Source: Paraburkholderia aromaticivorans (lineage in GTDB: Bacteria; Pseudomonadota; Gammaproteobacteria; Burkholderiales; Burkholderiaceae). From it: a DNA stretch of 64,000 nt. Numbering within the stretch: the stretch's first letter is position 1; every line of letters starts with the position of its first letter. Positions 1-64,000 of this stretch are shown in pieces. A program made the translations under genes and the position numbers. Location of the stretch: positions 1,612,001-1,676,000 of the forward strand of contig NZ_CP051514.1 in assembly GCF_012689525.1 (NCBI RefSeq). Reading direction: 5' to 3'. A model generated the notes under the pieces. That model ran no database searches. It saw only the letters and a program-made list of their open reading frames with translations, and was not told where the DNA came from.

Positions 1-463
1 GAATGATCATCCCGGTGATGAACACGAAGAGCATCATCGCGCCGCGAATGGCCGGATACGCGCCAATGACCGGAATGTGCGAGCCCAGCATGACCGTCAG
101 CGCGGCACAGATCAGGCCGGTAGCGAATTTGACCGCGAGCATGATCGATACGGCGGCCCGGCTGCGATAGCCGCTCCGCAGCATTTCCTTCTGCAGCTTC
201 AGGCGATATTTCGCATCGAAAAGCGGAAGGCGGTCGCCGATGATTGTCAGGCGACGCACGAGGCGCTGACGAAACGCGCTCCCCTCCTCGACTTCCTCTA
301 CCGCCATGCTGTCGACTCGCTGGGTGAGCGCCGCCTGCCGGGCGCGCTCGGCGATCCGCCCACGCCGGCCGCCATGCTTTGTCGCCCACCAGATCGCGAG
401 CGCGGCGAACAGCGCCAGCAGCATCAGCAGGTTGATCAATGTTTCGAAGTTGGCCTGGTTCAT
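1..463 (-). CDS. tadC: Tad pilus inner-membrane platform protein TadC (partial)
   Basis: The reading frame opens at the ATG on the minus strand at 463 and runs off the left edge of the window. The protein begins MNQANFETLINLLMLLAL, a hydrophobic N-terminal segment, followed by a basic/acidic cytoplasmic stretch and further hydrophobic segments (GLICAALTVMLG and MMLFVFITGMII). This matches the layout of the T2SSF-domain protein TadC, which forms the inner-membrane platform of the Tad (Flp) pilus with TadB. Its ATG overlaps the TGA of tadB, so the two are translationally coupled. The T2SSF core lies outside the window. Identity is inferred from position in the operon and the N-terminal pattern. 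Confidence 0.85.
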   Translation of the reverse strand, partial: MNQANFETLINLLMLLALFAALAIWWATKHGGRRGRIAERARQAALTQRVDSMAVEEVEEGSAFRQRLVRRLTIIGDRLPLFDAKYRLKLQKEMLRSGYRSRAAVSIMLAVKFATGLICAALTVMLGSHIPVIGAYPAIRGAMMLFVFITGMII

Positions 464-1434
464 CGCGACGTATCCAGTTTAGACATCTTGCCGATCACCA
501 GCAGCCCGAACACCATGGAGGTCGCGCCGAACGACAGCAGTTTCTGTCCGGGATGTGTGTCGAACAGAATAAAGAGGTAATTTCGATTCAGAACGTACAT
601 GGACAGCATGATGACCGCCGGAATGGAAGCCATGATCTTGGTCGTGATGCGGGCTTCGCCGGTCAGAGCTTTCGTTTTCTGACGGATCTCGCGCCGGGTC
701 CGGACGATCGTGGCCAGACCCTCGAGCGTCTCACCGAGCTGACCGCCGGTTTCCCGCTGCAGCAGCAAACAGACGCAGAAGAACGAGAAGTCTGCGATTT
801 CGATGCGCCTGACCGCGACCGCCAACACCTCTTCCAGATCGAGACCCACCTGGAGCGAATCGCTCATCAATTTGAACTCGTGCCGTATCGGCTCGGCACA
901 TTCGCTCGACACAGTACCGATTACCTGCGTCACTGGGACGCCCGCGCGCACCGCGCGCACGATCAGGTCGATCACGTCCGGAAAGCCATCGAGAAAGCGC
1001 CGGCGAAAGCGCTGGACCAGAAAACCATACGAGCGGACTACCGCGAACGCAGGTAAGCCGAGAACGAGCAGCGGCTTGGCGAAGTCGGGCAGTGGCATGA
1101 GGCGCGTCATCAGCAGGGCGAGCAGTTCGCCAGCCACCGCTGCCGCGAACACGATGCGAATGCCATTTTTCCCGGCGACGGTGCGAAGGCGTGCCACCTT
1201 CGGACCATACCAGCGGCTGAACACGTTTTCTCTTTTACTGACCGTGAACAGGTCCGTGTCGTGTGCCCTGACGTCCCTGGTTCGGACGCTATGTGCAGCG
1301 AACGTATCCTCCATCCGCGCCTTGATCCTCGCGTGCGGCTGCTTTTTGCGCATGTCCTGCACAGTCAGCCACATCACGCCGAGCATGAGTACAAGGATGA
1401 AGGCGCACACAGTCAGGAGGTCGACCCTGTTCAT
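460..1434 (-). CDS. tadB: Tad pilus inner-membrane platform protein TadB
   Basis: A 324-residue protein with an N-terminal membrane helix (residues about 7-25), a soluble T2SSF-like helical domain centred on LDGFPDVIDLIVRAVRAG (about 150-167), and C-terminal hydrophobic helices (about 275-320). This is the usual TadB architecture and length. TadB and TadC form the platform that couples the TadA ATPase to pilus assembly. The start overlaps the end of tadA by 4 bp and the stop overlaps the start of tadC, as expected in a tight tad operon. Family membership is secure; the function is from family knowledge. Confidence 0.93.
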   Translation of the reverse strand: MNRVDLLTVCAFILVLMLGVMWLTVQDMRKKQPHARIKARMEDTFAAHSVRTRDVRAHDTDLFTVSKRENVFSRWYGPKVARLRTVAGKNGIRIVFAAAVAGELLALLMTRLMPLPDFAKPLLVLGLPAFAVVRSYGFLVQRFRRRFLDGFPDVIDLIVRAVRAGVPVTQVIGTVSSECAEPIRHEFKLMSDSLQVGLDLEEVLAVAVRRIEIADFSFFCVCLLLQRETGGQLGETLEGLATIVRTRREIRQKTKALTGEARITTKIMASIPAVIMLSMYVLNRNYLFILFDTHPGQKLLSFGATSMVFGLLVIGKMSKLDTSR

Positions 1435-2822
1435 GGCCTCATCGCCTCCAGCAACGCGTCCTCGAGCCCGTAATACGCCGCGCGCGCAGAGAACGCCGGC
1501 CGCACCAGCGCCGACTCGTAAGCGCCCTTGACCTCCTCGCTATAGGCAGTCGCATCGTAGCGAAACGTGAACAGATCCTGGGTAATGATGACGTCGCCTT
1601 CCATGCCGACGAGTTCGGTGATCCGCGTCACTCGGCGCATGCCGTCACGCATCCGCTCTATCTGCACGATCAGGTGCACCGCGCTCGCGATCTGCCGGCG
1701 AATGGACAGAAGCGGCAGATTCCCGTTCGCCATCATCACCATGCTCTCGAGCCGCGTAATGCCGTCACGAGGGGTGTTCGCGTGGATCGTGGTCATCGAG
1801 CCATCGTGGCCCGTGTTCATCGCCTGCAAAACGTCGAAGGCTTCCGGGCCGCGCGTTTCGCCGAGGATAATCCGGTCGGGGCGCATCCGCAGCGCATTAC
1901 GCACGAGATCGCGCTGCGCAACGCCGCCGAGCCCTTCGGCATTCTCGGGCCGCGTCTCGAGGCTCACGACGTGCGGCTGCACGAGCTGAAGTTCGGCCGC
2001 ATCCTCGATGGTGATGGTACGCTCACCGAGCCCGATGAAGTGCGACAACGCGTTGAGCAGCGTAGTCTTGCCGGAGCCCGTACCGCCCGAAACGATGATG
2101 TTGAGACGGCAGGTGCTCGCGAGCTTGAGCAGGTTCGCCATTTGCTGCGACATGTTACCCTGCTGCGCCATCCGGTGAAGCGTGATATTGCGCTTCGAAA
2201 ACTTCCGGATCGAGATGGTCGCGCCATGGATCGCGAGCGGCGGCAGCACGACGTTGACCCGGCTGCCGTCAGCCAGACGCGCGTCCACCATCGGGCTGCT
2301 TTCGTCGACGCGCCGGCCGACCCCTGCCGCAATCCGCTGCGCCACGTTGACCACGTGCGCGTTGTCGCGAAACTTGTAGGGCGTGAGTTCGAGTCGGCCG
2401 TGGCGTTCCACGTAGACCTGATCCGGTCCGTTGACGAGCACGTCGGTAATGGTTTCATCGGCGAGCAATGGTTCAATCGGCCCCAGGCCGAACATGTCGT
2501 TCAGCAGTTCGCCGACGATCTGCCCCTGCTCGGAAATCGTGATGTTCAGATGCTCGCGCTCGGCAATTTCCAGCACAAGCTTTTCAACACCGGGCTTCAT
2601 TTGCTCGCGCGTCCTGCCTACTGCAGCAGACGCGTTCATCAAGGTGAATACGCCGGTCCGGATAGTCTTGAACAGTTCCGAGCGGACCAGCGTCTCGTTG
2701 CCTTCCGAAGTATTAACGCGCGCCGCGGCGGATGCCGCAGTCCCGTCCAGTACCGCGACCGCTTCCGCGGCTGCAAAATCGTCAGTCGCGTCAGGCATAC
2801 GCGCGTGTTTTTGCCCGAACAT
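1431..2822 (-). CDS. tadA: Tad pilus assembly ATPase TadA/CpaF
   Basis: A 463-residue type II/IV secretion ATPase. Visible motifs: Walker A GGTGSGKTT (about 246-254), Asp box TIEDAAELQL (about 271-280), Walker B region RMRPDRIILGETRGPEA (about 313-329) and His box MTTIHANT (about 343-350). The N-terminal domain contains the GLGPIEPLL element typical of CpaF. It powers extension (and in some systems retraction) of the Flp pilus from the cytoplasmic face. The ATG at 2822 shares one base with the TGA of the upstream tadZ, and its stop overlaps the tadB start. All catalytic boxes are intact. Confidence 0.96.
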   Translation of the reverse strand: MFGQKHARMPDATDDFAAAEAVAVLDGTAASAAARVNTSEGNETLVRSELFKTIRTGVFTLMNASAAVGRTREQMKPGVEKLVLEIAEREHLNITISEQGQIVGELLNDMFGLGPIEPLLADETITDVLVNGPDQVYVERHGRLELTPYKFRDNAHVVNVAQRIAAGVGRRVDESSPMVDARLADGSRVNVVLPPLAIHGATISIRKFSKRNITLHRMAQQGNMSQQMANLLKLASTCRLNIIVSGGTGSGKTTLLNALSHFIGLGERTITIEDAAELQLVQPHVVSLETRPENAEGLGGVAQRDLVRNALRMRPDRIILGETRGPEAFDVLQAMNTGHDGSMTTIHANTPRDGITRLESMVMMANGNLPLLSIRRQIASAVHLIVQIERMRDGMRRVTRITELVGMEGDVIITQDLFTFRYDATAYSEEVKGAYESALVRPAFSARAAYYGLEDALLEAMRP

Positions 2823-4042
2823 CAGCTTCTCCTGAGTCTGAGCTTCTGGAAGAAGGTACGTTCAGCCGTCGAAGGCTGCCCGGTCAGATCGTGTCCGATT
2901 CGCGTGATGTTCTGATTGAAGCCGTTCGGTGTCTTTTCATTCGGTGCCTCGCCGAGATTCTCGGCAATCGAGATCGCCTTGGCTTCGAACGGAATCTCAT
3001 ATAACGCGGCGCGTCCGACGGCCGACGTAAAGTCGGCTGCCTGGACCTTGCCGGCGCTCGCAGCGTTCGCGTTGTTCAGCAGCAGAGAGGTGGGCGGGTT
3101 GTTGTCGCGGTCCTCGATAAAGCGCAGCAGGCGTATCGTCTCGCGGGTCGCGTGCACTGAGCGGTCGGCGACCAGATAGACGCGCGACGCAAAATCGAAC
3201 GCGTCTCCTGCAAGGGGATCAGCCAGATTGCCGACGTCGAGAATCACATAGTGGAAGCTGTCACACAGCAGTTCGAGCACGCGCCCGAGCGCGCCGCCCG
3301 CGAAAGGCTGGGCGCTTCCGTAGTCGAGCTCAGCGGACAGCATGAAGAGCCGCGCACCTTTCGCAACGAGCGTGCGCTCAACGTACTGCGGATCCAGGCG
3401 ATGCACGTTCTGCAGCACATCTGTCAGGCCGTTATTGCTCTGGATGCCGAGCATGCTGTTCGCCGCGCCACCGTACAGGTTCAGATCGACGTAAGCGACC
3501 CGACGGTGCGTCTCTTCCGCCAGATGGCGGGCCACGTTGAGCGCGATCGTGGTCGTGCCCACCCCGCCGCGCGATCCCGCGAAGGCAATTGTTTTGCCGG
3601 CACGCGCCAGCATCACGGGGCTGACTTTTCCCTCGGCAACGTTTACGGTCCGCTTGAGCAATTCGACTGTGAGCGGCTTGACCAGATAGTCGCGCACACC
3701 GATTTTCAGCAGGCTGCGGAACAGCCCGACGTCGTTGCGCTCGCCGAGCGCAACGACCTGAACCGATGGCTCGCACACCTCCGCCAGCCGGCCGAGGTCC
3801 GAGAGCGGCATCACCGAGTCGTTCAGGTCGATCAGCAGGAATTGCGGCGAGCGCTCGATTTTCGACAGATAGGCGATTGCGTCCTCGACGCTGCCAATCC
3901 CTACGTGCGTATGCGGCATCGCCTGGTCGAGCACGAAGGCCTTGAGTACCTGCTCTGTTTTGCGGTCATTGACAAACGCAATGAAGTCCGCGACCCGGAT
4001 TCCCGTGTTGCTCTTCGTGAAGTTGAACTCAGTCGTGCTCAT
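2822..4042 (-). CDS. cpaE: Pilus localisation ATPase TadZ/CpaE
   Basis: A 406-residue protein with an N-terminal receiver-like domain (about 15-140, IDLND near 71-75) and a C-terminal ParA/MinD-type ATPase. The deviant Walker A motif is SRGGVGTTT (about 157-165), where the family often has an altered lysine pattern. TadZ proteins place the Tad apparatus at the cell pole. The gene lies 27 bp downstream of the CpaD-like lipoprotein gene and its stop codon overlaps the tadA start. Only some of the receiver's phosphorylation-site residues are apparent, so phosphorylation control is unlikely. Confidence 0.92.
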   Translation of the reverse strand: MSTTEFNFTKSNTGIRVADFIAFVNDRKTEQVLKAFVLDQAMPHTHVGIGSVEDAIAYLSKIERSPQFLLIDLNDSVMPLSDLGRLAEVCEPSVQVVALGERNDVGLFRSLLKIGVRDYLVKPLTVELLKRTVNVAEGKVSPVMLARAGKTIAFAGSRGGVGTTTIALNVARHLAEETHRRVAYVDLNLYGGAANSMLGIQSNNGLTDVLQNVHRLDPQYVERTLVAKGARLFMLSAELDYGSAQPFAGGALGRVLELLCDSFHYVILDVGNLADPLAGDAFDFASRVYLVADRSVHATRETIRLLRFIEDRDNNPPTSLLLNNANAASAGKVQAADFTSAVGRAALYEIPFEAKAISIAENLGEAPNEKTPNGFNQNITRIGHDLTGQPSTAERTFFQKLRLRRS

Positions 4043-4069
4043 GGTGTTCGTCCGTGAGTGTTGCTCGCA

Positions 4070-4444
4070 TCACTTGGAATCGCGCGACGTGGCAGTGTCG
4101 AGCGGGATCACATGGCCGGTTTCGTAGCGACGCACCGCGCTCGCCGCGACAGCGGCGTCGGCTGGACCGAGCGGCTGCGGCTTGACGAGGTCCTGCGGAT
4201 TCGCGATCTGTGCCGCAAGATTGGAGTAGGTCGCACACCCCCATTCCATGCTCGGGCGATGCCAGCCCGCGTCCGTCAACACCGAAGGACGTGAGAGGCT
4301 CGCGCAATCGGGCGGCAAGGCGAAACGGCCGTCGAAGCCTATCGTCGACTGATCCGGCATGCTGCGCGGCGGCTTGAAGCATCCGCTGACACTGGCCGCA
4401 CCAGCGCAGGCGAGAAAAAGCGTGAGAAGACGGACGGTTTTCAT
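4070..4444 (-). CDS. CpaD-like Tad pilus lipoprotein
   Basis: A 124-residue protein started at the ATG at 4444, which gives a clean lipoprotein signal peptide (MKTVRLLTLFLACAG, lipobox-like SVSGC with Cys about 22). A longer frame extends upstream to 4576 but would overlap the secretin gene and bury the signal. The mature part contains GCATYSNLAAQIANPQDL, a pattern shared with CpaD family pilus biogenesis lipoproteins, which are thought to assist the secretin at the outer membrane. The position between the secretin and TadZ genes fits. It is shorter than classical CpaD (about 200-230 residues). Confidence 0.8.
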   Translation of the reverse strand: MKTVRLLTLFLACAGAASVSGCFKPPRSMPDQSTIGFDGRFALPPDCASLSRPSVLTDAGWHRPSMEWGCATYSNLAAQIANPQDLVKPQPLGPADAAVAASAVRRYETGHVIPLDTATSRDSK

Positions 4445-4466
4445 GATGTCGGACTCGATAAGCGGC

Positions 4467-5972
4467 TCAATAGACGTATCCGGCCGCGCCGACCAGACGC
4501 GGTTGGTCAGACGCAGAAGGTCCGTCGCCGGCCTGACGCCTGTAGCTGTATTCGATGTCGCTGCTGGGCGACACAAGCGATTCGAGCGGCGTGCGAAGTT
4601 TCGACGGATCGGTCGGCTCGACCAGATACGGCGTCACCATGATCACCAGCTCCGTCTTGTTGTTCTGGTAGTTCGTCGACGAAAACAGCTTGCCCAGGAT
4701 CGGAATGGAACCCATACCCGGAATCTGCGAAATGATGTCGGTAGTATTGCTCTGCAACAGGCCGCCGATTGCGAAGCTCTGGCCGCTCCCCAGCTCGACG
4801 GTCGTATCCGCGCGGCGCACACTCAGCCCCGGAACCGTGATGCCCCCAGTCGTCACGCTCACCGATGTGTCGATCTGGCTCACCTCCGGACGTACCTTCA
4901 GACTGATGCGGTGATCGTTCAGCACGGTCGGCGTGAAATCGAGCTTCACACCGAACTGCTTGAATTCGACGGAGATCGCACCATTGGTCTGCGACACCGG
5001 AATGGGGAATTCACCACCCGCGAGAAAGCTGGCCGTCTGCCCAGACAACGCGACGAGATTCGGCTCCGCGAGAACGGTCAGCAGGCCTTCCTGGTTCAAC
5101 GCATCGACAAGCGCCTGGATATTGACGTTGTTGGTCTTGAACGCGCCGAACAGCGAAAACGCGTTGTTCGACGGGAGGTTCACCGGAAAGGTCGTCTGGC
5201 CCGTGGGTCCGACGATCGGCTGGTTCAGGTTGTAGATCGGACGCCCGCTAAAGATGCCGCCGTAGAAATTGCCGACCGCACTGCCCATCGCCTGCCAGTT
5301 GATCCCGAGCTGCTGCGTGACATTTCGGTCCACCTCCGTGATGCGCACGCGCAACTGGACCTGCAGCGGGCGGTCGATCGTCATGCGGTTGATCAGGACT
5401 TCCTTGTCCGCCAGATAGGGCGTGACGGCCTGGACAACGGCGTCGGCGTCGGCGGGGTTGGCCGCCCTACCGGAAAGCTGCAACGAGCCCTGGCCCGTGC
5501 TCATCTGCACGTTCATGCCTGGAAAGCGCGCCGCGATCATGCTGCGTAGACCCTCCATGTCGCGTCCGACGACGACCGTGCGCTGCACCAGCGTCTTGTT
5601 GTTCGCGCCCAGCACGTAGAGCGTCGTCGTACCGGTCTTCTTGCCCAGCACGAACACGGCCTTCGGCGACGGGACGTGAACGTCCGCGACCGTCGGGTCG
5701 GCGACAAAGACCGAGGTGGCGTCTTCGTTCAGACGTACCAAGGTGCCTTTACCTGCGCTGATGTTCAGGGGCCCCGACGCGTAGTCCGGCATGCCAGCCG
5801 GCGCCACGGCGACAGCCCGGGCTACTGCGGCACGCGACGAAGCGGCGCGTGCCGCATGGGCGGAGGCGGCGTCCGCCGTGACCGCATGCGGGGGAGCCGC
5901 GAGTGCCGGTCCCGCGCACAATACCGCGTAAGCCATCACCCATGTTGCTTTGCAAATCGGACTGAACGGCAT
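4467..5972 (-). CDS. cpaC: Tad pilus outer-membrane secretin RcpA/CpaC
   Basis: A type II/III secretin of 501 residues when started at 5972, which gives a signal peptide ending GPALA|APPH; an upstream in-frame start at 6086 would lack one. A BON-like domain (GRAANPADADAVVQAVTPYL, about 165-185) precedes the secretin domain with VPGLSVRRADTTVELGSGQS and the terminal element IPGMGSIPILGKLFSS. It forms the outer-membrane channel for the Flp pilus. The tad operon is intact around it, with RcpC/CpaB encoded upstream and the CpaD-like lipoprotein downstream. Confidence 0.94.
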   Translation of the reverse strand: MPFSPICKATWVMAYAVLCAGPALAAPPHAVTADAASAHAARAASSRAAVARAVAVAPAGMPDYASGPLNISAGKGTLVRLNEDATSVFVADPTVADVHVPSPKAVFVLGKKTGTTTLYVLGANNKTLVQRTVVVGRDMEGLRSMIAARFPGMNVQMSTGQGSLQLSGRAANPADADAVVQAVTPYLADKEVLINRMTIDRPLQVQLRVRITEVDRNVTQQLGINWQAMGSAVGNFYGGIFSGRPIYNLNQPIVGPTGQTTFPVNLPSNNAFSLFGAFKTNNVNIQALVDALNQEGLLTVLAEPNLVALSGQTASFLAGGEFPIPVSQTNGAISVEFKQFGVKLDFTPTVLNDHRISLKVRPEVSQIDTSVSVTTGGITVPGLSVRRADTTVELGSGQSFAIGGLLQSNTTDIISQIPGMGSIPILGKLFSSTNYQNNKTELVIMVTPYLVEPTDPSKLRTPLESLVSPSSDIEYSYRRQAGDGPSASDQPRLVGAAGYVY

Positions 5973-6024
5973 CTGACGTCTCTCTATCCTGGCGAATGGA
6001 CTTGGTCCAGCGGTTTGAACGGCA

Positions 6025-6972
6025 TCAGCGCGACGCGGGGATGGAAGGCAGCGGTGGTGACGCGCTGTCGCCTCCCGCGGCCACACTCGCCGTCGCGTCG
6101 GCCTTCTCCGAACCTCTATAGATCGCGACCGGCCGCAGCGCGACGGGTGCGGGTGCAGCGGCGGCGACCTGGACCGCGCGCGATCGCGGCAGATCGCGCA
6201 CGGCGCGCGAGATGTCGCCGGCCCAAACCGGTGCAGGCTGCGCCGAGGAAGCCGGCATCGACACAGCGGGGTCGCGCGAAGCCGTCGCGAAACTGCGCAG
6301 CGCGAGAGACAGGTTGCCGAGCCGCGCGGCGACGGAAACGACCTCCCCCGTCCGCGGCGTCACTTCCAGCGTGACGGTGCGGGCGCGGTTGCCGACTGCG
6401 TCTGGGGCGTCGCCAGTTTTCGGTCGCTTGATTTCCGACCCAACCGCCAGTACCCGGACGTGCTCGACGACGGTTTCGCTCGACACCGCAAGGTCAGGTA
6501 AATCGGTGCGGCGATCCATCTGCTGTGTCAGCAGCAGGTCGACGTAGTCGCCCGGCTGGATCAGGCCGGCGTTACCGGACACGTCGTCGACGGCCACCGA
6601 CACGGCGCGCATTTCAGGTTTGAGCGTCGCCGCGAGAAAACCGGGGGCGCTCGGCAGGATCACATCTTCAGCCACGAGAACGGTGCCACTTGCCGCCGCA
6701 TGGCGCAGCAACGCACCCTTCAGTTCCGGGGCGTCCGGTGCACCGGAGACGATAGCGCCAAGCGGCACATCCGCGACCGGCACGGCCTTCCAGGCGAGAT
6801 CCTCGTCGCGCAGCAGCAGGCCTTGCGGCAGGTCGGCTGCGCTGACGAGCACCTTCTGCGTATCCACGACCGGCTTCGACTGATGCGAACCGCTCATGAT
6901 GACCACGCGCACGATCAGCGCGATCATGAGTGCCCCGACGATGAGCACGGCGAATTTAATGACATTTGACAT
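6025..6972 (-). CDS. cpaB: Flp pilus assembly protein RcpC/CpaB
   Basis: A 315-residue protein started at the ATG at 6972, just before an N-terminal membrane anchor (IKFAVLIVGALMIALIVRVV). A SAF-type domain follows (LVSAADLPQGLLLRDEDLAW, about 40-60) and then the RcpC/CpaB core with VSVAVDDVSGNAGLIQPGDYVDLL (about 140-165). The longer frame to 7455 is an artefact overlapping tadV. CpaB is a periplasmic partner of the CpaC secretin. It lies 11 bp downstream of the prepilin peptidase gene, in the conserved tad order. Confidence 0.93.
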   Translation of the reverse strand: MSNVIKFAVLIVGALMIALIVRVVIMSGSHQSKPVVDTQKVLVSAADLPQGLLLRDEDLAWKAVPVADVPLGAIVSGAPDAPELKGALLRHAAASGTVLVAEDVILPSAPGFLAATLKPEMRAVSVAVDDVSGNAGLIQPGDYVDLLLTQQMDRRTDLPDLAVSSETVVEHVRVLAVGSEIKRPKTGDAPDAVGNRARTVTLEVTPRTGEVVSVAARLGNLSLALRSFATASRDPAVSMPASSAQPAPVWAGDISRAVRDLPRSRAVQVAAAAPAPVALRPVAIYRGSEKADATASVAAGGDSASPPLPSIPASR

Positions 6973-6983
6973 GGGGCGACGTC

Positions 6984-7565
6984 CTATCGCTTCAGAATCA
7001 GGGGCAGCACGGCGGGCAGCACAATCGCCAGACCGCCGCCAAACGCAAGTGCTACGCCGTAAGGGACGCCGCGCGCTCCCGAAAACATCGCCAGTACCCG
7101 CAACGGCCGCGAACGCTGGTCCGAATTCATGTTTCGCGTGGCAAGACTGATCAGGGACACCACCGTCCCGATTACTGAAATCAGCGTCAAGGCCGGCAAC
7201 GCGAGACTCAGGCCGACCCACAGGAAAATGACCGAGGCAAGCTTCGCGTCGCCTCCGCCGAGCATCTTTGCCCCGAACAGCGCAGCACAGACAAGGAAGA
7301 CGCCCAATGCCAACCCCAGATGAACGATCACCTGGTCGATGGTCAGGCGAAGGGTTGCCGCGTCCACGAAAAACAGCGCACCGATCGCCAGCACGACCCT
7401 GGTCGGCAGGCGTCGCGAACGAATGTCGACAACTGCGAGCCAGAGCAGCGCGCACAGTACAATGAGACGGATGGCGAGAGACAGTAGGTGCACGATGGGC
7501 GCGGTATCAGAAAACGGGATAGACCAAACGGAGGTCCAAACCACGAGGGCCCAGACCTCAGGCAC
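6984..7565 (-). CDS. tadV: Flp prepilin peptidase TadV/CpaA
   Basis: A polytopic membrane protein of up to 193 residues with both catalytic aspartates of type IV prepilin peptidases: AVVDIRSRRLP (Asp about 47) and GGGDAKL (Asp about 106, the GxGD motif). It would cleave and possibly methylate the Flp prepilin. The start is uncertain: GTG at 7565 gives 193 residues, while an in-frame GTG at 7493 would give about 169 residues, closer to the usual CpaA length. The gene is 6 bp downstream of flp and 11 bp upstream of cpaB. Confidence 0.93.
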   Translation of the reverse strand: MPEVWALVVWTSVWSIPFSDTAPIVHLLSLAIRLIVLCALLWLAVVDIRSRRLPTRVVLAIGALFFVDAATLRLTIDQVIVHLGLALGVFLVCAALFGAKMLGGGDAKLASVIFLWVGLSLALPALTLISVIGTVVSLISLATRNMNSDQRSRPLRVLAMFSGARGVPYGVALAFGGGLAIVLPAVLPLILKR

Positions 7566-7571
7566 GATCGA

Positions 7572-7748
7572 TCAGCCAGCTGCCGCCGTGATCTTGGTGA
7601 ACAGGTTAGTGAACATGCTGCTCACGCTGGTACTGAAGGTCGCACTGACCGCCGTCAGTGCGACGACAATGATGCCGGCCAGAATGGCGTATTCCATTGC
7701 GCTGACGCCACGCTCGTCACGAACGAATGCTTTAAGAAGTTTGCTCAT
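7572..7748 (-). CDS. flp: Flp/Fap-type major pilin
   Basis: A 58-residue prepilin read from the ATG at 7748. The leader MSKLLKAFVRDERG precedes a class IVb-type cleavage site RG/VSAMEYAILAG, with Glu at mature position +5 and the conserved EY pair. A hydrophobic helix follows (IIVVALTAVSATFS). This is the structural subunit of the pilus. As first gene of the operon it should carry the main promoter. A short GGGG stretch ends about 7 nt before the ATG as a weak ribosome binding site. Confidence 0.95.
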   Translation of the reverse strand: MSKLLKAFVRDERGVSAMEYAILAGIIVVALTAVSATFSTSVSSMFTNLFTKITAAAG

Positions 7749-8224
7749 TTAATTCCCCGAAAACAGATGGAAGGACTCGCCCGGGAAGGTCAGGAACCGG
7801 GTGTGGCCAGCCGCATCCCATGCCCTTCTCGCCCAAATAAAGTGAAAGGGCGATAAACCGTTGCTTCGCACTTCGAGCCGGGACGGCCGGTAAGCACTCT
7901 AACGGCGGTGCCGAAAAAAACTTTAGCGATGTCTAACGACTATTTTTCTCGCCCGACGATATTTCGGGAAACTTTGCAAATCGCTCGGGAGAGTAAATCT
8001 GATTGGTTTAACGTTTGCGAGGACCATCCTGCCCGGGATATCCCACTGAAGAACCTGCGGCACTTCTGTTCGGAAACCGGACCGGGCAAGCGTTTATCCT
8101 GGTGCGAAATTCAAGATTCGGAAGTAGTGCTGCCTTCGGCGGCCGGCAGACCGGTGCTGATATCTGCGTTTCAAGACGGAGCCGACGATTTTGTCTTGTC
8201 GAGCTTCGAGCGTAAGCCCGACTA
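7749..8224. other. Region upstream of flp with one marginal ORF
   Basis: The stretch between flp and the first IS6 element should hold the tad promoter on the minus strand. I could not assign -35/-10 boxes with confidence. On the plus strand an ORF at 7908-8225 (105 codons) ends exactly at the IS junction. Its product matches no family I know, its N-terminal half has poor codon bias for this genome, and it may be chance or a gene tail cut by the IS. Confidence 0.3.
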
Positions 8225-8225
8225 A

Positions 8226-9064
8226 TGGGTGTCGCGATAAGCCGAAGGGGTAAAATCCGGAGCAGACGAAATTCCCCGAATGACACGATGAAGAAGACGC
8301 AGACTCCGCGAAAGGCACTGGCCTCGGACATAGCCAAAGTTCTGAAGCGACTTCATTATCCGCTCGAAGTGATATTGGTCTGCGTGAGATGGTACGTGGC
8401 CTACTCGCTGAGTCTGCGTGATCTCGAGGAAATGATGGCTGAGCGCGGTATTTCAGTCGATCATTCAACCGTGCACCGCTGGGTGATCAAGCTGGTGCCA
8501 TTGCTCGAGAAAATGTTTCGCAAACACAAAAGGCCAGTCGGCAAAAGCTGGCGGATGGATGAGACCTACCTCAAGATCAGGGGTCAGTGGAAGTATCTCT
8601 ACCGCGCCGTGGACAAGGCCGGCAACCCTATCGACTTCCTGCTGCGCGCCCATCGCGACAAGCCTGCAGCGCGCCGCTTCTTCGAGAAAGCGATTGGCCA
8701 GAACGGCGCCCCGCAGACGGTCAACATGGATAAGAGCGGTGCAAATCTGGCCGCCATCCAGGCGATCAACGCCGCACGCGAAACACCTATCCGCGTCCGT
8801 CAGGTCAAGTATCTGAACAACCGCATCGAGCAGGACCACCGGGCCATCAAACGCCGAACCCGACCCATGCTCGGCTTCAAGGATTTTCGTTGTGCACGCA
8901 TCATTCTGGGCGGCATTGAGGTGATGCATATGATCCGCAAGGGGCAAATGAAATTCGCCAGAGGGACCGGCGCGTCCGCCGCACGGCAATTCTATTCCCT
9001 CGTCTCATAAACGATCGCGCCCGCTGCACTGCGCTCGCCCCTCCGTCCTTATTGCGACAGTGCC
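8226..9064 (+). mobile_element. Intact IS6-family insertion sequence (subtype A, copy 1)
   Basis: The element is bounded by imperfect terminal inverted repeats. The left end reads GGGTGTCGCGATAAG and the right end, read inward, GGCACTGTCGCAATAAG; the latter resembles the GGCACTGTTGCAAA ends of IS26. It carries one complete transposase gene. No 8-bp target duplication is visible at the flanks, which suggests recombination after insertion. At least three other decayed copies of the same subtype lie in the window (11215, about 41590 and 52245). Confidence 0.85.
8288..9010 (+). CDS. IS6-family transposase
   Basis: A 240-residue DDE transposase started at the ATG at 8288; an in-frame upstream ATG at 8225 lies in the terminal repeat. 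N-terminal helix-turn-helix region (LRDLEEMMAERGISVDHSTVHRW), then the catalytic triad: [12 protein letters not shown] (D1), VNMDKSGANLAA (D2) and NNRIEQDHRAIKRR (E, in the EQDH context of IS6). It appears fully intact, unlike the other IS6 copies here, so it is the likeliest source of current activity and cointegrate formation. Confidence 0.95.
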   Translation: MKKTQTPRKALASDIAKVLKRLHYPLEVILVCVRWYVAYSLSLRDLEEMMAERGISVDHSTVHRWVIKLVPLLEKMFRKHKRPVGKSWRMDETYLKIRGQWKYLYRAVDKAGNPIDFLLRAHRDKPAARRFFEKAIGQNGAPQTVNMDKSGANLAAIQAINAARETPIRVRQVKYLNNRIEQDHRAIKRRTRPMLGFKDFRCARIILGGIEVMHMIRKGQMKFARGTGASAARQFYSLVS

Positions 9065-9540
9065 GCTTTTAGCGCGTTCCCCCGGGTTTCCGCAATGGTC
9101 GACCTGATCGCTCTGTCAGATGCAGCGCTGCCAGCTTCCCGGTGCCCTCGACAAACATCTCGACCGACCGGCCAAGATGTTTGTCGGTAAACCCGACATT
9201 CTGCTTGACGCTATCCAATCCGACACAGGATCCGGAAACGGGCCGGCAAGATCACGTAAATAGATCAACGAAAGTGTGCGCATCACGTGCAACCCCGACC
9301 TCGCGGGGCCTCCAGACGGCCCTGCCATATGCCGCGCGACCGGTAAAGCAAGGCGTTCTGACTGCACCGCTTTGTCCGGACAGGCTCAAACGGGCGTCAC
9401 TGCCTCCGTCACACGTGAATTGCCACTGGTTTCGGTCCTTCGGCAGCGCGTGGAAACGGGCGCGGCTTGATGGCATTGCCGGCCCAGTTCTGACGGGTAT
9501 CCGAGCGTACCACTATCCATCCATTCAAGAGAGATTCGCA
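9065..9540. other. Noncoding stretch upstream of the nitronate monooxygenase gene
   Basis: No gene could be recognised. An open frame in phase with the downstream gene extends through it, but the conserved protein starts only at 9541. Contents are probably remnants next to the IS plus a promoter that I could not pinpoint. Confidence 0.5.
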
Positions 9541-10521
9541 ATGAAGACGCAGATCACGGAATTGTTCGGCATCGAGCATCCCATCATCCAAGGCGGCATG
9601 CACTACGTAGGATTCGCGGAACTGGCTGCAGCGGTGTCCAATGCGGGCGGCCTGGGCATCATTACGGCGCTGACACAGCCCAGCCCGGAGGCGCTGGCGG
9701 GCGAGATCCGGCGGTGCCGGGACATGACCGACAAGCCGTTCGGCGTCAATCTGACGTTCCTTCCGGCACGCAATCCGCCGGATTACCCCGGCTACGTGCG
9801 CGCGATCATCGATGGCGGCGTGAAAATCGTCGAGACCGCTGGGAACAATCCGCAGAAGTGGCTGCCCCTGCTGCAGGAAGGCGACATCAAGGTGATTCAC
9901 AAATGCACATCGGTGCGGCATGCACTGAAGGCCGAGAGCATCGGCTGCGATGCGGTCAGCGTGGACGGCTTTGAATGCGGGGGCCATCCTGGCGAGGACG
10001 ATGTCCCCAACTTCATCCTGCTGCCCCGTGCCGCGGACGAGCTCAGGGTACCGTTCGTTGCCTCGGGTGGCATGGCCGATGGTCGCTCGCTTGTGGCGGC
10101 ACTTGCCATGGGCGCGGGCGGTATCAACATGGGCACGCGTTTCGTGGCGACCCACGAAGCGCCGGTCTACCAGAAGGTCAAGCAGGCCATCGTCGCGGCA
10201 ACGGAACTGGATACGCGGCTCGTAATGCGCCGGCTACGCAATACCGAACGCGTACTGAACAACGCTGGGGTCGAGCGCCTGCTCGAAAAGGAACGGCGGC
10301 TCGGCGCCGATATCGCCTTCTCGGACATCGCGGACGAGGTAGGTGGCGTCTATCCGCGTGTTATGAAGGACGGCGACCTGGACGCCGGCGCGTGGTCGTG
10401 CGGCATGGTTGCCGGACTCATTCATGACATCCCCAAGGTCGGCGAGCTGGTCGAACGAATCATGCACCAGGCCGAAGAGATTGTTGCGAAGAGGCTTCAC
10501 GGGATGCTGTCGCAGGCATGA
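9541..10521 (+). CDS. Nitronate monooxygenase (2-nitropropane dioxygenase family)
   Basis: A 326-residue FMN-dependent TIM-barrel protein. It begins MKTQITELFGIEHPIIQGGM, the classical N-terminus of the family, and contains VDGFECGGHPGEDD (about 141-154, with the His and flavin-binding glycines), VASGGMADGRSLVAALAMGA (phosphate-binding loop) and NMGTRFVAT. It would oxidise nitronates such as propionate 3-nitronate to the carbonyl compound and nitrite. AGAGAGATTCGCA precedes the ATG as ribosome binding site. It stands alone between IS elements. Confidence 0.9.
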   Translation: MKTQITELFGIEHPIIQGGMHYVGFAELAAAVSNAGGLGIITALTQPSPEALAGEIRRCRDMTDKPFGVNLTFLPARNPPDYPGYVRAIIDGGVKIVETAGNNPQKWLPLLQEGDIKVIHKCTSVRHALKAESIGCDAVSVDGFECGGHPGEDDVPNFILLPRAADELRVPFVASGGMADGRSLVAALAMGAGGINMGTRFVATHEAPVYQKVKQAIVAATELDTRLVMRRLRNTERVLNNAGVERLLEKERRLGADIAFSDIADEVGGVYPRVMKDGDLDAGAWSCGMVAGLIHDIPKVGELVERIMHQAEEIVAKRLHGMLSQA

Positions 10522-10589
10522 ACATTGGTGATACCAACAAGGAAAGAGACAATGCGCGGAATTGTTGCAAGGATCAGGGTAAAGGAAGG

Positions 10590-11214
10590 GACTCTGGTGC
10601 AAATATCTGGCGGGGCCGAGACGTTTTCTATAAATAAGGGTGCCTTATTAGTCAATACAGGACGGCATTCCAGAGGGCCGGTGCAGCGATATCCTTGAGT
10701 TCGAGAGCGCAGAGGTCGAACTGCCCTTGCGAACGCGGTGCATCAACTCGATGCCTGAAATCGTGATCGCGGCACACCTGAACCGTTTGAATCCGAGCAT
10801 CACGTTCGTTCTGGACTTGATGCTTCGATGGTCCTGCTCGATCACATTGTTCAGATACTTTGACGAGCGCACATGCGTTCCCTCGGGCACCACAGCGTCT
10901 GCGATCATTTCCCGCACGGCCCGGTGCGAGGCGGCATACCCATAAAGCGTGATCGTCTCTGGTGGCTGGCCTTGATGTTTGATGGCCCTGCTGAAAAAGG
11001 CTTTGGCCGCGGTGACATCGCGCTTCGTTCTGAACAAGAAGTCCACTGTCTGACCGGCCCGATCGACCGCCCGGTAGAGATAGGACCACTTGCCACGGAT
11101 CTTCAGATAGGTCTCGTCAACACGCCAGGCCCGGCCTGCAGGTATACCGAACCGATTCCAGCGCTTGACGAACTCCGGCGTAAAGCGCTTTACCCAACGC
11201 ATGATCGTGGTGTG
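10590..11214 (-). pseudogene. IS6-family element, 3' part (subtype B), transposase truncated
   Basis: The frame at 11202-10648 (minus) encodes the catalytic part of an IS6 transposase: [20 protein letters not shown] (D1), a second Asp-region with residues altered to TLYGYAASH, and [14 protein letters not shown] (E). The N-terminal ~50 residues are missing, cut where the subtype-A IS6 at 11215 begins. Near the C-terminus the reading frame shifts after HRVRKG; the true tail continues in another frame to about 10652. The element end at about 10590 (GGACTCTGGTGCAAAT) matches the left end of the other subtype-B copy at 32747. Inactive. Confidence 0.85.
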
Positions 11215-12050
11215 GGCTCTGTCGCGCTAAGGCGTCATGTAAAATTCGGCATCCGAATTTGAGACGACCACGATGGCCACTACGGGCAAGACGCCACGCA
11301 AGACTTTGCCGCTAGGGATCGCGAAAGTGTTGAAGCGACTGCACTATCCGGTGGACGTGATCCTGCTGTGTGTGCGGTAGTACGTGGCCCACTCGCTAAG
11401 GCTTCGCAATCTCGAAGAGATAATGGCCTGGCGCGGCTTTGAGGTTGACCACTCGAGCGTGCATCGCTGGGTCATCAAGCTCGTACCGTTGTTCGAGAAA
11501 GCTTTCGCCGGCACAAACGTCCGGTCGGCAAGAGCTGGAGGATGGATGAAACCTACGTCGAGGTGCGCGGCCAGTGGAAGCACTTGTATCGCGCAGTGGA
11601 CAAGGCCGGTAATACGGTCGATTTTCTGTTGCGTGCGCATCGCGACAAGGCTGCCACGCGGCGCTATTTCGAGAACGCTATCGATCGAAAACGGCGCGCC
11701 TGAGATCGTGACCGTGGACAAGAGCGGGGCTAATCTGGCCGCCCTGCAGGCCATCAACGCTGAGCGGGAAACGCCCATCAAGGTCCGGCAGGCCAAGTAT
11801 CTGAACAACATCGTCGAGCAAGATCATCCGGCGATCAAACGTCGGACCAGGCCCATGATGGGATTCAAGGATTTCCGGTGTGCCCGCATCATCCTGTCAG
11901 GTATTGAGACGATGCACATGATTAGCAAAGGTCAGATGGAGGTCGACGGCGTAACGCGAACAGCTGCCGATCAGTTCTATTCTCTGATGATGTAGTAATC
12001 CTTATCATAGGGTGCTTTTTCGCCTTGCCCTCCTTATCGCGACACAACCC
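11215..12050 (+). pseudogene. IS6-family element (subtype A, copy 2) with disrupted transposase
   Basis: The whole element is present between ends GGCTCTGTCGCGCTAAGG and (inward) GGGTTGTGTCGCGATAAGG. The transposase frame starts at ATG 11273 and is homologous to the 8288 gene. It carries an in-frame TAG where the intact copy has Trp in CVRWYVA, a frameshift after FEKAF (about 11505) and a compensating shift near 11690; the tail EIVTVDKSGANLAALQ to 11995 is back in frame. Three lesions make it inactive. Its insertion truncates the subtype-B copy to its left. Confidence 0.9.
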
Positions 12051-12152
12051 GATCGAACTACTGAAGTCGGTCGTACACGGCGGCGAGGACGACCAGACCG
12101 GCGTCAATCCGCAAGACGCGGTCTACGTGGGCCGAATTCGACAATCGTCGAG

Positions 12153-12518
12153 CTACTCCGGTGCATATCCCAACTCCCGCTGATGGCGAATTGACAGCAA
12201 TAGAACGCGCGCATCCGAATGAGCATACAGAATGAGATGGGAGCGAAGAACGTACTCGCGCATTTCGGCCAGGCCCGCTTCGATTGCCAGCTTTAGCACC
12301 CGTTCCAGCCTTACTTGACCTTCGACAGATGACGCCTGGAGTGCGCCAGCAGGTCGGCCAATTTTTGGATGCAGGCCGACAAGGTCACCGAATCGATAAA
12401 TCTCAACTAGCAGATCATCCCGCCTGGTTGCTGCTGAGCTAACGTCCTGCGCCAACAGGAATTCCTCGATTGCCTCCAGCCGTTCTTCGAAGGTTTCAGC
12501 AAACTCAACGCGGATCAT
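12153..12518 (-). CDS. RelE/ParE-family toxin
   Basis: A 121-residue protein with the ParE/RelE fold pattern: an N-terminal strand and helices (MIRVEFAETFEERLEAIEEF), a mid-region HPKIGRPAG, and C-terminal strands REYVLRSHLILYAHSDARVLLLSIRHQRE, typical of the toxin domain with basic residues near the end. The ATG overlaps the antitoxin stop by 4 bp, the usual toxin-antitoxin coupling. Whether the target is gyrase (ParE) or mRNA (RelE) cannot be told from sequence. Confidence 0.88.
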   Translation of the reverse strand: MIRVEFAETFEERLEAIEEFLLAQDVSSAATRRDDLLVEIYRFGDLVGLHPKIGRPAGALQASSVEGQVRLERVLKLAIEAGLAEMREYVLRSHLILYAHSDARVLLLSIRHQRELGYAPE

Positions 12519-12811
12519 TTCCTGGTCGCAGTGCGGCGTTGCATTGAGTCACGCAGTTCGGATAACGGCTTGACTCGCCCGGATACGGCATCCGCGAGAG
12601 CCTTCTCGGCGTCATCCAGCATGACCAGTCGGCCGTGTTCTGCCTCGAGAGCGTGATAATAATCAAGCTTGCGTGCGTCCACGAGCGCAACGTAGGCGGA
12701 ACCGTTTTTGGTCAACACTTTCTCCGCCCCCGCAACGACGTCCTCGGCCAGTTCCGTCAGGCGGGAGCGAGCTTCGCTAATTGGTACCACATCCTGAGTG
12801 CGGATTGACAT
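12515..12811 (-). CDS. Phd/YefM-family antitoxin
   Basis: A 98-residue protein beginning MSIRTQDVVPISEARSRLTE, the conserved N-terminal DNA-binding strand-helix of Phd/YefM antitoxins, followed by KVLTKNGSAYVALVDARK and an acidic helical tail that would wrap the toxin. It is the first gene of the pair and should repress the operon. A near-perfect palindrome sits just upstream at 12823-12838. Confidence 0.9.
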   Translation of the reverse strand: MSIRTQDVVPISEARSRLTELAEDVVAGAEKVLTKNGSAYVALVDARKLDYYHALEAEHGRLVMLDDAEKALADAVSGRVKPLSELRDSMQRRTATRK

Positions 12812-12822
12812 AGCATCCTACT

Positions 12823-12838
12823 TTAACGAATTTGTTAA
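12823..12838. promoter_or_regulatory. Probable operator of the toxin-antitoxin operon
   Basis: TTAACGAATTTGTTAA is a 16-bp dyad with one mismatched pair, 12 bp upstream of the antitoxin ATG and AT-rich in a GC-rich context. Its place and symmetry fit binding by the Phd/YefM-type antitoxin. This is inference from position. Confidence 0.55.
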
Positions 12839-12888
12839 TAAAAGCGTACAAACTTTACGCTGGTTCGTCAAGCTGTTCAATGACGTAG

Positions 12889-13077
12889 GTGTCCCACCGG
12901 TTTTCGCACTCGCATATCCAGTCGACACACCCGCAGGTCGCGGACAGCGGTTATCTAGCCCTGTCAGAGGAGTTCCCGGGCGGCGGTTGGCCAATTGGCG
13001 CGCTAGTCGATCTACTCCTCCAGCAGGTTGGCGAGAGAGATGCGCTTGTTTCGCCCTGCGTTCAGCACTTTGGGTAA
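12889..13077 (+). pseudogene. imuA: imuA remnant (SOS mutagenesis accessory factor)
   Basis: A 62-codon open stretch contains EEFPGGGWPIGALVDLLLQQ and ends in VSPCVQHFG before a stop. The GGGWP-GAL-ELLL pattern is the N-terminal signature of ImuA (SulA-like), which acts with ImuB and DnaE2 in translesion synthesis. The rest of the protein, and imuB and dnaE2, are absent. It is a short decayed fragment, assigned by motif similarity only. Confidence 0.6.
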
Positions 13078-13816
13078 CACCTTGTTCGTCAGGCAGGCCG
13101 TTGCTATTACTGCCACTGCCCCGTCTGGAACGACAGCAATGGTATAGAGGTTTTGGCCTCATACGACGGAGTTTCGCACCGTCAAGTAAAAGGGCTCCAG
13201 TGCACCTGTGAGCATCTGATGGCACGAATCAACGGCGGCTCGTGTAGGCAAAGTAACATCTAGCCTCGTGTCTATTCTGCAACGCGGCGCGTCATCGACG
13301 TAAGGTGGCCCGCGATCCCATCGAACACCGGCGGCACGTCCAGAATCGGATGCGCCGAAAGAAGTGGCATGCGCGATGGGGCCATGAAAGTGGGGTTTGC
13401 AGCAGTGAGGTAGCCGCTTTCAGCAGAGTTTCCGTCCCAAACGGCAGGTTGGGGTTCTAAATGACCGCCTGTCCCCCGATAGTTTGATGCGCTGGAACGG
13501 CATCATCATGGGTAGCCCGACAGCTGGCCCACGCTTGTTGGACCACTAGCGGCCCACTTTTGCCGATCAAGCCGGCGCCGCGGCCAAGGCGGCGCATCAG
13601 AGTACAACGGTCATTCATACGGCGACATCGGTCGGCAAAATGTCGGCGTTTCCCGTACCCGTTGACGGGTGGTAATTGCCAGCAAGCACCCTGATGGGAA
13701 TATTTACCCCAAAAACGCCGATGGACCCTCTGGACCCACGCCTGATCGTCAACAGCGCAAAAAAAGAGAAGTCCCGGCCGATCGCGTCGGAATATTGAGC
13801 AGGAAAAGTAGGGGAG
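13078..13816. other. No recognisable gene
   Basis: About 740 bp with only short frames on either strand. None has a family signature. Together with the imuA fragment before it, this looks like decayed DNA. Confidence 0.5.
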
Positions 13817-13837
13817 ACGCCGGCGCAGCGCCGGCGT
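13817..13837 (-). terminator. GC-rich hairpin downstream of the SDR gene
   Basis: ACGCCGGCGC, one base, then GCGCCGGCGT form a perfect dyad just after the stop of the minus-strand SDR gene ending at 13842. No U-tract longer than four follows on the minus strand, so it may be a weak or Rho-assisted terminator, or a transcript-end stabiliser. Confidence 0.5.
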
Positions 13838-13841
13838 GAGG

Positions 13842-14633
13842 CTAGAACGCGCTCTTTATCACTCCCCCATCGGCCCGCAATGCTGCTCCCGTCGTTGCCG
13901 ACGAAAGTGGACTGGCAATGTAGGCCACGAGGGACGCAATTTCCTGCGGCGAACTAAAGCGCTTGATGAGCGATGTGGGACGGACCTTCTCGAAGAACTC
14001 CTTTTCGAATACTTCAAACGACTTGCCGTCCGCGCTTGCAAGGGCCTCCACGAACTCGCCCACACCGCGCGATTTCGTCGGCCCCGGCAGCACGCTATTG
14101 ACTGTAATGCCCGTGCCGGCAACGGCTTCAGCGAGCCCACGCGAGACCGCAAGCTGCGCGGTTTTTGTCATCCCGTAGTGAATCATTTCGGCTGGAATCT
14201 GCACCCCGCTTTCGCTCGAAATGAAAATGATGCGCCCCCAGTTGGCACGCCTCATCGCGGGCAGAAACAGACGAGCGAGGCGTACGCCACTCAAGACGTT
14301 GACGTCGAAGAAACGCAACCAGTCCGCGTCGGGAATCTCCTCAAACGGCTTGGGCTCGAAGATACCCAGATTGTTGATCAGGATTTCCACGTCTGGATAG
14401 CGTCTTGCGAGTTCGTCGGCCGCCGCGGCTGTACTGAGATCGCCCGCAAAACCCTGTACATCGCTGCCCGTGTCCGCTTTCAGTTGCGCGACTACGTCAT
14501 CCACTGATGACTGAGAGCGGCCATTCACGATCACACGAGCGCCCTCCTGCGCCAGAGTACTGGCGATAGCGAAGCCAATGCCAGCGGTGCTGCCGCTTAC
14601 CAGTGCGAGTTTGCCTTTCAGATTCAGATCCAT
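13842..14633 (-). CDS. SDR family oxidoreductase
   Basis: A 263-residue classical short-chain dehydrogenase. NAD(P)-binding motif SGSTAGIG (about 14-21), NNLG in place of NNAG (about 87-90), catalytic Ser in IFISSESG and YGMTK (Tyr and Lys, about 152-156). An Arg-containing segment (NGRSQ) after the second strand hints at NADPH. The substrate is unknown. It sits in tandem with a second SDR gene, 76 bp apart, both on the strand opposite a LysR gene that probably controls them. Confidence 0.9.
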   Translation of the reverse strand: MDLNLKGKLALVSGSTAGIGFAIASTLAQEGARVIVNGRSQSSVDDVVAQLKADTGSDVQGFAGDLSTAAAADELARRYPDVEILINNLGIFEPKPFEEIPDADWLRFFDVNVLSGVRLARLFLPAMRRANWGRIIFISSESGVQIPAEMIHYGMTKTAQLAVSRGLAEAVAGTGITVNSVLPGPTKSRGVGEFVEALASADGKSFEVFEKEFFEKVRPTSLIKRFSSPQEIASLVAYIASPLSSATTGAALRADGGVIKSAF

Positions 14634-14709
14634 GAGTCATTTCCTTTGCGTGGATAAAGTAGGACGGGCGGCATCGGCACTTGCACGTCGGCTGCCGCCG
14701 GGGAGGGGG

Positions 14710-15474
14710 TCACGTCCGCGTAATGGACGCGCCACCATCGACCAGTGAAGCCGTACCGGTAACGAATGACGAATCGTCCGAAGCGAGATACAGCACCGAC
14801 CGGGCAAGTTCTTCCGGCTTTGCTACGCGCTTGAGCGCATGCAGGCCCGTTACGAACGCCTGCGATTCGTTGGTGTCGTTCATGCCGCGATACATCTCCG
14901 TGTCGACGGCGCCCGGCAACACCGCGTTCACGCGCACGCCTTGCGCGCCGTACTCGGCGGCGAGTGCCTGCGTCAAGCCGATCAACCCGGCCTTGCTTGC
15001 CGCATAGGCCGCCGTGCCCGGAAAGGCGAACGAGTAACCGACGAACGTCGACGTGAAGATAATCGATCCACCGCCTAGCTTCAGCATTTCGGGAATCTGG
15101 TGTTTCGCGCCCAGGAAGGCACTCGTCAGATTGGTCGCCAGCGCGGCGTTCCAGCCTGCTTCGGAAATCCCGGTGCTCGGGCCCATCTCGCCCAGCGTAC
15201 CGGCGTTGTTATAGGCGATGTCCAACCGGCCGAAGCGGCTCACAGTGAACTCGACCAGCGCCTTCGCGAAATCCTCCGATTGCACGTCGCCCGCCAGGTA
15301 TGCGGCTTCGCCGCCTTCGCGGACGATCTCCGCAACGAGCGTTTCGAGTTCCGCCGCGCGGCGCGCCGCAATGACCACCTTGGCGCCTTCCTTCGCGAAC
15401 AGCTTTGCAGTAGCACGGCCAATTCCTGCACTGGCACCCGTCACGATGGCGACTTTTCCTGTCAAGCGTTGCAT
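14710..15474 (-). CDS. SDR family oxidoreductase
   Basis: A 254-residue classical SDR with TGASAGIG (about 12-19), NNAG (about 90-93), catalytic Ser region IIFTSTFVG and YAASK (about 157-161). AARR after the second strand suggests NADP(H). The C-terminal GTASLVDGGASI is typical. It is divergent from the LysR gene at 15613, leaving a 138-bp shared promoter region, the usual arrangement in which the regulator controls its neighbour. Confidence 0.92.
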   Translation of the reverse strand: MQRLTGKVAIVTGASAGIGRATAKLFAKEGAKVVIAARRAAELETLVAEIVREGGEAAYLAGDVQSEDFAKALVEFTVSRFGRLDIAYNNAGTLGEMGPSTGISEAGWNAALATNLTSAFLGAKHQIPEMLKLGGGSIIFTSTFVGYSFAFPGTAAYAASKAGLIGLTQALAAEYGAQGVRVNAVLPGAVDTEMYRGMNDTNESQAFVTGLHALKRVAKPEELARSVLYLASDDSSFVTGTASLVDGGASITRT

Positions 15475-15612
15475 TGTCTATCTCCTGATGCACTTCGTCG
15501 GCCAGTGCCCTGTGCGTTGGCCCGTGGAAGCAATATAGGCTTCAGTTCCGATTGTAAAAAGGCATAAAACGTGGTCCTATCGTTCAGCTTTTGTGAATGA
15601 TTTGAGGTATCG

Positions 15613-16557
15613 ATGGATCGCCTGCGCGCCTTCGAGGTTTTCGTGACGGTCGTGAGCCGGGGGGGCTTTACGCGCGCCGCGGATGCGCTCGGCACGTCGC
15701 CCGCCAATGTCACGCGCTATGTCAATGAACTGGAGGCGCATCTGGGCACGCGCTTGCTGAATCGCACGTCGCGCACGCTTTCTCTTACCGAGGGTGGCGA
15801 GACGCTTTACGCCCGTTGCAAGTCCATCCTCGACGATGTCGTCGAGACTGAGGGTCTGGTGTCATCCGCATCGGTCGAACCGCGCGGACGGCTGCGCATC
15901 AATGCCCCCGTGAGCTTTGGCGTTTTGTATCTGGCGCCGCTATGGCCGGAGTTCATGCGGAAATACCCTGGAATCGAACTCGACGTTGGACTGATCGACC
16001 GCGTCGTCGATATCGTCGATGAAGGCTACGATCTCGCCATTCGCATTTCACGCGCCGGTTCGACTAGCCATGCAGCCCGCAAGCTGGCGACATCGCAAAA
16101 CATTCTGTGCGCGTCGCCGGCCTATCTGGCTCGCTTCGGATTTCCGACAACCCCAGCCGAGTTGGTCGAGCATCGCTGTATCGGGTACACGTATGCGGCC
16201 ACCGGCGACGACTGGCAATTGACCGACGCTCGCGGCAAGCCTCACCCGGTGAAGGTCGACTGTCACATGCATACCAATAACGGCGATACGGCTCGCGCAG
16301 CCGCGCTTGCCGGGCAAGGCGTGATCTGGCAACCCACTTTCCTGATCGGCAACGATCTAAGCGTGGGCAAGCTCGTTCACGTGTTGCCCGAGTATCGTCT
16401 GCCTGACATCGACATACTCGCGCTGTACCCGAGCCGTCGACACCTGAGTGCCAGAGTACGGGTGATGATCGATTTCCTGGTCGATGCCTTCGGCGGTGTG
16501 CCTCCGTGGGATCGGAATGATGCAAGTAGAATCGATGTCGCGCCAGGAACGGGTTGA
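15613..16557 (+). CDS. LysR-family transcriptional regulator
   Basis: A 314-residue LysR protein. N-terminal winged HTH MDRLRAFEVFVTVVSRGGFT with AADALGTSPANVTRYVNELE (about 22-41) and LLNRTSRTLSLTEGG; then a type 2 periplasmic-binding-like effector domain (RGRLRINAPVSFG onward). It belongs to the DsdC/AaeR-like group common in Burkholderia. Being divergent from the 14710 SDR gene, it most likely regulates the SDR pair. The inducer is unknown. Confidence 0.93.
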   Translation: MDRLRAFEVFVTVVSRGGFTRAADALGTSPANVTRYVNELEAHLGTRLLNRTSRTLSLTEGGETLYARCKSILDDVVETEGLVSSASVEPRGRLRINAPVSFGVLYLAPLWPEFMRKYPGIELDVGLIDRVVDIVDEGYDLAIRISRAGSTSHAARKLATSQNILCASPAYLARFGFPTTPAELVEHRCIGYTYAATGDDWQLTDARGKPHPVKVDCHMHTNNGDTARAAALAGQGVIWQPTFLIGNDLSVGKLVHVLPEYRLPDIDILALYPSRRHLSARVRVMIDFLVDAFGGVPPWDRNDASRIDVAPGTG

Positions 16558-17227
16558 AGGCGCGGTCAGAACGTGCGCCCAACAGATTCGGACGCTTGAC
16601 TAATCCGTCCGTGCTTTGGGACGCGGATATCAAGAGGACCGGTCCCGCTTGCCTTTGCCTTCGATCCGCGAGTGCCTGGACAGGCCAATCACCCTCCAGA
16701 CATAGAATCCTCGCGAAGGTCCGTTGCCGCGGTGCCGGTGACGTTCGAACGTCTATGCAATAGGGGCCGTCGACGTGCGAAACTGGCCCGAACCCTGCCC
16801 GATGTCCCGCACGTCTGAACTCGCGGGCCGCGAATCACGCATCGGACCGTAGCCGACCCGATTCGGCAGGTGGACGCCTCAATATAAACGGCGGGTGTCT
16901 TGGGCACAGCAGTCATTCGTGCCTCAACGGGTCGCGTGCCTTTTCATCAGACTTCCCGCGAGTATTTTGTTCGCTTCTGTGCCGCCCGTCCCCATACCAG
17001 CGCAAGTCAGCGTAGCGTGAACGCCGATCTCGCCCTCTTTCCGGCCACTCCGATGGCACTGCGGTTGGCGATGTGTATCCTAAAAAAATGCCTGCTTTTG
17101 CGGCGATTGGGGATCGCGGAGATGGTGTGGTGTCAATCGCGTTCACCTGCGTACCAGCCCGGATCGTGCGGACGAATCTAGCGTCCAACTCAATAACGGG
17201 CAGCAGTCTGATGACAGCGTGCCCTAG
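16558..17227. other. No recognisable gene
   Basis: About 670 bp between the LysR gene and a kinase pseudogene. Frames on both strands are short or lack family signatures. A minus-strand frame at 16913-17374 overlaps the kinase remnant antisense and shows no motif. Probably decayed sequence. Confidence 0.5.
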
Positions 17228-17893
17228 ATGATTGGCTACATAAGGTTCCGGCGCCGATGGATAGCAGACCCACAGATCTTGTGGGACGATGGCGAACGCG
17301 TCTTCTGTCGAGGGCAACGCCCTTGCGACGGCGGCGGCCATGACGTTCTGCTTGCGCAGCCCGCCGCCGAACATCCACTACCCACCAGCCTCGATCGTCT
17401 CGCTCACGAGTTCGGCCTGAAGGACGAGCTCAATGGCGCGTGGGCGGTGCGGCCGTTGGAGCTGCTCCGCGAATGCGGCCGGACCCTGCAGGTGCTCATG
17501 GACCCCGGCGGCGAGCCGCTCGCGCGGCTGCTTGCCGCACCCATGGAAATCGAACATTTTCTGCGGCTCGTCATCGGCATCGCTGTGCTCTTGGCAAACT
17601 CCACCAGCGTTGTCTCGTCCATAAGGATCTCAAGCCCACCCATATCCTGGTCAACTGTCCCGACGGACAAGTGCGGCTCACGGGATTCGGCCTCGCCTCG
17701 CGGCTACCGTGTGAGCGACAGGCACCCGGGCTGCCCGAGACTATCGCCGGCACAGGCGCGTACACGGCGCCTGTGCCGACTGGCCGGATGAGTCGCTCGA
17801 ACGATTCGTGCAGCGATCTCTATGCAATCAGCGTCACGCTCAACCGGATGCTGACGAGCGTGCTGCCATGGACGGCCGCATTAGCAGAAATAG
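17228..17893 (+). pseudogene. Remnant of a hybrid Ser/Thr kinase-sensor histidine kinase
   Basis: Two overlapping frames carry successive parts of one protein-kinase-like domain. The first (to about 17600) has LDRLAHEFGLKDELNGAWAV and LLRECGRTLQVLMDPGGEPL. The second continues LHQRCLVHKDLKPTHILVN (catalytic HxDxKP with Asp changed context), VRLTGFGLASRLP, ETIAGTGAYTAP and SDLYAISVTLNRMLTSVLPW. This is the N-terminal kinase domain of the very large kinase/AAA/histidine-kinase regulators. A frameshift near 17600 and loss of all downstream domains make it a pseudogene. Confidence 0.75.
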
Positions 17894-18054
17894 AGAACAC
17901 GTCGAACACGCTAGTAAAATTCCCGAACAACAACAGCATCCGGCACGAACCTCTGCGAGGTTGTAGCGCGGCGCGGCCGGAGCGCGATTTGACAGACCGG
18001 CGCTTCAACTCCGTGAGACTATCTGCAACGTAGATCGCTCCCGGCTATCCCAGC

Positions 18055-18980
18055 TTGACCGGCAATCATGAATTTCCTTCGCGAAACAAACGACGGCAGC
18101 AGAACCAGGCCAATCCCGCTACCGCGACGGCGCGGGCTGATCTTCCCCGCGTTTGCGTGGTCGGGTTCTCATCGGCGTTCGCGTCCATCATTGTCGGCAG
18201 TTACTTTCAGGCCTCGCTAGGCACCGTTGACGCACTGTTTGCCGCGACCCTTGGCAACTGGATCCTCTTCATCTATTCGGCAGCGATCGGTTTCGCGGCT
18301 GGCCGCTGGGGCTTGAGTTCGCAACTCGTACTCGAGGGTGTTTTCGGCCGCTGGGGCGCCGTCATTCCGGGCGCGATGCTCGGGTCGCTCGTCACAGGCT
18401 GGTTCGCCTTTCACGTTGCATTGACCGCATCGATTCTGGCCAGCGTACTGCATCTGCAGAGCGATTTGACACTCGCCATCTTCGTCATCGGCGCGCTCTT
18501 CGCGATGCCGGTCATCGTCCGCATCAGCCATGGCTTCAACATGACTGCGATCACGATTCCCGCGATGATCATATTTGCCGCGATCGTCTTTGCGCACCAG
18601 CTCGTGCCCAAATGGGCCGTGCTGCTGGACGGTCCGATCGGCGGAACGTTACCGTTCGGCACGGGCGTGTGCATCGCCTTCGGCACGTTCGTCGTAAGCG
18701 GCACGATGACGGGCGATATCGTGCGGTTTTGCCGCACGGGAAACGAAGCGGTACAGGCGACCGCATTCGGCTTCCTGCTGGCGAATCTTCCGTTCCTCCT
18801 TCTCGGCGGGCTGATCGCGGCGTCAGGCATCAGAGTGAACGACCTGTTCACCGCGGGCAACGCGCTTTCATGGCTGTTGCTGGCGCTCGTCATTGTGTCC
18901 AACTGGACCACCTGCGATGCGTGCCTGACCAACGCCGGCGTGACGTTCAAAAGCGCGTTTCCCGCACTGCCCTGGTTGGC
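18055..18980 (+). pseudogene. NCS1-type purine/cytosine permease, 3'-truncated
   Basis: The frame (TTG start at 18055, or ATG 18067) encodes about 308 residues of a polytopic permease: PRVCVVGFSSAFASIIVGSYFQA, then repeated hydrophobic segments and FGTFVVSGTMTGDIVRFCR, a region typical of CodB-like NCS1 symporters. Homology stops near FPALPW, about two-thirds through the family length of about 450 residues. The last codons come from antisense reading of a truncated efflux-adaptor gene. The two genes meet tail to head-fragment at about 18980, marking a deletion or inversion junction. Confidence 0.8.
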
Positions 18981-19267
18981 GCCGGATCGATCTTGTAGAG
19001 CCGTTGCCCCTCCTTGACATCGTCGCCTTCGGTAAATCCGCGGCGCAGGACAATACCGTCCACGCGTGCACGAACCTGCGCAACCAGAAAAGCATTCGTG
19101 CGGCCCGGCAGTTCGGTTGTCGTCGACACGGCCTGCGGCGACACTGTAATGACGCCCACCTCAGGCGGTTTCGACGGCTGTTCCGGCGGCTTTGGCCCGC
19201 ATGCGGCCAGAACCAGCATTCCCGTCACAGTGCCAGCCATTCTTAATTTGATCCAGTTCACTTCCAT
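18981..19267 (-). pseudogene. RND efflux periplasmic adaptor, N-terminal fragment
   Basis: Read from ATG 19267: MEVNWIKLRMAGTVTGMLVL followed by a lipobox (LAAC), then PEVGVITVSPQAVSTTTELPGR, VRARVDGIVLRRGFTEGDDV and GQRLYKIDPAP. This is the first ~95 residues of an AcrA/MexA-type membrane fusion protein up to the first lipoyl half-motif. The rest, and any RND pump gene, are missing; the sequence runs into the truncated permease on the opposite strand. The upstream region keeps a TGCATATGCA palindrome that may be an old operator. Confidence 0.85.
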
Positions 19268-19483
19268 AGCCAATCTGTACAAGTAGCGAAAATTCAATTG
19301 CCGGTAGGCGGGGAGCAATGCATTGCGTCGCCCGGCCAATATGTGCATATGCATACACACCTGCGAATTGAGCGGCATGTCCGTTTGCCCTTTCGAACAT
19401 GCCCTGCTGCAGGTCAAGGATTCCTGAAGTGTTGACGGGAGTTGCAGGCGAGCGGCGAATCGGTCTCGTCCGCCTCACGTTGC

Positions 19484-20272
19484 TTATTTCGACACAACCA
19501 CCTTGCTTGCCGCCGCGATAATCGCGTCCGCAACCGCCTTCGGGTGACTCAGCATGGCGACGTGACTCGAATCAACATGAATCGTCGTTGCGCCGATCGC
19601 CCTTGCCATTGCTTCCTCTGCGCGCGGATCGATCATGCGATCCTGGTTGGCGACCACAAACCAGGACGGCTTCGTGTGCCACGCAGCGACACTCACCTTG
19701 TCGTCCAGACAGCCCGCGAACCACGGTCCTTGCGTCGTAGCGAGAATACGCGCTTGCGCCGGCGGCAGATCCTGGGCAAAGTCATTGACCACCGCGTCGG
19801 TGGACAACGTCAGGAAGTTGGCGGAGTCTTTCCTCAGTTCCCCTGCCCAAGCCGGGGCGGGCTGGCCTTTCATCATGTCGTTGACCGATGCGCCGCTGTC
19901 TGGCACGAGAGCGGCGACATACACAAGCGCCTTGACTTTGGCATCGTCGCCAGCCTGCGTGATGACGAAGCCGCCCCACGAATGGCCTACGAGAACGACG
20001 GGGCCAGTTTGCTGTTCTATTGCTCGCCTCGTCGCCGCCGTATCATCCGCCAGCGAGCTGAGCGGATTCTGAACCGACAGCACGTGAAGACCACGTGCCT
20101 CTAGAAGCGGGATCACCTTATCCCAGCTTGATCCATCAGCGAACGCGCCATGCACAAGGACGACATTCGTTCCTTTCAGGTCCTGTGGCGCGGCAGCATC
20201 GGCCGCGTGCAGCGAGAACACGCTACCAAGCAGGAGCACGGATGTCAGATATCTCTTGAACAGACGATTCAT
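19484..20272 (-). CDS. Exported alpha/beta hydrolase
   Basis: A 262-residue protein with a Sec signal peptide (MNRLFKRYLTSVLLLGSVFSLHAADA). The mature domain starts TNVVLVHGAFADGSSWDKVI (oxyanion hole HGAF) and has the nucleophile elbow GHSWGG (Ser about 96), an acid residue in NQDRMIDP and His in DSSHVAMLSHP. It is of the pimeloyl-ester-hydrolase-like group often annotated as salicylate-esterase-like. Substrate unknown; expected in the periplasm. Confidence 0.9.
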   Translation of the reverse strand: MNRLFKRYLTSVLLLGSVFSLHAADAAAPQDLKGTNVVLVHGAFADGSSWDKVIPLLEARGLHVLSVQNPLSSLADDTAATRRAIEQQTGPVVLVGHSWGGFVITQAGDDAKVKALVYVAALVPDSGASVNDMMKGQPAPAWAGELRKDSANFLTLSTDAVVNDFAQDLPPAQARILATTQGPWFAGCLDDKVSVAAWHTKPSWFVVANQDRMIDPRAEEAMARAIGATTIHVDSSHVAMLSHPKAVADAIIAAASKVVVSK

Positions 20273-20538
20273 GGGGGAATCTTCTCAATGTGTGTAATGG
20301 AAAGTTGGCATCGCAGGCAGCCCGCGCGGAACGGCATCAGTCAATTGATCGGCACGTGCGCTACTGAACGCGAAGCCGCCTGGTTTTCTGCCCTTAAGGC
20401 TCGGCACGTCGACGCCTGTACTGCATTCGCACGGGTTCGGAGGGAGGAAGGCGAAGGCCCTCTCCTCCGCCTGTTTCACCGCCATCTCGAAACGCCGGCG
20501 AGAGCCGGGTCACTGGAGGGGCGCCAAGACGGGCACCG

Positions 20539-21336
20539 TCAGGTGAGGTAGCGCGGACCGGGCCTGGAATGCGCAAAGCGCTGCCTGAGTTCATTGCGGC
20601 CGGCCTCGTAGCGTGTCCAGTCATCACCGTCCTGGAGTGGGGGGATAGTCACCACTTCACCGGCGTCGAAGCCGGCCAGAGCGGCGTCGACCATGTCTTC
20701 CGCCGGCATGATCCAGCTCGGCGGACGCTGCCCCTTAGGCATTCCCGCGATATCCCAACCTTCGGTATCGGTTGCACCAGGCAGCACAGCCTGCACGCGG
20801 ATGCCTTTGTCGGCGAGTTCGTGCTGCATCGACTGGGTCAAGGCAAGGACAAATGCCTTGCTCGCGCCGTAGACGCCGTTGAGGACCTCCGGGCCGATGG
20901 CGACGACCGAGGAGATATTGATCACGGTGCCGCCGCCGCGTTTGACCATGGCGGGAACGGCCGCATAGGCCAGGCGCGTCGGCGCCGTCACGTTGAGGTC
21001 GATCATCGACTTCATCGTGTCGACGTCGCTGGCCAGTAGCGGCGTCACCGAGCCGAACCCGGCGTTGTTCACGAGGAGGGAGATCGTCGCGTCGTCCTTC
21101 AGCAGCGCCTCTATCCGGGCGAGGTCGGATTTGTCGGTGAGGTCTGCCTTCGCGACCCGCACTGCACACCCTGTGTCTGCGCGAAGACGAGTCGCCAGTG
21201 CCTGCAAGCGGTGCTCGTTGCGAGCAACGAGCACCATGTCGTATCCGCGTTTGGCCAGGCGATCGGCATACACGGCGCCGATACCGGATGATGCACCGGT
21301 AACAACGGCCGTGCCCTTGGACTGCTTCTGAGTCAT
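20539..21336 (-). CDS. SDR family oxidoreductase (DltE-like)
   Basis: A 265-residue SDR started at ATG 21336, preceded by AAGGAGAT; an upstream ATG at 21438 lacks a ribosome binding site and would run into the shared promoter. Motifs: TGASSGIG (about 13-20), NNAGFG, catalytic Ser in INISSVV and YGASK. VARN after the second strand suggests NADP(H). It diverges from a GlxA-type regulator at 21525, with paired direct repeats in between, so it is probably the regulator's target. Confidence 0.9.
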   Translation of the reverse strand: MTQKQSKGTAVVTGASSGIGAVYADRLAKRGYDMVLVARNEHRLQALATRLRADTGCAVRVAKADLTDKSDLARIEALLKDDATISLLVNNAGFGSVTPLLASDVDTMKSMIDLNVTAPTRLAYAAVPAMVKRGGGTVINISSVVAIGPEVLNGVYGASKAFVLALTQSMQHELADKGIRVQAVLPGATDTEGWDIAGMPKGQRPPSWIMPAEDMVDAALAGFDAGEVVTIPPLQDGDDWTRYEAGRNELRQRFAHSRPGPRYLT

Positions 21337-21418
21337 GTGAAATCTCCTTGCAAGACAAACACTCTTTCGGTACGCCCATGATGAAGCTTTGGGCGATGAC
21401 CTAAAAGACAAAATTCCA

Positions 21419-21433
21419 GCGTTTTGGGACATC
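21419..21433 (+). promoter_or_regulatory. Direct repeat 1 in the SDR/GlxA divergent promoter
   Basis: GCGTTTTGGGACATC recurs with one mismatch at 21508-21522 (GCATTTTGGGACATC), 89 bp away in the same orientation. AraC-type regulators commonly bind direct repeats, and the downstream gene is AraC/GlxA-type. Binding is inference. Confidence 0.5.
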
Positions 21434-21507
21434 GGCACCTGAGCATACGTCCAAGAATTGCATTATTTCCGCAGCGGGACTACGATTGGCTCGAATCGCC
21501 GACAACT

Positions 21508-21522
21508 GCATTTTGGGACATC
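21508..21522 (+). promoter_or_regulatory. Direct repeat 2, abutting the GlxA-type regulator start
   Basis: GCATTTTGGGACATC ends 2 bp before the ATG at 21525, so occupancy would block the regulator's own translation start region or promoter. It matches repeat 1 at 21419-21433 at 14 of 15 positions. Suggests autoregulation. Confidence 0.5.
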
Positions 21523-21524
21523 AT

Positions 21525-22466
21525 ATGAAGACCGTAGCCTTGTTGATGTTCCCGGGGTTCGAGATCCTCGACCTTGCCGTCATTGCCGCGTTCGAGTTGG
21601 CGAACAAGGAACTAGGGTATGAGTCCTACCGGCAAGTCCAGCTGTCTGAAGCCGGGGGGCCGGTTCCAAGCTACTCGGGCGCGACGGTGGATTCGCGCAA
21701 GTTCCGGAATGCGGCGTTCGATACGCTGCTCGTCCTCGGCTCTATCAAGGCCCCAACTTCCACACCGAAAATGAGGTCGTTCCTGCAGCGCGCCGAGCGG
21801 GCTTGCAGGCGAGTGGGCAGCATCTGCACCGGTGCTTTCATTCTCGCGGAAGCTGGCGTCCTCGATGGCCGCCGCGCAACTACCCACTGGTCCGCGGCTC
21901 AGGAGCTTCAACGGCAACACCCGGCCGTGAAGGTTCTGCCAGACCGGATCTTCACGAACGACGGCGGAGTGTGGACCTCGGCTGGCATGACCGCGTGCAT
22001 CGACCTGGCATTGGCCATGGTCGAGGAAGACCACGGAGAGGAAGTGGCCAAGGCCGTGGCGAAGAAGCTGGTGGTGTACCACCGGCGTACCAGTGGCCAG
22101 TCCCAGTTCTCAGCGCTGCTGGAGCTTCAGCCCAGGTCAGACCGCATACAGAAGGCGCTTTCTTTCGCCAGGGCCAACCTTCACCAAGATCTTTCGGTGG
22201 AAGTCATTGCTGACGTCGCGCACGTGAGCCCAAGACAACTGAGCCGAATCTTCAGGATTGAGACCGGACAGTCCCCTGCGCAGGCGGTGGAGAAGCTACG
22301 CGTCGATGCCGCCCGAAGCCTCGTCGACGCCGGGGAACTCTCGCTTACAGTGATCGCCCGGGAGACCGGTTTCGGCGACACCGAAAGGATGCGCAGAGCG
22401 TTCGTCAGAACGCTGGGCCAACCCCCGCAAACCATCCGCCGGGTTGCCAGGCTGCAAGCTGCCTAG
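21525..22466 (+). CDS. GlxA-family AraC-type regulator (DJ-1/PfpI domain)
   Basis: A 313-residue protein started at ATG 21525, beginning MKTVALLMFPGFEILDLAV. N-terminal DJ-1/PfpI-like domain with the nucleophile-elbow motif SICTGAFILAEAG (about 103-115) and RRATTHW; C-terminal AraC HTH with VEVIADVAHVSPRQLSRIF and TGFGDTERMRRAFVRTLG. The family senses small molecules or aldehyde stress. It is divergent from the SDR gene at 20539 and has a paralogue at 28139. Confidence 0.92.
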   Translation: MKTVALLMFPGFEILDLAVIAAFELANKELGYESYRQVQLSEAGGPVPSYSGATVDSRKFRNAAFDTLLVLGSIKAPTSTPKMRSFLQRAERACRRVGSICTGAFILAEAGVLDGRRATTHWSAAQELQRQHPAVKVLPDRIFTNDGGVWTSAGMTACIDLALAMVEEDHGEEVAKAVAKKLVVYHRRTSGQSQFSALLELQPRSDRIQKALSFARANLHQDLSVEVIADVAHVSPRQLSRIFRIETGQSPAQAVEKLRVDAARSLVDAGELSLTVIARETGFGDTERMRRAFVRTLGQPPQTIRRVARLQAA

Positions 22467-22473
22467 CGAGGCG

Positions 22474-22496
22474 AGCCCCTCGAACTGGGGTTTTTT
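22474..22496 (+). terminator. Probable Rho-independent terminator after the GlxA-type gene
   Basis: A short GC stem (GCCCC with GGGG, seven-base loop TCGAACT) is followed directly by six T residues, starting 8 bp after the regulator's stop. The stem is short, so strength is uncertain. Confidence 0.55.
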
Positions 22497-22559
22497 CTTG
22501 TTGGGGGGCACCGCAGGAGGCTTTGTGCGCGAGAGCGAAAAAGTCAGAACGCGCTTGAC

Positions 22560-23385
22560 GACACCGGCGGCGAGCGCCGTACTGTCCAGGACGATGGCGC
22601 AGCCTTCGAGCATCCACAGACAAGCATGCTCATGCAGAAACACGGCGCCCAAGAGATAAACGGGTATGGAGAACGAACCGTTATCTCATGCGCGGGCCAC
22701 TTGACGACCGCTAGGCGGATCAGGGCAATGCTTGCGGCGGTCCTGACGCGGACTCCCGGCATGCTGGTCAGGACCGGCCAAAGAGGGTGCGCATGCTCCA
22801 GTCGTTCAACTTCGCTGGTGACCTCGTCGCCTCGCTTGCGCAAAGATGCGAGTTGCTGGGCTAGACGCGGTGACGATGGTTGCTGACTAAGTACCGGGTA
22901 CGACCACAGCCTGCTCGCAGAGCGCTTCAACAATTTCGGCAGCAAAGCTTTTGCCCACGCGAGGTGCAAGTTAGTGAGGCGTTAGGCGAGTGTTTTTTCG
23001 CTGGCGGCAAGCTCGGCGGCCGAGGGATGCCGCTCAAGCAGATCGGGTACGAGCGGATGGTCGAGGGACGGCCCCAGAATCCGATCCGGTGCAGGATTAA
23101 TCTGAGTGAGCAGGCCGCGAATGGGGCTGCTGATCTGCGTTATCAGTGCAGCAACATCGTCGTCGAAACCGCACAACATCGTGAGTTCCGCGAACGGCTC
23201 GTCGGCCAGTCGAAGCGAGCGCTGCGTGTGCGGCATAGCGGCCCGCTCAGAGATGATCGCCTCACCGTGGGCGTCGGTCTTGGTTTCGCCCGCATGCAGA
23301 TCGGCGATGCGACGCATCGCCAGACCGGGCAGATAGGCGACCAGAACCGGTTCTTCGCTCGCACACGCGGAAATCCTGCGCTGTA
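22560..23385 (-). pseudogene. Decayed IS110-family transposase
   Basis: Two minus-strand frames carry IS110 transposase parts in order. About 23360-22985: VAYLPGLAMRRIADLHAGE, KTDAH (normally KTDAKD), LRLADEPFAELTMLCGFDDD and RGLLTQINPAPDRILGP, the N-terminal RuvC-like region. About 22900-22720: LAQQLASLRKRGDEV and LTSMPGVRVRTAA, the C-terminal transposase_20 region with its conserved Ser. Frameshifts separate the parts, and the extreme N-terminus is replaced by a pntA fragment. Inactive. Confidence 0.8.
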
Positions 23386-23574
23386 TGCCGCCGGTGCATC
23401 GATTAGCTCTGCGCATGCCGCGACATAGGTCTTCTCAGCGTAACTCGCGTTCGCGGCAGAGCCGCGTTGCACCAGCATTTGATGACCTTGCGCGGTGAGT
23501 TTTCTCACAATCTCGGGCGTAGCGGCGACACGCGACTTATACGCACGCGTCTCAATTGGTATTCCGATTTTCAT
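23386..23574 (-). pseudogene. pntA: NAD(P) transhydrogenase alpha subunit (pntA), N-terminal stub
   Basis: From ATG 23574 the product begins MKIGIPIETRAYKSRVAATP, followed by EIVRKLTAQGHQMLVQRGS and YVAACAELIDA. This is the unmistakable start of PntA/alanine dehydrogenase-like proteins. After about 60 residues the frame enters IS110-derived sequence and loses homology. The gene was cut by the IS110 element; no pntB is present here. Confidence 0.8.
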
Positions 23575-24365
23575 TTGTCGATGTATTCTCTGATGAAAGG
23601 AGACGAACAACGATGCACAGAGCGTTCAGTTCCGAACGATCCATCGCTGCGCGACGCGCCGATGTCAGCTCGCCGCGCAGGGCACAAGTGCATGCGATCG
23701 CTGCTACGGATGATTCGACGTCGTGCACGGCGCTTGAGCCAGCCGAGGAGCATTGCGTGCGGAACGATTCGTTCAGGATTCGGCTTTGACGTTGTAAGAG
23801 CCGCCGCATTCTTTCTCACGAAATCCTGCACACTGAGCGCGCCCTGTCCCGTTAGTTCAAGGACATCGTCGGACCTCCTGTCGTAACGTCCGGCCCGATG
23901 CAGATCGGCCATCGTCGACAGATGGTTGACAACATGCGGCGGCAAGCCGCGTTCAAGCAACTTCTCGCGCCACGGCTCCACGGGTATGTCCTGATACGTG
24001 ATGAGACGCCCCAACGCCTTTCGCGTGTTCGAGCGCGTAGAAATGCACGTTTTCCGAGCGCGGTCCGTCAAGTGATACGTCTTGCCGACATGGGGCTGCG
24101 GGTCCGCCAGCAACTCAGCAACCACGCGAGCGACGTCCTCGGCCGCGACGGGCGATGTCCCACCCAGCACATGCCCGTTCGCATGGCTCGCGCCCATCAG
24201 CACACGCGCCTGCAAGCCGACCGAACATAGGCGCGACGCCGCGTGCCATTGATTAGCTGCTTCGAGATTATTTCTGTCCTCCGGCGCCCGCGGCAACCAT
24301 TCGCGCATCAGCTCGATGCCGCCAGTTCCGACGCATCGACGAGAGGCTTGCCTTGAGGCGAACAA
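23571..24365 (-). pseudogene. NmrA-like NAD(P)-binding protein, C-terminal part
   Basis: The frame shows homology from about residue 60: GHVLGGTSPVAAEDVARVVAE, HVGKTYHLTD, LGRLITYQDIPVEPWREKLL, PPHVVNHLSTMADLHRAGRY and a tail LSVQDFVRKNAAA. This is the C-terminal half of NmrA/HSCARG-type atypical SDRs that sense or bind NADP(H). The N-terminal Rossmann GxxGxxG half is absent and the first ~60 codons show no similarity. The C-terminal extension past FVRKNAAA to 23571 is also atypical. It overlaps the pntA stub by 4 bp. Confidence 0.65.
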
Positions 24366-24525
24366 AGCGCCTCAATCGCATGAGCATGTGCCGAACATCG
24401 CGGTTCGCGCCGACGCGCGATGGGCACGGCCCAATCACTGACATCGTTACTGCGCCGCCCCCCGCGCCGGAGACCCGCCCGTTCCCGGGAAGCCCGCGTG
24501 AAGGCCCGAGGCGCGTCAGCGCCGA

Positions 24526-24927
24526 CTACCACCTTGGCGCGACATCGGCCAATTGCGCGACGCCACGACCGAACGAGAAATTCTCGTTCGGCACTGGCGC
24601 GAGCGCGATAAAGACGTCGTCGGGCGACACGCCGACGTCCTGCTCCAGCAGACGCGTGATGGCCGCCATCAACGCTGTTTTGTCGGATGCGGGTCGATGC
24701 GCGCCTAGCATAACCGTCACGATCATTGCATTTCTTGTTCGTTCCATCTCCATGAACGTGGGATCGATGAACAGTTCATCGTCACCGTGCTCGCTGATCA
24801 TGATGAAACGGTCTCCTTTGGGAATGCCCAGCGCTTCAACCAGCGACATGTTGAGTGCGTTACCCATCGCGATCTTCTGTTCGCGCGTGAAGCGCCCTTT
24901 GGGAATGTGTGCGTGAAATACCGGCAT
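24526..24927 (-). CDS. Tautomerase-family protein
   Basis: A 133-residue protein started at ATG 24927 (GGAGAA upstream) so that Pro follows the initiator Met (MPVFHAHIPKGRF), the catalytic N-terminal proline of the 4-oxalocrotonate tautomerase superfamily. Two beta-alpha-beta repeats are visible, the second beginning RTRNAMIVTVMLGAHRPASD. The length and double repeat suit the tautomerase_2/cis-CaaD-like or MIF-size group. Its substrate is unknown. It lies 43 bp downstream of an alpha/beta hydrolase gene on the same strand and is probably co-transcribed. Confidence 0.9.
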   Translation of the reverse strand: MPVFHAHIPKGRFTREQKIAMGNALNMSLVEALGIPKGDRFIMISEHGDDELFIDPTFMEMERTRNAMIVTVMLGAHRPASDKTALMAAITRLLEQDVGVSPDDVFIALAPVPNENFSFGRGVAQLADVAPRW

Positions 24928-24970
24928 GTATGTTCTCCATTTACTTAAAATTTGCAGTAAGGCCTGCCCG

Positions 24971-25894
24971 TCAAATCTGTTTGCGCCCGGCCGCATCGCC
25001 ACCGCCCAGATGCAGCGTGAACCAGTCCACGGCAGCGCCGCTCGATAGATCGAATGCCGCGTCGTACGGATCGAAGTGATTGCCCGGCATCAACACGAGC
25101 CGTTTGGGTTCGAGCGCGCGCTCGAAAGCTTCGAGTTCGAGATCGGTCATGGTGACGCGATCGTCGTTCGCAATGACCATCAGAAGCGGCGTCGGCGAAA
25201 TGCGGCCTATCCATACGCCTGGCTCGTACATGCTCGCGGCAAACGACGACCGCAGCGTGACACGGTTTTCCCACGATGCACCGGCCAGCGGCTGCGAATA
25301 GAAGGCGATCGCTTCAGGCGCCCGATAGGCGGCAGGCACGCCCGCGTCTGCGCTGACGACGGCCTGAACGCGCGGCGCGTGACCGCGATGCTGCTCACGC
25401 AGATCCTCTGTCAAGGTGGCAAGATAGGCGGGCATCACGTCGGGCGCGACGCGGCGGCGAACCTGCTCGAAGCCACTGATGGTTGGAACCTGCGAAACGA
25501 CGCATTTGACCCGACGGTCCGTTGCGGCCAGCACCAGTGCGTGTCCGCCGCTGAAACTGCTGCCCCAGATGCCGATGCGCGGGGGGTCCACTTCAGGCCT
25601 GCTCTCTAGATAGCTGATGGCTCTGCGCCAATCGGCGATCTGCGCCCACGGATCGATGTCCTGGCGCGGTGTGCCGTCGCTGGATCCAAAATTTCGATGG
25701 TCGTGAACGAGGACAAAAAAGCCGGCATCCGCAAAAGCAGTCGCGAAACGTTCAAGGCCATGTTCCTTGACAGCGGCGAATCCGTGGCACATCGATATCG
25801 CTGCGCAATGCTCCGTCGTGGCGGGCGCAAACAGCCAGCCACGCAATGTGACGCCGCCTTCTCCCGCGAACTCTACTTCAGTCCTGCTGACCAT
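24971..25894 (-). CDS. Alpha/beta hydrolase (peptidase S15/DLH-like)
   Basis: A 307-residue enzyme started at ATG 25894, preceded by AAGGAGTGCAGC. Motifs: MCHGFAAVKE (oxyanion region), nucleophile elbow GSSFSGG (Ser about 112), acid in IANDDRVT, and His in PGNHFDPYD. The layout resembles YcjY/CocE-like esterases acting on small esters. It is divergent from another hydrolase gene at 25982 with an 87-bp shared region containing a palindrome, and is followed by the tautomerase gene. Confidence 0.9.
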   Translation of the reverse strand: MVSRTEVEFAGEGGVTLRGWLFAPATTEHCAAISMCHGFAAVKEHGLERFATAFADAGFFVLVHDHRNFGSSDGTPRQDIDPWAQIADWRRAISYLESRPEVDPPRIGIWGSSFSGGHALVLAATDRRVKCVVSQVPTISGFEQVRRRVAPDVMPAYLATLTEDLREQHRGHAPRVQAVVSADAGVPAAYRAPEAIAFYSQPLAGASWENRVTLRSSFAASMYEPGVWIGRISPTPLLMVIANDDRVTMTDLELEAFERALEPKRLVLMPGNHFDPYDAAFDLSSGAAVDWFTLHLGGGDAAGRKQI

Positions 25895-25907
25895 GCTGCA
25901 CTCCTTC

Positions 25908-25936
25908 TTTACAATACGTTGATATGCGCATATTAT
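25908..25936 (+). promoter_or_regulatory. Promoter with overlapping palindromic operator
   Basis: TTTACA (25908-25913), 17 bp, TATTAT (25931-25936) form a good sigma-70 promoter for the plus-strand hydrolase gene at 25982. The spacer and -10 box hold the perfect 12-bp palindrome ATATGCGCATAT (25922-25933). A related GCATAT-ATGACTT motif precedes the SnoaL-like gene at 27427-27447. The MarR protein encoded nearby at 26865 is the obvious candidate ligand (inference). Confidence 0.6.
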
Positions 25937-25981
25937 GACTTGGACCAATGTTTGACAAGCACCTTTGTCGAGGAGACGACC

Positions 25982-26818
25982 ATGACAACTGTATGCAATA
26001 TGACGAATGATGCGGATCAGCCGCAGTACGACGCGCTCATCTTCATTCATGGGTTCCTCGACAATCACACGGTCTGGAACGACCTGATCGAGGTACTTGC
26101 GCCCTCTTCGGTACCTGTGATCGCGCGAGATCTTCGCGGCGCAGGGCATCGTCGCAATGAAGACGACGCATGCACTCTGATGCAAGCGGTCGTAGATATC
26201 GTGCAAGTCTTCGACGACATGCGGCTGTCGCGGGTGGCGCTGGTCGGACACAGCATGGGCGCGCAGATCGCGGAGCTCGTCGCCAGTGAGCGCGCCGCGC
26301 AAGTCGCTTCGTTGACGCTGATCACGCCTACACCTTTGCGCGGAAACATGTTGCCGGTTGAAGTGCGCGATCTGCTGCGAGAGAGCGGCGACCTTCCCGC
26401 CGTCCAACGCGAGATTCGCGTTTCATTCTCGACCCATCTGAACGGCGATCAACTTAATTCGTTGACGGCGCCCCACGTATTGATGAACAAGGCCACCGTT
26501 CGCCAGTATTACGACGCCTTCACGCTCGGCGATCCGCGTGGCAATGAACCGTGCGCGTTCCGTGGCCCGACCATGGTTATCGGCGCCCAAGGCGACCCTG
26601 TGATCCCGATCGAGCAGATCGCCGACGAATGCCGCGAGCGCTTCCCAGCCGCGAGTCTTCGCATCGTCGCTCACTCCGGTCACTGGCCGCATCTTGAGCA
26701 ACCTGCGCAAACGGCGCGACTCATCGCGCGGCATCTCGGGTTGGCGCCCCTCAAGCCGGCTAACACCGTGCGCGCGTCACCGCGAGATCGCGTCAGTGCC
26801 TCCGATGAAAGCCGCTGA
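25982..26818 (+). CDS. Alpha/beta hydrolase
   Basis: A 278-residue enzyme started at ATG 25982 after GAGGAGACGACC; the open frame further upstream lies in the divergent promoter. Motifs: IFIHGFLDNHTVW (oxyanion HG), ARDLRGAGHR, nucleophile elbow GHSMGAQ (Ser about 90), acid in GAQGDPVIP and His in AHSGHWPHLEQP. Typical of small esterases and lactonases. It lies 46 bp upstream of a MarR gene on the same strand and probably forms an operon with it. Confidence 0.92.
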   Translation: MTTVCNMTNDADQPQYDALIFIHGFLDNHTVWNDLIEVLAPSSVPVIARDLRGAGHRRNEDDACTLMQAVVDIVQVFDDMRLSRVALVGHSMGAQIAELVASERAAQVASLTLITPTPLRGNMLPVEVRDLLRESGDLPAVQREIRVSFSTHLNGDQLNSLTAPHVLMNKATVRQYYDAFTLGDPRGNEPCAFRGPTMVIGAQGDPVIPIEQIADECRERFPAASLRIVAHSGHWPHLEQPAQTARLIARHLGLAPLKPANTVRASPRDRVSASDESR

Positions 26819-26864
26819 TCGAGGCGTATATTCTCGAGTTCGACGAAAACTTAGCAAATACGAC

Positions 26865-27347
26865 ATGGCAATCCAAAAAGAACTGTTGGAAGAGATCGAT
26901 GGGCGTTGCAATTGTCTTGCCGCACGCAAGGCGTCGAGGTATCTGACAGCGGCCTATGACCAGGCTCTCGCCCCAGCGGATCTGCGCGCCACGCAGTTCT
27001 CGATTCTCCACAAGCTCGCCAAAGATGGACCGCTCACGATGGGCGACGTGGCCGCCGCCATGGCGATGGATCGCACGACGCTTTCTTCGAACCTGAAACC
27101 GCTCGAGCGGGACGGGCTAGTCGACATGGTCCCTGGACAGGATCGCCGCGTGAAGATGGTCACGATCACAAACGAAGGCGTTGTGCGCTATCGCACGGCG
27201 CTTCCGTTCTGGCAAGCGGTCCAGCAAGAATTTGAACGCCAGTACGGCGAGAAGCGTGCAGTCGCGTTGCGCAACTCCTTGCGTAATGTGCTGAACACCG
27301 GATTCAGACCTTGGTCTGACGGCGAAGTCGCTACATCTAAAGACTAG
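26865..27347 (+). CDS. MarR-family transcriptional regulator
   Basis: A 160-residue winged-helix regulator started at ATG 26865. It contains CNCLAARKASRYLTAAYDQA (a redox-capable Cys-x-Cys near residue 13), the recognition helix MGDVAAAMAMDRTTLSSNLKPLE and the wing DRRVKMVTITNEG. It is encoded between a hydrolase and a SnoaL-like gene whose promoters share an ATATG/GCATAT motif, so it likely represses this group. The Cys pair suggests oxidative or electrophile sensing, as in the OhrR/DUF24-like logic (inference). Confidence 0.92.
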   Translation: MAIQKELLEEIDGRCNCLAARKASRYLTAAYDQALAPADLRATQFSILHKLAKDGPLTMGDVAAAMAMDRTTLSSNLKPLERDGLVDMVPGQDRRVKMVTITNEGVVRYRTALPFWQAVQQEFERQYGEKRAVALRNSLRNVLNTGFRPWSDGEVATSKD

Positions 27348-27426
27348 ATGTCCGCCAAGCGAATAGGAGTTGGCGGCGCATGCCGCCTATTCGGCAGCGC
27401 ATCAGACATCGACGCACCGCCGCTTC

Positions 27427-27447
27427 ATGTGCACATGCATATATGAC
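27427..27447 (+). promoter_or_regulatory. Palindrome and shared motif upstream of the SnoaL-like gene
   Basis: ATGTGCACAT (27427-27436) is a perfect palindrome directly followed by GCATATATGAC, which resembles GCATATTATGAC in the promoter at 25908. It lies 34-54 bp before the ATG at 27481. The motif may be a second binding site of the neighbouring MarR protein. Confidence 0.45.
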
Positions 27448-27480
27448 TTACATCACCTTGAATGGAAAAAGGAGACACCT

Positions 27481-27909
27481 ATGAAGCACCCCCATATTGT
27501 CGAGGCATGCCGGAAAGCGTTCACCGGATTCGAGCGCAACGACAAAACCGACCTCATTGAATTACTTGACGACGATGTCGTCTTCGAGTTCTCAGACTCA
27601 TTGCCCTATGGCGGAATCTATGAGGGAAAACAGGAATTTCTTGCATTCTGGCAGCACGTTTATCAAAAGTGGGAATCCTTCACTTACGACGCCAGAGCGG
27701 TGCTTGAAGCGGACGATTACATCATCGTTCCTGTCATTACGCGGGCAAAAGCGCTCAACGGTTATTTGATGGAGAACGAACATCTGTTTTTGTTCAAGAT
27801 CCGAGATGGCCGGATCGTTCACGGACGCCTCTACGCCGATACCGCGCGAGGACGCGATATTCTGGAAGACAGGGCGCCAAAGCGCTACCCGAAATTGATC
27901 GTCGGGTAA
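27481..27909 (+). CDS. SnoaL-like/NTF2-fold protein
   Basis: A 142-residue NTF2-like protein started at ATG 27481, with AAAGGAGACACCT just upstream. Features: AFTGFERNDKTDLIELLDDD and FEFSDSLPYGGIYEGKQEFLAFW, the usual core of SnoaL-like and ketosteroid-isomerase-related proteins, with HLFLFKIRDGRIVHGRLYAD at the end. These are small enzymes or binding proteins in catabolic and biosynthetic clusters. The role is not known; context suggests the hydrolase/MarR group. Confidence 0.88.
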   Translation: MKHPHIVEACRKAFTGFERNDKTDLIELLDDDVVFEFSDSLPYGGIYEGKQEFLAFWQHVYQKWESFTYDARAVLEADDYIIVPVITRAKALNGYLMENEHLFLFKIRDGRIVHGRLYADTARGRDILEDRAPKRYPKLIVG

Positions 27910-28138
27910 GTCCGTTTCGTGGCCGCGGCGGGTTATGCGTTGATTAGTCGAAGTCCGGCGGCGGCCCGGAGATTCCGTCCGGACCGGTCGCGCGTGCCGC
28001 GCATCGAACCGGCGACGCGTCCATGGAGAGACGTATGCGAAATCTCGAAAGTATGGATGCCTCGTGGCACCATCGAGGACGGCCCGACGCTATAGCCGAT
28101 CAGGCGGCCGTTTAATCCGATGCGAGCAGCTGACGCCT

Positions 28139-29152
28139 TCAGGTCCCGCCTGTAACGACCCTCGCGTTGCGACGAAACGCTTGCGGCGGTTGCCCGAAGA
28201 TCCGCACGAACGCCTCGCGCATTCGCCGCGGATCGGAGAACCCGGTCACACCGGCGATATGGTCGATCGTGTGTCGGCTTTCCTCCAGCATCAGGCGCGC
28301 TGCTTCAAGCCGTAGGCGCTCAACGGCTTTTGCCGGCGACTGTCCAGTTTCCGCGCGGAACGCGCGGCTAAACTGACGCGGACTCAACCGCGCGACGTCA
28401 GCCAATTGCTCGACCGAAAGCGGCTCCGCAAGTTTCTGCTTCGCGTATGTTAGGGCGGACTGTATGCGGTCCGATTTCGGCTCGAGTTCAAGCAGTGCCG
28501 AGTGCTGCGATTGCCCGCCCGAGCGCCAATGATAGACAACGAGGTTCCGCGCAACCGCGCGCGCAACCTTCGCGCCAAGATCTTTCTCCACCAACGCGAG
28601 TGCAAGATCGATGCCCGCCGTCATGCCGGCCGATGTCCAGACGGGCCCATCCACAATAAAGATCCGATCGTCGTCCACGGTGACTGACGGATAGCGCGTA
28701 CGCAAATCGTGGGCATAGTGCCAATGCGTAGTTGCGCGGCGCCCATCGAGCAACCCGGCCTCCGCGAGCACGAACGCACCCGTGCATATCGAAGCGGTAC
28801 GTCGCGCCGTCGCGGCGCTGCGTCGCACGTAGGCAAGTACACCTGCCGGCGGCTCAGTAGCGGCCGGATTACCTCCGACAAAAACGACCGTGTCGAATAT
28901 GCGATCGCCGATCGGCTCCGTCAAGACTGTCAGACCGCTAGAAGCTCGCACCGGTCCGCCCCCATCCGAAACGTTGAGTGTCTGATAGTACGATTCCCCG
29001 AGCTCCACGTTCGTGAACTCGAACACCGGTTGCGCGGCGAGCGCCATCGAATAAAAGCCGTCGAACATCACGAATGCGACTGTCGGCAAGGCGCCTCCCG
29101 AATCAAGACCGTCCCGAAAACGTAGTTTAAACGTCCTTTGAGACACCGACAA
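28139..29152 (-). CDS. GlxA-family AraC-type regulator (DJ-1/PfpI domain)
   Basis: A 337-residue paralogue of the 21525 gene. N-terminal DJ-1/PfpI-like domain (VAFVMFDGFYSMALAAQPVF, nucleophile region SICTGAFVLAEAGLLDGRR) and C-terminal AraC HTH (VEQLADVARLSPRQFSRAFR; GFSDPRRMREAFVRIFGQ). The true start may be a little downstream of 29152, near GALPTVAF. It diverges from the exported epoxide-hydrolase-like gene at 29293 and is probably its regulator. Confidence 0.92.
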   Translation of the reverse strand: MSVSQRTFKLRFRDGLDSGGALPTVAFVMFDGFYSMALAAQPVFEFTNVELGESYYQTLNVSDGGGPVRASSGLTVLTEPIGDRIFDTVVFVGGNPAATEPPAGVLAYVRRSAATARRTASICTGAFVLAEAGLLDGRRATTHWHYAHDLRTRYPSVTVDDDRIFIVDGPVWTSAGMTAGIDLALALVEKDLGAKVARAVARNLVVYHWRSGGQSQHSALLELEPKSDRIQSALTYAKQKLAEPLSVEQLADVARLSPRQFSRAFRAETGQSPAKAVERLRLEAARLMLEESRHTIDHIAGVTGFSDPRRMREAFVRIFGQPPQAFRRNARVVTGGT

Positions 29153-29292
29153 TTGACCGTATAAATAACAGCAAGCAACACGAATGGCGTAACGCAGATG
29201 CGCTGCGCGCGTGGTGCAACCGTTGCGACATGATCTCGCGACACCTGCCGCTATCCAATTGATCGCTGTACTTTAATTAGGCATACGGAACT

Positions 29293-30600
29293 ATGTTTTC
29301 AGCATCATCGACACGACCACTTTCATTTCGCGCATTCAAGGCGCCTGTGTTCGGCCTGGCCCTTTTCACCGCAGCTGCTTTTGTCGGGCCCGTGCTCGCC
29401 GCCAACGCTCCGGACGCCTCCGCATCGACCGGCGACACGGCGATTCGCCCATTCCACGCCCATTTCACAGATGCCCAGCTTGCCGATCTGCGTAAGCGCA
29501 TCGCGGCGACCCGCTGGCCCGACATGGAAACCGTGAACGACCGCTCGCAAGGCGCGCAACGCGACAAGCTCAAGCAACTGGTTCAGTACTGGGGCACGCG
29601 TTACGACTGGCGCAAGGCGGAGGCAAAACTCAATGCCTTACCGCAATACGTGACGACGATCGATGGAGTCGATATCCATTTCATCTGGGTGCGCTCGCGC
29701 AATCCGGACGCGCTGCCGCTTTTGATGACGCACGGCTGGCCGGGTTCGGTGTTCGAGGAACTGAAAGTGATCGGACCGCTCACCGATCCCGTGGCATACG
29801 GCGGCCGGGCGGAAGATTCGTTCGACCTCGTGTTGCCGTCGATGCCCGGCTACGGTTTCTCCGGCAAGCCCAAGGAAACGGGATGGACGCCGGACCACAT
29901 CGCACGAGCGTGGGACGAACTGATGAGGCGACTCGGTTACCAGCACTATGTCGCGCAAGGCGGCGACTGGGGCGCGGTGATTGCCGACAAGATGGCAGCG
30001 CAGAAGCCGCCCGGCCTGCTGGGCATTCACGTGAATATGCCGGCGACCGTGCCGCCCGACATCGCGAAGGCGCTGAAAGCAGGCGATCCGCCGCCAGCAG
30101 GACTCTCCGACAAGGAAAAGGCCGCGTACAGGTCGCTCGACAATCTCTATACGCGCGGCGGCGGCTACGCCTCGATGATGGTCACCCGGCCGCAAACGGT
30201 GGGCTATGCACTGGCGGATTCACCCGTTGGGCAGGCCGCGTGGATGTACGACAAATTTGCCGATTGGACCTACAGCGGGGGCGATCCCGAACGCTCGCTC
30301 ACAAAGGACGAGATGCTCGACGACATCACGCTGTACTGGCTGACCAACACTTCGACATCCGCCGCGCAACTCTACTGGGAAAACAATGCAAACAACTTCA
30401 ACGCCGTCGACATCTCGATTCCCGCGGCGGTGACAGTGTTCCCCGGCGAGATTTACCAGGCGCCGCGTAGCTGGACCGAACGCAGCTATCACAAGCTGAT
30501 CTACTTCAACGAAGTGAACAAGGGCGGGCACTTTGCGGCTTGGGAACAACCGCAACTCTTCTCGGAAGAGATCAGGGCTGCCTTCAAGACTTTGCGTTGA
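29293..30600 (+). CDS. Exported epoxide hydrolase (EHN-type)
   Basis: A 435-residue enzyme with a Sec signal peptide ending near VLA|AN (about 36). An N-terminal EHN domain (IRPFHAHFTDAQLADLRKRI, TRWPD) is followed by an alpha/beta hydrolase: HGWPGS (147-152), nucleophile GGDWGAV (Asp about 225), acid region and catalytic His in NKGGHFAAWEQP. This is the layout of bacterial homologues of juvenile-hormone/microsomal epoxide hydrolases. It should open epoxides to diols in the periplasm. A second exported hydrolase gene follows 102 bp downstream. Confidence 0.93.
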   Translation: MFSASSTRPLSFRAFKAPVFGLALFTAAAFVGPVLAANAPDASASTGDTAIRPFHAHFTDAQLADLRKRIAATRWPDMETVNDRSQGAQRDKLKQLVQYWGTRYDWRKAEAKLNALPQYVTTIDGVDIHFIWVRSRNPDALPLLMTHGWPGSVFEELKVIGPLTDPVAYGGRAEDSFDLVLPSMPGYGFSGKPKETGWTPDHIARAWDELMRRLGYQHYVAQGGDWGAVIADKMAAQKPPGLLGIHVNMPATVPPDIAKALKAGDPPPAGLSDKEKAAYRSLDNLYTRGGGYASMMVTRPQTVGYALADSPVGQAAWMYDKFADWTYSGGDPERSLTKDEMLDDITLYWLTNTSTSAAQLYWENNANNFNAVDISIPAAVTVFPGEIYQAPRSWTERSYHKLIYFNEVNKGGHFAAWEQPQLFSEEIRAAFKTLR

Positions 30601-30702
30601 CAGACGAGATGATTTCCATTTCGTCTCGCGGGACGGCAGGTTGTCGCTATTGCCGTTCCATCCGGCCTCATGCAGATGCTTCAATTATCAGGAGAGTAAC
30701 TG

Positions 30703-31755
30703 GTGTCGAATGAGATCAACGCCCGTCGTCGACGCATTCTCGGCGCTGCAGCTGTCAGCGCAGGCGCAATGGAACTTGGGTTGAGCGGGCTGGCGCGTGC
30801 GCAGTCTGGTCAATCCGGCGGACCTGCTTTGAGCCGGAACCCGGCGACCTCGAATGGATCGTTTGGTGCAATCAAACAGATCAAGGCCGGCGTGCTAAAC
30901 GTCGGTTATGCCGAAGCCGGACCAGCTAGCGGCCCCGTCGTGATCCTGCTCCATGGCTGGCCTTACGACATCCACAGCTTTGTCGATGTCGCGCCAAGGC
31001 TGGCGTCGGCGGGATATCGCGTGATCATTCCTCACCTGCGCGGCTATGGGACAACGCGGTTTCTATCCAGCGATACGGTCCGCAATGGCCAGCAATCGGT
31101 GCTCGCCGCCGACACCATCGCGCTGATGGATGCACTGACGATTCCGAGTGCGACTATCGGAGGTTTCGACTGGGGCGCGCGCACGGCCAACGTCGTCGCA
31201 GCGTTGTGGCCGGAGCGCTGCAAGGCATTGGTCTCGGTGAGCGGCTATCTGATCGGCAGCCAGGCGGCCAGCAAGGCGCCCCTGTCGCCGAAAGCGGAGC
31301 TCGCATGGTGGTATCAGTTCTATTTCGCGACGGAGCGCGGCAGGCAGGGCTATGAAGCGAAGCGCCATGACTTCGCGAAGCTTATCTGGCAACTTGCGTC
31401 ACCCAAATGGGACTTCGACGATGCGACATTCGACCGATCCGCAAGCGCCTTCCAGAACCCCGATCACGTTGCGATCGTGATCGACAACTACCGCTGGCGG
31501 TTGAATCTCGCGCACGGAGAGCCGCAATACGACCCGCTGGAAGCGCGTCTCGCCGCCGCGCCGGTCATTACCGTGCCCACGATCACCCTCGAAGGCGACG
31601 CGAACGGCGCGCCCCATCCGGAACCTGAAAGCTATGCGAAGAAATTCGTCGGTAAATATCTGCACCGCAACATCGCGGGTGGGGTCGGTCACAATCTGCC
31701 GCAGGAAGCCCCCAAAGCCTTTGCGGACGCAGTGATCGAAGTTGCAAGCTATTAG
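30703..31755 (+). CDS. Tat-exported alpha/beta hydrolase, epoxide-hydrolase-like
   Basis: A 350-residue protein from a GTG start at 30703 with AGGAGAGTAACTG upstream. The N-terminus carries a twin-arginine signal (INARRRRILGAAAVSAGA). The catalytic domain has HGWPYD (84-89), LRGYGTTRF, an aspartate nucleophile elbow GGFDWGAR (Asp about 156) and a terminal GVGHNLPQE with the His. The Asp nucleophile and HGxP point to the epoxide hydrolase or haloalkane dehalogenase branch rather than serine esterases. Tat export suggests folding in the cytoplasm before export. Confidence 0.9.
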   Translation: MSNEINARRRRILGAAAVSAGAMELGLSGLARAQSGQSGGPALSRNPATSNGSFGAIKQIKAGVLNVGYAEAGPASGPVVILLHGWPYDIHSFVDVAPRLASAGYRVIIPHLRGYGTTRFLSSDTVRNGQQSVLAADTIALMDALTIPSATIGGFDWGARTANVVAALWPERCKALVSVSGYLIGSQAASKAPLSPKAELAWWYQFYFATERGRQGYEAKRHDFAKLIWQLASPKWDFDDATFDRSASAFQNPDHVAIVIDNYRWRLNLAHGEPQYDPLEARLAAAPVITVPTITLEGDANGAPHPEPESYAKKFVGKYLHRNIAGGVGHNLPQEAPKAFADAVIEVASY

Positions 31756-32270
31756 GTGTTCACGTGCCGAGTCGCAAGAGCAAAACCCATGCGATTTTGC
31801 GATCAGCAGCGGTAATGGCAGTCATTTCACTGAATCTGTCCCGCACGGGCCGCCAGCGATTTTAACTGCGTCTGCCGTCTACGCGGGTACATATCATCGC
31901 GACGACACAGGGACCGTGGTTTCAGGCGGTGATTGGCGCAATTTTCGGACTTCACTTTGCAGCTCAGGGGCACAGCGCATCTTCTGGGCGATGACCGCAA
32001 GTGTGGTGTGTTTGACATTTCCGCTAGCCGTGATGGTGCTGGACCTGCAAGGATACCTAAGCTTGGGACTGCCTCCGTTCTGGTCGCCGTTAGCATCGCC
32101 GTGCCAGCGACCATTAGCGCCGCCCGGATTCACGCGGGCTCGCTGAGGTCGTTAGACGCCAGCGAGCCCACGACACCTCGACTCCCGCCCACGTGGCTTC
32201 GACAGTTATACCCGTAGATACGCCGAACACATCGGCTCGCTGTTTAATCACCCAGACGACCAAACTCATC
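31756..32270. other. No recognisable gene
   Basis: About 515 bp with short frames only. One plus-strand frame holds a hydrophobic stretch (MTASVVCLTFPLAVMVLDL) that could be a decayed membrane-protein piece, but no family signature supports this. Confidence 0.45.
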
Positions 32271-32744
32271 ATGTCAACGATCCACTTTCGCTACAAGACC
32301 ATTTTGACGCCCGAGCAGTTTATCGCCGGCCTTACGGACTTTGGGCCTGGTCGCTCGACGCTCTTTGGCAATAGCGCCGACGAATACCTCGTCGTTCATC
32401 AGCGTGGCCGCTCCAGGGCCGACGTCACAGAGGGCTCGGGCGGTATCTGGGAACGTCTGTATTACGATTGGTCTGACTCTGATTGCGTCGTCATGAAGAC
32501 GACTGACTCCAACGTATGGGGAGGCCGGTCGGGTCACACCTACACCTTTACGCGACTGGCCGATGGGACGACCATGCTGGACGCGACCGTGGTCCGCGAA
32601 GGAAAGAACATCAGGGGACGGGCGCTCGGGTTTGTGCTCGGAACCATCGGCAAGCGGGTTCTCGAAACGGCATTAGCAAACAGCATCAAGGCTATCGAAG
32701 CCCGAAACGGCGCGCCGAAAGGGGAATGCGTGTGTTCCAGATAA
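32271..32744 (+). CDS. SRPBCC-like hypothetical protein
   Basis: A 157-residue protein started at ATG 32271. Alternating strands and a long C-terminal helix (LGTIGKRVLETALANSIKAIEARN) give an SRPBCC (START-like) pattern: TILTPEQFIAGLTDFGPGR at the start and ERLYYDWSDSDCVVMKTTDS in the middle. These proteins bind hydrophobic ligands. The stop codon lies 2-3 bp before the end of an IS6 element, so the natural C-terminus may have been altered by that insertion. No specific function is assigned. Confidence 0.75.
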   Translation: MSTIHFRYKTILTPEQFIAGLTDFGPGRSTLFGNSADEYLVVHQRGRSRADVTEGSGGIWERLYYDWSDSDCVVMKTTDSNVWGGRSGHTYTFTRLADGTTMLDATVVREGKNIRGRALGFVLGTIGKRVLETALANSIKAIEARNGAPKGECVCSR

Positions 32745-32746
32745 TC

Positions 32747-33016
32747 TTGGCTCTGATGTGCAAATGGGATCGGCGAATCGGTTAAAGTTGTCGGAACGAA
32801 ACGAACTGATGTACGGCGATGATCAAGCTGAAGAGTCTGGAGGAGTTGTTCGGCGGACGCCATTTTGATCGAGAGATCATCATTCTGTGCGTGCGCTGGT
32901 ACCTTCGCTACACGCTCAGCCTGCGCGATCTGGTCGATATGATGGCCGAGCGCGGTTTGTCGCTGGTGCACACTACGATTATGCGTTGGGTGAAGCGCTT
33001 TACGCCGGAGTTCGTC
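32747..33016 (+). pseudogene. IS6-family element, 5' part (subtype B)
   Basis: The left end GGCTCTGATGTGCAAAT is followed by a transposase start at ATG 32819: FGGRHFDREIIILCVRWYLR, TLSLRDLVDMMAERGLSLVH and [12 protein letters not shown]. Similarity stops there and the frame ends a few codons later. The last 48 bp overlap the beginning of the subtype-B fragment at 10590-11214 with three differences, so these are two different copies, not halves of one. Confidence 0.85.
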
Positions 33017-33102
33017 ACTGCGCTTATGGGATCTTAGGAGCCAGGTTGAGTTTGGGGCGTTTGAAGTGGCCCGGCGATCAGTGCGTACGAATCGCTGCGC
33101 CT

Positions 33103-33720
33103 TCATGCAGCTATTTCCAGCGCTATACCGGGCGCACGGCCCAGTTGAAGCTTCTGCGCCATGTTTATCAGGTCGGCGAGCGTCAGTGCGCTCATCTTTC
33201 GCATCACCTGTCCGCGGTGCGCCTTCACCGTGATTTCGCTGATGCCCAACTCAATGCCCACCTGCTTATTCAGCAGGCCCGACACCACCAGCGTCATGAC
33301 CTCGCGTTCGCGCCGACTGAGTGAGGCGTAACGACCCTCCAGCACCTTCATCCTCGCCGCGTCGCTCAATGCCACACGGCCGCGCTCGATGGCCGACCGG
33401 ATGGCGCCGAGCAGGATCTCGTCATCGAATGGTTTGGTGAAAAATTCAATCGCTCCAGCCTTCATGGCTTGCACCGTCATCGGTACGTCCCCATAGCCTG
33501 TGATGAAAATGATCGGCATTTCCTTGCGCTGGGATGCGATGTGGCTCTGCAACTCAAGACCGCCAATATCCGGCAGTTGGACGTCCAGCACCAGGCAATT
33601 CGGAACCGTCGCCCGAGGGCGCCTGAGAAAGTCCCGCGCGGAAGCATACGTTTCCGCCGTTAAACCAGCGTAGTGAATGATGGCTTGCAGCGATTCACAC
33701 ACCGAAACGTCGTCGTCGAC
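33103..33720 (-). pseudogene. FixJ/NarL-type response regulator lacking its N-terminus
   Basis: Protein from a possible GTG at 33702: receiver domain with phospho-acceptor in CLVLDVQLPD, FITGYGD and FFTKPFDD, then a LuxR-type HTH (LSRREREVMTLVVSG, ITVKAHRGQVMRKMSA). The residues VCVDDDVSV that should open the receiver are encoded just upstream (33703-33726) but there is no start before them. They are fused out of frame to the end of a histidine kinase fragment. Without the acidic pocket the receiver is unlikely to be phosphorylated, although the DNA-binding half could still be made. Confidence 0.8.
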
Positions 33721-34789
33721 GCAGACAGCGCACCCAAGCCGTTGACGCGGCTTCCGTGGGCCAGTTCTGCGCGCAATCCATACAGCGCCTCCTCGGACTG
33801 CCTACGCTCAGTCACATCCTGCACCGCGCCAATGTAGTCCGGTTGGGCTTGTGAACCAAACGTCGCATGCGCCTGCATGCGCACGTATTTAACCGTGCCA
33901 TCGGGCAGGAGAAGGCGGCAATCGCACTCCAGATCCTTGCCATCGCGCGCCTGCTCCAGCGCGTTATCGACGATATGACTGTCGCCCGGGTGAACTCGCG
34001 CCGTGACGATATCCATCGTTATCCGCACCCCAGGCTCGATCCCATAGATTCGATTGAGTTGCTCCGAACAGGTGATCCCGCCGCTCGACGGACGCCAGCA
34101 AAAGCTTCCGCTCAAACTGAGTTGCTCGACTTTGGCCATCAACGCTGCGCTTTTCCATAACTGCTCTGCGGCCTGCTTGCGTGCCGTGATGTCGCGCGTC
34201 ACCCCCAATTGCACGATCGATCCGTCGCTGCCCTGCAACGGCGTTGCGTGCGTTTCCATGTGGCGCCGCTCACCGTGCAACGTGATAACGTCGAATTCCA
34301 GAAAACCCGTCTTGCCCGAACAGATATTCTGATTGAATTCCACGTACTGGTCGCGATGTTCGACGGCGACGAAATCGTAGAAGCATTTCCCGACGAGCGC
34401 GGCTGGACCCGGCGCTCCCGCCAGATTGCTTCCTGCCGAGTTGACACGCAGCAGCGTACCGTCTCGTGTGATGACCTTCACGCATTCGGGTGTCGCTTCC
34501 ACCATCGCGCGAAAGCTTTCCTCGCTTCTGCAAGGCCAGATCGATTTTTGCGCGTTCCATCGCCACGCTCACGATGTGCGCGAACTCAGCCATCAGATCA
34601 CGTTGGAACTGGGTGGGATTTCCGGGTGTTGGCGAATAAAGGGCGAAACTGCCCAACGCTTCCTGGGCACGTGACAGGATCGGCGCCGCCCAGCAAGCCC
34701 GTCGCCCATTTGCCAGGCTCTGCTCGCGCCATTCCCGCGACCAGCGGGTCTCTGATGCTATATCCGATACTGATCACCTCAGCCTTGAA
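33717..34789 (-). pseudogene. PAS/GAF sensor histidine kinase, both ends lost
   Basis: Reading leftwards: a GAF remnant (YFKAEVISIGYSIRDPLVAGM, GSFALYSPTPGNPTQFQRDL, EFAHIVSVAMERAKIDLALQ), then two PAS domains (MVEATPECVKVITRDGTLLR; ITCSEQLNRIYGIEPGVRIT, YIGAVQDVTERRQSEEAL) ending ELAHGSRVNGLGALSAS at the point where the HisKA domain should begin. Frameshifts occur near 34530 and about 34720. The 5' end is cut by the IS66 element at 34790; the kinase core was removed in a deletion that joins it to the response regulator. It resembles the redox/FixL-like kinases paired with FixJ-type regulators. Confidence 0.8.
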
Positions 34790-34873
34790 GTAAGCGTCGC
34801 GGCGCGGCCGTCTTGATCTGTGCAATCGGAGACGCCAAAGTGGTTCCCACCATTTTGAGTAGCGGGAACCATT

Positions 34874-35314
34874 TTGGGATCAGAAGAGAAGCCAGCGTCG
34901 GGAACACGTAAAGGCAGCCCGAACCATAGCCCAGAGTTTCGACGTCGCCTGGCCGCGGCTGCATGTGAACCAGGCGTCTCGGTTTCGAAACTCGCCCGGG
35001 AACATGGCATCAACGCGAACATGTTGTTCAAGTGGCGGCGGCGTTACCGTGCGGAGCAAGCTGCCGAGACGACCGAGCTTGTTCCGGTGATGGTCGTGAG
35101 CGACGTGCCGGTCGCCATCACGCCTACATCTTCGGTCGAACCGGAGACGGTGAAGCCAACCAGGACCATCGGCACGATTGAAGTTCGAATTGGCCGGGCG
35201 GTGGTCAAGGTCGATGGCGCAGTTGACGCCGAAACGCTGCGTACGGTGCTCAAGAGTGTGCGATCGTCATCGGCCTGCCAACGGGTACGCGCGTGTGGAT
35301 CGCGGCGGGCGTAA
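34874..35314 (+). CDS. tnpA: IS66 TnpA (Orf1)
   Basis: A 146-residue small IS66 protein with a helix-turn-helix: HSPEFRRRLAAAACEPGVSVSKLAREHGINANMLFKWRRRY in the N-terminal half. The conserved core GTIEVRIGRAVVKVDG-VDAETLRTVLKSV lies near the C-terminus, after which the frame extends about 20 codons into tnpB. It is the first gene of the IS66 set, needed with TnpB for transposition. Confidence 0.9.
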   Translation: MGSEEKPASGTRKGSPNHSPEFRRRLAAAACEPGVSVSKLAREHGINANMLFKWRRRYRAEQAAETTELVPVMVVSDVPVAITPTSSVEPETVKPTRTIGTIEVRIGRAVVKVDGAVDAETLRTVLKSVRSSSACQRVRACGSRRA

Positions 35315-35610
35315 CCGACATGCGTAGCGGCTTTCCGGCTCTTGCCGCGAAGGTGCAAACGGCACTCGAAGAGAATCCGCTCGGCGGCGACGTGTTCATT
35401 TTTCGAGGGCGTCGCGGAGATCTCGTAAAAATTCTGTGGGCAACCGATGACGGACTATGGCTTCTCGCGAAGCGGCTTTCGCGCGGACGGTTTGTCTGGC
35501 CACAGGCTGATGGAGGCAAGATCTATCTGACGTCTGCGCAGCTGTCGATGTTGCTGGAAGGCATCGATTGGCGACAACCCCGTCGTACGGCCGCATTGTC
35601 GATGTTGTAA
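35293..35610 (+). CDS. tnpB: IS66 TnpB (Orf2)
   Basis: The product has the conserved IS66 Orf2 sequence: VWIAAGVTDMRSGFPALAA, NPLGGDVFIFRGRRGDLVKI, GLWLLAKRLSRGRFVWP and LLEGIDW. A GTG at 35293 is the first clear start; similarity (IVIGLPTGTR) continues upstream to about 35258 where the usual ATG is replaced by GTC/ATC. So the start may be non-canonical or the gene may be translated by coupling to tnpA, which it overlaps. About 105-115 residues. Confidence 0.88.
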   Translation: MWIAAGVTDMRSGFPALAAKVQTALEENPLGGDVFIFRGRRGDLVKILWATDDGLWLLAKRLSRGRFVWPQADGGKIYLTSAQLSMLLEGIDWRQPRRTAALSML

Positions 35611-35640
35611 ACCGCATCGAAGGCTCGTAAACTGCAGCGC

Positions 35641-37227
35641 ATGCCTGACCATGCGCCGCTTCCGCAAACCGTTGCCGAGCTCCACGCCCTGGTGCTCGAG
35701 CAGCAGGCATCGATGGCAAAGATGCGCCAGGAGATCGCCGAACGCGACCGGGAGATTGTTGAGCGGGACCAGGAACTTGAGCGCCTGAAGGCACAGATCG
35801 ACAAGCTCAGGCGCATGCACTTCGGTCGTAAATCCGAGCAGGTAGACCGACAGATCGATCGGCTCGAAACCCAACTTGAGGATCTGGCAGCGGGCAGCGG
35901 CGTTGCCGATGTTCGCCGTGCGCGCGCTCGTGCATCAAGTTCAGGCGCGTCTGCGGCATCCGCAAAGGAAGCCCTGCCGCCCCATCTGCCACGCGAAGAA
36001 CGCGTGCTCGAGCCCGACTCCATCTGCCCAAAATGCGACAACGCCATGGACTTGCTCGGCGAGGATGTATCCGAACAACTCGCGCGCGTCACAGCAATGT
36101 TCAAGGTCATCCGCACGATCCGCCGCAAACGGATCTGCTCCAGTTGCGGCCATATAGGGCAACGTCCCATGCCGGGGCTGCCAATCGAGCGCAGCATCGC
36201 GCATCCGAGCTTGCTGGCCGAGATCATCGTTTCGAAATATGCGAACCATACACCGCTGTATCGGCAATCCGAGATCGCGGCGCGCGACGGCGTCCGTCTC
36301 GATCGGGCCACCATGGCGCGCTGGGTCGGGCAATGCGAAGAACTCTGCCGGTTGCTGACTGAAGCGCTGCGTCGTTACACGATGTCGGCTGCGAAGCTCC
36401 ACGCGGACGACACGCCGATCCCGGTGCTCGCGCCCGGCAACAAGAAAACCAAAACGGGCCGGTTGTGGGTCTACGTGCGCGATGATCGACGCTCTGGTTC
36501 GAGCGAACCCGCTGCTGTCTGGTTCGCGTACTCGCCGGACCGCAAAGGCATCCACCCCCAGACCCATCTTGCCGGATTCGAAGGCGTCCTTCAGGCGGAC
36601 GGCTATGCCGGCTTCAACGAGCTGACCGAAAGCGGCAAGGTTCGCCTGGCATCTTGCTGGGATCACGCGCGCCGATACGTCTTCAACGTCCATGAGACAG
36701 CCCCGTCGGGAACCACGAAGCAATGGCTCGACATGATCGGCGATCTCTACGAAATCGAGGCTGCTATCCGCGGCAAACCACCCGACGAGCGGCGACGCGT
36801 CAGGCAAGAAAAGAGCAACCCGTTGCTCGGGGTCCTCGAGATGTCGATGAGGGAGAAACGAGCGACGCTTTGGCCGAAGGCTCCATTGGTCGAAGCGATT
36901 AACTACGCTCTGAATCGCTGGGATGGACTCACGCTGTTCTGTGACGACGGCCGCGTCGAGATCAGCAACGTGCTCGCCGAAAATGCCTTGCGCTGTGTGG
37001 CCCTTGGACGGCGCAATTTTATGTTCGCGGGCTCCGACAGCGGTGGTGAGCGAGCCGCCGCAATGTATAGCCTGATCGGCTCGTGCAAATTGAACAACAT
37101 CAATCCACGCGCCTACCTGGAATTCGTGCTCACGCACATTGCGGATCACCAGGCCAATCGCATCGACGAACTATTGCCCTGGAACGTCGCAAAGCATCTC
37201 CGCCCATCTACACCTGCCTCGCTTTGA
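35641..37227 (+). CDS. tnpC: IS66 transposase TnpC
   Basis: A 528-residue complete transposase. N-terminal coiled coil (QEIAERDREIVERDQELERL), FGRKSEQ, the zinc-finger domain with CPKC (about 130) and CSSCG (about 167), then the DDE core: LHADDTPIPVL (D1), LQADGYAGFN (D2) and SNVLAENALRCVALGRRN (E), and the C-terminal helper NRIDELLPWN. No lesions seen, so it may be active. Confidence 0.95.
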   Translation: MPDHAPLPQTVAELHALVLEQQASMAKMRQEIAERDREIVERDQELERLKAQIDKLRRMHFGRKSEQVDRQIDRLETQLEDLAAGSGVADVRRARARASSSGASAASAKEALPPHLPREERVLEPDSICPKCDNAMDLLGEDVSEQLARVTAMFKVIRTIRRKRICSSCGHIGQRPMPGLPIERSIAHPSLLAEIIVSKYANHTPLYRQSEIAARDGVRLDRATMARWVGQCEELCRLLTEALRRYTMSAAKLHADDTPIPVLAPGNKKTKTGRLWVYVRDDRRSGSSEPAAVWFAYSPDRKGIHPQTHLAGFEGVLQADGYAGFNELTESGKVRLASCWDHARRYVFNVHETAPSGTTKQWLDMIGDLYEIEAAIRGKPPDERRRVRQEKSNPLLGVLEMSMREKRATLWPKAPLVEAINYALNRWDGLTLFCDDGRVEISNVLAENALRCVALGRRNFMFAGSDSGGERAAAMYSLIGSCKLNNINPRAYLEFVLTHIADHQANRIDELLPWNVAKHLRPSTPASL

Positions 37228-37312
37228 TCCCTTCTGGCAGCGGCACGATGCGCCTGCCGCGTTCTTCGACGCTTGTCCAGAGAATTCTCAACGGCCCTCA
37301 CGCGACGCTTAC

Positions 37313-37429
37313 GGTATGTACGCAGGCGCCGCCTGTCAGCGCCATGTCCCGCAGAAGGCGCTAAAACTTCTCCTGGGCGGCCTGCTGTCGTATCTGGCGC
37401 TCCACTATCTTTGGCCTGTACTGGCGTGA
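37313..37429 (+). pseudogene. Tail of a TauE/SafE-like permease
   Basis: Immediately after the IS66 right end, one frame reads GMYAGAACQRHVPQKALKLLL and GGLLSYLALHYLWPVLA before TGA. The Gx3GA-x-(L)QRxVP-x-(A)L-x-LLGxLL pattern is that of the last helix pair of TauE/SafE (DUF81) transporters. Only about 38 residues remain; the front was lost at the IS66 boundary. Confidence 0.5.
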
Positions 37430-37530
37430 TCCGCAGCAACTGAGGCCCGGGCTCGTCTGGTTGCGTGGCTGCGTTGCCGAGGGCGGATTCCGGTCACCAA
37501 GCGCGCACGGATCGGCCATGTTGGCCTTAG

Positions 37531-38917
37531 TACTACAGCCGTAGATAAAACAAAGCAGGAGGTACGCAGCCGCGGCGCCGGTAGTGACACTGCTGGGCGC
37601 GGTACTGGTGCCTGCGCCGCCATGCCGACCAGGCCAGGACGTACTCGATGGAGTGAGCTCCGCGCCATAGGAGGCGGCACAGTAGCCGGCGGATCTCCTG
37701 CACACTGAGCGGCACCGAATCTTCAGGTGTTTTTTTTGGCGCGCACCCGCAGGGTGACGAGCGCGGCATGGGCCAGCAGCGCCAGCGTGATGTGACGGTA
37801 CCAGCCCTGCCATTGGCGTACCTCGTATTGATCGAGCCCGCATTCGCCTTTGGTTGCCTCGAAGCCGGTTTCGATTTCCCACCTGCGGCCCGCGACGTTG
37901 ACCAGGGTTTGCCGTGTGGCTTTGCTGCGCGGGGCGTATACGACGTAATACGCATGCTCGCGTTGCTCGTCCAGGCTGCGCCGCACCAGCAGGTAATGCC
38001 CGAAGCGGCGCTCTTCTGTGGTGATCTGCAGACGCCACAGCGGAGTCAACGCCCAGTCATACAGGCGCTCGCCTTTGGCGCCGGCACCTGCTGACAGGCG
38101 TCGCCATGCCCGTGCCGGCAAGGCTTCGGCGATCCGGTCGGACCGTACGTAGTCGGGACCCTGCCACCACAGGGGTTCGTTCTTCGCGACGGCCAGTACG
38201 AAAGACTGGCCGCGCGACTCGAGCCACAGCCGCAGGTGACGGTCGCCGCCGTAGACTTCATCACCCGTGACCCAGCCGCACGGCACACCTGCGTCCAGCG
38301 CCCGCTCAAGCATGCTGCGCGCGAGCTGCGGCTTCGTTGCAAACTCCACCGCCTTGGGAATGCCCGCTGCCTCGCAGCGCACACGGTCATCGGTCCACGC
38401 CTTGGGCACATACAGTTCGCGGTCGATAAACGCGCTGCCGCCGCGACCGGCATAGCAGAGGAACACGCCGATCTGGCTGTTCTCGATACGGCCTGCGGTG
38501 CCACTGTACTGGCGTTGCACACCGGCCGAGTGCTGCCCCTTCTTGACGAAGCCGGTCTCGTCCACAACCAGCACCGCGTCGCGCTCGCCCAGTTGTTCAA
38601 CGACGTACTCCCGGAGCACATCGCGCGCGCCATCCGCATCCCATTGCGCCCGCTCGAGCAGGTGCTGCACGCCATCAGGCGTTGCTTCGCCGATCCATTC
38701 GGCGAGTTGCCAGCCGTTCTTGCGCTCGACTGTGCCCAGCAGGCCCTTCAGGTAAGCGAGAGACCGATGTCGGGGCTCGGGTCGCCTGAACAGTTCTCCG
38801 AGCCGCTGATGTAGCGCCTCCAGTTCACGCTCCCACGCTATCGCCGTCGAATGCATCGCTTTCTCATGTAGTAGTACTAAATATTGTTAGTATAGTAAAA
38901 AATCTACGGCTGTAGTA
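37531..38917 (-). mobile_element. IS701-family element (copy A) with TTAG target duplication
   Basis: Perfect 16-bp inverted ends TACTACAGCCGTAGAT (37531-37546) and its complement (38902-38917). TTAG flanks both sides (37527-37530 and 38918-38921), fitting the 4-bp YTAR targets of IS701. One transposase gene on the minus strand, with an A8 run near its 3' end. Inserted beside IS701 copy B and an IS5 element at the same tetranucleotide. Confidence 0.93.
37723..38856 (-). CDS. IS701-family transposase, with A8 frameshift site
   Basis: The zero frame gives 377 residues with the IS701 core: VLVVDETGFVKKGQHSAGVQ (D1), GWVTGDEVYGGD (D2) and RRWEIETGFEATKGECGLDQ (E). It ends shortly after a run of eight A residues (37730-37737 on the minus strand). 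In the +1 frame the family's C-terminus continues, TPEDSVPLSVQEIRRLL and HVLAWSAW-like YVLAWSAWRRRHQ, to a stop at about 37533, giving the usual length of about 440 residues. The full protein may thus need slippage at the A run, or it is a recent mutation. Confidence 0.9.
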   Translation of the reverse strand: MHSTAIAWERELEALHQRLGELFRRPEPRHRSLAYLKGLLGTVERKNGWQLAEWIGEATPDGVQHLLERAQWDADGARDVLREYVVEQLGERDAVLVVDETGFVKKGQHSAGVQRQYSGTAGRIENSQIGVFLCYAGRGGSAFIDRELYVPKAWTDDRVRCEAAGIPKAVEFATKPQLARSMLERALDAGVPCGWVTGDEVYGGDRHLRLWLESRGQSFVLAVAKNEPLWWQGPDYVRSDRIAEALPARAWRRLSAGAGAKGERLYDWALTPLWRLQITTEERRFGHYLLVRRSLDEQREHAYYVVYAPRSKATRQTLVNVAGRRWEIETGFEATKGECGLDQYEVRQWQGWYRHITLALLAHAALVTLRVRAKKNT

Positions 38918-38920
38918 TTA

Positions 38921-39833
38921 GAAGCTGTTGCGAAATTAAGTTTTGGGGCTGTTAACTTTTCCGACTTGGTGTTAACTTTCTGTCTTGTTTTGCCTGACAG
39001 GAAGCGATGCCTAAAGAACTGATAGACGACGAATTGTGGTCACTCATCGAACCGCTGCTACCCGCGCGAGCACCGCGCAATCGCCAATATGCCGGTCGAA
39101 AACCGACACCGGACCGAGCCGTTCTAACCGGCATCGTATTCGTGTTGCGCTCGGGCATTGCGTGGAACCTGCTACCGCAAGAGATGGGATGCGGTTCGGG
39201 CACCGCCTGCTGGCGACGGCTCGTGGCATGGCAAGAAGCAGGAGTCTGGCAACGCATCCACGAAGCGTTGCTGGCCGAACTGCGTCGTCGTGGCGAAATC
39301 GACCTGTCACGAGTGCTTGTGGACAGCTCGTCGATTCGTGCGATGCTGGCGGGAAAAAAACCGGCCCGAATCCAACGGACCGGCGCAAGCTCGGCAGCAA
39401 ACACCACCTCATCGTCGACGCGAAAGGCCTCCCGCTCGCGGTCATCCTGACCGGGGCGAACCGTCACGACGTCACCCAGCTTGATGCACTCGTCGATGCC
39501 ATTCCACACATTCGCGGCAAGCGGGGACGTCCACTGCATAAACCGCAAATCGTTCAGGGCGACCGGGGCTACAGCTCGGAACCGCACCGGCAGCGTTTGA
39601 GAGAACGCGGCATCACGCCGGTACTCGCAAAGATTGGCTCGCCCCATGGCAGTGGCCTGGGTAAAACGCGTTGGCCAGTCGAGCGCTCGATTGCCTGGCT
39701 TCACTCGTTCCGACGCCTGAAGATTCGCTACGAACGCTATGCCCATGTCCATGAAGCCTTCCTGTCTCTGGCTTGTGCCTTGATTTGCTGGACGCGACTC
39801 AAGCCAATGTTTAACTAATTTCGCAACAGCTTC
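38921..39833 (+). mobile_element. IS5-family (IS427-group) element with TTA target duplication
   Basis: Inverted ends GAAGCTGTTGCGAAATTA (38921-38938) and its complement (39816-39833). TTA flanks both sides (38918-38920, 39834-39836), the short TA-containing target of this group. It carries one transposase gene in two overlapping frames. It is inserted exactly in the TTAG that separates the two IS701 elements. Confidence 0.92.
39007..39818 (+). CDS. IS5-family transposase made by programmed frameshift
   Basis: Frame 1 from ATG 39007: MPKELIDDELWSLIEPLLPA, TGIVFVLRSGIAWNLLPQEM and the first catalytic Asp in RVLVDSSSIRAML. At GGG AAA AAA A (A7 run, 39354-39360) the ribosome must slip to the -1 frame to continue GPNPTDRRKLGSKHHLIVDA, ANRHDVTQLDALVD, QGDRGYSSEPHRQRL (D2) and WPVERSIAWLHSFRRLKIRY (E) to 39818. 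This two-frame layout is normal for the IS427 group. Fused product about 270 residues; it appears intact. Confidence 0.9.
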
Positions 39834-39837
39834 TTAG

Positions 39838-41296
39838 TTTTACTGTGTCATAAATTTATGCCATTATAGAACCTTCTTCAGATTTGGCATGAGGAAACAA
39901 TGGACGCGAAATCGTCGTTCGATGAGTACCTGGAACATCTCTGTGAAGCGCTCGGACACAGCGATCGCAATGCAGGGCTGGTGGGGTACTGCCAAGGCTT
40001 GATGTTGCCGCTGCGGCGTAAGAGTGTTGAGCCGCTGGCCGCTCACCTTGAACCCGAACGTGTCAGCGCGCGCCACCAGTCCTTACATCACTTTGTTTCG
40101 AAGTCGGAATGGTCAGACGCTGCTTTGCTTGAGCAGGTCAGGCGTTGGGTATTGCCACACATGAATCCGGCCAACGGACTGTTCTGGATCATTGACGACA
40201 CCGGCTTTCCGAAACAGGGCAAACATTCGGTAGGCGTCGCACGGCAATACTGCGGGCAGTTAGGAAAGCAGGACAACTGTCAGGTCGCAGTGAGCTTGTC
40301 GGTCGCCACGGAGGACGCCAGTTTGCCCGTCGCATACCAACTCTATTTGCCCCATGAATGGAGCGAAGATCCGGCACGATGTCAGCGCGCTGGCGTGCCT
40401 GATGAAATCGCGTTTTCGACCAAGCCGCAAATGGCGGCAACACAACTGCGTGAAGCGCGCGAAAGCGGCGCGCCTGACGGTATTGTGCTGGCAGACGCCG
40501 GTTACGGGAACGACAGTGTCTTCCGTGACGCCATCAGCGAACTGGGATTAACTTACGCAGTGGGCATTCAGTCCAGCGCCCGCGTCTGGGCTCCCGGCAC
40601 GGCACCTCTGAGTGTTGAGCCGCCCATCGGGCAGCCTGGACGGCCGCGCAAACTGCTGCGCCGTGCGCCCGGTCACGAGCCAGTATCAGTCAAAGCGCTT
40701 GCGCGTGGTCTTGATGCTTCTTCCTACCGCATGATCAACTGGCGCGAAGGAACCCGCACCATCCTGAGTTCCAGATTTGCCGCTGTACGTGTACGGACAT
40801 CGCACCGTGACTATTGGCGCGCTACACAGCGCGATGAGCAATGGCTCCTGATTGAATGGCCTCAGGGCGACCCTGAACCGGCTAAATATTGGCTCGCAAC
40901 ACTTCCGGAAGTGACGTCCCTCGAACGTCTGGTCAGTGTCGCGAAGATGCGCTGGCGTATCGAGCGCGACTACCAGGATCTGAAGCAGGAGTTCGGTCTG
41001 GGCCATTTCGAAGGCCGCAGTTGGCGTGGGTTTCACCATCATGCGTCGCTTTGCATCGCGGCCTACGGTTTTCTGGTTGCACAGCGCCTGATTCAGGGCG
41101 CTGGTAAAAAAAACTTCGCCATCGGCAGCCTCTTTACCTTACCCGACGATTATGTGCCACGGGGCTCCCCAGCGCGCCCAACGACATGTGGCTGATTCGA
41201 TTGCCAGCTTGCGCTGGCGGCTCGCAGCCTACATCGCCCAACGCCTTCGACGATGTCCGTTCTGCTCTTCATCAAATATCTTGTGACACAGTAAAA
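39838..41296 (+). mobile_element. IS701-family element (copy B) with TTAG target duplication
   Basis: Ends TTTTACTGTGTCA (39838-39850) and complement (41284-41296). TTAG flanks both sides (39834-39837 and 41297-41300). The element is a different IS701 relative from copy A (little sequence in common). It has one transposase gene on the plus strand, frameshifted near its end. The right TTAG abuts the 3' end of a group II intron fragment. Confidence 0.9.
39900..41285 (+). pseudogene. IS701-family transposase, frameshifted near the C-terminus
   Basis: The open frame to 41195 holds the full catalytic core: LFWIIDDTGFPKQGKHSVGV (D1), GIVLADAGYGND (D2) and MRWRIERDYQDLKQEFGLGH (E). Near 41165 a single missing base in CACGGGGCTCC moves the frame; the true end QRAQRHVADSIASLRWRLAA to SSSNIL lies in the next frame, stopping at 41283-41285. 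The lost tail is about 40 residues outside the DDE core, so residual function is possible. Confidence 0.85.
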
Positions 41297-41300
41297 TTAG

Positions 41301-41410
41301 TCGGGTAGCAGCAACGGATTGCTGCGCCGCCGCCCCCCAAGAACGGAGCGTGCGAGTTTTCCCCGCACTCCGCTCAAGCCGTTCAAAGCCCCTGATCAGG
41401 AGCCGGGTTC
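41301..41410 (-). mobile_element. Group II intron 3' end (domains V and VI)
   Basis: On the minus strand 41375-41341 folds as domain V: GAGCGGAG pairs with CTCCGTTC, a CG bulge follows, and TGCGGG pairs with CTCGCA around a GAAA-type loop. The catalytic AGC triad is at its 5' side. Downstream comes a GC-rich hairpin (GCAGCAAtccGTTGCTGC, domain VI-like) and the terminus CTACCCGAC. The intron body and maturase are missing. The loop is one base longer than the usual 34-nt domain V. Confidence 0.7.
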
Positions 41411-41520
41411 GTCACGGATAGGCCGAGACTGTGGGGATACGGTCGGCGACACCCGAACGGACGCAGCAGTTGCATGACCGTCTGCTGGCCGCCGGCGTGC
41501 CGCTGTGACGTTCTCGCTTA

Positions 41521-41801
41521 ATGTGGTTCCTGGCCGATGTAATCGGGCCGCTACAGCTACCTGACCAGAACCACTGTGCCAACAAGCGCCGCACTCGACC
41601 TATGCGTGGCTTCAAGACGTTTTGTTGTGCAGGCATCATTCTGGGTGGCATCGAGTTCATGCAGATGATCGTCAAAGGGCAGATGAAACACACTGGCAAA
41701 ATCAAGCCATCTGCAGCTTGCCAGTTCTACTCGTTGGTGACGTAAGCTATCCCTATCATATTGCCTTTGCACGAGTCAACCGCCTTACCGCGACAGAACC
41801 A
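41521..41801 (+). pseudogene. IS6-family element, 3' fragment (subtype A)
   Basis: A frame ending at 41745 encodes only the transposase tail: RRTRPMRGFKTFCCAGIILG, GIEFMQMIVKGQM and ACQFYSLVT, matching the end of the intact 8288 gene. The right terminal repeat follows at about 41784-41801 (inward GGTTCTGTCGCGGTAAGG). Everything upstream of about codon 185 is missing. Confidence 0.85.
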
Positions 41802-42029
41802 AAATTGCACCTGTTTTTCCAGCGCGACAATAGTACGTTGGTCCAATGTCGAGACGACGTGGAGCGCCGTCAGTTGAATGAATCTGGTTTCGAGTCAGTC
41901 AATCCGATGACTATCGCGGCCGCTCCTACAGCCTTCGTCCCGTCACCCCCTGCTCCGCTCCTGATCCTCTGATGCAGGTCGCCCGCCGGAACAATGTTGA
42001 GGCGTCGCTTGTCGCCGTGCATCGGCGCC

Positions 42030-43451
42030 TCATGCCCTGCGCGCATGGAGATATCTGAAAAACTCTACGCCTTCCTGCAGGCGCCGTTTCATCATCTCCC
42101 AACTCACCAGCATCTCGCGGACGATTTCCCAGATCTTTGTTGGTCTGAAATAAAAGCGTTTGTAGAACTCCTCAACGCCAAGGTAGATCTCTTCGCGCGA
42201 CAGGTGCGGATAGCCGATAGTGGAAGCTTGGGTGCCTGTCGAATTGATGAGGGCGATGACCTTCCCTTCATTCAACCATCCGTTCTCGACCGCTTGCTTA
42301 TGAAGGACGGTTCCCGGATAGGGCGCAGCGAGTGACACCTGAATCGTGTGGGGATTGATCTCTTTCGCGTATTCGATCGTCTTCTGGATCGTTTCGTGCG
42401 TCTCGCCGGGAAGCCCGAGAATGAACGTGCCGTGGATCTTGATGCCGAGCTTGCGGCAATCGTCACTGAACCGGCGAGCCATATCGGTCCGCAGCCCCTT
42501 TTTGACGTTCACGAGAATCTGGTCGTCGCCGGATTCGTACCCGACGAGCAAGAGCCGCAGCCCATTTTCTTTCATTACCTTGAGGGTTGAATAGGGCACG
42601 TTCGCCTTTGCGTTGCACGACCACGTCACGGCTAACTTGCCAAGACCACGAGCGATCTCCTCGGCTCTCGGTCTGAGATCCGTAAAGGTATCGTCGTCGA
42701 ACATGATCTCCCTGATTTCGGGCATGTTGTCCCTAATCCATTTCACTTCTGCGAGGACGTTCTCGACCGAACGCGTGCGGTAGCGATGCCCCCCGACCGT
42801 ATGCGGCCAGAGGCAAAAGGTGCACCTGGATTTGCAGCCTCGCCCCGTGTAGAGCGACAGATACGGATGCTTGAGATAGCCACTGAAGTAGTTCTCCGGC
42901 GTTAGGTCGCGCTTATAGATCGGCGAGACGAACGGTAACTGGTCCATGTCTTCGAGAATCGGCCGGGCGTCGTTGTGCATGATCCCGCCGTCGGGCAGGC
43001 GATAGCTCAGACCGAGAATCGATGCGAACGGGAGGCCCTGTGCAATCTCGCGACAAGTGAAGTCGAATTCTTCACGGCACACGAAGTCGAGTGCGCCGCT
43101 CGCGGCCAGTGAGCCCTGAGGATCGACGGCGACTTTTGCCCCGATCATCCCGATGAGGATTGGGGGCCTGCGCCGCTTTAAGTGCTCCGCGAATTGCACA
43201 TCACTCTGGAACGATGGAGAACTTGTGTGAATGATGACCAATTCGTATTTCTGAGCAATATCGAGTGTCGTATCCAGCGACAGGCCATCGGCGGGAGCAT
43301 CCACGACGCGGCTATCTTCAATCAGCGCAGCGGGCTGGACTAGCCACGTTGGATACCAGAACGATCGAATCTCGCGCTTCGTTTGGAACCGTGAGCCCGC
43401 TCCGCCATCGAAGCCTTCATATGAAGGTGCCTGCAGAAACAGCGTTTTCAT
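42030..43451 (-). CDS. hpnJ: Hopanoid biosynthesis radical SAM protein HpnJ
   Basis: A 473-residue B12-binding-domain radical SAM enzyme. N-terminal MKTLFLQAPSYEGFDGGAGS and cobalamin-like Rossmann region, the cluster motif GRGCKSRCTFC (Cys 206, 210, 213), VTWSCNAKANV, and the C-terminal signature MMKRRLQEGVEFFRYLHARR. HpnJ acts last in the making of bacteriohopanetetrol cyclitol ether, rearranging the glucosamine head group. GAGGACATTC precedes the ATG. It stands alone here; its usual partner hpnI is about 7 kb away beside a collapsed second hpnJ copy. Identity comes from family motifs. Confidence 0.9.
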   Translation of the reverse strand: MKTLFLQAPSYEGFDGGAGSRFQTKREIRSFWYPTWLVQPAALIEDSRVVDAPADGLSLDTTLDIAQKYELVIIHTSSPSFQSDVQFAEHLKRRRPPILIGMIGAKVAVDPQGSLAASGALDFVCREEFDFTCREIAQGLPFASILGLSYRLPDGGIMHNDARPILEDMDQLPFVSPIYKRDLTPENYFSGYLKHPYLSLYTGRGCKSRCTFCLWPHTVGGHRYRTRSVENVLAEVKWIRDNMPEIREIMFDDDTFTDLRPRAEEIARGLGKLAVTWSCNAKANVPYSTLKVMKENGLRLLLVGYESGDDQILVNVKKGLRTDMARRFSDDCRKLGIKIHGTFILGLPGETHETIQKTIEYAKEINPHTIQVSLAAPYPGTVLHKQAVENGWLNEGKVIALINSTGTQASTIGYPHLSREEIYLGVEEFYKRFYFRPTKIWEIVREMLVSWEMMKRRLQEGVEFFRYLHARRA

Positions 43452-44077
43452 GAATGTCCTCGAAGAGAATAGTCCGCGTGGCCGGGATCAGTCACCCGCA
43501 CGGACTCGCCAGGCATCGGCGATGTTCGCGAAGTGTCTCGAAGCCTTCAAAAAGATGACAATGACTGGATAGTTGCTTTGGACGTCGTCGTCTCCTGTGG
43601 GCCCCGGGGGAACTGGCGTGCAGGGATTCGCCGCACCATCATATTTTCGGAGCCGCACGACAGTTGACGCGAAGTAGTGAGGCAGCGGCTATCGCTGGGG
43701 AGCAGGAGGCGATCAAGAATACTACGACTTGGGGTGTCGGCATGGCAAAAAATTGACCTTTTAACCTGTCGGTCGTCACAGCGCGATTACGTTGAAGGTG
43801 GAAGCTCGTATAAACCCGGTGTCGATGCCCAGCTTAGCGAAACACACACTTAAAAGGCAACGCTGTGGCGATCGTAGCCGCGTTTGCCGGCATTGGCGAT
43901 TCATCCTGTACTAGACTATCTCTGCGCCGCCTGCGGCATCACCCCAGACACCAAGCGGCGTCCTGTGCTGCGTGCAGCACCGGGCCGTCGTCCAATCCTC
44001 TACGGAACGGCCAGCGGCAATAGCGGCACGGATTCGCGCGTTCACAGCGCTTGCTGCTTCAAAGCGGGAGACGAACC
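43452..44077. other. No recognisable gene
   Basis: About 625 bp upstream of hpnJ and the small gene at 44078. Only short frames without motifs. A TTGACC box at about 43753 could belong to a plus-strand promoter, but no convincing -10 was found. Confidence 0.45.
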
Positions 44078-44419
44078 ATGATGCAAGATCGAGTCAATAC
44101 AGACGGTGTTCCTCTTGGTAATGGCGAGCACATCAGCCCGACCGAATTTTTGCTGATGGCAGGCTTTCTTACATATCGCGCTCCACTGGCGCCGATCGCT
44201 GCCCGAGTTGCGGCCCGACGCGTTCTCGATGCCGTACTCGCGGCAGCGGCAACTCACGGGTTCGCAGATTCGGACGCGCTCGAGACGATGATGGCGCGCG
44301 CCGAAAAGTCTTCGCACATGTGGATGCTTGCGGAGCAGGCCGCCGCCGCCGTCGGGGATACGGTCGCTTACCTGCACGTGATTCGATGCGCCGGCGTAAC
44401 GCTGGAGTTGGACCCGTAA
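44078..44419 (+). CDS. Hypothetical small helical protein
   Basis: A 113-residue protein from ATG 44078 with GGGAG eight bases upstream. Composition is alanine-rich and helical (APIAARVAARRVLDAVLAAA, EKSSHMWMLAEQAAAAVGDT), no signal peptide or membrane span. I do not recognise the family. Codon use matches the genome, which supports a real gene. It is followed directly by an IS6 fragment. Confidence 0.6.
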   Translation: MMQDRVNTDGVPLGNGEHISPTEFLLMAGFLTYRAPLAPIAARVAARRVLDAVLAAAATHGFADSDALETMMARAEKSSHMWMLAEQAAAAVGDTVAYLHVIRCAGVTLELDP

Positions 44420-44531
44420 ACGCGCTCTTCGACGAGCGTCCGCGCGTCAAGGCGTTTCTTCTTTCTGTCTCCAGACGGCGTTGTAACTTGCCGTTGGTGG
44501 GACAAAACGCTGGAGGTGTGACGGTGGTTGA

Positions 44532-45060
44532 GAAATCAGTCGACGGATTTTGGGCGAGTTCCGTGAATTCGCGCCATGCGACGGACCTTTCCGCGAGTTG
44601 TTTGCGATAGAACGAAGCGCACAGCAGATGGCGCTTAAGCGCGAAATGTTGCCGGATCGGCCCGAAGCAGGAAAGAAATTTCTGTGTGCGTTTCGGGTCG
44701 CGAAAGCCGCGCATACGACGCTCGCGTTCGCGTGTCGGCTGATGGCTGTTCTCCGCCCGGTTGCTTATTCAGGCCGCCGCTTTGACGACCACATGCTTCA
44801 CGTTCACCGACTCTGGAATGTCCGCGTTTGCGGCCGGATAACTTCGCAGTTGGACGGCGACGATCTTTCGCGGCACCGGGCTCGAGCGCAGCACGCGCTT
44901 GAAGAACCGTTTGGCTGCGGCATTGTCGCGCCGCGCCGGGTGCCTCTGCACTCGCCCTTCGGACTCCTGCCGACGCACTCGGGACCGCACATCGTTACCC
45001 GGACCAGCCATCACGAAGCAGTTCTGAAGGTCAGACGCGTTTCCCGTTCCTGATCGATGC
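44532..45060 (-). pseudogene. IS6-family element, 3' part (subtype C), frameshifted
   Basis: Two minus-strand frames give consecutive transposase parts. About 45000-44769: NAAAKRFFKRVLRSSPVPRK, LRSYPAANADIPESVNVKHV. About 44714-44532: MRGFRDPKRTQKFLSCFGPI, RQHFALKRHLLCASFYRKQL and ELAQNPSTDF. These are the second half of a long-form IS6 transposase (the KRVLRSNPVP/DPKRTQ group). The catalytic N-terminal half is absent. The N-terminus of the same subtype occurs at 49205. Confidence 0.8.
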
Positions 45061-45145
45061 CGCCATCTGCTATCGGATTCTGACCGCCGTTCACACGCGG
45101 TTTCCACGCCAGCGCTATGCCCGGTAGTGACAGATTTGCTTCGCT

Positions 45146-45439
45146 CTACGCTAACGTTCGGAGTTTGCAGAGATCGACCTTCGCATAATGGCTGATGGAC
45201 TGCGGGCTACGATGACGAAGCACTCGTCCGATCTCAGGCAGCGACGCGCCGAGGTGTAGCATGCGAACAGCCAGGGCATGCCGGAACTGGTGAGAGCCGC
45301 GGTGCGGAGCGTCGACCTGGGCGCGATCGAGCGCGTGGCGCACAATCGATCTATCCGTGTCGTGAAACAATTGCGGAGACCGCGTCAAGGATATCAGGTA
45401 GTAGTTAAGGAAGGTCTGCATAACCCGCTTTTGAAGCAT
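45146..45439 (-). pseudogene. Tyrosine recombinase (integrase), C-terminal fragment
   Basis: The 97-codon frame shows GSHQFRHALAVRMLHLGASL, EIGRVLRHRSPQSISHYAKV, with the HxxR box, the following His and the nucleophile Tyr in HYAKVD of tyrosine recombinases. The N-terminal and first Arg regions are missing. It may be the remnant of an integrase that once brought in this segment. Confidence 0.75.
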
Positions 45440-45558
45440 TACTCTTCCTATCGAGCGCAGCCTCGGGGTTCAAATCTTTGTTGGTGAGTGGATGTCAGGG
45501 GGTTTTCTGCGCGCCCAAGCGCTCCGACCAGACATGTGGCCTTCATCGGCCCGGTGTT

Positions 45559-46512
45559 TCAAGCTTTGCGGAAAGCTCTACGCGCCATCCATAGATTGCC
45601 CAAAGCAAACAGGGTGGTGATCTGGGCGGTGTTCTTTGTCAAACCACGATAGCGGGTCTTCATGTAACCAAACTGCCGCTTGAGGATGCGAAACGGGTGT
45701 TCGACCTTGGCCCGAATACCCGCCTTCAGGCGTTCGATCTGATCGTAGATCGCGTCCAACGAATCACTCAGATCCAATTTCCTGCGCTTTGCTGGTCGCA
45801 TTGCAACATGCCACCGAACCGCGTCAGTCTCACAACGCTTTTCGATACCCTGGTAACCGGCGTCCGCGTACACATCCGTTTCTTCGCCATGCAGCAACGC
45901 CTGGGCGACGGTGATGTCGTGAACATTGGCCGCCGTTCCAATGACTGTATGGACGAGGCCCGAGTCGGCATCCACGCCGACATGCATTTTCATCCCGAAG
46001 TACCAGTTGCCACCTTTCTGCGTGGATTGCATTTCTGGATCGCGCGTGCCGGAGCCATTCTTTGTCGAACTGGGCGCAGCAATCAAGGTGGCGTCGACTG
46101 CTGAACCAGCCTTAAGCATCAGGCCTTTCTCCGTCAGGATTTCATTGACCAGCGCCAGCATTTGCACCGCCAGTCCGTGCGTCTCCAGCAGATGGCGGAA
46201 CCGAAGAATCGTGCTTTCATCGGGCAAGCGAACCATCCCGCCGTCGAGACCCGCGAACTCGCGATAAAGCGGCACGTCATAGAGTGCCTCTTCCATAGCA
46301 GGGTCCGAAAGACCGAACCATTGCTGCATGAAATGAATCTGCAGCATCGTTGCAATCGGGAACGGCGGCCGACCAGTTTTGCCCGAGGGATAGTGCGGCT
46401 CGATCAGCGCAATCAGTTTCAACCAAGGCACAACACGTCGCATCTCATCGAGAAATTCCCGCTTGCGCGTCCGCTTCGTTGACAGATCCAGACCAAGACC
46501 AAGCTGCGTCAT
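45559..46512 (-). CDS. IS5-family transposase
   Basis: A 317-residue protein from ATG 46512 (an in-frame upstream start exists at 46527). MTQLGLGLDLSTKRTRKREF, FPIATMLQIHFMQQWFGLSD and DESTILRFRHLLE are the N-terminal IS5-group signatures. The DDE residues are in GSAVDATLIAAPSS (D1), VYADAGYQGIEKR (D2) and KVEHPFRILKRQFGYMKTRY (E). The frame is complete. Terminal inverted repeats could not be assigned with certainty, so element borders are not given. Confidence 0.92.
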   Translation of the reverse strand: MTQLGLGLDLSTKRTRKREFLDEMRRVVPWLKLIALIEPHYPSGKTGRPPFPIATMLQIHFMQQWFGLSDPAMEEALYDVPLYREFAGLDGGMVRLPDESTILRFRHLLETHGLAVQMLALVNEILTEKGLMLKAGSAVDATLIAAPSSTKNGSGTRDPEMQSTQKGGNWYFGMKMHVGVDADSGLVHTVIGTAANVHDITVAQALLHGEETDVYADAGYQGIEKRCETDAVRWHVAMRPAKRRKLDLSDSLDAIYDQIERLKAGIRAKVEHPFRILKRQFGYMKTRYRGLTKNTAQITTLFALGNLWMARRAFRKA

Positions 46513-46921
46513 CACGTCGCTCCTCACCTAATTCGCTCTGTTTCCAGGATAGCTTGGCAACGGCGCAATGCCAGGACTTTTGCAGACATTCCTTAACACG
46601 AAACAGACACGGACATTCCGAATTTGCCATGAGTCATCTTTTTAATCCGAGGCTGACGGTCCGTTGCGGACAAAACCGAAGGGTCGCAGTGGGTTGACCG
46701 GAGACGGACGCCATCCGATTCTGCGTGGCGGGCTTCAGGTAACTCGCAGGCGATGCTTCCGATCACTCGTCGAATTGACGGCCCTTCAGCAAGCCGCGAC
46801 GCAGTCGTTAACCAGTGGTCCAAGAGCCGAAACAGTTGGTTCCTTCTGATTTACCTAGAGTACACCCGTTCGCTCTCGTAGGTTCTGACGGCCTTCCCCT
46901 CGGAAAGACCGGGACTTTTCC

Positions 46922-46951
46922 AAGCCGATCCCCTACGGGATCGGCTTTTTT
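46922..46951 (+). terminator. Strong Rho-independent terminator
   Basis: AAGCCGATCCC, loop CTAC, GGGATCGGCTT followed by TTTT: an 11-bp stem and U-tract, a textbook terminator on the plus strand. No protein gene precedes it on this strand for more than 400 bp; the nearest upstream gene runs the other way. See findings for a possible small RNA. Confidence 0.85.
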
Positions 46952-47085
46952 CGTTCGACTGCCCCCGCACTTGCCTATTGATGGGCCTTGCCGGCATGCG
47001 CTGTTCACGGTCGTGACCCTCCGGCAGCCGATTTGCCTCTTTCGATATGGCATCATTGTGTCCACCGTCGAGCTATGGAGAACTC

Positions 47086-47853
47086 ATGAATGTCATCGTA
47101 GACCACCCCGTCATTGTTCTTGTCTTTTCGCTGCTTCTGCTCTGGTTGTCTGCATTTCTCGGAGCGAGATTCTCCACACGACGCGGCAAGATCAGCGACG
47201 AAGCGCGGGACGATTTTGCGGTGGTTCAAGCGGCCACGTTAACGCTTCTCGGTTTGATCATCGGTTTCAGCTTCTCAATGGCCGTTAGCCGCTATGACCA
47301 GCGCAAGGCGTACGAGGAAGAAGAGGCCAACGCAATCGGGACGGAGTACTCTCGCGCCGATTTATTGCCTGCCGCCGATGGTGAAAAAGTCCGTGCGCTG
47401 CTAATCCGCTACACGAATCAGCGCGTGCTGTTCTATACGGTCCGCGATGCCAATCGACTGGAGACAATCAGCCTCGACACGGCCCGGCTTCAGACAGACC
47501 TGTGGTCTGCCGTGCGAGCGCCTGTCCTGGCACAACCGACGCCGATTGCTGCGCTCGTCGTATCCGGCATGAATGACGTGTTGAACTCTGATGGCTATAC
47601 GGAGGCGGCCTGGCGCAACCGTATCCCGCTAGGCGCATGGGTGTTGATGTTCGTGGTCGCGATACTCTGCAATGTGTTGGTCGGATATGGCAAGCGCACG
47701 CCTGGCGGAAAAGGAGGAATACTGGTTGTCTGGCCGCTAGTGGTATCGATCTCGTTCGCATTGATCGCCGATGTTGACAGCCCTCGTGTCGGGGTGATCA
47801 AGGTCGCGCCGCAGAATCTCCTTATTCTGGAACGGTCCCTAAAGCCGCAGTGA
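47086..47853 (+). CDS. DUF4239-like (bestrophin-like) membrane protein
   Basis: A 255-residue inner-membrane protein from ATG 47086 (GGAGAA upstream). Membrane helices at about 8-27 and 53-73, the loop RYDQRKAYEEEEANAIGTEY (typical of the DUF4239 family), then two C-terminal helices (about 185-203 and 214-233). The family is related to bestrophin-like domains but its function is not established. Isolated; no operon partner. Confidence 0.8.
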   Translation: MNVIVDHPVIVLVFSLLLLWLSAFLGARFSTRRGKISDEARDDFAVVQAATLTLLGLIIGFSFSMAVSRYDQRKAYEEEEANAIGTEYSRADLLPAADGEKVRALLIRYTNQRVLFYTVRDANRLETISLDTARLQTDLWSAVRAPVLAQPTPIAALVVSGMNDVLNSDGYTEAAWRNRIPLGAWVLMFVVAILCNVLVGYGKRTPGGKGGILVVWPLVVSISFALIADVDSPRVGVIKVAPQNLLILERSLKPQ

Positions 47854-48154
47854 ACGTGCCGGACGCAAGGGCCCGTCTAGGGGCACTCGTGATCTGACCA
47901 GGTCCGGAAGTGACCGGTGCGGTCACACCCGTAACGGAGCCATCGAAGGTGCAGGACTGGCGACTCACCTGCTCGCAATGGCCGATTTTGCAACCGAAGC
48001 TGTTCACCGCCACCTGCCAACGACCGGTTTCACCCGTCCATACCCAACCTCGGAAACGCACAAATAGGTCCCACAATTCGACGACAGAGCCAGCCGGCGT
48101 GAGGCGCCCATATGCAAGCGGTGCAATCGCTTGACCTGGCCATGACACCCTTGA

Positions 48155-48178
48155 CGAACTTTGCACGTGCAAAGTTCG
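48155..48178. repeat. 24-bp perfect palindrome
   Basis: Two 12-bp arms around the centre CACGTG: CGAACTTTGCAC and GTGCAAAGTTCG. Every base pairs. There is no spacer, no T-run, and no gene start within 300 bp, so it is neither a standard terminator nor an obvious promoter operator. Confidence 0.9.
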
Positions 48179-48487
48179 CAGCGCCTGCTGCGAAGGTGGA
48201 CCTAGATGGTTACGATGTACCGACTGACTTTTCATATCTCGACCGGCGCGTGGCATCGGCCTGTCCTGCCAGCATAGATCTTCGCAAGCCGGGGAGTTGG
48301 CCGCTTCTATCCTGAGAGCCACGTGAGTCCGGCAACGCCAAATCCACCTAGTCGCGCCGGCGCAGTAGCTCGCTTTGTGTAGCCGGGTTGGCTGGCACGC
48401 AGCAGCCGTCCCGCCCGAGACCACAAATCGCCTCGGCCCGCACCGCAGTCCCATTCCTGACTTTTACAAACAGCTAACCAACACAAT

Positions 48488-48540
48488 GTCCCGGCACGAA
48501 GGGTCTGAAATCGGAGCTTTCAGACCCTGCGTTTCGGGAC
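48488..48540. repeat. Nested inverted repeat, 23-bp arms
   Basis: GTCCCG then seven bases then GGGTCTGAAA, loop TCGGAGC, and the mirror TTTCAGACCC, seven bases, CGGGAC. The 10-bp inner and 6-bp outer stems are perfect and the middle sevens match at four of seven positions. It could be a transposon resolution or recombination site, a REP-like element or an RNA structure. Confidence 0.85.
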
Positions 48541-48640
48541 TAAAGGCGACAGTTCAATTAATCTTAACGAAGTCGGCGAGTTGCGCCGTCTCGCTGCCCG
48601 TCAAAGCATCAATAATTGCGCATCCGTTGTGCGCCCTTGC

Positions 48641-48946
48641 TCACCGATCGAAAATCGAATCCCCGAACAGATCCAAGGTTGTGCCACGCCGCTGTGCGGG
48701 CAGATCTCCGCAGCGGACCCTGGCAACCACCTCCTGCGGCAGCCAGGTGTCTTCCATCGCGTCGATGCCCTTCTCGATCAACTGTTTGAGAAAAAACGAC
48801 TGGCTGCGCCCTGTGGTTTCCGCCAGCAGTCTCAATCGCTGTTCGATTGCCAGCTCGACGCGCACCGCGATGACCTGCAAGCTGTTCCCTGACTTGCTTC
48901 TCAACCTCTCCTCCTGATTGGATTCGTGCGCCGCAGACCGGCGCAT
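48641..48946 (-). CDS. Ribbon-helix-helix protein (CopG/ParD-type)
   Basis: A protein of up to 101 residues. SLQVIAVRVELAIEQRLRLL forms the DNA-binding strand and first helix, followed by AETTGRSQSFFLKQLIEKGI, the second helix of a ribbon-helix-helix fold. Such proteins are usually antitoxins or plasmid repressors. No toxin gene is adjacent on either side, so it is orphaned. The start could be ATG 48946 or an internal GTG near the RHH strand. Confidence 0.75.
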   Translation of the reverse strand: MRRSAAHESNQEERLRSKSGNSLQVIAVRVELAIEQRLRLLAETTGRSQSFFLKQLIEKGIDAMEDTWLPQEVVARVRCGDLPAQRRGTTLDLFGDSIFDR

Positions 48947-49162
48947 TCGCGCGCTGTTTTACCACAACCGGATCGAAGCGGCGTCGGCTAAAGCAGATCG
49001 CTGTCCGACAGGGGACGGCGTCGACAGAGAAGTAGTCGTCCACGCTGCTCTCATCCCGGGCATCGGGTGGGGTAAATCGAGCTACCGTCGCCGTGTCGCA
49101 GCGGATTCGCCCCGACCCTCACCGGAGTGCGCGTATGGCGATTCTTAACAATGCGTTCCCGA

Positions 49163-49363
49163 GGCTCTGTCAGGTTGATGGAGAGGCGGCGGTAGAATGA
49201 AGCGATGAAGAAAACGAAATCGCTTCATCACGGTCACCGCTTCCCCGCCGCTGTCATCAGCTGCGCGCTTCGCTGGTATTTCAGGTTCAGCCTGAGCCTG
49301 CGCGACATTGAGGAGTCGTTGCTCGAACGTGGTGTCGTGGTCACGTACGAAACGATCCGTCGC
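49163..49363 (+). mobile_element. IS6-family element, 5' end (subtype C)
   Basis: The left end GGCTCTGTCAGGTTGATGG at 49163 is followed by the transposase start at 49205 (MKKTKSLHHGHRFPAAVISC, WYFRFSLSLRDIEESLLERG, VVVTYETIR). Subtype-C similarity ends at about 49363, where IS110 sequence begins in the same frame. Confidence 0.8.
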
Positions 49364-49960
49364 GGGCTGCTGACCGAACATGGCATCGCGGTTGCGCAAA
49401 CACCGCTGAAACTCAGAACCCAGCTACCGGCGATAGTCGATGACCAACGCAACGAGCTGACTGGGCTGTCCAGAGCAATGATGACCGATCTGTACGAGCG
49501 CCTGAAGTTCCTGGCCGTTCAGATAGAGAGGTATGACGAGCTTATCCGGCGAACGCATAACAGTTCGGCGCTGTGCCAACGACCTGGAAAAGTTAGAGGT
49601 GTAGGTCCGATGATAGCGACTGCAGTCGTGGCAGCTGCGGGAAACGCTACAGAGTTGAATAACGGACGACAGTTCGCTGCCTGGCTCGGTCGTATGCCTC
49701 GACAACACTCATCTGGTGGGCGACAACGCCTGTTTGGCATCACCAAGCGAGGAAACGGATACTTACGCATGCTGCTGGTTCACGGCGCGAGAGCTGTTGT
49801 TCAACAGACCGGAAAACATACCGATGAACTCTCCAGATGGATTCTCGATCTACAGAGCCGGCGCGGAACGAATATCACCGTCGTTGCACTTGCCAACAAG
49901 ATTGCCCGTGCGATCTGGGTGTTGCTGGCTCGAGGGCAGGAATACAAACCATGCGTGTGA
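49205..49960 (+). CDS. Chimeric ORF: IS6 N-terminus fused to IS110 C-terminus
   Basis: A 251-codon open frame. Residues 1-53 are the N-terminal HTH region of a subtype-C IS6 transposase. From RGLLTEHGIAVAQTPLKLRT onward it is the C-terminal two-thirds of an IS110-family transposase: VRGVGPMIATAVVAAAGNAT (transposase_20 motif), NGRQFAAWLGRMPRQHSSGG, QRLFGITKRGNGYLRMLLVH and SRRGTNITVVALANKIARAI. It lacks the IS6 DDE core and the IS110 RuvC-like N-terminal domain. Likely not a transposase, but translated as one stable frame. Confidence 0.8.
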   Translation: MKKTKSLHHGHRFPAAVISCALRWYFRFSLSLRDIEESLLERGVVVTYETIRRGLLTEHGIAVAQTPLKLRTQLPAIVDDQRNELTGLSRAMMTDLYERLKFLAVQIERYDELIRRTHNSSALCQRPGKVRGVGPMIATAVVAAAGNATELNNGRQFAAWLGRMPRQHSSGGRQRLFGITKRGNGYLRMLLVHGARAVVQQTGKHTDELSRWILDLQSRRGTNITVVALANKIARAIWVLLARGQEYKPCV

Positions 49961-50270
49961 AAACCCGCTAGGGCATTGTGGCTGAGCATCACCTCTCAAC
50001 GGTTGCACAAGCGATTTGATTCAATAGTGGTAACAACGTGCCTTGACGTCAACGCGATCGCAGGCCACGGCTGGCCTGCGAATCGGGTGCCGCAAACCGG
50101 TTGAAGCGCGCTTGCGACATGTTGCATGGTCATCGGGACTCGCCGATGACGCTTCTTGTGCCGCCAGCGGAGCTGGCGAGTGAGCATGCGCCGCAGCAGC
50201 GATGCCGGGACTTCGAAGCAACCCGGCTCCCGCGTAGCCCGACTCGTGCGCGCGAATCGCTTTTGCTTCA

Positions 50271-51443
50271 TCAATCGATTACCCGTTCGTCCTGAACGGA
50301 CGACAACAGGCCGTCACTGTCGACTTCAAAACGGAAACCGCGCCACGTCACACGCGACGACCAGAAACTCGCGACGAATATCGCAAAGGAAACGATATCC
50401 CACAGCGGCAACAGCCATAGGTCGCGATGTGCCTGGCGCAAAACGCGGTCCGACGACAGCCCAAGCGCGAGCCTTGCGGCCATTGTCGCGAGGACGAGTT
50501 GCCACGACCACGCGGCGGCGCCGGACAACATCACGGCAAGCAGTGCGAATGCGAGCGGGTGAACGAGCACCGACCCTAGATACCCGAGCGGATCGACACT
50601 GCGGATCGTGCGGCTCCAACGCAGCTCGTGCGCGACCAACTGGCGCGCACTGCTTTCAACGCAGGCATGCGCGACCGTGAGGGGCGGAATCGACACCTTC
50701 TCGCCAGCGAGCCGCACCGCCTCACCGATCGCATGATCCTCGGCCAGATGCCTGACGAATTGCTCAAAGCCGCCGATCTTTTCGAGCGTAGTGCGTCGCA
50801 TCGCGATGGTCTGCCCAAAGCATGGCCGCGCAAGGCCCAGTTCGAGGGCGATTACCACGCCGGGAAGGAACTGGTAGTTGGTGGCTTTCGCCGAAAGACG
50901 CGGCCAGAAACCCGGTTCGGGTTTGCCGCAATAAATGCACGTGACGAGTCCGACGCCCGGCTTCTGCAACTCGCCGATGACCTTGCCCAGACAGTCCGGT
51001 GCGACGCTCACGTCGCTGTCAGCAAACACCAGCACGTCGTATCGCGCTAGCGGCATCATGTTCAGGATGTTGCTGATCTTGCGGTTCGGCCCATACAGCC
51101 GCGCATCGGCGACCACGGTCACGTGTGCTTCGGGATGCAGGCGCCGCAGGGCATCGACCGTGAGTAGCGCCGGATCCGCCGGGTCGTTCACGCCGAACAG
51201 AAACTGCACGGGGCCGGGATAGTCCTGGTGGCAAAAGCTCGAAAGATTGGCGAGCAGTCCCCGCTCGTCGCCGTACAACGGTTTGACGATGGTGACTGGC
51301 GGATAGCTGCTCGGCACGCACGCCGAGCGCCGGAAAAAACGTCTGATCAGCAAGGCCGCGACGATCGTATAGGCGATTCCGAATATCGTCCCCGCGCCGC
51401 ACGCCATCGCCATGGCCGCGATCAAAAGACGCACGGCGCTCAC
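50271..51443 (-). CDS. hpnI: Hopanoid glycosyltransferase HpnI
   Basis: A 390-residue family-2/21-type membrane glycosyltransferase. GTG at 51443 overlaps the stop of the upstream hpnJ remnant as GTGA. N-terminal membrane helix (LLIAAMAMACGAGTIFGIAY), PPVTIVKPLYGDERGLLANL, VFADSDVSV (DxD, about 165), AEDHAIGEAVRLAG (third Asp) and the RW motif ELRWSRTIRSV, then C-terminal helices. HpnI adds GlcNAc to bacteriohopanetetrol, feeding HpnK and HpnJ. The frame continues to 50271 and looks complete. Confidence 0.92.
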   Translation of the reverse strand: MSAVRLLIAAMAMACGAGTIFGIAYTIVAALLIRRFFRRSACVPSSYPPVTIVKPLYGDERGLLANLSSFCHQDYPGPVQFLFGVNDPADPALLTVDALRRLHPEAHVTVVADARLYGPNRKISNILNMMPLARYDVLVFADSDVSVAPDCLGKVIGELQKPGVGLVTCIYCGKPEPGFWPRLSAKATNYQFLPGVVIALELGLARPCFGQTIAMRRTTLEKIGGFEQFVRHLAEDHAIGEAVRLAGEKVSIPPLTVAHACVESSARQLVAHELRWSRTIRSVDPLGYLGSVLVHPLAFALLAVMLSGAAAWSWQLVLATMAARLALGLSSDRVLRQAHRDLWLLPLWDIVSFAIFVASFWSSRVTWRGFRFEVDSDGLLSSVQDERVID

Positions 51444-51898
51444 GCTGCGTGGCCGGGCAGGAAGCGGAAGAACTCGACGCCCTCGCGTAGGCACCGCCTC
51501 ATCGTTCCCCTGCTCGTGCGCTTTCCGCACGCGGCCTCCCAGATGTTCGAAGTCCTGAAATAAACGCACATAGAGAAGGCTTCGATATGGCGGTGTATCT
51601 CGTAGTGCGACGGATGCGCAATGCCGATCGCCTCGAGGTGCGCTCCTTCCGCGATGGAGAGGTTGTTGAACAGCTTGCTCTCGTTGCGCCAGTTGCTCCT
51701 GGACCGCCTGGTTGCAGAGCGTCGCGCCCGGACACGGCGCGGCGCGGAAAGCGCCTGCGCACCGGTGGCGACTGACGCAGGCTGGGCATCAAGCTCCACT
51801 GCACATAGATCCTCGGTCCTCTCAATGAGAGCAAACGCAGGATCGAAAGATTTCTCGAAAACGTCGTACAACGCCGCCTGCAAGAATGAAGTTTTCAT
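51440..51898 (-). pseudogene. hpnJ: Collapsed second copy of hpnJ
   Basis: From ATG 51898 the frame starts MKTSFLQAALYDVFEKSFDP, like the HpnJ N-terminus, and ends TSNIWEAACGKRTSRGTMRR with CLREGVEFFRFL, like its C-terminus. The whole radical SAM core with its CxxxCxxC is missing. Between the ends, CPGATLCNQAVQEQ (HpnJ's PGT-LYNQA) lies in another frame, so there is a large internal deletion plus at least one frameshift. It retains coupling to hpnI by a GTGA overlap, showing the ancestral hpnJ-hpnI order. Confidence 0.8.
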
Positions 51899-52244
51899 GA
51901 AGCCTCCCGTAAGCACCGTTAGTGCGATCGAGTATCTGTTTCATCTCTTTCGCGATTGCGCAATAAGCGGCAAGCACGGCGAACCGTTCGGACCGGCGCT
52001 TGCAGATCCTGATATATCCGACGGCTCCGGTACGAAGCCACAAGGCCGATGAGAAGCAAGCGCGCAGATTTCCATGATGGCTCGTGCGGCAGTAAGCACA
52101 TCAGAAGCCGAATGTACGGACGCAGTCGTGACCCTCAAAATGCGAACCGATCTTGCTCATAGGCGGGAATCCATGTACGAACATAGATCTGCGGCCCACC
52201 CTGTCTGTCAGAGCACACGAAAACTCGCGCAAACGGGACGCGTT
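51899..52244. other. No recognisable gene
   Basis: About 345 bp between the hpnJ remnant and an IS6 fragment. It should hold the promoter for the hpnJ remnant/hpnI transcript, which I could not define. Confidence 0.45.
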
Positions 52245-52396
52245 CATACAGATACACATGATCGGCAAAGGACAGATGAAGCGTGCTCGGAGTTATCATC
52301 CGTCCGCCGCCGATCGATTCTACGAACTGGCAACGTAAGCAATACTTTGCATATCGATTCGACTTTACTCCGCGAACCGTACTGCGACAAAACCCA
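52245..52396 (+). pseudogene. IS6-family element, 3' end fragment (subtype A)
   Basis: A short coding end (IHMIGKGQMKRARSYHPSAA, DRFYELAT, stop at 52338) corresponds to the last 28 residues of subtype-A transposase. The terminal repeat follows at about 52382-52396 (inward GGGTTTTGTCGCAG). The end touches the stop codon of the carbonic anhydrase gene. Confidence 0.8.
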
Positions 52397-52397
52397 T

Positions 52398-53075
52398 TCA
52401 CCGTGCCCGTGCGGCAAGGCGCTCAATGATCCGATCAGCCATCGCGCGGTCGATGACTTCGAATGAGCGGCTCGTGCGCAGGTAGGCATACATGTCGCCA
52501 GTCGCGATGTCGAACCACCAACCGCTCAGCACCAGCGCCCCGGCAGTGACCTGCTGGCGCACAATCGGGTAAGTCATGAGATGCTCGAGCTGCACAAGTA
52601 CGTTGAGTTGCGACAATTGATCGTGCGGTTTCAGCCTGTCATCGAGTGGACCTTCGTGTTCGAGGCGAAACGCTGCGTTGTTGGCGTGGCACAGCCATTT
52701 ATCGAGGTTCGGCGTTTTCAGCTTGGCGTTGCGTGTAGACACGGCTTTCATCGCACCGCACTCGGAATGCCCGCACACAACAATATTCGCGACTTTCAAC
52801 ACCAGCACAGCGTACTCGATCGCGCTCGCCTCGGAGAGGTCCCCAGTAGAAACTCCCTCTGCGGTCGCTGGCGGTATCAGGTTGCCGACGTTGCGCATCG
52901 TGAACAGATCGCCCGGATGAGTCGAGGCAAGCAGATCAGGTACAACCCGGCTGTCCGCGCACGTGATGAAGAGCGCATCAGGCGCTTGCGAGAGCGCGAG
53001 TTTGCTGAACTGCTTCGCGTATTGCGGCAGCATTTTCTCGCGGAATTCGACGATGCCCATTATGAGTTTGCGCAC
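52398..53075 (-). CDS. can: Beta-class carbonic anhydrase
   Basis: A 225-residue enzyme interconverting CO2 and bicarbonate. Zinc ligands are visible: Cys in LFITCADSRV (about 39, with the Asp-Arg dyad) and His and Cys in VCGHSECGAM (about 100 and 103). IPPA and SEASAIEYAVLVLKV are family-typical. The TGA is within 2-3 bp of the end of an IS6 fragment, so the last residues may be altered. It is 17 bp downstream of the DUF2254 gene and probably co-transcribed. Confidence 0.93.
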   Translation of the reverse strand: MRKLIMGIVEFREKMLPQYAKQFSKLALSQAPDALFITCADSRVVPDLLASTHPGDLFTMRNVGNLIPPATAEGVSTGDLSEASAIEYAVLVLKVANIVVCGHSECGAMKAVSTRNAKLKTPNLDKWLCHANNAAFRLEHEGPLDDRLKPHDQLSQLNVLVQLEHLMTYPIVRQQVTAGALVLSGWWFDIATGDMYAYLRTSRSFEVIDRAMADRIIERLAARAR

Positions 53076-53092
53076 GGCTCGCCTCCGAAAGG

Positions 53093-54406
53093 CTAGTTGT
53101 TCGCCGGCGAGGCTGCCGAACCTCCAAGCCCTTGCGAGTCAGGGATGCGTGCCAACGCCAGATCCTCCGGGAACGGATGCTTCAATGCGATCGCGCGATC
53201 GAGCAGCATCAGCTCGACGCGCAACGCGTCATGACGATGCTCCGGCAGCCTCTGGATGAGGTTCTCTATCGCCGCGCGCAGACGCCGCGCGATTTGAATG
53301 CTGCCCGCGCCGCACTGTCGTATCTCGCGGAAACTAATGTGCACGAAGTCTTCCCAATTGGGCGTCCGCAAGATCACACGCACCCGTCCCGACCCATCCA
53401 CTATCTCTTCGATATGCAAAGACCGCTTGCCCACCACGCGCAATAGCCGGTGCAACTGATCGATCGCAAGCACCGCTGTGGTGGGATCATTGATCGCTGC
53501 CGACAGCGCTTTCAGCGCGATATCCACCAAGATGCGAAACGCGAACATAGGGTCCTGCTCCATCGTGCGTTCCGTTCCGAAAGCAACAAGCGCGCGCAGC
53601 CTGCTGTCGTCGATTGCGCCAGAGTTCCCATACAAATAGAACAAGGGTTCATCCACCGCGACGAAATCACCGACTTGTGGCACGAATTCGATGACTACGT
53701 CAGCACGCCTTGCCCTAGCCTCCAGCATTTCCAGATTTACGGCCAAAACGATGCCGGATTTGCCGTGGTGACGAACAATGTGGTCAAGTGCGTCTCGCTC
53801 TTTGTCACGTTTCGCGGGAGTCGCTACGTCCGTAGTCGGGGCTGGATAAACGCTCTCGATGACCGCGATCCCTTGCTCCCCAACGCGAGCCACAAGGCTT
53901 ACGGGACGCAGAAATTTCGCGGCGTAATCGATCAGGAAAAGGAAAGCGACGACCGAAGCGAACCCAAATAGCGCCGCAATGAACACCTGAAGCTGGTGTA
54001 CCTCATTTTCCCCCATCCACGCCAGCGTTCTATTTGCAAACAGCAGTGTGAAAACGAATAATCCCGAGATGCCACGGATGATGTTATCGCGCAGCAGTGT
54101 CGTCGCGATGATCCGCGGGGTGTACTGCCCGCCAGCGACCTGGATTGCGACGAGCAGCGAACCGAACGTAAACACCAGAAATGCCATGTCCGCGGAAACG
54201 ATGTCACCGAGCAACGACCGCGACCCAGTCATGGACAGTCCAAGAAAGCCGGTTTTAGGGTCAAGGCTCCCCTGCCTGATCATCCACCTTCCCACCATTT
54301 CGGCCACAGGTTTCACCACGGCATAGATCGCGACTGCGAAGAGCGGCACGGTCCACAGCGAAGATCTCAGATTGCTCTTCAAACTGTACCAGCGATTCCA
54401 GTCCAT
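53093..54406 (-). CDS. DUF2254 inner-membrane protein
   Basis: A 437-residue protein from ATG 54406, chosen because GGGAGAA lies eight bases upstream; an in-frame ATG at 54430 is less well placed. Four membrane helices (about 20-38, 70-92, 112-130, 139-158), with GGQYTPRIIATTLLRD between the second and third, the DUF2254 signature. The C-terminal cytoplasmic part has GDFVAVDEPLFYLYG and FGTERTMEQDPMFAFRILVD, DPTTAVLAIDQLHRLL. Function unknown. Confidence 0.9.
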   Translation of the reverse strand: MDWNRWYSLKSNLRSSLWTVPLFAVAIYAVVKPVAEMVGRWMIRQGSLDPKTGFLGLSMTGSRSLLGDIVSADMAFLVFTFGSLLVAIQVAGGQYTPRIIATTLLRDNIIRGISGLFVFTLLFANRTLAWMGENEVHQLQVFIAALFGFASVVAFLFLIDYAAKFLRPVSLVARVGEQGIAVIESVYPAPTTDVATPAKRDKERDALDHIVRHHGKSGIVLAVNLEMLEARARRADVVIEFVPQVGDFVAVDEPLFYLYGNSGAIDDSRLRALVAFGTERTMEQDPMFAFRILVDIALKALSAAINDPTTAVLAIDQLHRLLRVVGKRSLHIEEIVDGSGRVRVILRTPNWEDFVHISFREIRQCGAGSIQIARRLRAAIENLIQRLPEHRHDALRVELMLLDRAIALKHPFPEDLALARIPDSQGLGGSAASPANN

Positions 54407-55009
54407 GCCTGCTTTCTCCCTACGATTCATATTGCAGCGGACATCGAGACGTGCGCAGTTCGCCAGGTGTCACGCAGAGGAGGCTTACCGACCGGGCGCG
54501 CACTGCTATCTCCGTCTCACGGTGGCTTGCTTCGGTCGTCGGCTGGGTGAGCCGTCGGTGTTCAGTCCAGCGCCGCGGCAACGTCCTGGACCTCCTGCTT
54601 TAGCCGCGGAGCGCGACCGGCGGACACGTGAACCTCCCCGATACAATATGATCCCTGTACTTCAGGCCGGTCAATGAGACCTTAGGCCCACAGGATAACG
54701 ACGTCGAGCCTCCCAGGATGGCGCCCGGATGGCTTGTGGAATGGCAATGGCAGACGGCATCGTACGCGAACAGGGACGCCATACTGATCGCAGCGCCGCG
54801 CTAAGGCCTCAGCTACCGTAAATCGGCGCCAAAATCTATCGGCTCGTTCAGCGATACAATTGGGCGGGCTTCGATGTAGCCTACTCCGAGTGCTGCGAAC
54901 GGTTGAGCGGTCGTTACGCGCTAGGTCGGTTGTCTGGAACTGTTGTGCTGGCACGGAATGGCGGTCTCGTGGAAGACAAGCAGAACGATCTAACTGACAG
55001 GAGTGTGTC
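54407..55009. other. No recognisable gene
   Basis: About 600 bp between two divergent genes. Frames on either strand lack motifs; a 187-codon minus-strand frame (54682-55245) overlaps the next gene antisense. Presumably holds both promoters. Confidence 0.5.
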
Positions 55010-56059
55010 ATGCTCGTTCGGTACGCTGTGTGGCGGCTTGCAATTGTGCGGGCAATGGCGAGGTCGCTTGAAATGCCCGCGCTCCGGATGCATCGATCCT
55101 GCCGCTCAGCATGGGTGTGCGGCGCTCTGACCTTCGCCCTGCTGCCGTGTCCGTCGAATGCGCAGACCGCGCCGAGCCAATCGACGGGCAGTGCCGTGAT
55201 CGGTGGCAATGTGAAGCAACATGCCAACGCCGTGCTCTCCATCATGACCTACACGACAGTGCCCGACGTTACGACCAGCAACCTGTCGGTCAATAGCGGC
55301 AATACGGGCAATCCCAGCTTCGGTCAGACGCAATTCGGGGGCGGCTTCACTATCAGCAAATCCTTCCCGTTGTACCTGGAGGGCACGCTCGCCTACAGCC
55401 GTTACGATCCGACCTTTATCGCTACGGAGGGCGCGGAGCAGCGTGCGGTGCCGACAAAATGGAACACTTTCAGTGGCACGGTGGGCGTCGGCTGGGATTT
55501 CCGGATCACGGATGAACTGGTCTTCCGTCCGATCCTGAACGGTACGATCGGACGTGTTTCAAGCGATCTGAAGGTGGGGCAGTCGATATTCAATCACGTC
55601 ACTGACAGCAGTCTACAGTTCCTCGAGAATGGCTCGCTGGACGCGTACGGCTACGGTGGCTCACTCGTGCTCGACTACGAGCACTACCGCGAAGACTACG
55701 AAATCGATGCCGAACTACGTGCCACCGACATCTACCTGCGCAGCTTCGGCGGTTCGTCGGAGGCAGTTCAGGGATCGGCCATGGCGCAGCAAATGAGCCT
55801 GTGGACACGCTGGCGAGCGCCCACCGGCTGGCACGCGCTGGACCGGCCGATCCGCTATGTGCTGGAAGCCGCTTATTCACACTATTATGGTGACAGCGCC
55901 GGCGTGCTGGGGTTCAACGACCTCACGTCGTTGGGAGTCGGGCTTGAACTCGATAGCAGCAAGTATCCCATCATCATCACTCGCACGCGCGCGATGGTGC
56001 GGTACGTGTTCGGACACAACGTGCATGGCGTTTCATTCGGGTTTGCAATGAGTTTCTAG
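55010..56059 (+). CDS. Outer-membrane beta-barrel protein
   Basis: A 349-residue protein from ATG 55010 with AGGAGTGTGTC upstream. A long N-region leads to a Sec signal (WVCGALTFALLPCPSNAQT). The mature part alternates short amphipathic strands (GGGFTISKSFPLYLEGTLAY, GTVGVGWDFRITDELVFRPI) and ends in aromatic FGFAMSF, the usual C-terminal Phe of outer-membrane barrels. Resembles autotransporter-like barrel domains without a passenger. Specific function not known. Confidence 0.82.
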   Translation: MLVRYAVWRLAIVRAMARSLEMPALRMHRSCRSAWVCGALTFALLPCPSNAQTAPSQSTGSAVIGGNVKQHANAVLSIMTYTTVPDVTTSNLSVNSGNTGNPSFGQTQFGGGFTISKSFPLYLEGTLAYSRYDPTFIATEGAEQRAVPTKWNTFSGTVGVGWDFRITDELVFRPILNGTIGRVSSDLKVGQSIFNHVTDSSLQFLENGSLDAYGYGGSLVLDYEHYREDYEIDAELRATDIYLRSFGGSSEAVQGSAMAQQMSLWTRWRAPTGWHALDRPIRYVLEAAYSHYYGDSAGVLGFNDLTSLGVGLELDSSKYPIIITRTRAMVRYVFGHNVHGVSFGFAMSF

Positions 56060-56241
56060 CTCTTTTGGACCGTCGGCCCCCAGATCCCGGTTTGCCAGCA
56101 GCACGTCGCGAGCGTCTGGCCGACTCTCCGCACAGCGTGCAGGCTGCCCAACCGTCTCATTGGACCAAAGTCCTATATAACATTTCGCTCAACCTGTATA
56201 GGCTGAAGTCCGCTGCTTGGCAGACCAACGTGGAGTTCTTC

Positions 56242-56514
56242 ATGAAAAGCACGATTGCGGCCGTCATCACGGCTTCCGCTGCACTGTTGTCCCTTCCTGG
56301 CGCCTGGGCTCAACAAAGTTCTGGCGCGAGTCCATCGACAACCTCTGAACATCCTGATGAGATCGTTAGGATGCACCAGCAGGTTGCCGCAGCGAATCGC
56401 GAATACAACCGTGAGGTCGCGGCTGCCAAAAAAGTCTACGACCACAAGAAAGCGGAAGCGAAAAAGAAGCGCGACACTGCGGTTGAAGCCGCCCAACACG
56501 GCACGAGCCAGTAA
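56242..56514 (+). CDS. Small exported coiled-coil protein
   Basis: A 90-residue protein from ATG 56242 (GGAG upstream). Signal peptide MKSTIAAVITASAALLSLPG ending AWA|QQ. The mature 65 residues are rich in Lys, Ala and Glu and form one long helix (NREYNREVAAAKKVYDHKKA). Such small periplasmic basic helices are common in Burkholderia; the role is not known. Preceded by a weak TATATAA-like box at about 56172. Confidence 0.75.
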   Translation: MKSTIAAVITASAALLSLPGAWAQQSSGASPSTTSEHPDEIVRMHQQVAAANREYNREVAAAKKVYDHKKAEAKKKRDTAVEAAQHGTSQ

Positions 56515-56572
56515 AAGTATTCTTATTTTTTTCAATTGCTCACGTGTCTGCGGGACTTTCGCACGTTCGCGA

Positions 56573-56806
56573 TCACGATGTTGGCCCCGAGTCCAACCGG
56601 CGGATCAGCTTCAATAGCGAAGGGGCGTCGGCGTCAGCGCGTGCTTCCTCCGCTATCTGTATGGCGCCGGCCTGGTCACGCCACGCCGCGATTTGTCGCG
56701 GGCATATTCTCGAAGCGACGGCCAGAACAGCAATGAGTCCGGCGCGGATCAATACGGCAAGCAGTTCCCTGGACAGCACCCATTGGTTATCCGGCATGAG
56801 CAGCAT
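56573..56806 (-). pseudogene. Possible N-terminal stub of an AI-2E-type transporter
   Basis: From ATG 56806 the product begins MLLMPDNQWVLSRELLAVLI followed by RAGLIAVLAVA, resembling the start of AI-2E/PerM-type membrane proteins. After that the similarity ends and the frame runs on with soluble, unrelated residues. Tentative; the remnant is short. Confidence 0.3.
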
Positions 56807-57004
56807 CACTTGCCTCGCCGCAGAATGTGACGGCATTGAGTGGCCTTTACACGGAGAACGGCACACTGGCAGTAACGGCAGCTCCCTTCCAAACGTGGGG
56901 CGTCGACCGTTACGTTACCTGAGTGCACTCGTAAAAAGTTGACGCGCATCTCCACTCCTTCGCCTGTCCAGCCAGCCGCGCGCCTATACCCTGCAGGGCG
57001 CGGC

Positions 57005-57280
57005 ATTGATCCAGCGGCATCTGGTGCGCATTGGCAACAGCCGTTGGTATATGGGTCAGCGTTATCTGTTCTTCGACTCGGCTTCCACGTTCAGCTCGGT
57101 TAATATCCGTGGGGATTCTCGGGCTTTCGGAGGGACCGGCGCATCGGCTCAACGAGCGTCGTGGTCGACTACGATTCGCGTGACAATATTTCCTTACCCG
57201 ACAAGGGGAGCTTTGCCGAACTTGAGGCGCAGCGCGCGAGGATTGCCTTGGCGACACACAGGACATCGGGGAAGACATCG
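57005..57280 (+). pseudogene. D15/BamA-like outer-membrane protein, C-terminal piece
   Basis: In one frame LIQRHLVRIGNSRWYMGQRY and LFFDSASTF, then after a shift near 57150 VVDYDSRDNISLPDKGSFAE and LEAQRAR. The VDYDSRDN-x(4)KG pattern is that of the surface-antigen (D15) barrel. The N-terminus of such a protein lies on the other strand at 58205-58585, beyond mipA. Confidence 0.65.
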
Positions 57281-57394
57281 CGCATGGTGAGGACCAGACC
57301 GCGTTCTACATTCAGGTCGGCAGCGCATGGCAACAAGTCGCCGTGACCTTTGATACGACTACGAATTGCCATTGCAATCGGCGTGAGGTGTCCA

Positions 57395-58201
57395 ATGGTA
57401 AAGCTGTTGAGGCATATCGCTGCAGTCGCTTCGGTTGTGGTCTTGCAGAACGCCATCGCGAGCCCGATCGATCTCTCGAATGCGCTGCCTAACTTCTTCG
57501 GCGGCGGTGTCGGTTCAACCACCGAGTACGCCGGCGCAAAGGACCGCATCGTTGGGGCGGTCCCGGGCATGCGCTATGTGACGAACGGCGGCCATCTCTT
57601 CGAGTGGTATGGCACTTACGCGCAATACGACTTTGGCAGCGTGACGGGCTTCCAATGGGGGCCAGCGCTTGCGCTGCGCCTCGGCCGACACGATGTCGAC
57701 GATCCCGTCGTTGCCCAGGTTCACAGCGTGGCTACGACCCTCGAAGGTGGCGGATTCGTCGGCTACGAGTACAGCCATGTTGGCACTCTGCCGTATCGTC
57801 TACGCGGCGAGATGACGGTGGTGACGAACGCGGGCGTCGTCTATACGGGCGCGCGCGTATCTCTAAACACCAGTGCATGGTTCCCGCTGCACGCGCGCGT
57901 ATTCGTCGGCGGCGGACTCGGCGCCACCTGGGTAAGCGGCGGCTTCAATGAAACGTATTACGGCGTCACGGCACAGGATTCGGCGAAGAGCGGACTTTCC
58001 GCATACACACCAGGCAGCGGTCTGAATCAGCTAACCAGCTGGATCGCGGCGATCTATCAGATCAGCCCAAGTTGGTATGCGGGCGCGATGGTCTACTACC
58101 AGAGACTGATGGACGAAGCTGCCAACAGCCCAATTGTTTCCCAGCGCGGTTCACGTAATCAGATCACGTACGGCGTTGGCCTCGCATACGCCTTTCGCTG
58201 A
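57395..58201 (+). CDS. MipA/OmpV-family outer-membrane protein
   Basis: A 268-residue protein from ATG 57395 (GAGGTG upstream). Signal peptide MVKLLRHIAAVASVVVLQNA. The mature part has GGVGSTTEYAGAKDRIVGAV, YVTNGGHLFEWYGTYAQYDF and the C-terminal barrel end ITYGVGLAYAFR with a penultimate Phe. MipA/OmpV proteins are outer-membrane scaffolds or porin-like barrels. It is flanked by two pieces of a D15-like gene. Confidence 0.88.
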   Translation: MVKLLRHIAAVASVVVLQNAIASPIDLSNALPNFFGGGVGSTTEYAGAKDRIVGAVPGMRYVTNGGHLFEWYGTYAQYDFGSVTGFQWGPALALRLGRHDVDDPVVAQVHSVATTLEGGGFVGYEYSHVGTLPYRLRGEMTVVTNAGVVYTGARVSLNTSAWFPLHARVFVGGGLGATWVSGGFNETYYGVTAQDSAKSGLSAYTPGSGLNQLTSWIAAIYQISPSWYAGAMVYYQRLMDEAANSPIVSQRGSRNQITYGVGLAYAFR

Positions 58202-58204
58202 TCT

Positions 58205-58585
58205 GAACTTTGTGCGGCCGTGGAGGCAGCCGGCGAGACCCGCTTCGCCGCTTGGCGCGAACTCACTAAAGTTATCGTCCATTGATTCCGAACCAGTGCC
58301 GGTTATCGGGCCGGAAAAGAATAACAATCCGAGTCCAAGGCCGTAACCGATGGCTGGTTCGGTGATCACAACGGGTACCGGCAGCGCGCCTTTGTGTTTG
58401 AGCAGGAAGTCGCTCATGTCCAGTTGCCCGTCTTCAGGATCGGTGAACCTGAGCGGCTGTTCATCGGCATACACGTTACAGGACACCACCATCGTTGCCG
58501 CAGAAATAGCGGTAGTCACTCTTGCTACCAATGACGCAGGATGACGACGCCTGTCAGATGACCTCGTGCGCTGCGCCGACGCCAC
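58205..58585 (-). pseudogene. D15/BamA-like outer-membrane protein, N-terminal piece
   Basis: From a GTG at 58585: a signal-like segment TTAISAATMVVSCNVYA, then DPEDGQLDMSDFLLKHKGAL, PVPVVITEPAIGYGLGLGLL and FFSGPIT. This is the start of the surface-antigen family that often neighbours MipA. After about residue 110 the frame loses similarity near the 3' end of mipA. Confidence 0.65.
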
Positions 58586-58629
58586 GTAATGGCAGCGCTC
58601 AGCCTTTCGCCCCAGAAGGTAACCGCATC

Positions 58630-61161
58630 TTAAAGACGTTCGGTATCGCTCCCGGGGGAATTGATGGACGATTTGGAACCTGTCTGGACCACGGGCTGAG
58701 TCGCGGGCGGCTCCTTAAGCACCCGCAGTTCCACTGGCACGGTACTAGCCGGGCTGCGCGGAGCCTCACTGTTCGCGTCGTTCGTTTGCCCGCTGTCGTC
58801 CTGGGCGCCCTCGTCAGGCTGCGACCATGCATTGGGCCCGTTCGCCGGGGTGTGAAGCCGCATATGCGGTACAGGAATTTCAATACCCGCTTCATCCATC
58901 TTGCGCTTGAGTCGAGCGTTAAAAGCGCGCGCCACGCTCCACTGCTGCAGCGGGCGCGTCTTGATCTGCCCTTTCACAACCATCCAGTTAGACTCAAAGC
59001 GTTCGAGTCCCCACACTTCGACGGGCGCAAGTATTTCGTTGCGCAGGCGAAAATCTTCCTGCAGATCGGCGCCCACTTCCACAATCATGCGTGTGACGTC
59101 ATCGAGTTCAACGGCGAAGGGAACCCGCACCTCGAACACCGCGTTGGCGAAGTCGCGCGACAGGTTCTTCACGATCTTGATCTGCGAGAAGGGAATGGTG
59201 TGAACCGCGCCTTGTCCGTCGCGCAACCGGACCGTGCGGATCGTCAGGTCCATAACGGCGCCAGCATGGCTGCCGTCAATCTCAATCCAGTCGCCGACAG
59301 AGATCGTCTCCTCGATAATGATAAAGAGCCCCGTGATCAGATCCGTGACGAGTGCCTTCGCACCGAAGCCGACTGCAAGACCGATCACGCCCGCACCCGC
59401 AAGGAGAGGTGTCAGATTGACGCCCAGAGTGGCAGCGGCAACGATGGCAGCGAGGGTCACCACCGTCACGGAAACTGCGTTGCGTACGAGCGGCAACATC
59501 GTGCGTGCCCGCACGCCGGGATCGAGTGCTTTGTTTCGCGAACTGCTCGGGCCCAGCGCGTTGAGGATTGCGGTATCGCAAAGTATCCATATGAACCAGG
59601 CGCAGAAAACCGTCGCGATGACTGTCACCAGCGCGTGCTTGAAACTGGGTGTCATCGTACCGTGCTTGATCATCCGCGCAATCGGACCGCTCCACAGGTC
59701 CAGTTCGAATTGAATGAACGCGAGCCACATCAGAAGGACGAGTAGCGTGCTCGCGAAGCGCAAGAGTCGCATCAGGTGCGGCGTGCGGCGGTGTGCACGG
59801 GTGTCCCTTCGACGCGTCACGTGCATTAGCAGCGCCGACACGAACAGCGTGAGCACGAGTAACAACGCACTGAGAAGCGACGGCTGTAATACGTTCTCTT
59901 CCGAACCGCGCGCATCGATGATCGCAACGACCGACGCGATCGCGATTAAAAGGATCGGGATGTGCCACAGCGATGCGAGGATATCGAGTGCTTCCGTGGC
60001 GAGTTTGTGGTCACGCCTTCCCGCATACGGGCGATTGCGTATCAGATGCGTGACGGGCCGCCGGTAAGCGAGTGCGAAATAACCGATCAGGACGGCCGCT
60101 GCCACGTTTGCGGATGCCGACACGAGCCCGGCGAGATTCACGCCGAGCAGGCCCGTGACGTCCGGATTGGCCGTCGCGTCGCCGAGCGCGCCACATGCAC
60201 CGATCGCGAAAAGCGGCCAGCGGCTTTGCGTGAGCAACTGATGAACTGCGACACGCCGGTGTGCCGTATTGAACGCCGAGAACACGATCAGGCAGATCGC
60301 CGAGAAGATCGAACCCGCGACTATTGCATAGACGATCACAAGCCCTAGCGTGCTGCCGAGCGCGTCAGGCATTCCTCGCATGAACAGCGCCACCGCCACG
60401 AATGCGACGATCCATGGCGCCGTGCGCCAAAATGCAAAACTCAAAAGTTCGAACGAAGTTGGACTCGGTTCGAGCGTGAGCTTCCAGCCATAACGTGCAC
60501 TGACGCGCCGCCGGAGATAGATCAACAGGCCAGCGCACGCGCCCCAGCCCGCAAGCGTCCCGATCAGGCCAAGCAGGACGTTGCCGAACGACTCTCCGCC
60601 TACGCCTCTGAGAATGGTCCAAAGATCGTTGGCCGCCGCGCTCGAACGGGCCGCCCAGTAATGCAACGGTGTGCGGCCCTCGCTCAGATCCGTCTCGACA
60701 GACGCAATGCCTGAAGCAATCGCGCCGAGCAGATCGCTGTTGTCCTGTGCGGACGATGCCGGCACCACGGGTGCGGCACTTTGGGTACCTGCACGAAGCC
60801 CCTTCAACTGGGCGACCAGCGCTTTGCGCTGTGGGTCGCTCTCGAGCGTGCCGATCAGGCTGTCTAGCGAGCGCGCCAATTCGGCCTGACTCGCGAGCGT
60901 GGGTGCCGATGCAGCCTGTGCCGCCGAGGCGGCCGGCGCGGAGCCACCCGTCGCATTGTTGACGAGGTTTTGCAACCCGGATGGCAACGCGGCGGCCGCC
61001 GGATTGATGACCGCCGCCGACAGAACGAGGAAGCCTGTCACGCTCAGCCATAAGCAGGCGAACCTGACGGCGCGCCACACATCTGCCGGTAGAACGGCGG
61101 GAACCGACAGTCTGGCGAAGCCCATGGAACGGCTGGATTCACAGGGTATCGATGCGGTCAT
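58630..61161 (-). CDS. Large MscS-family mechanosensitive channel
   Basis: An 843-residue protein from ATG 61161; the frame further upstream to 61344 has no signal features. An N-terminal signal/membrane segment (FACLWLSVTGFLVLSAAV), a periplasmic Ala-rich helical region, about eight membrane helices, then the MscS core: GVIGLAVGFGAKALVTDLIT (pore helix TM3), GLFIIIEETISVGDWIEIDG and FSQIKIVKNLSR of the beta domain, followed by MscS C-terminal domain to about 750 and a Pro/Ser-rich tail. Size is like the MscM-type channels that protect against osmotic downshift. Confidence 0.92.
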   Translation of the reverse strand: MTASIPCESSRSMGFARLSVPAVLPADVWRAVRFACLWLSVTGFLVLSAAVINPAAAALPSGLQNLVNNATGGSAPAASAAQAASAPTLASQAELARSLDSLIGTLESDPQRKALVAQLKGLRAGTQSAAPVVPASSAQDNSDLLGAIASGIASVETDLSEGRTPLHYWAARSSAAANDLWTILRGVGGESFGNVLLGLIGTLAGWGACAGLLIYLRRRVSARYGWKLTLEPSPTSFELLSFAFWRTAPWIVAFVAVALFMRGMPDALGSTLGLVIVYAIVAGSIFSAICLIVFSAFNTAHRRVAVHQLLTQSRWPLFAIGACGALGDATANPDVTGLLGVNLAGLVSASANVAAAVLIGYFALAYRRPVTHLIRNRPYAGRRDHKLATEALDILASLWHIPILLIAIASVVAIIDARGSEENVLQPSLLSALLLVLTLFVSALLMHVTRRRDTRAHRRTPHLMRLLRFASTLLVLLMWLAFIQFELDLWSGPIARMIKHGTMTPSFKHALVTVIATVFCAWFIWILCDTAILNALGPSSSRNKALDPGVRARTMLPLVRNAVSVTVVTLAAIVAAATLGVNLTPLLAGAGVIGLAVGFGAKALVTDLITGLFIIIEETISVGDWIEIDGSHAGAVMDLTIRTVRLRDGQGAVHTIPFSQIKIVKNLSRDFANAVFEVRVPFAVELDDVTRMIVEVGADLQEDFRLRNEILAPVEVWGLERFESNWMVVKGQIKTRPLQQWSVARAFNARLKRKMDEAGIEIPVPHMRLHTPANGPNAWSQPDEGAQDDSGQTNDANSEAPRSPASTVPVELRVLKEPPATQPVVQTGSKSSINSPGSDTERL

Positions 61162-61363
61162 GGAGATCCCTTCCGAAAGGTCGCCCCTGTGAGAGCCGGG
61201 TCGCCCGGCTAATGCTCTTGCGAAAAGCCCTGCCGCGCCCGATCTGCGTTTCGTACATGGATTATGGGCTAAAGCTAATATCACCACCAACCCGCGCCCT
61301 TCCGGAATGCCAGCAGCCGCTTCACTGTAAAGCGTCTTCGTCACAGTCTTCGTGCACGACGAG

Positions 61364-62008
61364 CTAAAAGCGATACCCGATGCCAGCGAGGATCACATCC
61401 GTATCGTGGCTATAGCGCGTGACCACGCGATTCCACATCACGCGCGCCGACCAGTTGCGCGTGATGCGATACGACGCCGATACCGACACGAGTGCAGACA
61501 GTATGCCGTCGCCTCCCGCGTCGCCATTTTCCGTCGAGTGGCCATGATGAATTGCCGCATACGCTCCCACACCGATGCCAAGTGCCAGACGCTCGTTGAA
61601 GAAAGCCCGCGTGAGCCAGAGTTGCGCGGTCATGCCGTTGCCTTCATGCAGATAGCCGAGCGTGGCGTCGAGGTAGCGGGTCAGCCCACGCCTGTATTCG
61701 ATCGCCTCAGCGGCGGATGTTTCCGAGCTCGGACTATTCAGGATCGTCGCGCCAGCCAGCAATGTGATTTCATTGTCCGTGACCTTGTTCGTGCGAGGCA
61801 GTGCAAACTCACGCGGCCCCGGCATGTCCGGTGTGTCAAGCTGATAGCCGATACCGAACATGACCGCAGTGGTCGAGGGCCCGTTCGTTACCTGAACGTG
61901 ATTGAGTTGCAGGTTCGCCGTCCAGCGATGAGACGAGTACCACGTGGCACGTGCGCTAAAAACGACGCCCACCCCGTCCGTCTTTTCTGATCGCCTCATT
62001 CCAGCCAC
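61364..62008 (-). CDS. Outer-membrane beta-barrel protein (N-terminally short)
   Basis: A 214-residue protein with a barrel pattern (ATWYSSHRWTANLQLNHVQV, AVMFGIGYQLD, LSALVSVSASYRITRNWSAR) ending DVILAGIGYRF with the C-terminal Phe. No signal peptide is present at the apparent start 62008, which lies 4 bp after the antiporter stop. It resembles lipid A-modifying or OmpW-like barrels whose N-terminal part with signal peptide is missing, so it may be a truncated gene. Confidence 0.6.
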   Translation of the reverse strand: MAGMRRSEKTDGVGVVFSARATWYSSHRWTANLQLNHVQVTNGPSTTAVMFGIGYQLDTPDMPGPREFALPRTNKVTDNEITLLAGATILNSPSSETSAAEAIEYRRGLTRYLDATLGYLHEGNGMTAQLWLTRAFFNERLALGIGVGAYAAIHHGHSTENGDAGGDGILSALVSVSASYRITRNWSARVMWNRVVTRYSHDTDVILAGIGYRF

Positions 62009-62012
62009 CGAA

Positions 62013-63716
62013 TCAATAGGCCATCAAGGCGACCATGATTGATCCGCCGGTAGTCAGCAGGATGTTCGACGTTGCGTAGGGCACCGTGTAGCCCAGCACT
62101 GGAATGCGGCTACCGGCTTTCTCCTGCACGGCGGCCAAGGCGGCCGTAAATGTCTGGGCGCCCGCCAGTCCGCCCAACAGCATCAGCGGATTCATTCGCA
62201 GCACGTAGCGACCAACCAGAAGCGCGACCGCCTGTGGCAGCAAAGTCACCACAGCACCCGCCAGCAGGATGCCCAGACCCAGTTCCTTCACCGCGTGAAC
62301 GAACTCGGGGCCCGCCTGGAGGCCGGAACAGGCGACGAAGGCAGCCAGCCCGAAGTTGATCATCAGGTCTAGGGCCGGCTGTGGAATATCGCCAAGTGTC
62401 GGCCGCAACGAGCGCAGCCAACCCAGCAGCAGGCCCGCGAGCAGCGTGCCGACGCTGACGCTCAGCGTCAGCCTGACGTTGCCCACCATGATATAAGGCA
62501 GCCCGATCAGCGCCCCGGAGAGTATGCCAAGTCCGAGCATGGAGAGACTGGCGGCATGGTTGGGACGCAGCGCATGGCCGATCTCCCCGGCCACGCGTTC
62601 GACCGCCCGCTGCGGGCCGATCAGTTCAAGCACATCACCGCGATTCAGGACGGTCGCGGTACCGATCGGGATCTGTTGCGTACCACGCGTGATCGAGCGC
62701 AGCCCTACGCCTCGAAAGTCGAACTCCGGCGCCTGCATCAACGCTTCGAGGCCAGTCCCGCACAGCGCTTTGTTCGTCACCACGACCTTCAACATTTCGA
62801 TTGGAAATTGCAGCAGTCCAGGTTCATGCAACTCGGTGCCCAGGCGTGGGCCGATCTTCACCAGAGCTGGCATCTGTCCGTAAAGGGTGACCGTGTCGTC
62901 GGCTCGCAGCACGGTCTCAGGCCGCACCTCGACAACACTGCCGCCGCGCAATATGTGCTCAACGAAATAGCGCATCGGCGTTTCGCTGCGCTCGGCTTCG
63001 TCGACCCGCTTGCCTGCAAATTCGCCACTCGAAAGACGATACGAGCGCACAGCGAATCTCTGGTGCGCCGTGAATACGCCAGCCGTCTCCCGCTGGATTC
63101 CAAATTTGCGCTCCAGCGCGGCGGCCTCCTCGCGCAGATCGACGCGAAGAAGGCGCGGAGCCCAGGAGCTGACGAAGAGGATCATGCCGATCGCGCCGAA
63201 CAGGTAAGTCAATGCATCGGCGACGGCGACGTGATTTGCCATCAGCTTGCGCTCCGCCAGAGGCAACGGAAGGTTCATGATCGCGTCGGTGGCGGTGCCG
63301 ATCGCCGCTGACTGAGTCAGTCCGCCGCAAAAAATCCCGGCGGCCGTGCCTGCGTCGAGCTTGAATAGCCTCGCCATTGCCCACGCCGTGCCGAGCCCCG
63401 CGATCATCACCACGACCGAGAGTAGCATCGGCTTGACGCCATCCTCCTTGAGCGCCTGAAAAAACTGCGGCCCCGCAGAATAACCATTGGCGAACAGGAA
63501 CAGCAGGAACAGACCCGAGCGCAGTTCGCGGTTGACCTCGACGTGGAGTTGCCCGATCGCCAGCGCGGCGATCAGCGCCGCGGTGACCGTGCCCAGCGCG
63601 AACTTGCCTAGCTTGATACCGCCGACCCAATAGCCGATGCCGACAGCGAGGAACATCGCCAGTTCGGGCGAAGCCTGCAGTGCCTTTACGAGCCAGTTCA
63701 TCAGCATGTTATCCAC
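62013..63716 (-). CDS. AspT-type aspartate:alanine exchanger (AAE family)
   Basis: A 567-residue transporter with two membrane halves (about 10-185 and 395-560) separated by two TrkA-C domains (about 205-375). The repeat motif FANGYSAGPQFFQALKEDGV in the first half and FVACSGLQAGPEFVHAVKEL in the second half is the YidE/AspT duplication signature. Members exchange aspartate for alanine and yield a proton gradient together with aspartate decarboxylation. It lies just downstream of a pyridoxal-dependent decarboxylase gene, consistent with such a cycle. Confidence 0.9.
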   Translation of the reverse strand: MDNMLMNWLVKALQASPELAMFLAVGIGYWVGGIKLGKFALGTVTAALIAALAIGQLHVEVNRELRSGLFLLFLFANGYSAGPQFFQALKEDGVKPMLLSVVVMIAGLGTAWAMARLFKLDAGTAAGIFCGGLTQSAAIGTATDAIMNLPLPLAERKLMANHVAVADALTYLFGAIGMILFVSSWAPRLLRVDLREEAAALERKFGIQRETAGVFTAHQRFAVRSYRLSSGEFAGKRVDEAERSETPMRYFVEHILRGGSVVEVRPETVLRADDTVTLYGQMPALVKIGPRLGTELHEPGLLQFPIEMLKVVVTNKALCGTGLEALMQAPEFDFRGVGLRSITRGTQQIPIGTATVLNRGDVLELIGPQRAVERVAGEIGHALRPNHAASLSMLGLGILSGALIGLPYIMVGNVRLTLSVSVGTLLAGLLLGWLRSLRPTLGDIPQPALDLMINFGLAAFVACSGLQAGPEFVHAVKELGLGILLAGAVVTLLPQAVALLVGRYVLRMNPLMLLGGLAGAQTFTAALAAVQEKAGSRIPVLGYTVPYATSNILLTTGGSIMVALMAY

Positions 63717-63738
63717 CGCCTCGGCATGCGGGCGAGGC

Positions 63739-64000
63739 TCATCCTGCTATCGCGGTCTTGCGCCGGAGGGCGTCCAGGGCTTCCGGCTTGAGCAGTTCCA
63801 GCCCTCGCACGGCGTTATAGCCGTGAATCTCCTTCACATCCAGTTTACGCATGAACGCAATGGTTTCCGGCGTAATGACCTGGCCCGGGACCATGATTGG
63901 AAATCCAGGCGGATAGGGAATCACGAACCTCGCCGAGACCAGTTCCGGGCCATGCTTCAATCGATCGTCGATGCGCTCGTCGTTCAACTTGAGGCACTCG
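63739..64000 (-). CDS. Orn/Lys/Arg-type decarboxylase, C-terminus (partial)
   Basis: The frame enters from the right edge of the window and ends at 63739. The visible part, FVIPYPPGFPIMVPGQVITP, followed by EIHGYNAVRGLELL, is the C-terminal domain of the fold-type I Orn/Lys/Arg decarboxylases. The catalytic Lys and PLP domain lie outside the window. It is encoded 22 bp upstream of the AspT-type antiporter gene on the same strand, so decarboxylation and exchange are probably coupled, as in amino-acid-dependent acid resistance. Confidence 0.85.
   Translation of the reverse strand, partial: ECLKLNDERIDDRLKHGPELVSARFVIPYPPGFPIMVPGQVITPETIAFMRKLDVKEIHGYNAVRGLELLKPEALDALRRKTAIAG

Follow-up and report, generated by a model that had tools for sequence, protein, structure and literature searches.

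Why do three insertion sequences in Paraburkholderia aromaticivorans occupy a single tetranucleotide, and which of them came first? The locus lies in a window (the whole stretch of DNA that was analyzed; 64,000 nt of contig NZ_CP051514.1) and reads, to the base, TTAG-[IS701 A]-TTA-[IS5, IS427-type]-TTAG-[IS701 B]-TTAG (Table 1). We consider it likely that a two-step process which has operated repeatedly produced this stack: IS5 inserts first, and IS701 elements then insert at its edges.

Anatomy and family assignment of the three elements

Excision of A, IS5, and B leaves a single TTAG (ggcc-TTAG-tcggg). Together with the base-exact ends, this bears out the proposal of a first-pass annotation that three separate insertions occurred on one TTAG. 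The YTAR targets which it had assigned to the IS701 elements are seen in the duplications of A and B, the TTA duplication of IS5 is found on its inner side and at 39834-39836, and the same copy of the site was indeed used repeatedly. Its reading that the right TTAG of A is formed with a G of IS5 is also correct to the base: this TTAG consists of TTA and the first G of IS5 or, with IS5 removed, the G at 39837. The edge sequence of IS5 is CTTA|GAAGCTGTTGCG (the bar marks the IS5 boundary).

Table 1. Features of the stack and its immediate flanks (positions refer to the window).
Feature	Position	Strand	Remarks
Stretch separating IS66 element from stack	37313..37526
TTAG, left duplication of IS701 A	37527..37530		C precedes it (CTTAG)
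IS701-family element A	37531..38917	-	1387 bp, 16-bp TIR TACTACAGCCGTAGAT
A transposase, 377 aa	37723..38856	-	PF13546 DDE_5
TTA, inner target duplication of IS5	38918..38920		with first G of IS5, right TTAG of A
IS5-family element, IS427-type	38921..39833	+	913 bp, perfect 18-bp TIR GAAGCTGTTGCGAAATTA, starts with G and ends with C
First ORF of IS5	39007..39450	+	PF13340 DUF4096; candidate frameshift site is the A7 run at 39354-39360
Second ORF of IS5, overlapping the first	39036..39818	+	PF01609 DDE_Tnp_1
TTAG, outer TTA of IS5 plus G	39834..39837		also left duplication of IS701 B
IS701-family element B	39838..41296	+	1459 bp, TIR TTTTACTGTGTCAYAA
B transposase, 431 aa	39900..41195	+	PF13546 DDE_5
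TTAG, right duplication of B	41297..41300		its G (41300) is also the final base of the intron remnant
Group II intron domain V/VI remnant	41300..41377	-	RF00029

The excerpted text of PMC2266710 describes the IS701 family by a 4-bp duplication, a length of 1400-1550 bp, and ends of the form ---YACT-Y--YR. Elements A and B have the 4-bp duplication in common with this family and are near its size range. For element A, the transposase matches PF13546 (E 2.7e-51), the duplication is of YTAR type, and an element from P. caribensis which is annotated as IS701 family is 75% identical; its end TACTACAGCC matches the consensus at Y, A, and C but not at T. Element B shows the transposase (PF13546, E 6.1e-90), the 4-bp duplication (TTAG/CTAG in this genome), and a terminus, TTTTACTGTGTCA, that fits the consensus. 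The TIRs of A and B are different.

The IS5 element has two overlapping ORFs with an A7 frameshift run (candidate fusion), carries both DUF4096 and DDE_Tnp_1, and duplicates TTA in this genome and TTA, or TA in some relatives, which is within a range of 2-4 bp. Overlapping ORFs, a frameshift motif, and a short duplication also characterize the IS427 group in the excerpted text of PMC3281130, where a length of 832-865 bp is given, compared to 913 bp here, and where most of the members listed have 2-bp duplications, compared to the 3-bp TTA in the window.

Recurrence of the stack in the same genome

Besides the window, its genome (G000) carries two further A-IS5-B stacks, one of them with a fourth element, and three further A-IS5 pairs. 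All six IS5 copies (five whole, one interrupted) adjoin A at TTA|G; six of the eight copies of A adjoin IS5, and three of the four copies of B do so at C|TTAG. Short IS5-related fragments at C1:784012 and C1:127271 (C1 is the replicon of the window) stand apart from this count. For the other 11 DUF4096 matches in the genome, inspection by eye of the three best-scoring repeat pairs each did not reveal clear ends flanked by a suitable duplication. One of two further DDE_5 copies, at C1:469k, has TTAA edges without IS5.

The threefold occurrence of A-IS5-B might suggest that the three elements transpose jointly as a composite, which we regard as extremely improbable. Ends are paired in three different ways among the six A-IS5 contacts, which therefore are not copies of one composite unit; in addition, every element has its own duplication, and the difference between the TIRs of A and B speaks against such a unit. 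A composite transposon, with the same IS on both flanks and one outer duplication, was considered as well and rejected: A and B differ, inner duplications are present, and end pairings vary.

The first-pass annotation had also suspected a local hot spot, perhaps set by the group II intron end or by a beneficial knock-out. The intron end does coincide with the TTAG, its last base providing the G, but the same stacks are found at two other sites on C1 with other flanks, which makes a local cause very improbable. A search for the empty site that the first-pass annotation had proposed gave, for the left flank (37313..37526), a DNA match only in its own genome among 144 genomes of the genus, and none in the plasmid collection.

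The association of A with IS5 ends on C1 is more than expected by chance. Six of the seven A copies on this replicon are located at the six IS5 ends, and binomial probabilities are ~1e-11 against ~571 CTTAG sites and ~3e-6 against ~62 CTTAGA sites, both being rough values since the site numbers are extrapolations from a 161-kb part of C1 that is rich in IS elements. Listed directly, CTTAGA sites on C1 number 86; in the complete genome, CTTAGA occurs 350 times, versus 4228 for the reversed pattern. An explanation without any special attraction would be that both families favor CTTAG, that the site persists, and that insertion beside an IS is harmless. YTAR-type sites are indeed used by both families, and copies of the site persist. 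Yet 6/7 copies of A are at IS5 edges despite the abundance of CTTAG and CTTAGA relative to six IS5 copies, and insertion at plenty of other places, intergenic or rich in IS elements, should do no more harm. We thus consider shared targets with survival bias rather unlikely; the IS701 transposase appears to prefer IS5 edges beyond mere site sharing.

A-like and B-like copies in other genomes

The census comprises 85 distinct copies of A-like elements in which at least one end could be read, at loci picked by similarity to A rather than randomly; 7 of 93 copies lacked a readable end, and L124 was left out as a duplicate of L125. An IS5-family gene is directly outside the duplication (ORF start <=120 bp outside the YTAR) in 27/85 copies, the duplication being TTAG in 17, CTAG in 4, and CTAA or TTAA in 6. 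The hosts are Burkholderiaceae, Xenophilus, Photorhabdus, Xenorhabdus, Streptomyces, and Kitasatospora. In two additional census copies, the IS5 end is present and its gene is interrupted. All 10 neighbor frames scanned for DUF4096 match. The preference for IS5 edges is not absolute, as for 58/85 copies no IS5 gene lies immediately beyond an end that could be read. Shared targets would be consistent with the IS701-IS701 abutments, which occur in 5/85 copies and also at L280; against them, an IS5 ORF that is near but not touching (searched up to 3 kb) is seen in only 3/85 copies (four if the duplicate L124 is counted).

Six of the 27 abutments are exceptions to a simple YTA|G rule (L082 twice, L114, L129, L132, L138). 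L081 and L082 have unequal TTAG/CTAA edges and fit the rule poorly; both L082 copies were kept among the 27. Duplications are unequal in 11 of 58 copies read at both ends (a set without six copies). A C precedes the YTAR in 11/16 IS5-touching and 17/31 non-IS5 copies, a tendency only.

A pattern sample covered 398 family genomes, 27 of them with matches. Among the matches listed, IS5 abuts in 8 of the 32 stretches retrieved from genomes other than G000; of these eight, three were already in the census and five are new; seven listed elements were not fetched and were left out. A genus-wide search, which scored two candidates per genome, was kept out of all counts. Four of nine B-like loci with readable ends adjoin IS5 (L069, L279, L282, L283); L066 and L285 have no B-like ends that could be read, and L060 and L280 are one and the same place. 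In Nitrosomonas (L077-L079), there was no IS5 gene among the neighbor frames scanned. Short inverted-repeat units with IS5-like edges were observed at L077 and, less clearly, at L079, and were left out of the count.

Order of insertion and a proposed two-step process

The target preference of IS5 can be read from copies that do not adjoin A in further genomes of this genus. All eight full-length copies are at YTTAR, with an outer G in 5/8 (five partial match rows were set aside). As IS5 inserts at YTTAR, duplicates TTA, and starts with G, it creates TTA|G, where its own terminal base completes a YTAR site suited to IS701.

For the window, the order B, A, IS5 had been proposed. At five loci (L031, L069, L075, L101, L136), a base other than G lies just outside IS5 though the outer duplication of IS701 is TTAG, so IS701 arrived after IS5 there; the TA-type loci L073 and L084 agree with this order. 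The window itself gives no readable order because its outer base is G, and we infer that IS5 preceded IS701 here as well. The first-pass interpretation is thus only partly supported. If IS701 came first and IS5 preferred the TTAG duplicated by it, as the proposed last step implies, the outer base should be G in all 14 IS5-IS701 pairs from Burkholderiaceae. It is G in 9/14, which together with the window is compatible with this order in those cases but is similar to the fraction for IS5 away from A. All copies of the relevant IS5 adjoin A while some A are free in G000 (2/8 free) and in genome G364 (1/3 free), as would be expected if IS701 came first; on the other hand, the eight IS5 copies without A noted above exist, and in genome G439, where DUF4096 matches number 62, contact with IS5 was seen for just one of two A copies, the second of which could be read from a single end. 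Given the five stacks with a deviating base, we consider an IS701-first order improbable.

In the two-step process that we favor, an IS427-type IS5 would enter (C/T)TTA(G/A) and duplicate TTA. Since IS5 starts with G and ends with C, one edge of the element then reads TTA|G and the opposite one C|TTAR, and both would match the YTAR target of IS701, in which C is the commonest preceding base. IS701 elements would then enter these edges, A at TTA|G (6/6) and B at C|TTAG (3/3) in G000. Each IS701 insertion duplicates YTAR again, so that the site survives and stacks may reach four elements. The preference would come from reading the IS5 terminal sequence or from using freshly repaired target gaps. 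More generally, and with more doubt than confidence, we suggest that IS427-type IS5 elements could be docking platforms across bacteria: they would manufacture a rare YTAR edge site that is actively recognized by IS701 transposases (by the terminal sequence or the freshly repaired gap), with one family seeding the spread of another and multi-IS islands being built.

The nearest precedent is IS1383, which, as reportedly described by Muller and colleagues in 2001, targets the inverted repeats of IS1384 in Pseudomonas putida. IS1384 belongs to the IS5 family, and IS1383 has an IS110/IS1111-type recombinase acting within the repeat. In both systems, one IS takes the ends of another as target; in contrast to IS1383, the DDE-domain elements described here land at the edge (duplicated target plus IS5 terminal base). 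IS4321 and IS5075, which also have an IS110-type recombinase, insert inside the terminal inverted repeats of the Tn21 family. As with A and B, insertion is aimed at the ends of another mobile element, but it occurs inside the repeat and, unlike that of IS701 at IS5, without known target completion by a terminal base. No account of IS701 at IS5 edges was found in the excerpted CC-licensed PMC literature, including PMC2266710, PMC3281130, and PMC11208160. If correct, the two-step process would explain the growth of mixed insertion sequence clusters at one point, one transposon creating the targets of another via its terminal base and duplication, and landing places of IS701 would be predictable by a simple rule, TTA|G at the edge of IS5. 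The system would also make it possible to test cleanly whether the ends of other transposons or fresh repair gaps are sensed by transposases.

Caballeronia strains SBC1 and SBC2 have their two A-IS5 stacks in common and differ only by a lone A copy, so their comparison gives no stack order. For this relative of A, the strain pair does show an unoccupied site: a single CTAA in SBC2 corresponds to CTAA-A-CTAA in SBC1.

Anatomy of the stack and its counterparts in the same genome

The element boundaries proposed in the first-pass annotation for the stack TTAG-A-TTA-IS5-TTAG-B-TTAG were all borne out on reading the sequence. A (1387 bp) and B (1459 bp) are two different IS701-family elements, each encoding a DDE_5 transposase and flanked by a 4-bp TTAG duplication. 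The two enclose a 913-bp IS427-type element of the IS5 family (termed IS5 here, as are its IS427-type relatives elsewhere), which has reading frames matching DUF4096 and DDE_Tnp_1, perfect inverted repeats of 18 bp, and a TTA duplication of 3 bp. As had been noted, removal of all three elements restores a single TTAG, which is preceded by C. A group II intron remnant, whose Rfam match ends at 41300, supplies the G of this TTAG as its last base, and two further intron tails of the genome likewise start with GTCGGG, beside unrelated sequence. The window also carries a Bcj14 small RNA (Rfam RF02836) and an IS66 element with 22-bp imperfect ends; the latter is without a matching 8-bp duplication outside, which hints at a rearrangement.

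The 10.84-Mb genome, in which the window occupies C1:1612001-1676000, contains eight copies of A, four of B, and six of the IS5 type found in the window, together with one further relative of A (77% identical); profile searches added two DDE_5 copies, along with 11 DUF4096 matches lacking clear ends. All six IS5 copies adjoin A. One of them is interrupted by another IS, the transposase of which has the same Pfam scores (DUF772, DDE_Tnp_1) as a frame in the window. Three of the four B copies adjoin the IS5 end opposite A; the fourth is found at CTAG, 130 bp from an IS5-free A copy which likewise sits at CTAG. At one locus, four elements share a single TTAG (TTAG-A'-TTAG-A-TTA-IS5-TTAG-B-TTAG). 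The right end of A meets the left end of IS5 twice, the left end of A meets the left end of IS5 once, and the left end of A meets the right end of IS5 three times. The three different pairings indicate separate insertions and speak against a copied block.

Coordinates of features (C1, replicon carrying the window; L numbers, fetched loci with A-like, B-like, or IS5 elements)
Feature	Sequence	Position
Bcj14 small RNA, minus strand	window	18987-19159
IS66 element	window	34790-37312
Transposase frame (DUF772, DDE_Tnp_1)	window	45559-46527
IS5 adjoining A	window	
IS5 adjoining A	C1	332.2k
IS5 adjoining A	C1	626.8k
IS5 adjoining A	C1	2108.1k
IS5 adjoining A	C1	2227.8k
IS5 adjoining A, interrupted	C1 (2246.5k)	2246547-2248647 (L036:6548-8648)
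Four-element stack	C1	624013-629164 (L033:6014-11165)
A relative, Caballeronia SBC1	L222	1998-3392
Single CTAA, Caballeronia SBC2	L246	near 1799-1802
B-B stack, P. phymatum pBPHY01	L280	2011-4982
Photorhabdus thracensis unit	L084	3916-4047
Photorhabdus thracensis unit	L086	
Photorhabdus thracensis unit	L112	6323-6454
Nitrosomonas unit	L077	6325-6470
Nitrosomonas unit	L079	6325-6370

Recurrence in other genomes

A census of A-like elements in 80 loci of the genome collection plus the source genome yielded 93 copies, of which 86 could be read at one end or both; 85 of these were distinct. An IS5-family reading frame starts at most 120 bp outside the YTAR (the 4-bp IS701 target) in 27 of these 85; in two more, an IS5 end is present and the IS5 gene is interrupted. 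Elsewhere within the up to 3 kb searched, such a frame occurs for three of the 85 (four if the dropped duplicate L124 is counted). The YTAR at the 27 copies is TTAG (17), CTAG (4), or CTAA or TTAA (6), and their hosts include Paraburkholderia, Burkholderia, Caballeronia, Xenophilus, Photorhabdus, Xenorhabdus, Streptomyces, and Kitasatospora. All 10 neighboring frames scanned by Pfam match DUF4096. Because the IS5 end sequences vary from host to host, it is unlikely, judging from these sequences, that one single IS5 end sequence is the recognized feature.

Pattern sampling of 398 family genomes gave matches in 27. Of the 32 stretches fetched from genomes other than the source, 8 have an adjoining IS5 and a further one (L231) has IS5 nearby; three of the eight (L219, L224, L225) repeat census loci, and seven listed elements lie outside the 32. 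B-like elements behave like A-like ones: among nine loci whose ends could be read (L046, L063, L069, L279-L284), IS5 adjoins in four. These nine stem from ranked searches and are not a random sample. In P. phymatum, two different B-like elements are stacked on one YTAR, and no IS5 was detected at the outer edges of this stack.

Targeting of the ends of one IS by another is known: going by their title, Muller et al. (2001; via PMC11208160) identified the inverted repeats of IS1384 as the specific target of IS1383. No description of IS701 docking on IS5 edges was found in the openly licensed PMC literature searched.

Order of insertion

Had IS701 inserted first, the base just beyond IS5 would have to match base four of the IS701 duplication (G). 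In five stacks this base is A (L031, L069, L101, L136) or C (L075), with the far IS701 duplication being TTAG in all five. The adjacent G is thus the first base of IS5, and IS701 inserted after IS5 in these cases. The IS5 of L069 is internally shortened and that of L075 is without its final C; both nevertheless retain intact duplications. The same order fits L073 and L084, where one side reads TTA and the opposite side TAA. Of 14 Burkholderiaceae pairs, nine have G as the outer base, close to the five of eight for IS5 without A. The remaining five have another base there; two of them (L073, L214) have an outer TAA, the IS701 edges of L214 being unequal.

Taken alone, one pattern could mean that IS5 seeks IS701: all copies of the relevant IS5 touch A in the source genome and in genome G364, and both genomes also have free A copies. 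The opposite is suggested by the outer bases, by the eight IS5 copies that exist without A, and by genome G439, which has 62 DUF4096 matches but only one abutment seen for two A copies. The first-pass annotation had placed IS5 last, which is the reverse of what the five readable stacks reveal. In the window the outer base is G and the order is hence unreadable; by analogy, we infer that IS5 preceded IS701 there as well.

The IS5 edge as a target

IS701 copies sit in YTAR, as had been stated. A clean empty-site check of target use, at a site without IS5, is provided by Caballeronia, where a relative of A is flanked by CTAA in SBC1 and only one CTAA is present in the sister SBC2. All eight full-length IS5 relatives away from A in other genomes of the genus are found at Y-TTA-R, with G after TTA in five; one (L052) has a 2-bp duplication. 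Since the first base of IS5 is G and its last base is C, insertion into CTTAR yields CTTA/G and C/TTAR (slash, element edge). Among 47 IS701 copies with equal duplications (six further copies having been dropped from the set), TTAG is used by 27 (14 touching IS5) and CTAG by 20 (two touching IS5). C precedes YTAR in 17 of the 31 copies away from IS5 and in 11 of the 16 touching it, a tendency and not a rule.

The site that IS5 creates in the source genome, CTTAGA, occurs 350 times versus 4228 for the reversed pattern (ca 12-fold rarer), with 86 on C1 among 100 matches listed. Six of the seven A copies on C1 are at IS5 edges, far beyond chance relative to the CTTAGA counts at rough densities. 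Pure survival may explain IS701 at IS5 edges, but this would require the edges of IS elements to be much safer places than the many other CTTAG sites. The IS701 transposase may favor the IS5 edge beyond mere YTAR availability.

Short units were also encountered. Those of ca 131 bp in Photorhabdus thracensis, with IS701 ends and YTAR edges, probably represent non-autonomous derivatives of IS701; an IS5 also adjoins the L084 unit. In Nitrosomonas, IS701 copies adjoin short inverted-repeat units that start with GARCCTGTTCAA and resemble miniature elements of the IS5 type.
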